A stretch of 43,092 bases of DNA from Nitrospinota bacterium (lineage in GTDB: Bacteria > 2-12-FULL-45-22 > JACOWJ01), in contig JACOWJ010000030.1 of NCBI GenBank assembly GCA_016176845.1, positions 1 to 43,092 of the forward strand, given 5' to 3'. The notes under the pieces are model-generated. The model did not search any database and was not told where the DNA came from. It saw only the letters and a list, made by a program, of their open reading frames with translations. A program made the translations under genes and the position numbers. Of the stretch, positions 1-43,092 are shown in pieces (the stretch's first letter is position 1; every line of letters starts with the position of its first letter).

Positions 1-1
1 C

Positions 2-286
2 GATGTCCGGGAGTCCCCTGCCCTCGATATCATTAAACTCCTGCAGCAGAAGCTAGCCACGGTCTTTTATCATGACCCTTACGTCCCCCAGCTGGATAGC
101 AACCTGGAGGTGGCCTATCTCGACCTCACGGCGGAAAACCTCCAACAGATGGATTGCATAGTGATCGTCACGAATCACAGCTGCTTTGACTATCCATGGA
201 TTGTGAACCACTCTCGCCTGATCGTCGATACCCGCAATGCCACCAGGAGCATCGTGCAGGGCAGAGAAAAGATCGTGAAGCTCTAA
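2..286 (+). CDS. C-terminal part of UDP-sugar (UDP-glucose/UDP-ManNAc type) dehydrogenase, truncated by window start
   Basis: Frame 2 translation DVRESPALDIIKLLQQKLATVFYHDPYVPQL...VIVTNHSCFDYPWIV...IVDTRNATR..., typical of the UDP-binding C-terminal domain of nucleotide-sugar dehydrogenases. Confidence 0.75.
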   Translation, partial: DVRESPALDIIKLLQQKLATVFYHDPYVPQLDSNLEVAYLDLTAENLQQMDCIVIVTNHSCFDYPWIVNHSRLIVDTRNATRSIVQGREKIVKL

Positions 287-320
287 GAAATTAAACTGAG
301 TTAGTTATGGAGGATCTCGC

Positions 321-1256
321 TTGAGATTTCTGATCACGGGCGGGGCCGGATTCATCGGCTCTCACCTGGCGGCGGCGCTCCTGCGCGCCGGGGGAGAGGT
401 TCGGGTGTTTGACAACTTCAGCACCGGGAAGCGAGAAAACCTGCAAGGTTTGCCGGGGCTGGAGATCCTTGAAGGAGACCTGCGGGAGCTGGAGGCCATC
501 CAGCGGGCCTGCCGGGGGGTGGATACCCTCTTCCACCAGGGGGCCCTGCCCTCGGTGGCCCGCTCCCTGGAAGATCCCCTGGAGAGCACGTGGGTCAACG
601 CCGTGGGGACATTGCACGTGTTGATGGCAGCCCATCAGTCGGGGGTCAAGAAGGTCATCTACGCTTCCTCTTCCTCCGCGTACGGCAACTCTCCCGCGCT
701 TCCCAAGAGCGAAGGAATGAAACCGGATCCCCTCTCTCCCTATGCCGTATCCAAGCTGGCCGGGGAGGAGTATTGCAAAGTCTTTGCCCATGCCTATGGA
801 CTGGAAACGGTGAGCCTGAGGTATTTCAACGTGTTCGGACCTCGTCAGGATCCCCTTTCTTTTTACGCGGCGGTGATCCCGAAGTTCATCCAGCTTGCCC
901 TCATGGGGGAACCCCTGCCCATCTTCGGCGATGGGGAGCAGTCCCGGGATTTCACCTACATCGACAACGTCGTCCAGGCTAATCTATTGGCCATGAGGGC
1001 TGAGGGGGCTCCGGGCCAGGTCTTTAACATCGGTTGCGGCGAGCGCATCACGTTGAACCAACTGGTGGAGGAGTTGGGCGGGATCCTCGGGCGCGACCTC
1101 CCACGGGGCTATCATGCCCCTCGCCCTGGGGATGTCCGCCACTCCCTCGCCGATATCTCTAAAGCCCAAAGCCTGCTGGGATATCAGCCTGCGGTGGGTT
1201 TCCGGGAGGGGCTGATCCGCACCGTGGAGTTTTTCGCCACACCCCAAGCGAAATAG
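321..1256 (+). CDS. NAD-dependent epimerase/dehydratase (extended SDR, UDP-glucose 4-epimerase-like)
   Basis: TTG start; [12 protein letters not shown] Rossmann motif, SSSSAYGNSPALPKSE, YAVSKLAGE catalytic YxxxK. Confidence 0.88.
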   Translation: MRFLITGGAGFIGSHLAAALLRAGGEVRVFDNFSTGKRENLQGLPGLEILEGDLRELEAIQRACRGVDTLFHQGALPSVARSLEDPLESTWVNAVGTLHVLMAAHQSGVKKVIYASSSSAYGNSPALPKSEGMKPDPLSPYAVSKLAGEEYCKVFAHAYGLETVSLRYFNVFGPRQDPLSFYAAVIPKFIQLALMGEPLPIFGDGEQSRDFTYIDNVVQANLLAMRAEGAPGQVFNIGCGERITLNQLVEELGGILGRDLPRGYHAPRPGDVRHSLADISKAQSLLGYQPAVGFREGLIRTVEFFATPQAK

Positions 1257-1302
1257 TGCCTGAACGAAAACCTATCTGTAGATTTGTTGGTTTGCCCTTT
1301 GA

Positions 1303-1376
1303 CCCTTCGACAGAGCTCAGGACAGGCCCTTCGACAAGCTCAGGGTGACCGGTCATGGTGAGCCTGTCGAACCATG
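1303..1376. repeat. CCTTCGACAAGCTCAGGG-type intergenic repeat
   Basis: cccttcgacagagctcaggacaggcccttcgacaagctcagggtgaccggtcatggtgagcctgtcgaa. Confidence 0.75.
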
Positions 1377-1422
1377 ACTTCAGACACTAAATAGGACGAA
1401 AAGGATGCAGATCTTCTACAGG

Positions 1423-1468
1423 AATGGAAATTTCCAATTTCCAATTTGCAATTTGCAATTTCCAATTC
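1423..1468. repeat. heptad array A (AATTTCC/AATTTGC)
   Basis: atttcca atttcca atttgca atttgca atttcca. Confidence 0.8.
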
Positions 1469-1487
1469 GAGCGGAGCGAGCATAACG

Positions 1488-2792
1488 ATGGAGCTGTGCG
1501 TCATCGGAGTGGGGTATGTCGGGCTGGTCACGGGGGCAGTCTTCGCGGATCTGGGCAACGATGTCGTCTGCGTGGATATCGTCGAGGAGAAGATTCGGCA
1601 ACTGAACGAGGGCATGATCCCCATTTACGAGCCGGGGCTGGAGGAGATGGTCCACCGCAACGTGAAGGACCACCGGATGGCCTTCACCGCCTCCCTGGAG
1701 GAGGGGATGAGGCGAGCCGAGATCATCCTCATCTGCGTGGGGACCCCCCCCAAACAGAATGGCGAGACCGACCTCTCTTCCGTGGAGGCGGCGGCCAGGG
1801 GGATCGCCCGTTGGCTCGACCGCTACAAGATCATCGTCAACAAGAGTACTGTGCCCGTGGGCACGGGAGACCTGGTCCGGGAGATCATCGAGCGGAACCG
1901 ACGGATGGACGTGGACTTCGACGTCGTTTCCAACCCCGAGTTTCTCCGGGAGGGATCGGCCATCCAGGACACCCTGTCCCCGGACCGGATCGTCATCGGG
2001 GCCCCCAACAAGAAGGTGGCCATGCGCCTTCTGGAGCTCTATGCCTCCCTGGAGAGGCCTATGATCATCACCGACGTGCACAGCGCAGAGATGATCAAGT
2101 ACGCCTCCAACGCATTTCTCGCCACCAAGATTTCCTTCATTAACGCCATTGCTGACATCTGCGAGAAGGCCGGGGGCAACGTCACCGACGTGGCCAAGGG
2201 GATGGGGTTCGACCGGCGCATCGGCCCCGACTTCCTGAATGCCGGTCTGGGATTCGGCGGGAGCTGCTTCCCCAAGGATACCGAGTCGCTCGTCCACACT
2301 GCCGGCCAGTATGGCTATGATTTCGAGATCCTGAGGGCGGTGATCAAGGTCAACAAGGAGCGGTGCCGCCATTTCATCGGGATGATGAAGGAGAGGTTGG
2401 GCACCTTGCAAGGCAAGAAGGTCGGGGTGCTGGGCCTGGCCTTCAAACCGAACACCGATGATATGCGGGAGGCCAAGTCGATCGAGGTCATCCCGGAACT
2501 GATCTCGGAGGGGGCCCAGGTCTTCGCATACGACCCCGTGGCCATGGAGAATGCCAGGCGGCTCCTGCCCGGGGTCACCTTTGGTGAGAGCTCCTACGAG
2601 GTGGCCGAAGGGGCCGATGCCCTGGTGATCCTGACCGAATGGCGGGAGTTCCGACTGCTGAATATGGAAAAGATCAAGGCTTCTATGAAGAGACCCCTGA
2701 TCTTCGACGGGCGAAACCTCTACGACCCGGAGAAGAAGAAGAAGATGGGATTCGAGTATTATAGCATTGGCAGGGGCCATTGTAGGGGCTAG
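1488..2792 (+). CDS. ugd: UDP-glucose 6-dehydrogenase
   Basis: MELCVIGVGYVGLVTGAVFADLGNDVVCVDI; GFGGSCFPKDTESL catalytic Cys motif; listed ORF starts upstream at 1446 but ATG 1488 fits the family N-terminus. Confidence 0.93.
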   Translation: MELCVIGVGYVGLVTGAVFADLGNDVVCVDIVEEKIRQLNEGMIPIYEPGLEEMVHRNVKDHRMAFTASLEEGMRRAEIILICVGTPPKQNGETDLSSVEAAARGIARWLDRYKIIVNKSTVPVGTGDLVREIIERNRRMDVDFDVVSNPEFLREGSAIQDTLSPDRIVIGAPNKKVAMRLLELYASLERPMIITDVHSAEMIKYASNAFLATKISFINAIADICEKAGGNVTDVAKGMGFDRRIGPDFLNAGLGFGGSCFPKDTESLVHTAGQYGYDFEILRAVIKVNKERCRHFIGMMKERLGTLQGKKVGVLGLAFKPNTDDMREAKSIEVIPELISEGAQVFAYDPVAMENARRLLPGVTFGESSYEVAEGADALVILTEWREFRLLNMEKIKASMKRPLIFDGRNLYDPEKKKKMGFEYYSIGRGHCRG

Positions 2793-2900
2793 GGGCTAGG
2801 GAAAGATTGCAAAATGAAAAATGCAAAATGAAAAATGAGAAGATCCATTACTTTGCATTTTGCACTTTGCATTTTGCCTTTCCCTAGCCCCTAGTCCCTG
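2785..2900. repeat. heptad hairpin B (GGGGCTA and GCAAAAT words, nested)
   Basis: GGGGCTA x2, GCAAAAT/GAAAAAT x4, spacer, GCATTTT/GCACTTT x3, TAGCCCCTAGTCCC. Confidence 0.9.
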
Positions 2901-2916
2901 CTTTAAGGAGGTATTT

Positions 2917-4659
2917 TTGGACCAGTACAAGAGGCTGTTGAGGTTCACCAGGCCTTACTGGAAGGAGTTAGTAGGGGCGATCCTTTGTACCCTCTTCGTC
3001 TCCCTATCCACCGCCCTCTCGGCCTGGCTGGTGAAACCCGTGCTGGACGATATCTTCATCCGCAAGGATGCCCGCCTGATCCAGCTCCTTCCCCTGGGCC
3101 TGGTCCTGCTTTTCTTATTCAAAGGGGTCTTCGATTACCACCAGTCTTACCTGATCCGGCTGGTCGGGCAGAAGGTGATTCGCGACCTGCGCAACCTCCT
3201 TTTCCGACATCTGCAAGGCCTCTCGCTGGGCTTCTTCCATCGAAGCTCCACCGGGACCCTCATCTCTCGGATGATCGGGGACATCAACCTCCTGCAGCAG
3301 GCGGTCTCCCAGGTCGTCAGCGACCTCCTCCGCCAGGTGGTCACCCTGATCGCCCTGATTGGGGTGGCTCTCTACCGAGATTGGAAGCTGACGTTGATCG
3401 CCCTGCTGGTCTTTCCCCTGATCGCCTTTTACACCGGCAAGCTGGGAAAAAGGCTGCGCAAGATCAGCCGGCGCGGACAGGAGAAGATGGCCGAGTTGAT
3501 CTCCCTACTCCAGGAGTGCCTGGTGGGAATCAAGATCATCCAGGCCTTCGGCCGGGAGGATTATGCCTTTCGCCGGTTCCAGGAAAAGAACCAACGATAC
3601 TATCAGAACACCCTGAGAGGAGTGAGGGCCGATGAGCTCTCAACCCCGCTGATGGAGCTCCTGGGGTCGATCGGCGTGGGCGGGGTGATCTTTTACGGGG
3701 GCTACCAGGTCATCCAGGGCCATTCCACGCCGGGGACCTTCTTCTCCTTCCTGGCGGCCGTCATGATGATGTATGCGCCGGTCAAGAAGATCAGCAAGGC
3801 CAACAACATTATCCAGCAGGCCCTGGCGGCGGCCACTCGCGTCTTCGATGTGCTGGATCTGAGGCCCGACATCGAAGAGAGAGCCGGGGCGGCGGCCCTG
3901 CCCGAGATCTCCCGAGAGATCCGCTTCGAGGAGGTCTCCTTCGCGTACTCCCCCGAAGGGCCAACGGTCTTGAACGGGATCAACCTCCAAATTCGAAAGG
4001 GGGAGGTGGTGGCGATCGTGGGCGGGAGCGGTGCGGGCAAATCCACCCTGGTGGATCTCCTGCCCCGTTTCTTCGATCCCACTGTCGGCCGCATTGCCAT
4101 CGATGGCGTGGATCTTCGCGACCTCACCCTATCCTCCCTGCGGGGCCAGATTGGGATGGTGACCCAAGACGTCTTTCTTTTCAACGATACCCTGCGGAAC
4201 AATATCCTCTTTGGCCGTCCGGAGGCTGCGGAGGAAGAGATCCTCGATGCGGCCCGGGCCGCTTACGCTCACCATTTCATTCAGCAGATGCCCCAGGGTT
4301 ACGAGACCGTCATCGGAGAGCGGGGGGTGCGGCTGTCCGGGGGGGAGCGCCAGCGGATCGCGATCGCCCGGGCCCTGCTCAAGAACCCCCCGATCCTGAT
4401 CCTGGATGAGGCCACCTCCTCTCTGGATGCCGAATCGGAATACATGGTCCAGAAGGCCCTGGATAACTTGATGAAGAATCGTACCACCCTGGTCATTGCC
4501 CACCGTCTCTCCACGATCCGGCAGGCCGATGTGATCGTGGCCATGGAGGCGGGGAGGATTGTGGAGACCGGCGCCCATGCCCAGCTGCTGAATGGCGACG
4601 GGGTCTACCACAAGCTTTACGAACGACAGCACCGGCAAGAGGCGAAGGAGCATCGATGA
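2917..4659 (+). CDS. ABC transporter, permease/ATPase fusion, MsbA-like lipid exporter
   Basis: TM domain plus Walker [24 protein letters not shown] signature, [17 protein letters not shown] start at 2917 with AAGGAGG 6 nt upstream. Confidence 0.92.
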
Positions 4660-5588
4660 GCACAATCGTCATCACGGGCGGGGCCGGCTTCATCGGCTCA
4701 CATCTCTGCGACTCTTTGCTTCAGAGGGGCCACCGGATCATCTGCATCGATAACCTGATCACCGGGGAGATCGCCAATATCGCCCACATCCATTCCGACA
4801 ATTTCCTCTTCATCAAGCACGATGTCACCCACTACATTTACGTGGAGGGACCGGTGGACTACGTGCTGCACTTCGCCTCTCCGGCCAGTCCCATCGACTA
4901 CCTCCAGCTGCCCATTCAGACCCTGAAGGTGGGCGCCTTGGGGACCCACAAGGCCCTGGGGTTGGCCAGGGAGAAGCAGGCCTCCTTCTTGCTGGCCTCC
5001 ACCTCCGAGGTATACGGCGATCCCCTGGCTCACCCCCAGCGGGAAGAGTACTGGGGGAACGTTAACCCTGTGGGGCCGCGAGGAGTCTACGACGAGGCCA
5101 AGCGCTTTGCCGAGGCGATGACCATGGCCTACCATCGGTATCACGGGATCGATACGCGGATCGTCCGCATCTTCAATACTGCCGGCCCCCGGATGCGGAT
5201 GAACGACGGCCGCGTGATCCCCAACTTCATCTGCCAGGCCCTCAAAGGGGAAGACCTGACCGTCTATGGCGATGGGTCCCAGACCCGAAGCATCTGTTAC
5301 ATCTCGGACCTGATCGAGGGGATCCACCGGCTGATGCTCTCCGACATCCACGATCCGGTAAACCTGGGCAATCCTCACGAGACCACGATCCTGGAATTGG
5401 CACAACGAATCATTCAGCAGACGGGCAGCTCCAGTCAGATCTCCTTTCGGCCTTTGCCGGAGGATGACCCCAAACAGCGGCGACCGGATATCACCCGAGC
5501 TAGGGAGCTGCTGAGCTGGGAGCCGGCTGTTGGGCTGAGAGAGGGGCTGGAGAAGACGGTAGCCTATTTCCGGGAAAAACTGAAGTAG
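4656..5588 (+). CDS. UDP-glucuronate decarboxylase (UDP-xylose synthase)-like extended SDR
   Basis: [17 protein letters not shown]...[28 protein letters not shown]...[38 protein letters not shown]; overlaps msbA-like stop by 4 nt. Confidence 0.9.
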
Positions 5589-5666
5589 GAAGCACGAAAA
5601 TCGAAAGAACCGCCTTTTTTCCGGCCCTGCGATATGATATGATATGCAGGCCAGCGAGGAGCTTTC

Positions 5667-6356
5667 ATGGCCCGGGAGCGGATTAAGGATTGGCCGGAGG
5701 AGGAGAGGCCGCGGGAGCGGCTGATCAAGTTTGGCCCCGCCAGCCTCTCGGAGGCTCAATTGTTGGCCATTCTCCTGCGCACCGGAGACGGCAGCTCGGC
5801 CCAGAGCGCCCTGGGGCTGGGGATGTCGCTGATCAAGCAGTTCGGCAGCCTCCCAGGGCTGGAGGCGGCCAGTCCTGCGGAGCTCTGCGCGGTCCCGGGC
5901 ATCGGGCCGGCCAAGGCCGCCCAGATTATGGCGGCCTTGGAGCTCGGCAAGCGTTTCCTTTCGGAAAAAGGGGGGATGAAGACCCGCTTCAGCACGAGCC
6001 AGGAGGTGGCCGATCGCTACATCCCCCAGATGGGCAATTTTAAGAAGGAGATCTTCCGGTCGGTCCTGTTGGACACGAAGAACCAAATCCTCCGGGAGGT
6101 TACCATCTCGGAGGGGAGCCTGAGCGCCAGCATCGTTCACCCCCGCGAGGTCTTCAACCCGGCCATCAAGGAGTCGGCGGCGGGCATGATCTTCGTCCAC
6201 AACCACCCGAGCGGGGACCCCACGCCCAGCCCCGAGGACATCGAGCTCACCCGTCGGCTGGTCGAGGCCGGCAAGATCGTGGGGATCAAGGTCCTGGATC
6301 ATGTAATCATCGGAGATCGCCGGCACTTCAGCTTCCGAGACGAAAACCTCCTCTGA
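5667..6356 (+). CDS. radC: DNA repair protein RadC (JAB/MPN domain)
   Basis: IKDWPEEERPRERL, HhH segment, FVHNHPSGDPTPSPEDIELTRRL and ..VLDHVIIGD motifs. Confidence 0.93.
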   Translation: MARERIKDWPEEERPRERLIKFGPASLSEAQLLAILLRTGDGSSAQSALGLGMSLIKQFGSLPGLEAASPAELCAVPGIGPAKAAQIMAALELGKRFLSEKGGMKTRFSTSQEVADRYIPQMGNFKKEIFRSVLLDTKNQILREVTISEGSLSASIVHPREVFNPAIKESAAGMIFVHNHPSGDPTPSPEDIELTRRLVEAGKIVGIKVLDHVIIGDRRHFSFRDENLL

Positions 6357-6364
6357 GAGGGCCG

Positions 6365-6652
6365 CTAGTCTTCCTTCTTGAAGAGCTGTTTCTTGAGGGA
6401 GGTCATCTCCTGGTCGAAGGCGGTGATGCTGGAGAAGCTCTTTTCCTCCCAGATTCGGAAAAGGAGGTCGGCGTAATCATTGGCCTCCTCGGGCGATAAT
6501 TTATGCTTCTCGGTGATATACTCGCCCATGGACTCGAGAAAATCCTCTTGGTCCTGCAGGATGATCGACTTCTTGGCCTGCCGGAAGATATCGGAGAAGA
6601 CCTTCTCGGCATTGTTGAACTTCAGGAAGAATCCGGTATCGATATCGCTCAT
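6365..6652 (-). CDS. small hypothetical protein (95 aa)
   Basis: Plausible helical protein MSDIDTGFFLKFNNAEKVFSDIFRQ...; AGGAGGAA upstream of the start. Confidence 0.6.
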   Translation of the reverse strand: MSDIDTGFFLKFNNAEKVFSDIFRQAKKSIILQDQEDFLESMGEYITEKHKLSPEEANDYADLLFRIWEEKSFSSITAFDQEMTSLKKQLFKKED

Positions 6653-6726
6653 TTTTTCTTCCTCCTTTTTTATGCTCAGGCATATTGAACGCGAGTTTAG
6701 CCCAACCAGGCGTCTCAGTCAAGAGG

Positions 6727-6848
6727 TTAATACGAAAATGCCAGAATACCCCCCCCCAGCCCCCCCTTCGTAAGGGGGGGCTGGGGGGGTATTCCCCTCA
6801 AGAGAAAGGGATCAACATAACCCATTTTCATGCGCTTGGGCGCCCAGA
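6727..6848 (+). repeat. GAAAATGCC...CATTTTCATG family, copy with C/G hairpin core
   Basis: gttaatacgaaaatgccagaataccccccccc...gagaaagggatcaacataacccattttcatgcgcttggg. Confidence 0.8.
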
Positions 6849-6860
6849 GGGCATGACCAG

Positions 6861-6940
6861 TTACCGTGAAAATGCCCGGGTCTCTCTGGAGCCCATTTTT
6901 TTCATTGTTGGGGGCGGCCGGCTCTGCCGGGCCAGGATGG
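6861..6940 (+). repeat. TTACCGTGAAAATGCCCGGG family copy
   Basis: ttaccgtgaaaatgcccgggtctctctggagcccatttttttcattgttgggggcggccggctctgccgggccagg. Confidence 0.85.
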
Positions 6941-6958
6941 TTTTAGAGGAGACAAACG

Positions 6959-7171
6959 ATGGCTTCTTCGGGAATTTGCTCCACGTGTAAGGGCACCGGG
7001 GCGCGGACGGGAAGGGTCGGGACCACTTCCAAGTGTGCTGTCTGCAACGGCACTGGGGTCTGCAAGGTTTGTCAAGGAACGGGGATGCATCGGGACAAGG
7101 ATTGCCCCTTCTGTCTCCACGCCGCCCCGGAAAAGCCTACCCTGGCGGAGACCCAGGGGAAAAAGGAATGA
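6959..7171 (+). CDS. small DnaJ-type zinc-finger (CxxCxGxG) protein
   Basis: CSTCKGTG, CAVCNGTGVCKVCQGTG, CPFC repeats in a 70-aa ORF; AGAGGAG upstream. Confidence 0.72.
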   Translation: MASSGICSTCKGTGARTGRVGTTSKCAVCNGTGVCKVCQGTGMHRDKDCPFCLHAAPEKPTLAETQGKKE

Positions 7172-7175
7172 GCGG

Positions 7176-7757
7176 GTGAGAGAAGCCATCCGGCAGAGCC
7201 TGGAGGAAAGCGGCCGCCTGTTGGAATCCTTGGCCTCCGAACTGTCAGAGCCGATCGAACGGGCCGCCCTTCTGATCCTGGAGGCCTTCCGCCGGCGGCG
7301 AAAGCTGCTGATCCTGGGCAATGGGGGCAGTGCGGCTGATGCCCAGCACCTGGCAGCCGAGCTGGTGGGCCGATTCAACCGGAAGGAGCGGCAGGCCCTC
7401 CCGGCCCTGGCCCTGACCACGGATACCTCGATCCTGACCTCGGTAGGAAACGATTTTGGCTTCGCTTGCATCTTCGAGAGACAAATCGAGGCCCTGGCCC
7501 GGGAGGGGGACGTGGTATTGGCCATCAGCACCAGCGGCCTATCGGAGAACGTGATCCGAGGGCTACAAGCCGCTAAGGGCAAGGGCGCCAGGACACTGGC
7601 CCTGTTGGGAAGGGATGGGGGGAAGATCAAAGAACTGGTGGAGTTGGCGATTATTGTTCCGGCGCAGGAGACCCCCAGGATCCAGGAGGTCCATCTGGCC
7701 ATCGAACATGTCCTCTGCCAGGAGATCGAGAAATATATAATAGGTTTTAAGTTTTAA
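7176..7757 (+). CDS. gmhA: SIS-domain phosphoheptose isomerase (sedoheptulose-7-phosphate isomerase)
   Basis: LILGNGGSAADAQHLAAELVGRF, STSGLSENV; adjacent to hldE; likely GTG start at 7176. Confidence 0.9.
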   Translation: MREAIRQSLEESGRLLESLASELSEPIERAALLILEAFRRRRKLLILGNGGSAADAQHLAAELVGRFNRKERQALPALALTTDTSILTSVGNDFGFACIFERQIEALAREGDVVLAISTSGLSENVIRGLQAAKGKGARTLALLGRDGGKIKELVELAIIVPAQETPRIQEVHLAIEHVLCQEIEKYIIGFKF

Positions 7758-7797
7758 GTTTTAGGTTTTAGGACTTAAAACTTAAAACCTAACACCT
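7742..7797. repeat. heptad hairpin C (GTTTTAA)
   Basis: GTTTTAA GTTTTAA GTTTTAG GTTTTAG GA CTTAAAA CTTAAAA CCTAACA. Confidence 0.9.
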
Positions 7798-7819
7798 GTC
7801 TTGTTGTAAGAGGCGCACT

Positions 7820-9283
7820 TTGGAAGGAATCCTGAAAGAGATCGCATCCCGGGCCCCAGGGGTTAAGGTCCTGGTCGTCGGGGACCTCATCCTGGATGAA
7901 TACCTGTGGGGCAACATCGACCGCATCTCCCCGGAAGCCCCGGTTCCCGTTCTGGAGTGGAAGGAGGAAAACCTTGCCCTGGGAGGGGCTGCCAACGTGG
8001 CCCATAACCTGAAACACCTGGGGGTCCAGGTGTTTCTGGCTGGCGTCCATGGGGCGGACGAGAAAGGAGCCCGGCTGCGGGCGCTGCTCCAGACGGCCAA
8101 GATCGATGTTGGGGGGGTGATCGAGGACGACAGCCGACACACCACGTCCAAGACTCGGGTCCTGGCCCACAATCAGCAGATCTTGCGGATCGACCGGGAG
8201 GCCAGGCATGCGATCTTCCCCGCCATGGAGGGCAAACTTTGGGGCTATATCGAGCAGGTCCTCCCGCAGGTCGCCGGGGTGATCTGCTCCGATTATCAGA
8301 AAGGCGTGCTCAGCGAATCCCTATTGTCTAACCTCCTACGCCGAGCGCATGCCTTAAAGATCCCGGTTCTGATCGATCCCAAGGGAAGGGACTACGGCCG
8401 GTACCGGGGGGCAACGGTCCTCACCCCCAACCAGAAGGAGGCGGAGGCGGCTTCGGGGGTCGAGATTCACGAGGAGAAGGACCTGGAGACCGCCGGCCGG
8501 TCTCTCCTGGAGACCGTCGCGTCTGACTACCTGCTGATCACGCGGGGAAAGGATGGGATGTCGCTGATGAGCCGGGGCGGCCCTCTTCAGCATATCCCCA
8601 CCCTGGCGCGGGAGGTCTTCGATGTGACCGGCGCGGGCGATACGGTCATCAGCGTCTTTGGTATCGGTCTCTTTTTGGGTGGGGATCCCCTGCAGGCAGC
8701 CAGGCTGGCCAATCTGGCCGCCGGCCTGGTGGTCGCCAAGGTGGGAACGGCCCCCGTCTGCCGTCAGGAGCTGATCGAGCGCGTCGCCGAGGAGATCCAT
8801 TTCCGCAAGAAGCGGGTCGTGACCCTGGGAGAGCTCAGACCTCTGGTCAACCTGGCCAAGAGCCAGGGCAAGCGGATCGTTTTCACCAATGGCTGCTTTG
8901 ACCTGTTGCATGTGGGCCACATCCATTATCTGCAGAAGGCCAGGGCCCTGGGGGATTTGTTAATCGTGGGGCTGAACGACGATGCGTCGGTCCGACAGCT
9001 CAAGGGCCTGGACCGGCCCCTCATCTCTCAGGAGGACCGGGCCAGCATCCTGGCGGCGCTGGGCTGCATCGACCATGTGGTCATCTTCAGCGAGCTGACC
9101 CCCGAGAACCTCATCCGGGAGATCCGGCCTCACGTCCTGGTCAAAGGAGGGGATTACTCCCTGGAGACTGTGGTGGGCCGCGAAATGGTGGAGTCTTATG
9201 GCGGGAGAGTCGAGCTGATCCCTTATATCGAGGGACGCTCAACCTCCGACCTGGTCCAACAGATTAGACATTGTCGCAAATAA
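7820..9283 (+). CDS. hldE: bifunctional D-beta-heptose-7-P kinase / D-beta-heptose-1-P adenylyltransferase
   Basis: PfkB-type kinase (VTGAGDTVISVF) plus nucleotidyltransferase (VFTNGCFDLLHVGHIHYLQ). Confidence 0.93.
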   Translation: MEGILKEIASRAPGVKVLVVGDLILDEYLWGNIDRISPEAPVPVLEWKEENLALGGAANVAHNLKHLGVQVFLAGVHGADEKGARLRALLQTAKIDVGGVIEDDSRHTTSKTRVLAHNQQILRIDREARHAIFPAMEGKLWGYIEQVLPQVAGVICSDYQKGVLSESLLSNLLRRAHALKIPVLIDPKGRDYGRYRGATVLTPNQKEAEAASGVEIHEEKDLETAGRSLLETVASDYLLITRGKDGMSLMSRGGPLQHIPTLAREVFDVTGAGDTVISVFGIGLFLGGDPLQAARLANLAAGLVVAKVGTAPVCRQELIERVAEEIHFRKKRVVTLGELRPLVNLAKSQGKRIVFTNGCFDLLHVGHIHYLQKARALGDLLIVGLNDDASVRQLKGLDRPLISQEDRASILAALGCIDHVVIFSELTPENLIREIRPHVLVKGGDYSLETVVGREMVESYGGRVELIPYIEGRSTSDLVQQIRHCRK

Positions 9284-9296
9284 GTCTAATCGCTAA

Positions 9297-9321
9297 CTCG
9301 ATGGCATAGGAATTTCCTTTT
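9297..9321 (+). repeat. GATCGYATAGGAATTTCC family copy
   Basis: ctcgatggcataggaatttccttttg. Confidence 0.75.
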
Positions 9322-9346
9322 GACATGGGCCAGCATTTCTCTGATT

Positions 9347-9375
9347 CCCTATCCCTGTCCCCTGTCCCCTAACTT
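9347..9375. repeat. heptad array D (CCCTGTC)
   Basis: CCCTATC CCTGTCC CCTGTCC CCTAACT. Confidence 0.7.
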
Positions 9376-9393
9376 GCCTCCAGGAGGCCTGAA

Positions 9394-10410
9394 ATGACGC
9401 ACCGTTACGAGCTCCCCAAGCTCCCCTTCGAGAAAATCACCACGTACTCCCTCCAGGAGCGAAACAACCTGGTCGATTGTCGGGACTTTGTCTCCCTTCG
9501 CCGCTGGCAGGAAAGCGGCGATTTTCGGGATCTGTTGCCCAATCTCCTCAAGGCCCAAGAGCTCCTGGCGGTGGTGGAAGCGGTTCTCCGGGCCCGGGAT
9601 CGAGGGAGGCCCGTGATCGCGGCCTTGGGGGGCCACGTGATCAAATGTGGCCTCAGCCCATTGATCATCGACCTGATGCGGCGGGGAATCATCCGCGCCG
9701 TGGCCCTGTCGGGGGCGGGCGCCATTCACGACTACGAGCTGGCGCTCCAGGGAAAGACCTCGGAAGATGTCCGGGAGGGGATTCGAGAGGGGCGCTTCGG
9801 CATGGCCCAGGAGACTGCCCAGCAGATCAACGAAGCCATCGCCGGCCGGGTGAACGAGGAGATCGGGATCGGAGAGGCCCTGGGAGCCGAAATCTCTCAT
9901 CGGACCCTCCCTTTCAGGGAGCTGAGCCTCCTGGCCGTCGGATACGAGCTGGCGATCCCGGTCACGGTCCATGTGGCCATCGGGACCGATATCGTCCACA
10001 TGCATCCCTCGGCTGACGGGGGGCGCATGGGCCAGGGCAGCCTCAACGACTTCAGGCTTTTGACCTCTGCCATGGCCGCACTGGATGGCGGCGGTTGCTA
10101 CCTGAACGTGGGCTCGGCGGTCCTGCTGCCCGAGGTCTTCTTGAAGGCCCTGACGCTGCTCCGAAACCTGGGACATCCCCTGGAGGACTTCGTCACCGTC
10201 AACCTGGATATGCTCCAGCATTACCGCCCCACGGTCAACGTGGTCTCCCGGCCTCATCAGGGAGGGCCAGGAAAGGGCTACGCCCTGACCGGCCACCACG
10301 AGATCATGCTGCCCCTGCTCTATTTTTTGCTCGTCTCCCGGCTCGACCAGGAGTCAGGTAAAGGGGCTGCGAGCACAATGCAGTTATGCCAGACATCTCA
10401 GAAGCTTTAG
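9394..10410 (+). CDS. conserved protein, possibly deoxyhypusine-synthase-like Rossmann fold
   Basis: ALGGHVIKCGLSPLIIDLMRRGIIRAVALSGAGAIHDYELAL...; next to heptose genes; function unassigned. Confidence 0.65.
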   Translation: MTHRYELPKLPFEKITTYSLQERNNLVDCRDFVSLRRWQESGDFRDLLPNLLKAQELLAVVEAVLRARDRGRPVIAALGGHVIKCGLSPLIIDLMRRGIIRAVALSGAGAIHDYELALQGKTSEDVREGIREGRFGMAQETAQQINEAIAGRVNEEIGIGEALGAEISHRTLPFRELSLLAVGYELAIPVTVHVAIGTDIVHMHPSADGGRMGQGSLNDFRLLTSAMAALDGGGCYLNVGSAVLLPEVFLKALTLLRNLGHPLEDFVTVNLDMLQHYRPTVNVVSRPHQGGPGKGYALTGHHEIMLPLLYFLLVSRLDQESGKGAASTMQLCQTSQKL

Positions 10411-10664
10411 GCCAAGAACGGGAGCTTGCCCTCATTTATATCGCGCAAAAGGTGTCCGAAGCTGAGGCGGTACAAGAGCTGCTTGAGCAGGAGGGGATCG
10501 AGTACTTCACCTGCTTGGAGGAGTATAGTTTCTGGGGTGCCCTGAGTGCGGTGTTCCAGAGCGCGAACTACTGCGGTATCGGGTTCTATGTGCTGAGCGG
10601 GCAAACGGAATGGAGCCAGCGCCTTCTTCGCGATCACGCGTTCGTCAAAGGCCTGGTCGGCTGA
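10386..10664 (+). CDS. small DUF2007-like protein
   Basis: LIYIAQKVSEAEAVQELLEQEGIEYFTC...GIGFYVLSGQ; overlaps the previous gene end by 25 nt. Confidence 0.5.
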   Translation: MPDISEALGQERELALIYIAQKVSEAEAVQELLEQEGIEYFTCLEEYSFWGALSAVFQSANYCGIGFYVLSGQTEWSQRLLRDHAFVKGLVG

Positions 10665-10707
10665 TAGTCTTCAACATGCTGGCGCCTAATAACTAAATGA
10701 TCAGTCG

Positions 10708-11160
10708 TTGAAAATGGACTTGACTTTAGAGATCCGAGTGGAAAAGGGCTGCGAGGACTTGCCCTTGCCGTCCTATAGGACGCCCGGGGCGGCTGGGATG
10801 GACCTCCACGCTGCCGTGGCGGGAGAAGAGATGCTCCGACCTGGCGAGTGGAAACGGATCTCCTGCGGCATCGCCATCGCGCTTCCTCCGGGGTACGAGG
10901 CCCAGGTTCGCCCGCGCAGCGGATTGGCCCTGGAGCATGGGGTAACGCTGCTCAATAGCCCAGGAACCATCGATTCGGACTACCGGGGAACCCTCGGGGT
11001 GGTCTTGATTAACCACAGCCAACGGCCCTTTGTCATCCGGCGCGGCGACCGGGTCGCCCAGCTGGTGGTGGGGCCGGTGGCCCGGGTGACCTGGAATGGG
11101 GTGTCCGTCCTGCCCGACAGCGAACGGGGCAGCGGGGGTTTCGGCCATACGGGAAAATAG
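10708..11160 (+). CDS. dut: dUTP diphosphatase
   Basis: TPGAAGMDLHAA, PRSGLALEHGV, GTIDSDYRGTLGVVL, RGDRVAQLVV, GSGGFGHTGK motifs I-V. Confidence 0.95.
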   Translation: MKMDLTLEIRVEKGCEDLPLPSYRTPGAAGMDLHAAVAGEEMLRPGEWKRISCGIAIALPPGYEAQVRPRSGLALEHGVTLLNSPGTIDSDYRGTLGVVLINHSQRPFVIRRGDRVAQLVVGPVARVTWNGVSVLPDSERGSGGFGHTGK

Positions 11161-11285
11161 CTCATAGCTCATGGCTGAAGATTCTCAGTCCCATTCCCCG
11201 TAGTAAAGTCCCCGGAATAGCCAGGGGAATAAAGGACACTTTTATAGGGAGCGGTTCTTGGCTATGAGCTATGAGCTATGAGCTT
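11158..11285. repeat. heptad hairpin E (TAGCTCA / GCTATGA)
   Basis: TAGCTCA TAGCTCA TGGCTGA ... TTGGCTATGAGCTATGAGCTATGAGC. Confidence 0.9.
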
Positions 11286-11306
11286 TTCTGGGAGGGATCA
11301 GCGATC

Positions 11307-12064
11307 CTGAAGCTTTGTGTGCTGGCCAGTGGCAGTTCCGGCAACTCGATCTACGTGGAGTCTCCTCGCTTGATGCGGGCCTGAGCGGGAGGGAGCTGAA
11401 CCACCGTTTGGAAGGCCTGGGAATGTGCCTGGGAAAGATCGGAGCGGTCCTGATCTCCCATGAGCACAGCGACCATATCCAGGGGCTGGGCGCCCTGGGA
11501 AGGCGCTATCAGATCCCCCTCTATATGAACGAGGGGACGCATCGGCAGGCGGGAGATCGGCTGAAAGGGGTGAAAGAGATCCATCATTTCACGACGGGCC
11601 AGGCCTTTTCCCTGGAAGATCTGTGGATCGAGCCTTTTTCGGTCCCGCATGATGCAGCTGACCCGGTGGGATTCAACCTCTACGCGAGCGGCAGGAAGCT
11701 CAGCATCGCCCTTGACTTGGGCTATCCCACCCGGTTGGTCCGAGAGCGGATGAAGGAGGCCCACTGGATCGTCCTGGAATCGAACCACGACCCGGAGATG
11801 CTCATGAACGGGCCTTATCCCTGGCACCTCAAGCAGCGCATCCTGGGGAAGAGGGGCCATCTCTCCAATCAGGACTCCAGCAGTTTTCTGGCGGACCTTC
11901 TGCATGCGAACCTCTCTCATGTGGTTCTGGCCCATCTCAGCCAGGTAAACAACCGGCCGGAGCTGGCACGAGATTCTGCCCTGGCGGCGCTCCGGGAGCA
12001 GGGGATTGCTCTTCACGTCGCCCTGCAGGACATCCCCACCGAGGTCATCTACTGCCCCCCTTAA
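11307..12064 (+). pseudogene. MBL-fold metallohydrolase (YycJ/WalJ-like) with frameshift near the N-terminus
   Basis: 11307-11384 encodes LKLCVLASGSSGNSIYVESPRLMRA*; DAGLSGREL...LISHEHSDHIQGLG continues in another frame (listed ORF 11315-12064). Confidence 0.75.
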
Positions 12065-12173
12065 TTTCCTCCCCCGGCAACTTTTGCCTTTTTCCCGGTC
12101 ATCCAGTTCCCCTCCCGTCAGGGGGAACCGATTTTATCATACGATACACGCGGGGGAGAGCCGTTGTTCTTTT

Positions 12174-12189
12174 TGGCACATAAATTGCT
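12174..12189 (+). promoter_or_regulatory. sigma-54 (RpoN) -24/-12 promoter
   Basis: TGGCAC-ATAAA-TTGCT, exact match to the TGGCAC-N5-TTGCW consensus in a noncoding gap, oriented toward the 12398 CDS. Confidence 0.75.
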
Positions 12190-12397
12190 CAGATTGCGGT
12201 CAGCGGACCCGATCCTGGCTCCTCCCATCTACTTACCGCTACTTACCGCACCGGCGCGGGGGCTTTTCCAAGTTTTTCTCTGCGCCTCTGTGGTTTGAAT
12301 GTCATGATGATCCGGATATCTATAACCCCCTTGGAGTGCGAGAGAACGAGGGCGGAGAGTCGGAAGGGGATCGGCCATCAAAGAGGAGAACCAAACC

Positions 12398-13603
12398 TTG
12401 ATCCAGTGGAAGATTCCCTTGACGGACATCGAGCTGGGCATCCGGCAGAGGCTGGCAGTAGCGGAAGTGCTGAAATCCCGCTGGCCCAGGGCGAATGGGG
12501 TGGTCCAGGCCTTTGAGTGGGCCCTGGCGAAATACTTGGGAGCCGGCCATGCCGTAGCGGTCTCGAGCGGAGCAGCGGCCCTCCACCTGGGTCTCAAGGT
12601 CCTGGGGCTGAAGGAGGGGGACGAGGTGATCTGCCCCTCCTTTTCCTTTGCGGCCACAGCCAACGCGATCCTTCACACCGGGGCTACCCCGGTATTTGCC
12701 GAGATCAGCGGGCTGGACGACCTGACCCTTTCTCCGGCTGACCTGGAAGAGAAGATCAACCCCCGAACCCGGGCGATCGTGGCGGTCCATTACGGCGGCT
12801 ATCCCTGTCGAATGGCCTCCATCCTGGAACTAGCCCGGCGGCATCACCTCTTCGTCGTCGAGGATGCGGCCCAGGCCGTTGGAGCAGAATACGCCGGGCG
12901 CCGGTGTGGGACGCTGGGAGATATCGCCTGCGTGGGTTTCTTTGCCGATGAAGGGGGGATTCTGATCACGGATAACCCCTTATGGGCCTCCAAGGCTCGA
13001 CTGTTGCGATCCCACGGGATGACCCCCGCCGGCCGAGGGTGCGACCTCGGCTATGACATGTTGGACCTGGGGCTGAACTGCCGTATGGATGAGGTCCGGG
13101 CCGCCTTAGGACTGTCCCAGCTGGAGACCCTGGAGGAGAACAACTTCTCCCGGACCAAAAAGGTCCAAAGGTACCGGGAGCTCCTCCGGAATCTGAAGGG
13201 CGTTCGCTTACCTTTCGCTCAGGCGAATGGTCATCGGCCGGCTCCTTCCCTATTCCCCATCATCTTGGACGAGGAGATCGACCGAGATCAGTTCGTTTCC
13301 TCGATGAGGGAGGCGGGCCTTCAGACGGGGCTCCATTACCCGGCTATCCACCAACTTTCTTACTACCGCCGGCGCTGGCCCGATCTCCGGCTGCCTTTAA
13401 CGGAGTGCGCTTCCCGGAGAGAGGTTACCCTCCCTCTCTTTCCCTCCCTCTCCCAGGGGCAGATCGAGCTCATCGTCAAAAAGGTCGGTGGCGCCCTCAA
13501 AGATTGTCGGGGTCAGTCCCCTGCGAAGAAAAAACCACCGGTAAAACCCACGCATCGGCTTCCGCGTGAAAGACAAACGGGACAAAGGCACATCATTCTA
13601 TAG
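12398..13603 (+). CDS. DegT/DnrJ/EryC1/StrS-family aminotransferase-like protein lacking the PLP-lysine segment
   Basis: AVSSGAAALHLGLKVLGLKEGDEVICPSFSFAATANAIL, VEDAAQAVGAEYAGRRCGTLGDIACVGFFADEGGILITDN. Confidence 0.85.
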   Translation: MIQWKIPLTDIELGIRQRLAVAEVLKSRWPRANGVVQAFEWALAKYLGAGHAVAVSSGAAALHLGLKVLGLKEGDEVICPSFSFAATANAILHTGATPVFAEISGLDDLTLSPADLEEKINPRTRAIVAVHYGGYPCRMASILELARRHHLFVVEDAAQAVGAEYAGRRCGTLGDIACVGFFADEGGILITDNPLWASKARLLRSHGMTPAGRGCDLGYDMLDLGLNCRMDEVRAALGLSQLETLEENNFSRTKKVQRYRELLRNLKGVRLPFAQANGHRPAPSLFPIILDEEIDRDQFVSSMREAGLQTGLHYPAIHQLSYYRRRWPDLRLPLTECASRREVTLPLFPSLSQGQIELIVKKVGGALKDCRGQSPAKKKPPVKPTHRLPRERQTGQRHIIL

Positions 13604-13604
13604 T

Positions 13605-13690
13605 TCAGGGATAAGTTAGGGATTAGGGATTAGGGGCTAGTAAGAAAGAAGAGCTTTTGCTAATCCCTAGCCCCTAGTCCCTAATCCCTA
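13605..13690. repeat. heptad hairpin F (TTAGGGA)
   Basis: TTAGGGA TTAGGGA TTAGGGG CTAG ... CTAATCCC TAGCCCC TAGTCCC TAATCCC TAA. Confidence 0.9.
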
Positions 13691-13713
13691 AAAAAGGAAA
13701 TTCCTATGCGATC
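13691..13713 (-). repeat. GATCGYATAGGAATTTCC family copy (inverted)
   Basis: aaaaaggaaattcctatgcgatc. Confidence 0.85.
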
Positions 13714-13734
13714 TAGTTAAGGAGGGTCGGAGAG

Positions 13735-13914
13735 ATGTACGAGATCGAGTTACAGCAGAACCCCATCACCCACAAATGGATGGTCCTTGTCCCCAGGAAG
13801 CATGCGACCTCCAGGGCCAAGAAGAGCTCCAAGGCGAAAAAAAGATGGCTCCTCCAGCAGAAATGGTACTGCTTAAAAGAGGGAGAGATCAATCCCCTAT
13901 GGCTTTGGGGATAG
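13735..13914 (+). CDS. small basic protein (59 aa), hypothetical
   Basis: ATG preceded by AAGGAGGG; MYEIELQQNPITHKWMVLVPRKHATSRAKKSSKAKKRWLLQQKWYCLKEGEINPLWLWG*; below the ORF-track length cut-off. Confidence 0.5.
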   Translation: MYEIELQQNPITHKWMVLVPRKHATSRAKKSSKAKKRWLLQQKWYCLKEGEINPLWLWG

Positions 13915-13973
13915 CATAGCTCAAAGCTCGTAGCTCAAAGAGATGGACCTTAAGCCAGGAGCTTTGAGCTATT
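13914..13973. repeat. heptad hairpin G (TAGCTCA)
   Basis: TAGCTCA AAGCTCG TAGCTCA AAG ... GGAGCTT TGAGCTA. Confidence 0.85.
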
Positions 13974-13976
13974 TTC

Positions 13977-14999
13977 CTAATCGTTGTGGTGGATGTAACC
14001 GTACCGGATCGCTTCCACGTTCTGCGAGAAGTTCCGGGCGGGCAAGAGGGATTCGAAGTTGACCTTCTCCAGGTTGATGCCGATGGCGGACAACATCTTT
14101 CCCAATGCCAGCATGTTCACGAACAAGGGAGAGCCAAAGGTCTCGACCGAGGCCCGTTCGAAGGAGACCTGCTCCTTCTCCAGGTCGTTGCCCGGGTGGT
14201 CCGCCTCGACCAGGTGATAGATCGACTCCTCCACGATCACCTTCTTGGCCTTGCAGTGGTAATTGTCCGCTTGGGCCAGTTGCAAGAGCACGTCGGCCTC
14301 ATCGATGAAGGGCACCTCGATCCGTCCGTCCGAGTAAATCAACTCGGCCTCGATGCTGCCGGTCCGGACCGTGGGGGGATAGATCACGTTAAGCGAGACC
14401 TCCTTCTGGAACTTGGCCAGGATGTTGCCGAGGATCTCTCCCATCAGCTTGATGCCCTGGCCGGCGTTGCCGATCAGGACGATTTTGCGGGTGGTGGCCT
14501 CTGCCGGTACCTCTTTTAGGGCTTTGACCATATAGGTCAAGCCTATCCCGAAAAGGCTCTTCTCGATTTGGGCCCGCTCCTGGAAGCCTAACCGGGCGAA
14601 GAGCCTTACCGAGCGCTCCTCCTGGGAATAGGCGCACAGCTCAATCTGATAACATCCTCGCTGGCGAAACTCCTCGCTGGCCGCCTCGATCATGCGCGTT
14701 CCGATCCCCTGACCGCGAGAGCTCGCGTCTACCCCCAGCCAGTGGAGGTTGCCCGAGTTGCCCAGCGTGACCCAGCCCAGCAGGAACCCCACCACCTTTC
14801 CCCCTCGCTCGGCCACCAGGTAGAGGCTTTCCTTCTGCTCCAGGCGGCTCAGCAGGCGATTGGCTTTGTACGGCTCCTTGAAAGACTGGCGGATCTTCTC
14901 CGATTCCTCCCGGTGCAGCTCGTCGATGGTGCCGGAGAAGAGCTGCACCACCCTATCGACATCCCCTTCTTGCATAATGCGGATCTGGGCTTCACTCAT
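13977..14999 (-). CDS. GNAT acetyltransferase domain fused to 2-oxoacid:ferredoxin oxidoreductase gamma subunit
   Basis: N-terminal GNAT (LHWLGVDASSRGQGIGTRMIEAASEEF) then KorC-like IVLIGNAGQGIKLMGEILGNILAKFQKEVSLNVIYPPTVRTGSIEAELIYS; ATGA overlap with korB. Confidence 0.85.
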   Translation of the reverse strand: MSEAQIRIMQEGDVDRVVQLFSGTIDELHREESEKIRQSFKEPYKANRLLSRLEQKESLYLVAERGGKVVGFLLGWVTLGNSGNLHWLGVDASSRGQGIGTRMIEAASEEFRQRGCYQIELCAYSQEERSVRLFARLGFQERAQIEKSLFGIGLTYMVKALKEVPAEATTRKIVLIGNAGQGIKLMGEILGNILAKFQKEVSLNVIYPPTVRTGSIEAELIYSDGRIEVPFIDEADVLLQLAQADNYHCKAKKVIVEESIYHLVEADHPGNDLEKEQVSFERASVETFGSPLFVNMLALGKMLSAIGINLEKVNFESLLPARNFSQNVEAIRYGYIHHND

Positions 15000-15727
15000 T
15001 TGACGATCCCCAACTCCTTCTCTGCCAACAAGTGACCGTTGTCGCTGGTCCGGATCTTGTATTCGTCCTTGTAATGGATCAGCATCTCGTAGCCGTTCTT
15101 GAAGCCCAAGCGGCGCCCATTGTTCGAGATACAGGGCGCCTTGATATCCAGGAAGGAGAGCCCCTTCCACTCGATGGCCTCTTTGAGGCATTTCTTCAGG
15201 TGATTATAATGATAGACCGTGGTGCGGGCATAGAAATCGTCGTGGGCGCGGATGATGGCCTGGACGTTGATCGGCCGATCTTCGTTGCCTTTGGGGCTGG
15301 TCAGCGTCTTGATGTGCAGCTCGGTCGTGGGAGACTTCTGCCCGCCGGTCATCCCGTAAATCTCGTTGTCGATGCAGATGATGTTGATATCCGTGTTGCG
15401 GCGGCAGGCATGCAGGAGGTGGTTCCCTCCGATTCCCAGGAGGTCCCCATCCCCGGAGAAGACGAACACGTTCATCTTCTCGTTGGCCATCTTGATCCCT
15501 TCGGCCACAGGGATGGCCCGACCGTGGATGCTGTGGACGGTGTCCAGCTTGAAGTAGCCTGCCGACCGGGCCGAGCATCCGATGCCCGAGACCACGGTGG
15601 TATTCTCGTAAGTAAATCCCTGCTCCTCAAAGGTCTGGCAGACTGCCTTCAGGACGATGCCTATCCCACAGCCGCCGCACCACGAGGTCGGGAATCTCTC
15701 TTCCCTTATATAGTCTCGATAGCCCAT
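14996..15727 (-). CDS. korB: 2-oxoacid:ferredoxin oxidoreductase beta subunit (TPP-binding)
   Basis: PTSWCGGCGIGIVLKAV, GIGCSARSAGYF, FSGDGDLLGIGGNHLLHACRRNTDINIICIDNEIYGMTGGQ. Confidence 0.92.
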   Translation of the reverse strand: MGYRDYIREERFPTSWCGGCGIGIVLKAVCQTFEEQGFTYENTTVVSGIGCSARSAGYFKLDTVHSIHGRAIPVAEGIKMANEKMNVFVFSGDGDLLGIGGNHLLHACRRNTDINIICIDNEIYGMTGGQKSPTTELHIKTLTSPKGNEDRPINVQAIIRAHDDFYARTTVYHYNHLKKCLKEAIEWKGLSFLDIKAPCISNNGRRLGFKNGYEMLIHYKDEYKIRTSDNGHLLAEKELGIVK

Positions 15728-16725
15728 TGGACCTCCCTCGCGACCTGGTTGAGGTTGATCTTGCCCCCCAGGACGGAGACCAGCTTCACCCTCCTCTGGA
15801 GCAACCTCTCCACCTCGGAGAGGTATTGCCCCGCGTTCATCTCCAGCACCAAGATCTTCCGGTACCGCTGCGCGATCTCGGTCAACTCCTCGATCATGGG
15901 GAATATCCGGATGGGGCGGAATAGGGAATATTGATCTTTGAAGGCGTAAGCCAGGCGCGACATGGCGCCGAAGGAGATGAGGAGGGTATCGGAGTTTTTG
16001 TTCTCAAGGTATTCGTAGAAGAGATAGTTCTTGGCTACCTCCAGCTGTTTCTTTTGCAAATGCGCCATATGCTCCTGGTGAGCCTCTGCGTCAGTCGCCT
16101 TGGGGAAAGCCCCCTTGTGCGTAAGGCCGGTGTAATGGCGGGTGCCCAGGGCCCCCAAAGGTGGGAGCGTCCGTGGCTTGATGGGGATCTCCGCCGGGAC
16201 CATCGTCTCGGTGAGGTGACTGATGTAGCCATCGCTCAACAAGATAACGGGGCTCAGGGAGTCCTCGGCGGCATTGAAGGCCTCCATGGAATAGCGGTAC
16301 AGCTCGGAAACGGAGTTGGGATAGAAGACAATGGGAAAGTAATCGCCGTGGCTCCCATATTTACATTGCAGGATATCCCCCTGGGCCGGCAGGGTTGGCA
16401 TCCCGGTGCTGGGCCCCACCCGCTGGACATCCACCACCACCAGCGGGGCCTCGATCATGTGGGCCAGGCCGATCCCCTCCTGCTTCAAGGAGAAGCCAGG
16501 ACCCGAGGTCGCCGTCATAGACTTGGCCCCCGCCAGGGAAGCCCCGATGACGGCGTTGATGGAGGCGATCTCATCCTCCATCTGGACCACCTTGACGTTG
16601 GTCTTCACCAGATAATGCAAGATCTCTGAGGCGGGGGTGATGGGGTAGCTGGCGTAAAAGCTCAGCCCCGCCTTCACCGCCCCCAGGGCGATGGCCTCAT
16701 TCCCCTGTAGGAGCAGTTTTTCCAC
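15706..16725 (-). CDS. korA: 2-oxoacid:ferredoxin oxidoreductase alpha subunit
   Basis: LLQGNEAIALGAVKAGLSFYASYPITPASEILHYL; TATSGPGFSLKQEGIGLA; VVDVQRVGPSTGMPT. Confidence 0.92.
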   Translation of the reverse strand: MEKLLLQGNEAIALGAVKAGLSFYASYPITPASEILHYLVKTNVKVVQMEDEIASINAVIGASLAGAKSMTATSGPGFSLKQEGIGLAHMIEAPLVVVDVQRVGPSTGMPTLPAQGDILQCKYGSHGDYFPIVFYPNSVSELYRYSMEAFNAAEDSLSPVILLSDGYISHLTETMVPAEIPIKPRTLPPLGALGTRHYTGLTHKGAFPKATDAEAHQEHMAHLQKKQLEVAKNYLFYEYLENKNSDTLLISFGAMSRLAYAFKDQYSLFRPIRIFPMIEELTEIAQRYRKILVLEMNAGQYLSEVERLLQRRVKLVSVLGGKINLNQVAREVQWAIETI

Positions 16726-16939
16726 TCTCGTTCACCTCTTCCAGTTCGATCGCGATATCGGGGCAATAGCGCTCGCAGAGCTTGCAGCCTATGCACAGTC
16801 CCAGATCGGTGACCTGGTTATTCTTGATCACGAGGTTCTTGACCGGACAGAGTCCGATGCAGATCTCGCACGTCGCGAACTTGCAGTATTTGTGGTTGAT
16901 GATTAGCCGGTAAGTCTTCTCTGTCTTCGTTGGGCTCAT
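16697..16939 (-). CDS. korD: 4Fe-4S ferredoxin subunit of 2-oxoacid oxidoreductase
   Basis: CKFATCEICIGLCPVKNL and CIGCKLCERYCPDIAIEL; overlaps korA start. Confidence 0.85.
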   Translation of the reverse strand: MSPTKTEKTYRLIINHKYCKFATCEICIGLCPVKNLVIKNNQVTDLGLCIGCKLCERYCPDIAIELEEVNESGKTAPTGE

Positions 16940-17042
16940 AATACCCTCAAGCGGGGGGACCCTTTCCATGGCGGGGTCCCATCCTATTTACGGAGTGGGA
17001 GGAAGTGCCTTCCTCTCGTCGGTTAAAGGTTAGAATGGGAGT

Positions 17043-17120
17043 TTTACCGTGAAAATGCCCAGGCCTCTCCAAGGTCCATTTTCATGCCCGGGGGCGGCCA
17101 ACTTAGGTTGGCCAGGTCGG
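17043..17120 (+). repeat. TTACCGTGAAAATGCCCGGG family copy
   Basis: ttaccgtgaaaatgcccaggcctctccaaggtccattttcatgcccgggggcggccaacttaggttggccagg. Confidence 0.85.
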
Positions 17121-17233
17121 TTTTTTGATCGCCAGGATGAGGAGAAACGGACCCTCCATCTTAGTTCTAGTAGGGGTATCATAACTCGCCCCCCCGGCGC
17201 TGTCAACCCTAAACTGCCATGACCGCGAAGAAC

Positions 17234-19111
17234 CTAAGCGATCTTTTTCCGCTTCCGGGAAAGGTAGTCCACCACCACGTACTCCCCGATCCGATCCGGG
17301 GTGGTAAAAAAGGCCCGGCCCCGGTTGATCCGGGCCAGCTGGTCCACAAACCGCTCCAGGAAGCGGTCCTTGCCCAACATGAAGGTGTTAATCACGATCC
17401 CGTCCGCCGTGCAGCGCTTTACCTCTCGGAAGGTCTCTTGAAGCGTGCGCTGGCTGGGCGGGTACTGGAGGTAAAGGTAGCTCCCCTCGAAATGGGCGGT
17501 GGGCTCTCCATCCGTGATGAGGATGATCTGTTTGTTGATCCCCCGCATCTGGGAGAGGATCTGCCGCGAGAGTTTTAAGCCCTCCTGGATATTGGTGAAG
17601 GACATGGGGATGTCCATTCGGTTTACCTCCTGTGAATCGATCTCCAGCGCCAATGGGCCCCAGGAGGGGCCGAAATGATCGACCATCATCAGGGAGGAGA
17701 AGCCAAAGGGCTTGGGATGGACGAATGGCAGATCTTCTAAGAGGATCTCCTGGGCCAGGGTGTAGAACCCGACCACCTTGAAACCATCCCGGGGGAACTG
17801 GGACCGAATCAGCTGCTCCATGGCCAGGGCCACCTTCTTAGCTGCCAGGAATTTGTTGTAGCGGTCCATGGAGCCGCTCATGTCTAACATGAGAACCAGC
17901 GAAGTCTGCGTCAGATTTTCCTGCCGGTAGGTCTCAAAGTCCCCGGGGAGAAGCCGGAGGGAAAGATGCGGGGAGCGAGGCGGTGGGATAGGGGGAGGGT
18001 GGAAGGTAAGGGGTGAGCGGAGGCCGTCGGCTTCTCGCAGCAAAGAATTCTTCAGGGTTGCCTCCAGGTGCAGGTCGAAGGGATCTCCGTATTCGTAACG
18101 GTGGCTTTCATCGATCCGCAAACCCCCGATCCCCGGGCGCTCGGTCGTGTGGTGGCCAAAGGGGTCTTTCTTCAAATGGGCGAAGATGTCCCGCAAGGCC
18201 TTCTGGCCGATCCGGCGGATCCCTCGAGGACTCAGGATATACCGATCTCCCCTTTGGTAAATATAGCCCCGCGCTTCCAGTTGTTGGAGGAGCCGTTGAA
18301 GTCGCTCCACCTGTTGGCGCCCTTCCTCCCCCAAGACCTCCAGAACCGCCGACGCAGGGAGATCCTTCAGGCAGCCCTGGCCACGCTGGATTTCCCGCAG
18401 GGTCTCCTCCAGTTGTTCGATCCGGTCGAACTGTTCCTTGACCCGGAGGGCCTGCTCGATGTCCAGGGGCTCTTTTCCCCAGAAAGGATAGGACTGCAGG
18501 GAAGAGAGCTTGGCCAGGTTGCGGGAGAGCTCCTGGAGCTGCTCCCGCAGCCCCTCGTCCATGGAGAGGAAAGCCTCCTGCATCATTTTTTCTATCTCTT
18601 CCCGCATCTCCCGGGGCATACTCTGGAGGAGCGATTCCATCTGGGCCAACTCTTTTTGGATGCGGTCCAACAACTGGTCCAGGCCAAGCTCCCGGTAATT
18701 GGGGGGGAAGCGGTCTCCATATCTCTCAAGGAAGCCCTGGTAATCGGGCCTGGCCCCGGCGATCCGTTCTCGGATCATCTCGTTCAGCTCCTTGATGAGC
18801 TTCTCGGCCTCCTGGATCCTTTCCTGGGTCAGGCCACGTAGCTGATCCCGAAGAGATTGATAGAGGGAGTCCAGATCGTATTTTTCCAACAGCTCTTGTC
18901 GTTTCTTCTGCAGGTCGCGCCACAGGTCCTGCAAGCCTTTAATCTGGTTCCCCTCCTGGTCAGCGGTGCCTCTTTGGCAAAGCCGCTGCAGGAGCACATC
19001 GATGTCTCCATCTTCCAGCACCCGGTCGGACAGATGGTCCATCAGCTGGTCCACATCGAAGGGAATAGCCTCCTGGAGGGGGTCCCAGCGGGAATAGCGA
19101 TATCGGTTCAT
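17234..19111 (-). CDS. VWA-domain protein with long helical N-terminal region
   Basis: MIDAS-like DMSGSM; IILITDGEPTA; coiled-coil-like Q/E/L/R-rich N-terminal 350 aa. Confidence 0.85.
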   Translation of the reverse strand: MNRYRYSRWDPLQEAIPFDVDQLMDHLSDRVLEDGDIDVLLQRLCQRGTADQEGNQIKGLQDLWRDLQKKRQELLEKYDLDSLYQSLRDQLRGLTQERIQEAEKLIKELNEMIRERIAGARPDYQGFLERYGDRFPPNYRELGLDQLLDRIQKELAQMESLLQSMPREMREEIEKMMQEAFLSMDEGLREQLQELSRNLAKLSSLQSYPFWGKEPLDIEQALRVKEQFDRIEQLEETLREIQRGQGCLKDLPASAVLEVLGEEGRQQVERLQRLLQQLEARGYIYQRGDRYILSPRGIRRIGQKALRDIFAHLKKDPFGHHTTERPGIGGLRIDESHRYEYGDPFDLHLEATLKNSLLREADGLRSPLTFHPPPIPPPRSPHLSLRLLPGDFETYRQENLTQTSLVLMLDMSGSMDRYNKFLAAKKVALAMEQLIRSQFPRDGFKVVGFYTLAQEILLEDLPFVHPKPFGFSSLMMVDHFGPSWGPLALEIDSQEVNRMDIPMSFTNIQEGLKLSRQILSQMRGINKQIILITDGEPTAHFEGSYLYLQYPPSQRTLQETFREVKRCTADGIVINTFMLGKDRFLERFVDQLARINRGRAFFTTPDRIGEYVVVDYLSRKRKKIA

Positions 19112-19130
19112 CCCTTTGACCTCCCTGGTT

Positions 19131-20270
19131 TTATGGTTGGACGGACCTGGCGCAGCGGAACCCAATGATCATCGTCATCCGGTAGAAGTGCGCATAGGCC
19201 AGGCGGTTGCTGCAGCGGGCCACATAATCGAAGTCATCCCAGGAGCCCCCCTTCACCACCCGGTGGCTGTAGGTTTCGTCGAACCAGTCGGCCGTCCACT
19301 CCAGGACATTGCCTACCATGTCGTAACAGCCGTAAGGGCTGATGCCCCGGGGGTAACGGTCCACCGCCGTGTAACCCAGAACCCCACCTTCTTTCGTGTT
19401 GCAGCATTGAGGATCAAACCGGTCCCCCCAGGGGAAGAGGCGGCCATCGGTCCCCCGGGCTGCCTTTTCCCACTCTGCCTCGGATGGAAGCCGCTTGCCC
19501 CGCCAGCGGGCATAGGCGCGCGCCCGGTACCAGGAGATCCAGCGGGTTGCCGGGTAAGCGGCGCGCTCCGGGGGAAAGACGTGAGAGGGATCGAAGCGCA
19601 GGAACTGGGCATTGGTGACGGGATATCGATCGATATAGAAGGCCTCGACATGCGTGGGGCGGCGATCATCTCCCATCAGGAACTCGCCTGCCGGCACCAG
19701 GACCATCTCCTCCGGGTCCTCTCCGGCAGCAGGGGCGGGGCCGATGCTCGCCTCCTCCCATCCGAGCTCGGGATAGCTCCCCGGCGGGGGCTCAACCCCG
19801 AGTCGGCGCAAATGCCGGGCGGCCTCGACCTCCTCCAAAGACTCGGCGCACACCGGACATGCGAGGTCCCTTCCCACCTGATGGCTCCGGCAGAGGAACA
19901 TTTCCCAGCAGAAGCGGCAGCGAAAGGTGGCCTCGAAGCTGGGATTGCGTTTCCCGCAGAAGGGGCAATAGCTTTGAGGAAAGGGCCCTCCGAAGGTGTA
20001 TTGGATATCATCCCGAATCTTTTCGAAGATACGATTCGGCCGCGAGACCCTCAGAAAACCACCTTCTAAGGGAGAGCCCTTACGAGGAGAGGGTTGGGCG
20101 GGGCCGTTCTCCCCGGGCAAAAGGGGGCTTCCACAGCCACAACAGAACCGGGCCCCGACCCGGGTCGGCCTGGCGCAGAGGGGACAGGGCTTCAGAAGGG
20201 GGGTGCCGCAATGGTCGCAGAACCGCCCCCTTCCGCCTCGATTTCCGCAATGAAGACACCGGGAGTCCAT
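19131..20270 (-). CDS. multi zinc-ribbon protein with C-terminal formylglycine-generating-enzyme (SUMF1-like) domain
   Basis: CLHCGNRGGRGRFCDHCG, CPLCARPTRVGARFCCGCG, CPFCGKRN ribbons; MVLVPAGEFLMGDDRRP..VEAFYIDRYPVTNAQF..RLPSEAEWEKAARG..GNVLEWTADWF..VVKGGSWDD. Confidence 0.88.
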   Translation of the reverse strand: MDSRCLHCGNRGGRGRFCDHCGTPLLKPCPLCARPTRVGARFCCGCGSPLLPGENGPAQPSPRKGSPLEGGFLRVSRPNRIFEKIRDDIQYTFGGPFPQSYCPFCGKRNPSFEATFRCRFCWEMFLCRSHQVGRDLACPVCAESLEEVEAARHLRRLGVEPPPGSYPELGWEEASIGPAPAAGEDPEEMVLVPAGEFLMGDDRRPTHVEAFYIDRYPVTNAQFLRFDPSHVFPPERAAYPATRWISWYRARAYARWRGKRLPSEAEWEKAARGTDGRLFPWGDRFDPQCCNTKEGGVLGYTAVDRYPRGISPYGCYDMVGNVLEWTADWFDETYSHRVVKGGSWDDFDYVARCSNRLAYAHFYRMTMIIGFRCARSVQP

Positions 20271-20286
20271 ATGCTCGCTTCGCGAG

Positions 20287-20361
20287 AATTGCAAAATGCA
20301 AAATGCAAATTGGAAACTTTAAAATTCATTTTGCATTTTGCACTTTGCATTTTGCAATTCC
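20287..20361. repeat. heptad hairpin H (AAATGCA / ATTTTGC)
   Basis: AATTGCA AAATGCA AAATGCA AATTGGA ... ATTTTGC ATTTTGC ACTTTGC ATTTTGC AATTCC. Confidence 0.9.
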
Positions 20362-20511
20362 TTAGGGAGGGGCCCCTACCCCATAAAGTTCAGGGGCGGA
20401 CAACCTCCCCCGGCCCCTCCTTCGTAAGGAGAGGAGACCCGATATGACGCGGGTTCTCCCCTTTGCCAAGGGGGAGCCTGCGACGAGCTCAGTCGAGCGT
20501 TAGAGGGGGTT

Positions 20512-21222
20512 TTATTCGTCAGAGCTCCCACCTGTCCGCCCCTGAACCCCATAAAGGTCGGGCAGGCCCTCCAATCGCAGCTGCCACCCGGGTCCCCAGG
20601 CCTTCAGCCGGCCTGTGGCGATCTCCTGGATGAGCTCCCGCTCGTTGCGGATGGGACGCTGGAAGGCGGTAACGCAACGGCCTACTTCGATCGGGGTATG
20701 GGCATCGCTCCCTGCGCAGGCCACCAGCCTAAGCTGGTGGCTTACCTCGACCGAGAGCTGGTTCTCTCGCAGGGTGTTCTGGCCGTTGTAGACCTCCAGG
20801 ATCTTCACCCACTGAAAGAGACGACGACGGCAGGCATCCTCCGGGCGCAACGTGGGACCAACCATCCCATAGCCTCCCCGCAGATAGTGGGGATCGCGAA
20901 AGGGATGGGCGGCGATTGCGATGCCTTTGGCTTCCTGCAATCGCTCCAGCAATCTCTCCAGCCGATACAGTTCGTCCTCGTAGCCATCCAAGCCGAAGGT
21001 CACGAAATGGCCGTGATCGGTGCTCACCTCTATGCCCCGCAGCACCAGGAAATCGTGAACCGCCCTCAGATGCCGGATTTCCGCTTCTTCCCAGATGGCA
21101 TCGTGCTCCACGAAACAGATCCCATCGAGCCTTTTGGCCTTGGCGACCCGGATAGCCTCCACGGGGTCCAGGACGCTACAGGGGGAGAAGGTCCGGGTGT
21201 GAATATGCAGGTCGATCAGCAT
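20512..21222 (-). CDS. PHP-domain metal-dependent phosphoesterase
   Basis: LIDLHIHTRTFSPCS, ICFVEHD, IAAHPFRDP, ACAGSDAHTPIEVG. Confidence 0.88.
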   Translation of the reverse strand: MLIDLHIHTRTFSPCSVLDPVEAIRVAKAKRLDGICFVEHDAIWEEAEIRHLRAVHDFLVLRGIEVSTDHGHFVTFGLDGYEDELYRLERLLERLQEAKGIAIAAHPFRDPHYLRGGYGMVGPTLRPEDACRRRLFQWVKILEVYNGQNTLRENQLSVEVSHQLRLVACAGSDAHTPIEVGRCVTAFQRPIRNERELIQEIATGRLKAWGPGWQLRLEGLPDLYGVQGRTGGSSDE

Positions 21223-21495
21223 GGGTCAGCAGAAGCGCTCGAGTCAAAAGAGGGACGCCGACGTCGATTTTTCGGTTTAAGCTCCGATCCGTGGCGGCGG
21301 GGAAAAGCTTGGCTTCTTGAGCAGGCGCCCTCTCCCACCCGCGGTCCGCCGGCGGATTCTTAAACTACCCGTGATCCAAGGCATTCGTATTTGGCTTTGA
21401 GTATACCATATCCGGCAAATCCTGCCAACCTTGATCCTTATCTGCGGTCTTCGGAGGATGATCGCATCCGGGCATCCTCCCCCTGGGGGGAACTG

Positions 21496-21520
21496 GATCG
21501 TATAGGATTTGCATTTTCAG
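21496..21520 (+). repeat. GATCGYATAGGAATTTCC family copy (variant)
   Basis: gatcgtataggatttgcattttcag. Confidence 0.7.
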
Positions 21521-21580
21521 CTTTCCCGGGATCGCCGGGCACCAACCCGGCCTTCACCTTGTTGAAAAACTAATTTATAA

Positions 21581-21615
21581 AAAAGCTTGCATTTATGCCA
21601 CCATTCTGATATAGT
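21581..21615 (+). promoter_or_regulatory. sigma-70-like promoter upstream of cspA
   Basis: TTGCAT-17 nt-TATAGT in the AT-rich gap. Confidence 0.6.
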
Positions 21616-21662
21616 ATCGCACATTAATCTACGTTGCACTGGTTTAAAAATAGTCTCTCAGG

Positions 21663-21696
21663 GCTACAAATCGGCAAGTGGATTTGTAGCTTTTTT
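21663..21696 (+). terminator. intrinsic-terminator-like hairpin inside the cspA 5' leader
   Basis: GCTACAAATC-GGCAAGTG-GATTTGTAGC perfect 10-bp stem followed by TTTTTT. Confidence 0.75.
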
Positions 21697-21741
21697 CGTT
21701 TTTAGGCCCTGATGCAACCAATTCTGAAAGGAGAGAAACTA

Positions 21742-21948
21742 ATGGCAAAAGGGATAGTCAAGTGGTTTAACGATAGCAAAGGCTACGGTTTTATTACCCC
21801 GGAAGAAGGAAAAGACTTGTTTGTTCACTTTTCCGGCATTAAATCTGCCGACAACGGGTTTAAAACGCTCTGCGAAGGAAACGAAGTTGAGTTCGACGTG
21901 ACAGAAGGACCTAAGGGTCTCCAGGCGATCAACGTCGTAAAACTCTAG
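21742..21948 (+). CDS. cold-shock protein, CspA family
   Basis: [43 protein letters not shown] upstream. Confidence 0.95.
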
Positions 21949-21955
21949 TTCTTAA

Positions 21956-22037
21956 GAAATCGTTATGGCCTGGCAAAGCTGGCCGCCCTCGCAATGAAGA
22001 CGGGCTCCAGAGGGACCCGGGCATTTTCACGGTAAAC
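21956..22037 (-). repeat. TTACCGTGAAAATGCCCGGG family copy
   Basis: reverse complement tttaccgtgaaaatgcccgggtccctctggagcccgtcttcattgcgagggcggccagctttgccaggccataacgattt. Confidence 0.85.
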
Positions 22038-22047
22038 AAGCAAGGCC

Positions 22048-22076
22048 CCTGATAACTTGTAACCAGGGGCCACCTT
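22048..22076. terminator. possible terminator hairpin after cspA
   Basis: GGCCCCTG-ataacttgtaac-CAGGGGCC inverted repeat, no strong T tract. Confidence 0.4.
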
Positions 22077-22413
22077 TAACCTTCCAGCGCCAGCCCCTAT
22101 ATTTGGTCATGATATTCCTCGCTATTCCTGGTTCTCCTCTTCCTCGATTTTCTGTAATCGCTTAAAGGCCCTAAGCACTTGCCTGACCTGATACGGCTTG
22201 CCATCCCCTTCTTTTCCTGAAGGCGGTGGAGTTCGCGGTTGGCCGCAACGAGCGGCGTGGCAAAAGTTGCATTTCGTCTCTTCCTGCTATACTATACACA
22301 ATCAATGGTTCCGGGTACAAGCCGTACTCCCGAGACCCCATGGGCAGCGGAAAACGATCCTGCTGATGCTCGGGGGCGGCACGGGAGATTGAGGGGGGAA
22401 GGAGGTTGCGCAA

Positions 22414-23220
22414 ATGCCCAGTCCGTTTCCGGGAATGAACCCCTATCTGGAACATCCCGTCTTGTGGCCGGGTGTACATCAGGGCCTCATCACTTACGCC
22501 ACAGAGACCTTGAACGCCATTCTACCGCCGCGCTATGTGGCAAGCATCAATGAGCGGCTCTATGTTGTCCAACCGGAGCGTGACATTTACCCCGATGTGG
22601 TCGTGGTAGAGCATCCGTCCCCTCAAAGACCGATGAGACAGGGCACAGGGGAAACAGCGACCGGAGTGGCCGTTGACCCTCCCTGGGTGCTAACCATCGA
22701 TTCCGTGGAGATGCGCGAGGTATTTATCGAAATTTTGTCGGTAGCGGACGAGAGCCGCGTGGTGACGGTGATTGAAGTCCTCAGCCCCTCCAACAAAGCA
22801 GATGGCAGTGAGGGGCGGCAACTTTATCTGACCAAGCAGCAAGAGATTTTGGAGAGTCAAGCTCACCTGATTGAGGTAGACTTGCTACGACAAGGGGAGC
22901 ATACTGTTGCCGTACCACGAGGGACTCTGCTCAGAAGGGGTAAATGGGACTACTTAGTGTGCCTGCATCGTGGCGGACAGGGTAGGCGTTATGAAGTCTG
23001 GGCAATCCCATTGCGGCAGCGGTTGCCATGCATTGGTGTGCCGCTGGCAGATGGCGATCCTGATGTTGCCTTAGACTTGCAAGCCGTATTCAACCGCTGT
23101 TATGACGCGTGTGGCTACGCCCGCCGACTGGACTACCGCCGTGAGCCACGGACGCCGTTGAAAGGCGATGATGCGGAGTGGGCGAACGCGCTGCTGCGAG
23201 AGCATGGACTGCGGGATTGA
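22414..23220 (+). CDS. DUF4058 family protein
   Basis: MPSPFPGMNPYLEHPVLWPGVHQGLITYATETLN..LPPRYVASINERLYV characteristic N-terminus. Confidence 0.85.
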   Translation: MPSPFPGMNPYLEHPVLWPGVHQGLITYATETLNAILPPRYVASINERLYVVQPERDIYPDVVVVEHPSPQRPMRQGTGETATGVAVDPPWVLTIDSVEMREVFIEILSVADESRVVTVIEVLSPSNKADGSEGRQLYLTKQQEILESQAHLIEVDLLRQGEHTVAVPRGTLLRRGKWDYLVCLHRGGQGRRYEVWAIPLRQRLPCIGVPLADGDPDVALDLQAVFNRCYDACGYARRLDYRREPRTPLKGDDAEWANALLREHGLRD

Positions 23221-23284
23221 AGGCATGGCACGCCAATCCATTCTCCAGAACTTCGAGCTGGCCAGGGGCCAGGGACGTATCTTT

Positions 23285-23308
23285 GATCGTATAGGAATTT
23301 CCATTTTT
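23285..23308 (+). repeat. GATCGYATAGGAATTTCC family copy
   Basis: gatcgtataggaatttccattttt. Confidence 0.9.
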
Positions 23309-23310
23309 AA

Positions 23311-23385
23311 AGGGCTAGAGGCTAGGGGTTAGCAAAAGTTCTTCTTCACTAGCCCCTAGCCCCTAATCCCTAGCCCCTAACTTGT
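23311..23385. repeat. heptad hairpin I (GGGCTAG / CTAGCCC)
   Basis: GGGCTAG AGGCTAG GGGTTAG ... CTAGCCC CTAGCCC CTAATCC CTAGCCC CTAA. Confidence 0.9.
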
Positions 23386-23483
23386 TACCTCGGATCGTCA
23401 TTTCCGCCGAAGGATTAGCTATCCCCTCCATGCGGGCTGCAGGGCTGCCCGACGAAGGATGACCGGCCCTCCGTTAGATCGGT

Positions 23484-25334
23484 TTAACCCTCCAGCCCCA
23501 ACCGCTGCAACGTCTGGGGCAGTGGCCGGCCCGTCTCGGGGTCCCAGCCCATCTCGGCGTAGTAGGCCCGCCGCATCTCCTCGAAGACTGAATCGATGCT
23601 TCTTCCCCGGTGAGCGCCCTCGGGGATCGCCTCCCGCAGCCGGGGGGAGAGGGAGTCATCGTCCGGGGTGAGGCCGTGCCGGACGTTGAAGAGGCGCAGC
23701 AAGTTGATGATCCGCTCTCCCACCTCCAGGGCCCGGGCCTTGTCGAGGTCGTAGCCCGTCACGGCGTTCAGGGTGTCCACCATCCCCTGGAGACTCCCCT
23801 GGCAGAGGAACATGCAGATCCCCAGGGTGTCCTCGAATTGCCGCTTGGGGCCAGTCCTGGCCTGAGCCTTGGGCACCATCTCCTTGGAGAAGAAGGGGAT
23901 TGGCTCGGGGAAGCCCAGGTCGGGCGCGGCGGAGAGCTCCAGGGAGGAGCCTTCGATGGAGCCCATGTTGGAGACGGCCTGGCCGAAGAGGATGCTCCAG
24001 CGGCCGCGCGGGTCGTGGACGTGGGGGGCGAAGCCCTTCTTGGCGTAGACGGCCAGCTCTTGAGCCCCGTTGCCGATCCGCTGGGAGGAGCGCATCACCC
24101 CCTCGGCCAGAAGGCCACCCAACCCCTCCCGGCGAGCGATCCGCCTCAGCAGCTCCTCGACCGCCCCGGCATTGCCCCAGCTCAGGTCCAGCCCGTCGGT
24201 ATCGTCCGGGTTCAGGATGCCCCTGGCGTAGCACTCCATGGCCAGGCTGGCGCAGAAGGTGGCCTCCTTGAGGTCCATCCCCAGCCGGTCGTTCAGGTCG
24301 TTGAGCATCAGGGCCGTGCCGGCATCCACGATCCCCACGTTGCTGCCCCAGGCGGCCAACCCCTCGTACTCGGGCTCCTCCACCACCAGCCCCTTGTAGG
24401 GGCCCGTGGTGACCTGCATCAGGAGGCAATGGGCGAAGGTACAGGCGTGACAGGCGCGGGGCTTGGTCTTGAAGGTGCTGCGCAGCGAGGCCCCGTCGAA
24501 GGAGGGGTGGTCGGGGAAGAGGTTGGCGGTCAGGTTGCGGACGGGCAGCCAGCCCATATTCTCCGCGGCCGAAAAGAAGCCGGCGGTTCCCCCCTTGGAG
24601 ACTGCCCGGCCGAAGGGAGAACTGGAGGCGCTGTCGATCCAACCCTTGATCAGGCCCTTGAGCCGGGCCAGGTCTCGCTCGTGGACCGGGATGCCGCGGC
24701 TCCCTTCGGCCACGATCGCCTTGAGCCGCTTGGAGCCCATGACTGCCCCGGGGCCGCCCGAGGAGGCCACGTGCCCGCGGTCGCTACAGATGGCGGCGAA
24801 CCGCACCCGGTTCTCCCCCGCCGGGCCGATGCAGGCCACGCTGAGCCCGATATCCATCCCCTTCTGGCCGTGTTGCTCCCGCAGGGCCATCTCTGTCTCC
24901 CAACTGTCCTTCCCCACCAGCCATGCGGCATCGCGGAGCTCGGCCCGGCCGTCGTTGAGGTAGAGGTAGACCCAGTCGGGGGAGCAGCCGTGGACAACGA
25001 CGGCGTCGTAACCCGCATGCTTCAGGCGGGCCCCGAAAAAGCCGTTGGCATGGCCCGCGGAGGCGAAGCCGCTCAAGGGGCTCCGGGTGACCACGGCGAA
25101 GGTGCCCGATCCCGGGACCAGCGTCCCGTTCAAGGGGCCGGTGGCGAAGATCAGGCGGTTCTGGGGGTCATAGGGCTCCACCCCTGCCGGGACTTCATCG
25201 TAAAGGACCCGGGCCCCGATCCCCGTTCCTCCCACAAACTGCCGCAAAACTTGAGGGGACAGGACCTCATCTTTGAGTTCCCGGGCGGTCAAGTCCACCC
25301 TCAGGATCTTGCCTGCATAGCCGCCTCTTGCCAT
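23484..25334 (-). CDS. aldehyde:ferredoxin oxidoreductase (tungsten AOR family)
   Basis: GGYAGKILRVDLT, GTGIGARVLYDE, GPGAVMGSKRLKAI, CHACTFAHC cluster motif. Confidence 0.93.
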   Translation of the reverse strand: MARGGYAGKILRVDLTARELKDEVLSPQVLRQFVGGTGIGARVLYDEVPAGVEPYDPQNRLIFATGPLNGTLVPGSGTFAVVTRSPLSGFASAGHANGFFGARLKHAGYDAVVVHGCSPDWVYLYLNDGRAELRDAAWLVGKDSWETEMALREQHGQKGMDIGLSVACIGPAGENRVRFAAICSDRGHVASSGGPGAVMGSKRLKAIVAEGSRGIPVHERDLARLKGLIKGWIDSASSSPFGRAVSKGGTAGFFSAAENMGWLPVRNLTANLFPDHPSFDGASLRSTFKTKPRACHACTFAHCLLMQVTTGPYKGLVVEEPEYEGLAAWGSNVGIVDAGTALMLNDLNDRLGMDLKEATFCASLAMECYARGILNPDDTDGLDLSWGNAGAVEELLRRIARREGLGGLLAEGVMRSSQRIGNGAQELAVYAKKGFAPHVHDPRGRWSILFGQAVSNMGSIEGSSLELSAAPDLGFPEPIPFFSKEMVPKAQARTGPKRQFEDTLGICMFLCQGSLQGMVDTLNAVTGYDLDKARALEVGERIINLLRLFNVRHGLTPDDDSLSPRLREAIPEGAHRGRSIDSVFEEMRRAYYAEMGWDPETGRPLPQTLQRLGLEG

Positions 25335-25345
25335 CGCGCGCCCTC

Positions 25346-25418
25346 CTATTAGGGGTTAGGGATTAGGGATTAGGGGCGAGTAAGGAAGGGTTTTTACTAA
25401 CCCCTAATCCCTCATTAG
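25346..25418. repeat. heptad hairpin J (TTAGGGA / CTAATCC)
   Basis: TTAGGGG TTAGGGA TTAGGGA TTAGGGG ... CTAACCC CTAATCC CTCATTAG. Confidence 0.9.
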
Positions 25419-25666
25419 AGTTTTCCCCCGCAGATGGGGGGAAGGATGCTGATCCCATCGCCCTCCTTCAAGCCCTGCGATGGGCGCCCATGCTCCCCAT
25501 TAACCAGGAGGATGGAGGAACTGGCTGCCTCCTGGGGGATTCCCAGCCGCGCCAGCAGGTCCCCGATCGTTGTCCCCTCTTCCAGGGTGAGCTCGAACGG
25601 GTGGCCCATCGTGTCATGAGGAAGGTAGTCCATCAGTTGAGCATAGAGCCTGACCGCGACCTTCAT
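25415..25666 (-). CDS. MoaD/ThiS-family ubiquitin-like sulfur carrier protein, C-terminus GGKL
   Basis: MKVAVRLYAQLMDYLP...LTLEEGTTIGDLLARLGIP...ILLVNGEHG...LKEGDGISILPPICGGKL; ATGA overlap with the upstream FeS gene. Confidence 0.85.
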   Translation of the reverse strand: MKVAVRLYAQLMDYLPHDTMGHPFELTLEEGTTIGDLLARLGIPQEAASSSILLVNGEHGRPSQGLKEGDGISILPPICGGKL

Positions 25667-26154
25667 TATTTCATCCCCGGGTAGGCCTCCTTCAGCTGCT
25701 GCGACAGGGAGACCATCCTGGCCAGCCTGCCCTGGCTGGCCCCTTGAAATTGTAAGGCTCCAGAGGGGCAAAAGGCCACACACTCCGGCTCACCCCCGCA
25801 AAGATCGCACTTCTCCGCCTTCCCCTCCGGGCTGAAGCCCACCAGTCCGAAGGGACAGGCCAGGGTGCACATCCGGCATCCGATACAGGCCTCTTCCCGA
25901 ATCGAGACCGTTCCGAGTTCTTCGTCACGGGAGAGGGCTCGGGAAGGACAAACTTTCGCGCAGGAGGGCTCTTCACATTGCAAGCAGGCCAGGGGGAAAC
26001 AGAGGGCCTCCTCCAAAAACGCGACCTGGCGGACCCGGGATCTGGCCGGGTTGAACTCTCCCGCCTTCTTCAGGGAGCAGGCCAGCTCGCAACTTCGGCA
26101 TCCTGTGCATCGCTCTGGATCGATCTGTAAACTATTGCGCATTACCTTGGTCAC
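25666..26154 (-). CDS. polyferredoxin-type 4Fe-4S electron-transfer subunit (AOR-associated)
   Basis: Four cysteine clusters CTGCRSCELAC, CLQCEEPSCAKVCP, CIGCRMCTLACP, CDLCGGEPECVAFCP. Confidence 0.9.
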   Translation of the reverse strand: MTKVMRNSLQIDPERCTGCRSCELACSLKKAGEFNPARSRVRQVAFLEEALCFPLACLQCEEPSCAKVCPSRALSRDEELGTVSIREEACIGCRMCTLACPFGLVGFSPEGKAEKCDLCGGEPECVAFCPSGALQFQGASQGRLARMVSLSQQLKEAYPGMK

Positions 26155-26204
26155 CTCCTTAACTTTCCACCGATAGGCGTTTTGGTATCAATTCACCATT
26201 TCCC

Positions 26205-26288
26205 TTGGGACACCCAAGCGCATGAAAATGAGTTACGGTGCTCCCTCTCCCCTGAGGGGGGGTGGTCTGGCATTTTCGTGTTACAAAC
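26205..26288 (-). repeat. GAAAATGCC...CATTTTCATG family, copy with C/G core
   Basis: reverse complement gtttgtaacacgaaaatgccagaccaccccccctcaggggagagggagcaccgtaactcattttcatgcgcttggg. Confidence 0.8.
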
Positions 26289-26297
26289 GCCAGGATC

Positions 26298-27932
26298 TCA
26301 GCCGAAGCCATTTTTCGTCTTGATAAATCCCTCCAACAGGCGCCCAAAGGCCATGCTTTCATCTTTCAGGAAAGGGAAGGAGAGGCAATAGCGGCCCTCT
26401 CCGGCCGTCACGATCTCTATCTGGTGCTTCCCTCCCCTCTTCTTGGGGCCACGGATGGTTGCCGGATGGCCCTCATCCTCTGGGCGCTCTTTCCGATTTT
26501 TTCGCCCATCCTGGAGCTCAAGAGCGCTGATGCTCTCATAAGGGATCTGCAAACTTTTCCCTTTCAAGACAAGGAACAACCCCTTTTCCCCCACGGCCAG
26601 GCCACAGCGGTAAGAGAAGGGCTCCAACCCCCTTTGCGAGATATCGGCCCTGACGGAGGTTCTCCAAAAGCGCCTCCGCGGGAATACCAACAGAAACCTG
26701 TCTTCCGCCCCCAGCCCATACCGGTTCACCCAGGCCTCCCTTCGGTCCAGGGGTCTCCTTCCTCTCTTCAACCTCCTTACCCCCAGCAGGAAGTCCCGGT
26801 TGAGCTTGTTGTTTCTCATCGAGATCTCCTGGCTCGATCGGCTTCCGGGGGGTTGGTCTTTGATGGGCCATCGGGGAGCCCGATCTCGACCCCCTGGCTC
26901 ACGGACGGTTGCGAAACCATCCGGAAGGCTTGCCTTGTTTGAAGGGACTTGAAGGGAAGGGAGACTTCCGGATGGATCGTTAAAGGCCTCTGCTTGCGGG
27001 GGGGCTTCTCCATTGGCCGGGGGAAGGGCGACCGGGCCGGTCGGGGGACCTTCTTCTGCTTCTCCCTCCGACCTGAGGAAGTGAAAGTAATGGTAGCCAT
27101 CTCCCGTTTGGTTCATGTCGGCACAAGCCCGGGAGATCTCCGCGAAGTCGATCTTCTTGGCATAGGAGCTATGGCCAACCACCAGGGCCAGGTCGGCGAC
27201 CGAGCAGATGACTCGGGGGCATCCCTGGGAGAAGCGATAGATCCCTTCGTAGGCGGTATCGCTAAAGATTTCTTTCCCTTCCAGGCCGGCCTTCCTCAGT
27301 CGGTGACGGATCAGGCCACGGGTATCCGGCAGGCTCAAGTTGCGGAGGAAAAATCGGACCGGAAGCCGCTGCCAAAACTCGGGCATTTGCCGAACCGGGG
27401 CCTCCAGGGGCTTCTGTCCCGAGAAGATGAAGCTCAGGAGGAAGGCATCGGCCACACAGAAGTTGAGCAGGATCCTTAGCTCCTGCAAGATATCGGGACG
27501 GTGGGCCAGCATCTGACCTTCATCTACGATCACGATGGACTTGTAGCCTTCCTCGTGAAGTTTTTGCAGATGAGAGCGCAGCAGGCTCAGGTTGCGGATC
27601 TTGTCCCCCGAGGCCCCGTCCACTCCGAACTGGCGGACGATCTCCTCGATCATCTGATTGGGAGTGAGGGTCGGATGATCGAGGAAGGCGACCCGGGTCT
27701 TCCCCGCCAGTTCCTTATGAAGGTCCTGGATCAGGCGGAGGAGGAGGCTGGTCTTCCCATCCCCGGCATTCTCCGAAACCAGGAGGGCCCCCCCCTTATT
27801 GCCATAGATCGTGTACTTCAGGCGCATCAGGCATTCCTGATGTTGGGCGCTCAAGTAAAGCATGGCGGGATCGGGAGTCATTGAGAAGGGAGATTTCGTC
27901 AGGCCCCAATAGGACAGGTAATCGGGAAGCAT
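26298..27932 (-). CDS. ExeA-like AAA+ ATPase with Pro-rich linker and extra C-terminal domain
   Basis: YWGLTKSPFSMTPDPAMLYLS..ALLVSENAGDGKTSLLLRL..SIVIVDEGQML; C-terminal GLAVGEKGLFLVLKGKSLQIPYESISALELQ. Confidence 0.8.
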   Translation of the reverse strand: MLPDYLSYWGLTKSPFSMTPDPAMLYLSAQHQECLMRLKYTIYGNKGGALLVSENAGDGKTSLLLRLIQDLHKELAGKTRVAFLDHPTLTPNQMIEEIVRQFGVDGASGDKIRNLSLLRSHLQKLHEEGYKSIVIVDEGQMLAHRPDILQELRILLNFCVADAFLLSFIFSGQKPLEAPVRQMPEFWQRLPVRFFLRNLSLPDTRGLIRHRLRKAGLEGKEIFSDTAYEGIYRFSQGCPRVICSVADLALVVGHSSYAKKIDFAEISRACADMNQTGDGYHYFHFLRSEGEAEEGPPTGPVALPPANGEAPPQAEAFNDPSGSLPSLQVPSNKASLPDGFATVREPGGRDRAPRWPIKDQPPGSRSSQEISMRNNKLNRDFLLGVRRLKRGRRPLDRREAWVNRYGLGAEDRFLLVFPRRRFWRTSVRADISQRGLEPFSYRCGLAVGEKGLFLVLKGKSLQIPYESISALELQDGRKNRKERPEDEGHPATIRGPKKRGGKHQIEIVTAGEGRYCLSFPFLKDESMAFGRLLEGFIKTKNGFG

Positions 27933-28084
27933 TTTGGCCTACTACGAGTGGGTCTTTATTAAATCGTTATGACCAAGCAAACCATCTGGGTTGGCAGTGT
28001 AACAGAAATAGGTGGCGGAATCAAGAGGTTTGAATTGACAAAGAGGCCCCTTTCAGTTAAGATGAGCAATCGCACTTATACCTT

Positions 28085-28104
28085 GATCGCATAGGAATTT
28101 CCAT
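28085..28104 (+). repeat. GATCGYATAGGAATTTCC family copy
   Basis: gatcgcataggaatttccat. Confidence 0.9.
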
Positions 28105-28157
28105 CTGGAACCCGATGAAAGCGAGACAAGAGTCGAAGGACAAGGGGGCGGGAGTGA

Positions 28158-28190
28158 CTATCCCCTGTCCCCTGTAACCTGTTCCCTAGC
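28158..28190. repeat. heptad array K (CCCTGTC)
   Basis: ATCCCCTGTCCCCTGTAACCTGTTCCCTAGC. Confidence 0.65.
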
Positions 28191-28226
28191 TTGAACCTAT
28201 CACTCCACCCCCGAACGGAGTTATCC

Positions 28227-29510
28227 ATGGGAATGACCATCACGGAAAAGATCCTGGCTGCTCACTGTGGCCTGCCGGAGGTCGTGCCGGGGCAGCTGAT
28301 CATGGCCCGGATCGACCTGGCCCTGGGCAGCGATGTCACCGCCCCCATTGCCATCGAGGAGTTCAACAAGGCCGGCGCCCGGCGGGTTTTCGACCGGAAG
28401 AAGATCGTCCTGCTCCCCGATCATTTTGCCCCCAACAAAGACGTGCAGTCGGCCCGCCAGTGTCAGGCGTTGCGCAAGTTCGCGCAAGAGCAAGAGCTGG
28501 AGCATTACTACGAGGTGGGCCGGGTCGGAATCGAGCATGCCTTCCTGCCCGAGCAGGGGTTGGTCCTGCCCGGCGACCTGGTGATCGGGGCCGACTCTCA
28601 CACTTGCACCTACGGGGCCCTGGGGGCCTTTGCGACCGGCGTGGGCAGCACCGACCTGGCGGCCGCCATGATCACCGGCGAGGCCTGGTTTAAGGTTCCC
28701 GAGTCGATCAAGTTTGTCTTCCGGGGCACGTTGCGGAAGTGGGTGACCGGCAAGGACCTGATCCTTTATACCATCGGCCGCATCGGGGTAGAAGGGGCGC
28801 GCTACCAGGCGATGGAGCTCTCCGGGCCGGTGATCGACCAATTGGGCATGGACGGGCGGTTCACCATGGCCAACATGGCGATCGAGGCGGGGGCCAAGAA
28901 CGGGATCTTCGCTCCAGACGAGGCCACGTTGGCGTACGTTCGGGGGCGGGCGCGTCGAGACTTCCAGTGCTTTCAGAGCGATGCGGACGCCACGTACTGC
29001 CAGATCCACGAGTTTGACGCGGGGGAGATCGAGCCGCAGGTGGCCTTCCCCCCGCTGCCCGAGAACTCCCGCCCCCTCAGCCAGGTGGGGGAGATCCCCA
29101 TCGACCAGGTGGTGATCGGTTCCTGCACCAACGGCCGCCTCTCCGACCTGGAGCAGGCTGCCCAGATCATGAGGGGCCATAAGGTTCACCAGAAGGTGCG
29201 GTTGATCGTCATCCCCGCCACGCAGGCCATCTACCTGGAGGCTCTAAAGCGGGGTTACCTGGAGGTCTTTCTGGAGGCCCAGGCGGTGATCAGCCCTCCC
29301 ACCTGCGGCCCTTGCCTGGGAGGGCATATGGGGGTGCTGGCCGAGGGAGAGCGGGCGGTGGCGACCACCAACCGCAACTTCGTGGGACGGATGGGCTCGC
29401 CCAAAAGCGAGATCTATCTGACCAACCCCGCCGTGGCGGCGGCTTCGGCCATCCTGGGCCGGATCGCCGGCCCCGACGCGCTGGCTCGCTCCGCGAGCAT
29501 TGGAAATTGA
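28227..29510 (+). CDS. leuC: 3-isopropylmalate dehydratase large subunit (aconitase family)
   Basis: [66 protein letters not shown]. Confidence 0.92.
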
Positions 29511-29676
29511 AAATTGGAAATTGGAAATTTTAAAATAACTCAAATTGCCACCTATCCATGGATGCTGGGTTTCAGCCGATTCGTTTACGGCAAAATGCGG
29601 ATTGGAAACATAGGTCGCAACTTGGGTTAAAATACATTTTGCAATTTCCAATTTCCAATTTGCATTTTCCAATTCC
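29498..29676. repeat. heptad hairpin L (ATTGGAA / AATTTCC), about 100-nt loop
   Basis: ATTGGAA ATTGAAA ATTGGAA ATTGGAA ... ATTTTGC AATTTCC AATTTCC AATTTGC ATTTTCC AATTCC. Confidence 0.9.
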
Positions 29677-29697
29677 CCGAAGGGGAAGGGAGGATTT

Positions 29698-30204
29698 GTG
29701 ACCGTCGTTTCGCTGATCCAGGGGCGAGCCTGGAGGCTGGGCCCCAATATCGATACCGATGCCATCCTGCCGGCCAACTATATGAATCTGACCGATCCCC
29801 AGGAGTTGGGCCGCCATTGCCTGGAGGGGCTCGATCCCGATTTCCCCCGCAAACTCCTGGCGGGAGACCTTCTGGTGGCGGGCAGCAATTTCGGTTGTGG
29901 CTCCTCCAGGGAACATGCGCCTCTGGCGATCAAGGCCGCCGGGGTTGGGGCGGTGGTCGCCGCCAGCTTTGCCCGCATCTTTTACCGCAATGCCCTTAAC
30001 ATCGGCCTGCCCATCGTCGAGTGCCCGGAGGTGGTCGAGGCCGTCTCCACCGGCGACCGGCTGAAAATCGACCTGGCTGCCGGCCTTCTCCTGCACCTGG
30101 AGAAGGGCACCAGCTATCGGCTCCCGCCCTTTCCCCCCTTCATGCAGGAGCTGATCGCGGTGGGGGGGCTGATGAACTATGTCATGAGGAGAACAAAGAG
30201 ATGA
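29698..30204 (+). CDS. leuD: 3-isopropylmalate dehydratase small subunit
   Basis: [60 protein letters not shown] start. Confidence 0.93.
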
Positions 30205-31280
30205 CCTATCCCGTTGCAGTCCTTCCCGGCGATGGCATCGGACACGAGGTGGTCCGGGAGGCGGTCGAGGTCCTGGAGGCCGTGGGGGAGCGGTTTGGCC
30301 TGAAGTGGGAGTTTCACGAGGCCTCCGTGGGGGGGCAGGCGATCGACCAGATGGGAATCCCTTTGCCCTCGGAGACACTGGAGCTTTGTGAGCGATCGGA
30401 GGCAGTTCTCCTGGGAGCGGTCGGAGGGCCCAAGTGGGACCAACTGGATTATGACATCCGGCCGGAGAGGGCCCTGCTGGGCCTGCGGAAGGAGCTGGGT
30501 CTTTACGCCAACCTGCGGCCCGTCCAACTGTCGTCTCCCTTGGCGGATGCCTCTCCCTTGAAGCGGGAGATCATCGAGGGATTGGATCTCGTGGTGGTGC
30601 GGGAGCTCACCGGCGGGATCTATTACGGGCAGCCCAAGGGAATCGAGCTCCTGGGAACGGAGGAACGGGGAATCAACACGCTGATCTACACCACCTCCGA
30701 GATCGAGCGGGTGGCCCGGCTGGCGTTCCAGCTGGCTGCCAAACGGCGAAAGAAATTGACCTCGGTGGACAAGGCAAATATCCTGGAGAGCAGCGTCCTG
30801 TGGCGGAAGGTGGTCATCCGGGTGGCGCAGGAGTTCCCCCAGGTGGAGCTTGCCCATATGCTGGTGGATAACTGCGCCATGCAGCTGATCCGAGACCCCC
30901 GGCAGTTCGATGTGATCTTGGCGGGGAACATGTTCGGCGACATTCTGAGCGATGAGGCCGCCATGCTCACCGGTTCGATCGGGATGTTGCCCTCGGCCAG
31001 CCTGGGGGGGCGAGTGGGGCTCTACGAGCCGGTTCATGGCTCCGCCCCCGACATCGCCGGGCAGGACCTGGCCAACCCGATCGCCACGATCTTGTCCGGG
31101 GCGATGATGCTCCGGTACTCCTTCAACCAGGAGTCCGCCGCCGAGGCGATCGAGCGGTCGGTCCTCCGGGTGCTGGAGGCGGGCTATCGAACCTCAGACA
31201 TTTACGAGGAAGGCAAGAGACGGGTGGGCACCGCAGAGATGGGCGACTTGATTGTCAGGGAAATCGAGGCCGGCGGTTAG
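30201..31280 (+). CDS. leuB: 3-isopropylmalate dehydrogenase
   Basis: [73 protein letters not shown] overlap with leuD. Confidence 0.95.
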
Positions 31281-31310
31281 GGCCTATAAAGAAGCGGGAG
31301 GATAGAAGCG

Positions 31311-32339
31311 TTGCGGAGAGACCAACTGACGGTGGCCGTGGCCGGTGCCACCGGGGCGGTGGGAAGGACGACATTGGCGATCCTGGAGGAAAGGGGTTTT
31401 CCCGTAGGGAGGTTGCTCCCCCTGGCCTCGGAGCGATCGGAGGGCAAGCGGATCCCCTTCAAGGGGGAGGAGATTTCGGTCCGGAAGTTGACCGAGAAGG
31501 CTTTCGCCGGGGTAGACCTCGCCTTCTTCGCGGCGGGGGCGTCCTGCAGTCGGGCATTCATTCCGGCAGCGATGGCCGCAGGGGCGGTGGTTATCGACAA
31601 GAGCAGCGCCTTCCGGCAAGACCCTGAGGTGCCTCTGGTGGTGCCCGAGGTGAACCCTCATGCCCTCCGCAGGCATAAGGGCCTCATTGCCACCCCCAAT
31701 TGCTCGACGATCCAGCTGGTGGTAGCTCTCCAGCCCTTGCACGAGGCTGCCCGGATCAAGCGGGTCGTGGTCTCTACCTACCAGTCCGTGGCCGGGGCCG
31801 GCCAGCAAGGGATCGCGGAGCTGCGCCGTCAGGCCTGGCAGGTGCTGAATGGGCAAGAGGTCTCCCCCGAGGTCTTCCCCCACCCCATCGCCTTCAACTG
31901 CCTTCCCCAGATCGACGCCTTCCTGGAGAACGGCTACACCAAGGAAGAGATGAAGATGACCTGGGAGACCCAGAAGATCATGGAGGACGAGAGCATCTCC
32001 GTCTCGGCCACCACGGTCCGGGTGCCCGTCTTTTACGGCCACTCCGAGTCGGTCAACCTCGAGACCGAGAGGAAGCTTTCCGCCCGAGAGGCCCAGGAGA
32101 TCCTCGCGCGGGCTCCAGGCGTGGTGGTGGTGGACGAACCTCGGGAGCACCGCTATCCGATGGCCATCCACTGCGCCGGTCAGGACCCCGTCTTCGTGGG
32201 CCGCATCCGGGAGGATCTGTCCGCCGAGAAAGCGCTTCATCTCTGGATCGTGGCCGACAGCTTGAGAAAAGGGGCAGCTCTCAACGCCGTCCAGATCGCG
32301 GAGCTACTGATCCATCCGAGCGGTCTAATGGAAGAGTAA
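31311..32339 (+). CDS. asd: aspartate-semialdehyde dehydrogenase
   Basis: TVAVAGATGAVGRTTLAILEERGFPV, TPNCSTIQLVVALQPLHEAARIKRVVVSTYQSVAGAG; TTG start. Confidence 0.93.
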   Translation: MRRDQLTVAVAGATGAVGRTTLAILEERGFPVGRLLPLASERSEGKRIPFKGEEISVRKLTEKAFAGVDLAFFAAGASCSRAFIPAAMAAGAVVIDKSSAFRQDPEVPLVVPEVNPHALRRHKGLIATPNCSTIQLVVALQPLHEAARIKRVVVSTYQSVAGAGQQGIAELRRQAWQVLNGQEVSPEVFPHPIAFNCLPQIDAFLENGYTKEEMKMTWETQKIMEDESISVSATTVRVPVFYGHSESVNLETERKLSAREAQEILARAPGVVVVDEPREHRYPMAIHCAGQDPVFVGRIREDLSAEKALHLWIVADSLRKGAALNAVQIAELLIHPSGLMEE

Positions 32340-32341
32340 GC

Positions 32342-32398
32342 GGTTAGGGATTCGGGGTTCGTTGAAACCGACCAGTCCCTGACCCCTAATCCCTGTCT
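32342..32398. repeat. heptad hairpin M (TTAGGGA, degenerate)
   Basis: TTAGGGA TTCGGGG TTCG ... GTCCCTG ACCCCTA ATCCCTG. Confidence 0.75.
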
Positions 32399-32417
32399 AT
32401 GCGGAGGAGGAAAAGCA

Positions 32418-32747
32418 ATGGAGGAGAAAGAGGCTTTAAAGAAACTGGATGCCATGGGAGAAGAGGAGATCCTCCAGCAATGGGAGAAGCTGGGCGTGGA
32501 AGATGAACGGATCATCCGGGTGGCGAAAAGGCTCCAAGAGCAGGTCCTTTTCACCTTCAACGAGATGACGGATTTCTACGCCAAAGCCCGGGAGGTCATC
32601 TCCCTGGAGGAGAAGCGAAGCTACCTGAAGTACATCGCCAAGTTGAAGGAGGAGCTCCAGGAGAACCAGGAGATCTTGGAGAAGATCCAGCAGCTGAAGC
32701 GGCTCGCGCGGATGAGGTCCGACAATCAGAAGGTTACCCGAGTTTAG
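32418..32747 (+). CDS. small coiled-coil hypothetical protein
   Basis: 109 aa E/K/L/Q-rich helical sequence; GGAGGAGG upstream. Confidence 0.6.
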   Translation: MEEKEALKKLDAMGEEEILQQWEKLGVEDERIIRVAKRLQEQVLFTFNEMTDFYAKAREVISLEEKRSYLKYIAKLKEELQENQEILEKIQQLKRLARMRSDNQKVTRV

Positions 32748-32806
32748 GAACCGCCAACGACTTACCCCGCTTATTTTTACCATTTTGAAGAGGAGCCGGT
32801 GCCGCC

Positions 32807-33913
32807 ATGTCCCCATCGGAAGAGAAAGCCGTTAAAACGAATTGTCCCCCGGAAGAACCCGACGTCTTCGATCTCTATCTGAACCCTCGCCGGCAACAAG
32901 CGGCTCGCGAAGGGCGCCCCTTCGAGGTGGATTTCGAGATTACCACCCAGTGCTTCGGTGCCTGCAAGATCTGCCATACCCACTCCTTTCCCGACAATTA
33001 CCGATCCCTACCGCTGGAGAAGATCCTCGAGGTGATCGACCAACTGGTCGAGCTCCAGATCAGCCAGGTCTGGTGGGAGGGGGGGGACCCCCTGATCCAT
33101 CCCGGCATCTTCGAGGCGGTTCGCTATGCGGCGAGCAAGGGGTTGAAGAATGCCATCTTCACCAGCGGCCTGCCTCTGACCAAGAGGATGTGCCAGCGAA
33201 TCCTCGACGATTTCTCCCGGAAGGAGATCAACCTGATCGGTGTCCACATCGATGCCCTAGATCCCGAGGTTTACAACCGGCTGCACTGGGATCCCAAGGG
33301 GCTGGAGAAGAAGGTCAAGGGGTACCAGACCCTGATGGAGGTGGGCTACCCCGCCGATCGAATCCTGCCCTGTCTGACCATGACGGCCCCGGCCCTGGAG
33401 GTGATCGAGGAGACCCTGGACTGGTATATCGACGAGATGGGGGCCAAGTTCGTGGAGATGACGGTATTCAAGCCCCACGGGTTTGGCGCGCAGAACCGCG
33501 AGCTGGAGCCGACCCTCTCGGGGCTGCGGCATGCCTTCGAATACCGGGCGAAGAAGCTCGGAAATCCGGCCTGGCTGCGGATGGGCACGACGGAATGTAG
33601 CTCCATCCGCTGCCAGACCAACTTCTACGTGGCCGCCGATGGCGCAGTCAAGCTCTGCCCCTGCATCCCCCCGGAGCTTTTCCCCCTGGGAAACGTTCAC
33701 CAGGAAACGCTGCCGGAGATCTTCCGCCGGCATGGCCCCCAGATTACCATGAACGATCTGAAGATCCAGGGACCATGCGGCGAGTGCGAGAACAACGCCG
33801 ACGGCGTCTGCCGCGGCTGCCGGGCGGCGGCCTATCACTATACCGGGGATTTCGAGGCCTCCGACCCCAAGTGCTGGCTCAACCCGGCGGCGAAGGAGAC
33901 CTATCTTCGGTAA
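32807..33913 (+). CDS. radical SAM protein with SPASM-like C-terminus
   Basis: FEITTQCFGACKICH (CxxxCxxC), WWEGGDPLIHPGI, C-terminal CxxC-rich CGECENNADGVCRGCRAAAYHYTGDFEASDPKCW. Confidence 0.88.
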   Translation: MSPSEEKAVKTNCPPEEPDVFDLYLNPRRQQAAREGRPFEVDFEITTQCFGACKICHTHSFPDNYRSLPLEKILEVIDQLVELQISQVWWEGGDPLIHPGIFEAVRYAASKGLKNAIFTSGLPLTKRMCQRILDDFSRKEINLIGVHIDALDPEVYNRLHWDPKGLEKKVKGYQTLMEVGYPADRILPCLTMTAPALEVIEETLDWYIDEMGAKFVEMTVFKPHGFGAQNRELEPTLSGLRHAFEYRAKKLGNPAWLRMGTTECSSIRCQTNFYVAADGAVKLCPCIPPELFPLGNVHQETLPEIFRRHGPQITMNDLKIQGPCGECENNADGVCRGCRAAAYHYTGDFEASDPKCWLNPAAKETYLR

Positions 33914-33943
33914 AACGAAATTACCCGGCTCGTTGGGCGCTAA

Positions 33944-34141
33944 CTACACCACTTCACGCTCCAAGACCAATATGGTCTCTCGTAGTTTGGCAACGCTTGG
34001 AGGAATGGCCTGTCGAAAACGCCAACCATCTTTTGCTTCTCGATTTAACACTTCTTCTAAGTCCTGGATATTTGGAGATGGGAATAGGATGCCGAATCTT
34101 GTTGATTTCACGGCGACAGCCTTATACTCATATTGTTTCAT
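33944..34141 (-). CDS. DUF4177-like small protein
   Basis: MKQYEYKAVAVKSTRFGILFPSPNIQDLEEVLNREAKDGWRFRQAIPPSVAKLRETILVLERE. Confidence 0.6.
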   Translation of the reverse strand: MKQYEYKAVAVKSTRFGILFPSPNIQDLEEVLNREAKDGWRFRQAIPPSVAKLRETILVLEREVV

Positions 34142-34999
34142 ATAAGGATCCCCTCTGTTAAATAGCGCAAAGAGCGGGAGAAGATTGGAGAGTCTCACGG
34201 ACTCTATTTGAGGCGCAGAATCCCATCCAAATTCCATCGGCAATTCATGGGGTTGCAACAGCCTTGGGCCTTCGGCGTCAGTCTTCCGGCAATTTGATCG
34301 TCAATCTCGTTTCCATTACCTTACCTCTTCGTACTGTCTGTACAGTGTTGATTGTATCACTAATCTCCGTTTAGAGAAAGACTTTTCTAATCGTTCAAGT
34401 GGGCCAGGAATCGGCCGATAGAACAGGAAAAAATTCCATTGGAGGATATCTCTCAGGCCCGGGGGTCATCCAGGAATTATCTTCCTATCATCGAGGGGGG
34501 GAGGTTGCGGCAGGACCTGTGGGAGACGTTCCTTTCGATGTCCCGGCTGTCCTTCATGGGGAAGGAGTCCGCCCGGCAACGATCGGTCCCACCCTCCGAG
34601 GCCGGCCCCTGGGTGATGCTGCATCGGGAGCTGGAGCTGCGGCAGTTCCTTGCCTGGGCTGCGGGCGGCTGGTGGGGACCGAAGTGGCCCGCCGGGGAGA
34701 GCCTACCCTGTGGGAGGTGGAACTGAAGAATGCCGGAAGGCACCACACCAACCTTTGATCAAAATGTCTACCACCAGGTACGTAGACATGGGAACGGGGG
34801 TGCGTCCTTTGATTGGGGAAACTCCCTGCCACCCGATGCCTCGAGGGGAAGGGCACCACCCAGGGGATCTCATCTTTGATCGGAGATGCGGGAATGGTCG
34901 CACCCGGGCATAAGATGAGCGATTGCGGATCATTCACGAAGGGTAAGTTGAGCCTAAGTGTTGTGGACCTAACATCTTTACCCACAGAAGGAGAAGCTT

Positions 35000-35686
35000 A
35001 TGGAGGTCAAGCGCACGGTCAAGGGAACAGGGCGGATGTTCGTGCTGGGTGTGGCTTTTTTTTCGGTGCTTCTTGTCGGGTGGGAGGGCCATGCCAGCGA
35101 TTTCTCCCCTCGGCGGTTGGATCGGTCGATCCGCCGCCTTCCCCCAAAGGTCCGGATCGGTCTTGAGATTGCTCTGTCGGATAAACTCTTCGGACAAGAC
35201 CCGGTCAAACTCCAGGCATTCCGGGACAAGCTCGAGGGCCTGGACCGGAGGGGGCTCGTCAAGGTCGGGCTGGGAAGTTACATCGTCAACGCCAACGGAG
35301 ACTGCAACGGCTGCCATACCTGGCTTCCGGGCAATACCAACTGGGCTCCGGGAGGCAACCCCTTCCAGGGACAGCCCAAGCACATCAACGTGGCGGGTTA
35401 CCTGGCGGGCGGCAGGGTTTTTCAGCTCCCTCCCCCTCCCAATGGCCCCGGCCCCGTTACTTCCCGCAACCTCACCCCGGACAAGGATGGCTTGCCAGCA
35501 GGGATGACGGAAAGGGAGTTCATCGAGCTGTTGCGGACGGGGAGGGAGGAAGACGAACCCGACAAGATCCTCCAGGTGATGCCCTGGCCGGTAATCGGGG
35601 AGATGACGAACGACGACCTGAAGGCGATTTATGCCTTCCTGAGCGTCATCCCCTGTGTGGAGAGCACAGGACACCTTTGCCAGTGA
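35000..35686 (+). CDS. secreted monoheme c-type cytochrome
   Basis: N-terminal signal-like hydrophobic segment; GDCNGCHTWLPG haem-binding CxxCH; TSRNLTPDKDG. Confidence 0.82.
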   Translation: MEVKRTVKGTGRMFVLGVAFFSVLLVGWEGHASDFSPRRLDRSIRRLPPKVRIGLEIALSDKLFGQDPVKLQAFRDKLEGLDRRGLVKVGLGSYIVNANGDCNGCHTWLPGNTNWAPGGNPFQGQPKHINVAGYLAGGRVFQLPPPPNGPGPVTSRNLTPDKDGLPAGMTEREFIELLRTGREEDEPDKILQVMPWPVIGEMTNDDLKAIYAFLSVIPCVESTGHLCQ

Positions 35687-35824
35687 GGGCTCAGTAAAAC
35701 TTCACAGGAAAGGTGTCCAAATTCGGGATTGCTTCGTCCCCTTCGCTGTGCTCTGGGTTTCGGCTCGCGGCGCTGCTCGCAATGAGAATCGAAGTCTGGA
35801 GACCTCGATGGATATATGGGGAGA

Positions 35825-35859
35825 GACAAGGAGGCCCTCGAATGAAGGGCCTCCTTGTC
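35825..35859. terminator. bidirectional terminator-like hairpin between convergent genes
   Basis: GACAAGGAGGCCCT-CGAATGA-AGGGCCTCCTTGTC perfect 14-bp stem; no T tract, so could be another structure. Confidence 0.5.
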
Positions 35860-35914
35860 CATGGGCTACGGCAGAGGTATCGTTTAACTGAGGCGTTTCA
35901 CCACGCCAGGCCCT

Positions 35915-37192
35915 CTATGGCTGGACCACCGTGCAGAAGAACTCCTCGATCCGCCGGCGGATCTCCCCCGACGCGGCCGGCGGGGCGCTGAAGGCGTCCA
36001 TGTCAAAGACCAGCAGCGGCCGGTCGATCTCCTTGCAGGTCTCCCGGATCAGGCCCACCGAGCCCCAGGCCATCTTGCAGCCCTCGTGGCCGGCGTAGAT
36101 CACACAATCACCCTGGTACTCCTCGCAGACCCTCACCAGGTCGTCCGTGTAGAAGTCCGTCGGCCCCCGCAGTTGTCGCGCCATCGGCGCGTTCAGGGCC
36201 TTGACGGCCAGCCCCCGCAGCATGCTCTCCGGCGTGGAGGTATCGACGGGATCGATGGTGGCGTAGCTGAACATATCCATCACGATCACCGCCCCGAACT
36301 CTTGCTCCATCCAGTCGAAGATGCTCAGGTCGAAGTAAGTGGGCAGCATGAACCAGACGGTCCGGCTCCGTTCCTCTTCCACCACCCCCAGGCCCAGGCG
36401 GGCCCGCTTGCGGGCGTCCTCGTGGATCTGACGGAAGACGGCGGTCCCCTTGGGCTGGCCGGCCCCCACCGAGTTCAGGAAGTTGGACATGGTGAGCAGC
36501 CGCCCGCTCTGGGGGCAGGGGACGGCCTTGCGCAGCTCGTTGGTCTCCAGTAGGTATTCGTAGGCCCGGTTCGACTCCTCGACGATCTCCTTCAGCCGGT
36601 CCCAATCCATTTTCTTGCCTGTCTGCGCCTCCATGAAGGCGATCATCCCCTTCAGTTGATCGGCGTAGTAGCGGATCGATTCCTCATCATCGCCGTAAGG
36701 GGCATCGGGGTGATATGAGGGGACCCCCAGGTAGTTGTTGTAGATCTGGTAACCGATAACGATGTTGTCGCAGGGCAGCGAGGCCCCCACGATGAAGTCG
36801 GGGGGCGGTAGCTGTCCCGACAGGATCAGGCCCACGGCGCCTCGGTCGATCGAGCACATCTCTGCGGGAAGGCCGGCGTTCTCGGCGATATCGACATATC
36901 GCCGGAGGACCTCTGGCCGGCTGGTGGGCAGCAGGCCTACCAGCAGCTCCGCCCGGTAGGGGTGGATGTCCATGGCCAGCAGGGGCTCCCGGGTGATTCC
37001 GGGACCGAACCAGCCGATCTTCTTCTTCCCCTCATCGGCCACCCGGAGGGTCTCCTCCAGGAAGTCGATCAGGCACTCGAAGGTCAGGGCGTTGATTTTC
37101 TTCTCCTCGGGCGGCTCCTCCCCCATCTCCCGCCGGGCGTTCCGGTAGAAATTTAACACCTCCTCCAACTCGGTCAGCTTCACCTTTTTCAA
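35915..37192 (-). CDS. 2-hydroxyacyl-CoA dehydratase D-component / benzoyl-CoA reductase-like subunit
   Basis: SLPCDNIVIGYQIYNNYLGVPSYHPDAPYGDDEESIRYYADQL; ...GHEGCKMAWGSVGLIRETCKEIDRPLLVFDMDAFS; likely TTG start at 37192 behind GGGGGAGGAG. Confidence 0.88.
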   Translation of the reverse strand: MKKVKLTELEEVLNFYRNARREMGEEPPEEKKINALTFECLIDFLEETLRVADEGKKKIGWFGPGITREPLLAMDIHPYRAELLVGLLPTSRPEVLRRYVDIAENAGLPAEMCSIDRGAVGLILSGQLPPPDFIVGASLPCDNIVIGYQIYNNYLGVPSYHPDAPYGDDEESIRYYADQLKGMIAFMEAQTGKKMDWDRLKEIVEESNRAYEYLLETNELRKAVPCPQSGRLLTMSNFLNSVGAGQPKGTAVFRQIHEDARKRARLGLGVVEEERSRTVWFMLPTYFDLSIFDWMEQEFGAVIVMDMFSYATIDPVDTSTPESMLRGLAVKALNAPMARQLRGPTDFYTDDLVRVCEEYQGDCVIYAGHEGCKMAWGSVGLIRETCKEIDRPLLVFDMDAFSAPPAASGEIRRRIEEFFCTVVQP

Positions 37193-37211
37193 TGGATCTC
37201 CTCCCCCTGAG

Positions 37212-37403
37212 AAGTTCATAGCATAGGAATTTCCATTTTTTCAGATTCCTCAGTCCCCTTCGCTTCGCTCAGGGCTTCGGCTCACATCGCTCCTTCAGAA
37301 TGACAGGTTGTACGGCTGTCATTCCGGTGAGCCTTTAGCCGCGAGCGCAGCGAGGCGGGAAGCGAGGAATCTAAGTTCATCGTATAGGAATTTCCATTTT
37401 CAG
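37212..37403. mobile_element. MITE-like palindromic insert flanked by direct copies of the GATCGYATAGGAATTTCC family
   Basis: aagttcatagcataggaatttccattttttcag (37212-37243) and aagttcatcgtataggaatttccattttcag (37373-37403) bracket an inverted-repeat sequence AGATTCCTC...GAGGAATCT. Confidence 0.6.
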
Positions 37404-37410
37404 CGAAGAA

Positions 37411-37450
37411 CCCCCCCACCCCCCCCTTGCGAAGGGGGGGCAAGGGGGGG
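37411..37450. repeat. poly-C/poly-G hairpin
   Basis: CCCCCCCACCCCCCCCTTGCGAAGGGGGGGCAAGGGGGGG. Confidence 0.9.
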
Positions 37451-37461
37451 TAATTTAATCT

Positions 37462-38031
37462 TCAAAGGATATTGGAAGACCGGGCCAGCTCCTCCCCGGC
37501 CTCCCTGGCCTTGGCCAGCAGCTCTTCCTTCCGGGCTGCATCCCCCATCTCCCGCACGCCACCCGCTACGAGGGGGCGGGTCTCGGGGATCCCCAAGAGG
37601 GTGAAGACCCGTCCCAACACCCCATGGACGTAAGCGAAAAGATTCTCGTCGGGCTGTCCCTGGGGCAGGACCAGCACGCACTTCTTGCCGCTGGGCAGCC
37701 GGCTCTGGCGGTTGGCATCCAGGAAGGCGTACCAACGGTCCAGGAAGGATTTCGCCTGGCCGGTCAAAAAGCCCATGTAAATTGGAGATCCGAGGACGAT
37801 CCCGTCGGCCTCCCGGATCTTGGCATAGAGGGGTTGTTGGTCATCCTGGATGGGGCACCCTGGGTCCCCCTTACAGGTCAGGCAGCCGGTGCAGTCCTTG
37901 ATGTTGAGGTCGTGGAGGTAGACGATCTCCGTCTGCGCCCCTCTTCCCGCGGCCCCCTCCAGCACCTTCTTGACCAGGACATCGGTGTTGCCTCCCTTGC
38001 GGCTGCTCCCTACAAAGCCAATGACCTTCAT
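37462..38031 (-). CDS. NADPH-dependent FMN reductase / iron-sulfur flavoprotein family
   Basis: MKVIGFVGSSRKGGNTDVLVKKVLEGA, CTGCLTCKGDPGCPIQDD, GIVLGSPIYMGFLTGQAKSFLDRWY. Confidence 0.9.
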   Translation of the reverse strand: MKVIGFVGSSRKGGNTDVLVKKVLEGAAGRGAQTEIVYLHDLNIKDCTGCLTCKGDPGCPIQDDQQPLYAKIREADGIVLGSPIYMGFLTGQAKSFLDRWYAFLDANRQSRLPSGKKCVLVLPQGQPDENLFAYVHGVLGRVFTLLGIPETRPLVAGGVREMGDAARKEELLAKAREAGEELARSSNIL

Positions 38032-38127
38032 GGAAAAGCCCTCCTTGGGTTAAAGATGCGAGTTACCGGATCGGGTTTTACCCATGGACTGGCTCCACAT
38101 TGCGGCGTTGGCGCCAGCCAAAGGCCT

Positions 38128-38292
38128 GACCGCGATGAACTTCGCGGTCCTTTCCCTGAAAATGGGGGCAGTTTGCGAACTGCCCCCCACCAAAAAATTG
38201 TTAGCGCGAAAAACCGTTGGGATGGAGGCGGGCAAGATAAATCCCGCCCCTACATTGCCATTGGTCGTCCCAACGCTTATTCGCGCTAACAA
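38128..38292. repeat. cluster of consecutive perfect hairpins, possible MITE-like or structured RNA element
   Basis: GACCGCGA/TCGCGGTC; GGGGGCAGTT-TGCG-AACTGCCCCC; TTGTTAGCGCGAA ... CGTTGGGA ... TCCCAACG ... TTCGCGCTAACAA. Confidence 0.75.
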
Positions 38293-38361
38293 AAATTTGG
38301 CAGCCAGGTTCGATAACGGATTCCCGGTGCTACCGGCTGCCGCGAACGGGCAACCATCGAG

Positions 38362-38676
38362 TCACTTGAAGAAGGGGAGAAATCGGGTCACGAAATGGAT
38401 GGATATCATCAGGAATAGTAAAACCAGGAGCCTCGGCAGCAGGCCGGGCTTGTTCAGGTGCTGATCCAGGTAAAGGGAGGAGAGCCAGGCAAATGCGGCA
38501 GCGGCGGATACGAAAGGACGCAAGATCCCGTGAATGATGGGGCTCCGGAGGCCGGTAAAGATCGCCAGGCCGAGAAAGCCCACCGACACGAAGGGCAACG
38601 ATGGGAGCCAGTGATGGACGGCCAGGTCCATGCTAGATTTGACCAGTATGAGTACCATCAGGATATCTGCCCACAT
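38362..38676 (-). CDS. small integral membrane protein, hypothetical
   Basis: 104 aa with several hydrophobic segments. Confidence 0.5.
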   Translation of the reverse strand: MWADILMVLILVKSSMDLAVHHWLPSLPFVSVGFLGLAIFTGLRSPIIHGILRPFVSAAAAFAWLSSLYLDQHLNKPGLLPRLLVLLFLMISIHFVTRFLPFFK

Positions 38677-38864
38677 GATTTTTTGATCTTTCCTATGGCT
38701 TAAAGGTTGGCGGCTGGGATTCGCTAGCCCGCTTCATAAGCGAGAGTCTTTACAAACGAGTCAAGTTTCGATTTGAGCCAAATCATGATGCCAGAGCAAG
38801 CCGTGAAGGCCCCCTTCCCTATTGCCCGGGAATTATAGAGCGAGCGAAGGGGCGAGTCAACAGA

Positions 38865-38924
38865 AACTTCACCGAAGTTCTGTGGTATAATCCCTGAGGT
38901 TTTTCTGTCGAGAGAGTCCTCTCG
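38865..38924 (+). promoter_or_regulatory. promoter with operator-like palindrome upstream of the HyuA-like gene
   Basis: AACTTC-ACC-GAAGTT palindrome, TATAAT at 38886-38891, then CGAGAG-AGTC-CTCTCG hairpin. Confidence 0.5.
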
Positions 38925-38984
38925 GCAAAGATTTGCGGATGGGCGTTAAACTGTGAGGAGACAACGTGTAGGGGGAGGGTCGAT

Positions 38985-41030
38985 ATGCCGCCAAAATATC
39001 GCATCGCAGCCGATGTAGGGGGAACCTTCACGGACCTCTTCGTCTACGAAGAGGGGAGCGGGGAGACGCGGATCGTCAAATATCCCTCCACGCCAGAGAA
39101 CCCCGCCCTGGGGGTGTTGGCCGCCCTCGAGAGGTCCGGGGTGGAGATCCCCCAGGTGGTCTTCTTCTCCCATGGGACCACCGTGGGAACGAATGCCCTC
39201 ATTCAGCGCAAGATCGCCCGGACGGGGCTGATCACCACCCAGGGGTTCCGGGACGTTTTGGAGATCCGGCGGGGCAACAAGCTGGAGCTGTGGGATGCCT
39301 ATCAAGACGTGGCCCCCGCCTTGATCCCCCGACGCTATCGACGGGAGGTGGAGGAGCGGGTGGATTACGGCGGCCGGGTACTCCTCCCTCTTCGCGAGGA
39401 GGATGTCCGGCGGGTGGCCCGCCTCTTCCAGGCGCAGGGGATCGAATCGATCGCGGTCTGCTTCCTTCACTCCTACGCCAACCCCGCCCACGAGCGGAGG
39501 ACTGGGGAGATCCTCCAAGAGGAGATCCCGGAGGCGTACATCTGCATCTCCTCCGACGTCCTGCCGGAGATCTTCGAGTACGAGCGGGCCAGCACCACCG
39601 CCATCAATGCCTGCCTGGCCCCCATCGTCAGCCGCTATTTGAAAGGGCTGGTGGGCCTGCTGCGAGATCGGGGGTATGGGCACGATATCTTGATCATGCA
39701 CTCGGCCGGGGGGGTGATGACCGCCGAGACAGCGGTCAACTATGCCGCCCGTCTGACCAACTCAGGCCCGGCGGCCGGGGCGGCGGCGGGGGCTTTCTTC
39801 GCCAGGCTTTGCGGTTTCGAGAACGCCATTACCATCGACATGGGAGGGACCAGCGCCGATGTCTCCCTGACCTATCGGGGGGAGACCCGCATCACCCGGG
39901 AGTGGGCGGTGGAGTTCGGCCATCCCATCGTTTTTCCCTGTGTCGACATGGTCTCCATCGGGGCCGGAGGGGGCAGTGTGGCCTGGATCGACGAGGGCGG
40001 CTCGCTGCACAATGGCCCGCAGAGCATGGGGGCCGACCCGGGGCCGGCTTGCTATCTCAAAGGGGGGACCGAGCCGACCAACACCGATGCCAATATCGTT
40101 TTGGAGCGGCTCAACGCCGAGATGTTCCTGGGGGGAGAGATGCGGGTCGATAAGGAGAGGGCCCGCCAGGTCATCCGGGATAGAATTGCCGCCCGCCTGG
40201 GCTATTCTGAGGTGGAGGCGGCCGACGCCATCATAAGAATCGCCAACGCCAACATGATCGACGCGATCCGGCTTATCTCGGTCCGGAAGGGGTACGACCC
40301 CCGGGAGTTCGTCCTGGTAGGCTTCGGGGGGGCGGGTCCCCTCCACTGCACCGCTCTGGCCAGGGAGCTGGAGATCCCCAAGGTGATCATCCCTCCCTGG
40401 CCGGGGCTGACCTCGGCTATCGGCTGCCTGTTGGTAGACCTGCGGCACGACTTCTCCAAGACGGTCATCATGAGCGTCCAGGACCCGGCCGTCCCTTCGC
40501 TGGAGGGGGAGCTGGCCGCGCTGGAGCGAGAGGCCGCCGAGCGGCTGCGGGAGGAAGGGGTGCCGGAGGGACAGATTCAGATCCTGCGCTACCTGGATAT
40601 GCGCTACCTGGGCCAATGGCGCTCCTTGACCGTCTCCTGCCCCCACCCCCTGGATGCCCGGAGCATCGTCCAGGCCTGCGAGAGCTTCCACCGGGAGCAT
40701 GAGAGGGAGTATATGTATTCCCGGAGGGAGCAAGAGATCGAAATCCACGGCCTGCGGGTGAGCGGGCTCGGGATGACTGCCAAGCCCCAATTCCGGAAGC
40801 ACTCGGGGAACGGCAGCCGGGAGGCGGCCCTCAAGGGGGTCCGTCCGGTCTATTTCGGCGAGGCCGGAGGGTTTACCGAGGCCGCTGTCTACGACCGGAG
40901 CCGCCTCTTCCCGGGAGTGATGCTCCAGGGACCCGCCGTGGTGGAACAGATGGATTCGACCGTGATGATCCATCCCGGAATGCGGGCCATAGCGGACGAG
41001 TACCTGAACCTGATTATCGACGTGAGATAG
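38985..41030 (+). CDS. hydantoinase/oxoprolinase A-type protein (HyuA family)
   Basis: RIAADVGGTFTDLFVYEE, SHGTTVGTNALIQRK, IDMGGTSADVSL, VGFGGAGPLHCTALARELEIPKVIIPPWPGLTSAIGCLL. Confidence 0.93.
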   Translation: MPPKYRIAADVGGTFTDLFVYEEGSGETRIVKYPSTPENPALGVLAALERSGVEIPQVVFFSHGTTVGTNALIQRKIARTGLITTQGFRDVLEIRRGNKLELWDAYQDVAPALIPRRYRREVEERVDYGGRVLLPLREEDVRRVARLFQAQGIESIAVCFLHSYANPAHERRTGEILQEEIPEAYICISSDVLPEIFEYERASTTAINACLAPIVSRYLKGLVGLLRDRGYGHDILIMHSAGGVMTAETAVNYAARLTNSGPAAGAAAGAFFARLCGFENAITIDMGGTSADVSLTYRGETRITREWAVEFGHPIVFPCVDMVSIGAGGGSVAWIDEGGSLHNGPQSMGADPGPACYLKGGTEPTNTDANIVLERLNAEMFLGGEMRVDKERARQVIRDRIAARLGYSEVEAADAIIRIANANMIDAIRLISVRKGYDPREFVLVGFGGAGPLHCTALARELEIPKVIIPPWPGLTSAIGCLLVDLRHDFSKTVIMSVQDPAVPSLEGELAALEREAAERLREEGVPEGQIQILRYLDMRYLGQWRSLTVSCPHPLDARSIVQACESFHREHEREYMYSRREQEIEIHGLRVSGLGMTAKPQFRKHSGNGSREAALKGVRPVYFGEAGGFTEAAVYDRSRLFPGVMLQGPAVVEQMDSTVMIHPGMRAIADEYLNLIIDVR

Positions 41031-41035
41031 GGAAA

Positions 41036-41144
41036 AAGTCAGAGTTCAGGAGTCAGAAGTTAGAATTCAGGAGCCAGAAGTCAGAAGTCAGCGGTCAGCA
41101 TGGGGAGGAGAGATTTTGCCTCCCGACTTCTGGCTCCCGACTAC
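41036..41144. repeat. heptad hairpin N (AGTCAGA)
   Basis: AGTCAGA GTTCAGG AGTCAGA AGTTAGA ATTCAGG AGCCAGA AGTCAGA AGTCAGC ... CTCCCGA CTTCTGG CTCCCGA CTAC. Confidence 0.85.
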
Positions 41145-41179
41145 TTATTATTGAGAAGCTGATCATGGAGGAAAAGAAG

Positions 41180-42112
41180 ATGATCATCGATGCCCACTGC
41201 CACATCTGGCACGAGGACTGGATGCCGCCGTTGTTCTGGGACCTCTTGAGCCGGATGATCGGCCGGCTATACGCCAAGGCGGGGAGGGAGCTCTCTCCGG
41301 CCCAGATTCGGGAGGAGGTCCTGGAGCGCCACTACTTCGATCCCCAGGGAGACAAGCTCATTCGGGCTCTGGACGAGGCCGGGGTCGACAAGGCGGTGGT
41401 CCTGGTGCTCGATTTCGGGCTGGCCATGGGGGAAGGCAAGGTCCCCATCGAGGAGCAGAACCGGGCCTATGGCCAAATTGCCCAACGCTATCCCGATCGC
41501 TTGATCCCCTTCGCCAGCGTGGATCCCCGGAGGAGGGGGGCCGTAGAGCTGATCGAGCGGGCGGTGAAGGAATGGGGGCTCAAGGGGCTCAAGCTCCATC
41601 CGACGGCGGGCTTCTACCCCAACGAGGCGATTACCTACCGCCTCCTGGAGAAGGCCGCGCAGCTGAACCTCCCCGTCCTCTTCCACACCGGCCCGGTCCC
41701 CGCGCCACTCCGGAGCAAGCATGCCCATCCCCTCCACCTGGATGACGTGGCCGTGGATTTCCCCCAGCTGAAGATCATCGCCGCCCACCTCAGCTTCTGC
41801 TGGTGGCAGGAGCTGGCCACCTTCGCCGGCCACCAGGCCAACCTCTACTGCGATATTGCGGGCTGGCAGCATGCCGCCGAGCGCAACTACCCGGCCTTCT
41901 GCCAGGTGCTGCGGGCGGTCCTGGATACGGCCGGCCCCGAAAAGGTCCTCTACGGGACCGATGGGCCCTTCCTGCGCCCCTTCGTTCCCGATGGGGAGTA
42001 CCTCCGGCTCATCCGGGAACTGCCCGAGCAGGCCCCCTCCTCCTTAAAATTCACCCGGGAGGAAGTGAACGGCATCCTGGGGGGAAACGCCCGGCGCGTC
42101 CTCGGGATCTAA
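41180..42112 (+). CDS. amidohydrolase-2 family metal-dependent hydrolase
   Basis: MIIDAHCHIWH, KLHPTAGFYPN, LPVLFHTG, AHLSFCWWQEL, VLYGTDGPF; start could also be 41165. Confidence 0.88.
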   Translation: MIIDAHCHIWHEDWMPPLFWDLLSRMIGRLYAKAGRELSPAQIREEVLERHYFDPQGDKLIRALDEAGVDKAVVLVLDFGLAMGEGKVPIEEQNRAYGQIAQRYPDRLIPFASVDPRRRGAVELIERAVKEWGLKGLKLHPTAGFYPNEAITYRLLEKAAQLNLPVLFHTGPVPAPLRSKHAHPLHLDDVAVDFPQLKIIAAHLSFCWWQELATFAGHQANLYCDIAGWQHAAERNYPAFCQVLRAVLDTAGPEKVLYGTDGPFLRPFVPDGEYLRLIRELPEQAPSSLKFTREEVNGILGGNARRVLGI

Positions 42113-42519
42113 CGCCCTCCCCTGAAGTCCCTCTTCTTCGGCAGAGGAAGCCCGCTGGAAGGTTTGAGGGATGAGGAGCACTTTACAAAGGCTGGGTCCT
42201 TATGGCCCCTCCCCTCCCCCCCCAACCCTCCCTCGGGTAGGGGTTGGGGGGGGGGATACTGAGTTTTCTCCCGCCACAAATGGTCCACCTGAGGATCGTG
42301 GGCAATAGCCTGGTCGGGTTTGCAGCGCTTACACGGCCTGAACCCTGCCTGTTCAGCAATTTCAGGTAGAGGAAAGAAGGACACATTTTCGGTTTTTGGC
42401 TTTCGCGATGCGCAAGAAGGGCGACAGTAGATGCCTGTGGAGCGCACAGCATAAACGAAAGCGCCATCGTAACAGCGATCTCTTTGCAGCACCGCCTGCC
42501 AGTAACTGGACTCATTCAT
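42109..42519 (-). pseudogene. truncated Ada-type N-terminal zinc-binding domain read into a poly-C/G repeat
   Basis: AVLQRDRCYDGAFVYAVRSTGIYCRPSCASRKPKTENVSFFPLPEIAEQAGFRPCKRCKPD then low-complexity PPPQPLPEGGLGGEG; no AraC HTH or methyltransferase domain. Confidence 0.7.
42205..42256. repeat. poly-C/poly-G hairpin inside the truncated Ada ORF
   Basis: CCCCTCCCCTCCCCCCCCAACCCTCCCTCGGGTAGGGGTTGGGGGGGGGG. Confidence 0.85.
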
Positions 42520-42668
42520 TTTTGGCATCTCCCCTGGGTTTTGGGTTCCTTGTTCGCATATGGATACATTCCTATTCATCAATATGATAGGGAAAGATGC
42601 CTGTAAAATCTGACTCTCTCTGCTTCAACTTCGCGTTTCTTCTTTTTTGTCAGCTCGTCTTCGCGCCG

Positions 42669-42790
42669 GGTAGGAGGACGGTGTCGCCACCGTCCTCCTA
42701 CCTAAGAACCGGACGTGACGTAGGGTAGGCCGCCAGCGAGTTGCCTTTACAGGTACTTTTCCAACGGCCCCCCCCGAACGGTTCGTGACT
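42669..42790 (-). other. possible group II intron 3' end remnant (domain V/VI-like)
   Basis: Minus strand CACGTCCGGTTC followed by a 15-bp perfect hairpin GGTAGGAGGACGGTG-GCGA-CACCGTCCTCCTACC; no reverse transcriptase ORF seen and the 5' strand of domain V is not convincing. Confidence 0.35.
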
Positions 42791-43092
42791 CTTTCGATGT
42801 CAAGCCGCTCTCCAGTGATCTCAGATGATGGCCAGTACAGCTTTGGCTCTCCGCATTTCGCGTACCGCACTGCTCCTGGACATCGGATCACCTGTTCCCC
42901 TTCCCCTACTCTCCCATGTACTTGGTCGCCCTTTCCGTGGTCATCGAGTCAACGGCACACATTACGGTCCGTCTGTGTCACCCCATTACAGGGATCCGCA
43001 TTGGGTACTATGGGAACTCTGTGACCTTGGGACTCGCGTCCTTTAGGCCATCCCACGTTCCGTTGATGCTAAACGTATCGAGCGCGACTTAG

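Follow-up and report, generated by a model that had tools for sequence, protein, structure and literature searches.

A GNAT domain fused to the gamma subunit of a 2-oxoacid:ferredoxin oxidoreductase, found in a Nitrospinota genome and in anammox bacteria

2-Oxoacid:ferredoxin oxidoreductases (OFORs) drive the central carbon metabolism of anaerobes, and we know of no built-in regulatory domain described so far on these enzymes. In the window (the whole 43,092-nucleotide stretch of Nitrospinota DNA that was analysed), one gene joins a GNAT acetyltransferase domain to KorC, the OFOR gamma subunit. This raises the question of whether the fusion is genuine and, if so, what a GNAT domain does on this enzyme.

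The fusion gene and its operon

We found a single uninterrupted ORF of 340 aa on the minus strand at 13977-14999 (coding 13980-14999, stop codon 13977-13979). It encodes a GNAT domain (residues 1-160, 14520-14999), a linker (residues about 161-171) and a KorC (POR gamma) domain (residues 172-335, 13980-14486). The GNAT half matches Acetyltransf_1 with 66.9 bits over residues 38-139 (Pfam, cut-off 20.7), and the KorC half matches POR (PF01558) with 46.4 bits over residues 179-335 (Pfam, cut-off 27.4); the same search found POR and no CoA-ligase domain. The GNAT half has the acyl-CoA pyrophosphate loop RGQGIG (residues 95-100) and conserved W87 and Y124, and the KorC half has GNAGQG and a divergent YPPTVRTG motif. 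Hence, the ORF and both Pfam domains agree with the sequence-only reading, which had described an intact GNAT fold (quoting GVDASSRGQGIGTRMIE, residues 89-105) followed by KorC without a frame break.

Structure prediction with AlphaFold gave two confident domains (mean pLDDT 86), with a pTM of 0.62 that leaves the placement of the two domains relative to each other uncertain. With Foldseek, the N-terminal domain matched the acetyl-CoA-bound GNAT 3f0a (TMt 0.86), and the C-terminal domain matched the OFOR gamma subunits 3on3, 3g2e and OorDABC 8ys5.

The fusion start codon overlaps the end of korB (14996-14998) as ATGA. A longer ORF from the ATG at 15191 is mechanically possible, but the start at 14999 is supported by this overlap and by the agreement of homologs. 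At the GNAT-KorC junction, there is no ATG, GTG or TTG other than M157 (MVKALKEV...), which is without a clear Shine-Dalgarno sequence; hence, free KorC is unlikely to be made from this gene.

The fusion is the last gene of the order korD-A-B-(GNAT-korC), all on the minus strand: korD (16697-16969, 90 aa) encodes the small ferredoxin subunit (Fer4 match), korA (15706-16725, 339 aa) the alpha subunit (POR_N, 181.8 bits, with a YPITP motif) and korB (14996-15727, 243 aa) the TPP-binding beta subunit (TPP_enzyme_C, 105 bits). Gene ends also overlap at korD/korA and korA/korB, so the tight start/stop overlaps claimed earlier for a korDABC operon occur at all three junctions. The beta subunit keeps the invariant TPP/Mg GDG motif (G92 D93 G94 D95) and the four cluster cysteines (C17, C20, C51 and C199); hence, the oxidoreductase of this operon looks intact. 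PF01558 gamma, alpha, beta and delta subunits thus stand in one operon, as in multi-subunit OFORs. The best NCBIfam match to a 2-oxoglutarate:ferredoxin oxidoreductase (KGOR) model, PRK09628 for the beta subunit, reaches 217.6 bits against an equivalog cut-off of 364, which indicates a subfamily relation only.

Elsewhere in the same genome (contig C46), a second OFOR has a stand-alone gamma subunit. The region upstream of korD (17234-20294) has, on the korD strand, genes for a VWA-domain protein and a zinc-ribbon/FGE-sulfatase-domain protein; homologs of the latter are found near kor in two other loci (L074 and L091).

Distribution and history of the fusion

No copy of the fusion turned up in a sample of 385 further genomes from across the domain (E <= 1e-11), and the KorC genes of about 60 loci from unrelated genomes had no GNAT part. 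We considered the fusion as an oddity of one lineage, and a KorB-guided scan overturned this. KorB proteins 49-63% identical to that of the window were found in Brocadiae, the anammox Planctomycetota, with genera such as Brocadia, Kuenenia and Anammoxibacter, and in scattered members of Aminicenantia and Armatimonadota; the gamma gene of these relatives is the same GNAT-KorC fusion. Among named genomes, 17 of 20 had a match. In 15 of them, one of which is the complete genome of Ca. Brocadia pituitae, it covers GNAT and KorC together; the other two, both archaeal MAGs, match with a gamma gene that has no GNAT part. In Brocadiae, the class of Ca. Kuenenia, 56/75 genomes match, 51 of them at full length and five partially. 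The class of the Aminicenantes locus had matches in 10/142 genomes, nine over both domains (a locus labelled Acidobacteria, L078, belongs to this class), and the phylum of the Armatimonadetes locus had the fusion in 1/201 genomes.

Since the same two-domain frame is present in dozens of independently assembled genomes, GNAT and KorC in one protein are a genuine fusion. An error of assembly or reading frame, or two genes read through as one, might be suspected because the window genome is a 1.5-Mb MAG that is 68% complete, from a phylum sampled by two genomes in total, and because three relatives have an apparently interrupted frame. However, the frame is free of stops in about 60 independent genomes, one of them complete, and this conservation rules out an artefact for practical purposes. 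The sequence-only reading had held that orthologs consistently split into two ORFs would indicate an error; the opposite was found.

These three frames all appear to break in the GNAT half. In two of the five partial Brocadiae matches (G418:C68:12459-13061 and G426:C1:1086813-1087406) the open frame starts there, and the third is in Aminicenantia (G751:C125:855-1761); sequencing error and decay cannot be told apart in these cases.

The two archaeal genes without GNAT (L100:8732-9259 and L102:8713-9201) belong to the same KorDAB subfamily, and sucC and sucD follow in the first of these loci. Because these two relatives have a gamma subunit without GNAT, the domain is not essential for the core enzyme.

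In the gamma tree, all fusions and these two archaeal genes form one well-separated, long-branched clade. One of the archaeal genes groups with the Aminicenantia fusions (support 97/89), so GNAT may have been lost there or joined twice, which stays uncertain given the long branches. The window gene adjoins the Armatimonadota gene with modest support (82/83). The other genome of the window phylum (locus L045) has a stand-alone KorC beside its closest KorB. Since that genome has a stand-alone KorC, and since the fusion is sporadic outside Brocadiae (1/201 and 9/142), the window lineage likely acquired the fusion horizontally; vertical inheritance of the fusion across bacteria appears unlikely.

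Constraint, pathway and possible roles of the GNAT half

The median dN/dS was 0.11 for the GNAT half and 0.047 for the KorC half (50 pairs), and distances computed from one half track those from the other (r = 0.96, reached by 0/2000 permutations). The M157-I173 stretch is 16 or 17 residues long in 43/43 aligned fusions. Hence, purifying selection acts on the GNAT half, which co-evolves with the KorC half and is kept for a function at a fixed spacing to KorC.

In four Brocadiae loci, the gene order is HMGL protein, sucC, Tll0287-like, sucD, korDAB, GNATkorC, fumarase alpha and fumarase beta. In most Brocadia and Kuenenia genomes, the fusion is separated from korDAB and directly adjoins fumarase, and a Woesearchaeota relative has korDABC followed by sucC and sucD. 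The window has no TCA neighbours at kor; fumarase lies elsewhere in the same genome, and no close sucD match was found in the two thirds of this genome that were recovered. Because sucC, sucD and fumarase adjoin kor in relatives, we consider this most likely a TCA-cycle OFOR that converts 2-oxoglutarate to succinyl-CoA. KGOR catalyses 2-oxoglutarate + CoA + oxidised ferredoxin <-> succinyl-CoA + CO2 + reduced ferredoxin.

Three further genes accompany kor in relatives. The HMGL-domain protein at the head of the sucC-sucD-kor-fumarase cluster (L076:2009-3418, L077:1942-3306, L083:1939-3312 and L099:1848-3212) could be a Re-type citrate synthase, which would bear on the missing annotated citrate synthase in anammox bacteria. 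The Tll0287-like (PF11845) protein lies between sucC and sucD in one copy or duplicated (L076:4598-5809 and homologs). In some Brocadiales, korA and korB are separated by a lysine-decarboxylase-like/SLOG gene (L084:2278-2985, L088:7257-7928 and L091:7102-7797).

A GNAT domain match was obtained in 14/14 aligned fusions. The arginine of the CoA loop is present in 43/43 fusions and the canonical RxxGx[GA] form in 36/43, including the window; the Aminicenantia loop reads RGxGxV, with valine as its last residue, and in three other fusions arginine replaces a loop glycine. F134 aligns with the active-site tyrosine of YpeA (profile alignment), and across the 43 fusions this general-acid position holds Phe (34), Leu (7), Ala (1) or Cys (1) and never the Tyr of active RimI/YiaC/PhnO-type lysine acetyltransferases. 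Beta4 (residues 84-90) has no acidic residue conserved across the aligned fusions; W87 in this strand is found in 43/43 and Y124 in 41/43. E27, K41, Y44 and Y124 are conserved and could form a non-canonical active site.

According to a review, RimI, YiaC, YjaB and PhnO require the tyrosine, and Gcn5 and PCAF have Phe at this position; RimI/YiaC without the glutamate and Gcn5/PCAF without the tyrosine are nevertheless active GNATs (PMC8556138). The absence of both in the fusion is unusual; because active enzymes exist without one or the other, it does not prove inactivity.

In 31/43 fusions (Brocadia, Kuenenia and relatives, e.g. L098:10543-11562), the KorC half has a C-x3-C-x2-C-x3-C(-P) motif that is absent in the window; it may form an additional binding site for an Fe-S cluster or a metal on gamma.

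We tentatively favour a role of the GNAT domain as an acyl-CoA-responsive regulatory module in cis on the gamma subunit, a reading that we put somewhat short of probable. It is preferred over catalysis because the CoA loop is kept while the canonical tyrosine and the beta4 acid are gone. The operon would yield a four-subunit 2-oxoglutarate:ferredoxin oxidoreductase whose gamma subunit permanently bears an N-terminal GNAT, with acetyl-CoA or succinyl-CoA occupying the conserved loop. The short linker of fixed length would relay the ligand state to the gamma wing, beside the ferredoxin docking site, and the relayed state might tune electron transfer or subunit geometry in either direction. In a model of the Sulfolobus tokodaii OFOR, ferredoxin is held by wings made of domain III, the counterpart of gamma (PMC5020499); therefore, a GNAT domain on gamma could control ferredoxin access.

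As the close rival to this reading, the GNAT domain may instead be an active lysine acyltransferase in cis, transferring acetyl or succinyl groups from acetyl-CoA or succinyl-CoA to lysines of KorABC, SucCD, fumarase or ferredoxin as feedback control, like Pat-type GNAT fusions. The conserved CoA loop, the strong purifying selection, the candidate non-canonical site and the nearest solved relatives, which are acetyltransferases (YpeA, PaiA-type and RimI), speak for this, as does the precedent of PatZ/SePat and SlPatA, which join a GNAT to the domain of a CoA enzyme (PMC8556138). We regard it as possible but doubtful, since the tyrosine is missing in every aligned fusion, beta4 is without a conserved acid, no acyl-acceptor site is known and the literature that could be searched yielded no acetylproteome of anammox bacteria. 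The fuller version, in which the OFOR carries its own acyltransferase whose non-canonical site acylates the complex or its partners from acetyl-CoA or from its own succinyl-CoA, seems rather unlikely. If true, carbon flux and low-potential ferredoxin would come under direct feedback from the product of the enzyme.

The sequence-only reading had connected the GNAT to an enzyme that makes or uses acyl-CoA and suggested sensing, autoacetylation or channelling. The link to an acyl-CoA enzyme holds, and the gene neighbourhood of relatives points to a succinyl-CoA producer; autoacetylation is not the obvious default, given the loss of the tyrosine and of a conserved beta4 acid.

A role in structure or assembly (tethering, oligomerisation, or docking to fumarase or SucCD), with the CoA loop as a relic of the fold, would fit the constant linker length, the position of the fusion beside fumarase even where it is separated from korDAB, and the loop variants of some lineages. 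However, the loop arginine is invariant, unlike the expectation for a relic, and we judge this account improbable.

Under the preferred regulatory reading, regulation of the fusion OFOR is one possible cause of the incomplete TCA cycle that isotope tracing found in Ca. Kuenenia despite the annotated genes (PMC8027424). For what is likely the 2-oxoglutarate step of anammox bacteria, a domain on the enzyme that binds CoA or acylates would give a concrete reason for this step being tuned or off.

Comparison with known systems

The searchable literature, which leaves most subscription papers outside its reach, yielded no description of an OFOR whose gamma subunit bears a GNAT; hence, this architecture appears undescribed, a new combination of two known families. 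OFOR and GNAT are classic families, and Pat proteins are known examples of a GNAT fused to an acyl-CoA synthetase-like domain.

With KorDABC/OorDABC (8ys5, 3g2e and 3on3), the fusion system shares the D-A-B-C genes, the PF01558 gamma, the PF01855 alpha, the four-Cys TPP beta, the gamma fold and, in its relatives, the TCA neighbourhood. It differs in that its gamma subunit adds an N-terminal GNAT, forms a separate long-branched clade and falls under the NCBIfam equivalog cut-offs.

The stand-alone GNATs YpeA, RimI and TA0374 (PaiA type) were among the top profile and structure matches and share the fold and the CoA loop. In contrast to them, the fusion GNAT is attached to KorC, has mostly Phe or Leu at the active-site Tyr position and has an invariant Trp in beta4.

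In Pat/PatZ/SlPatA (NDP-forming acyl-CoA synthetase-like), a GNAT is likewise joined to an acyl-CoA enzyme domain, and the GNAT is N-terminal in type II (PMC8556138). Those proteins have an inactive acyl-CoA synthetase domain, whereas the fusion joins its GNAT to the gamma subunit of an oxidoreductase whose operon appears intact, and this GNAT is without the canonical tyrosine.
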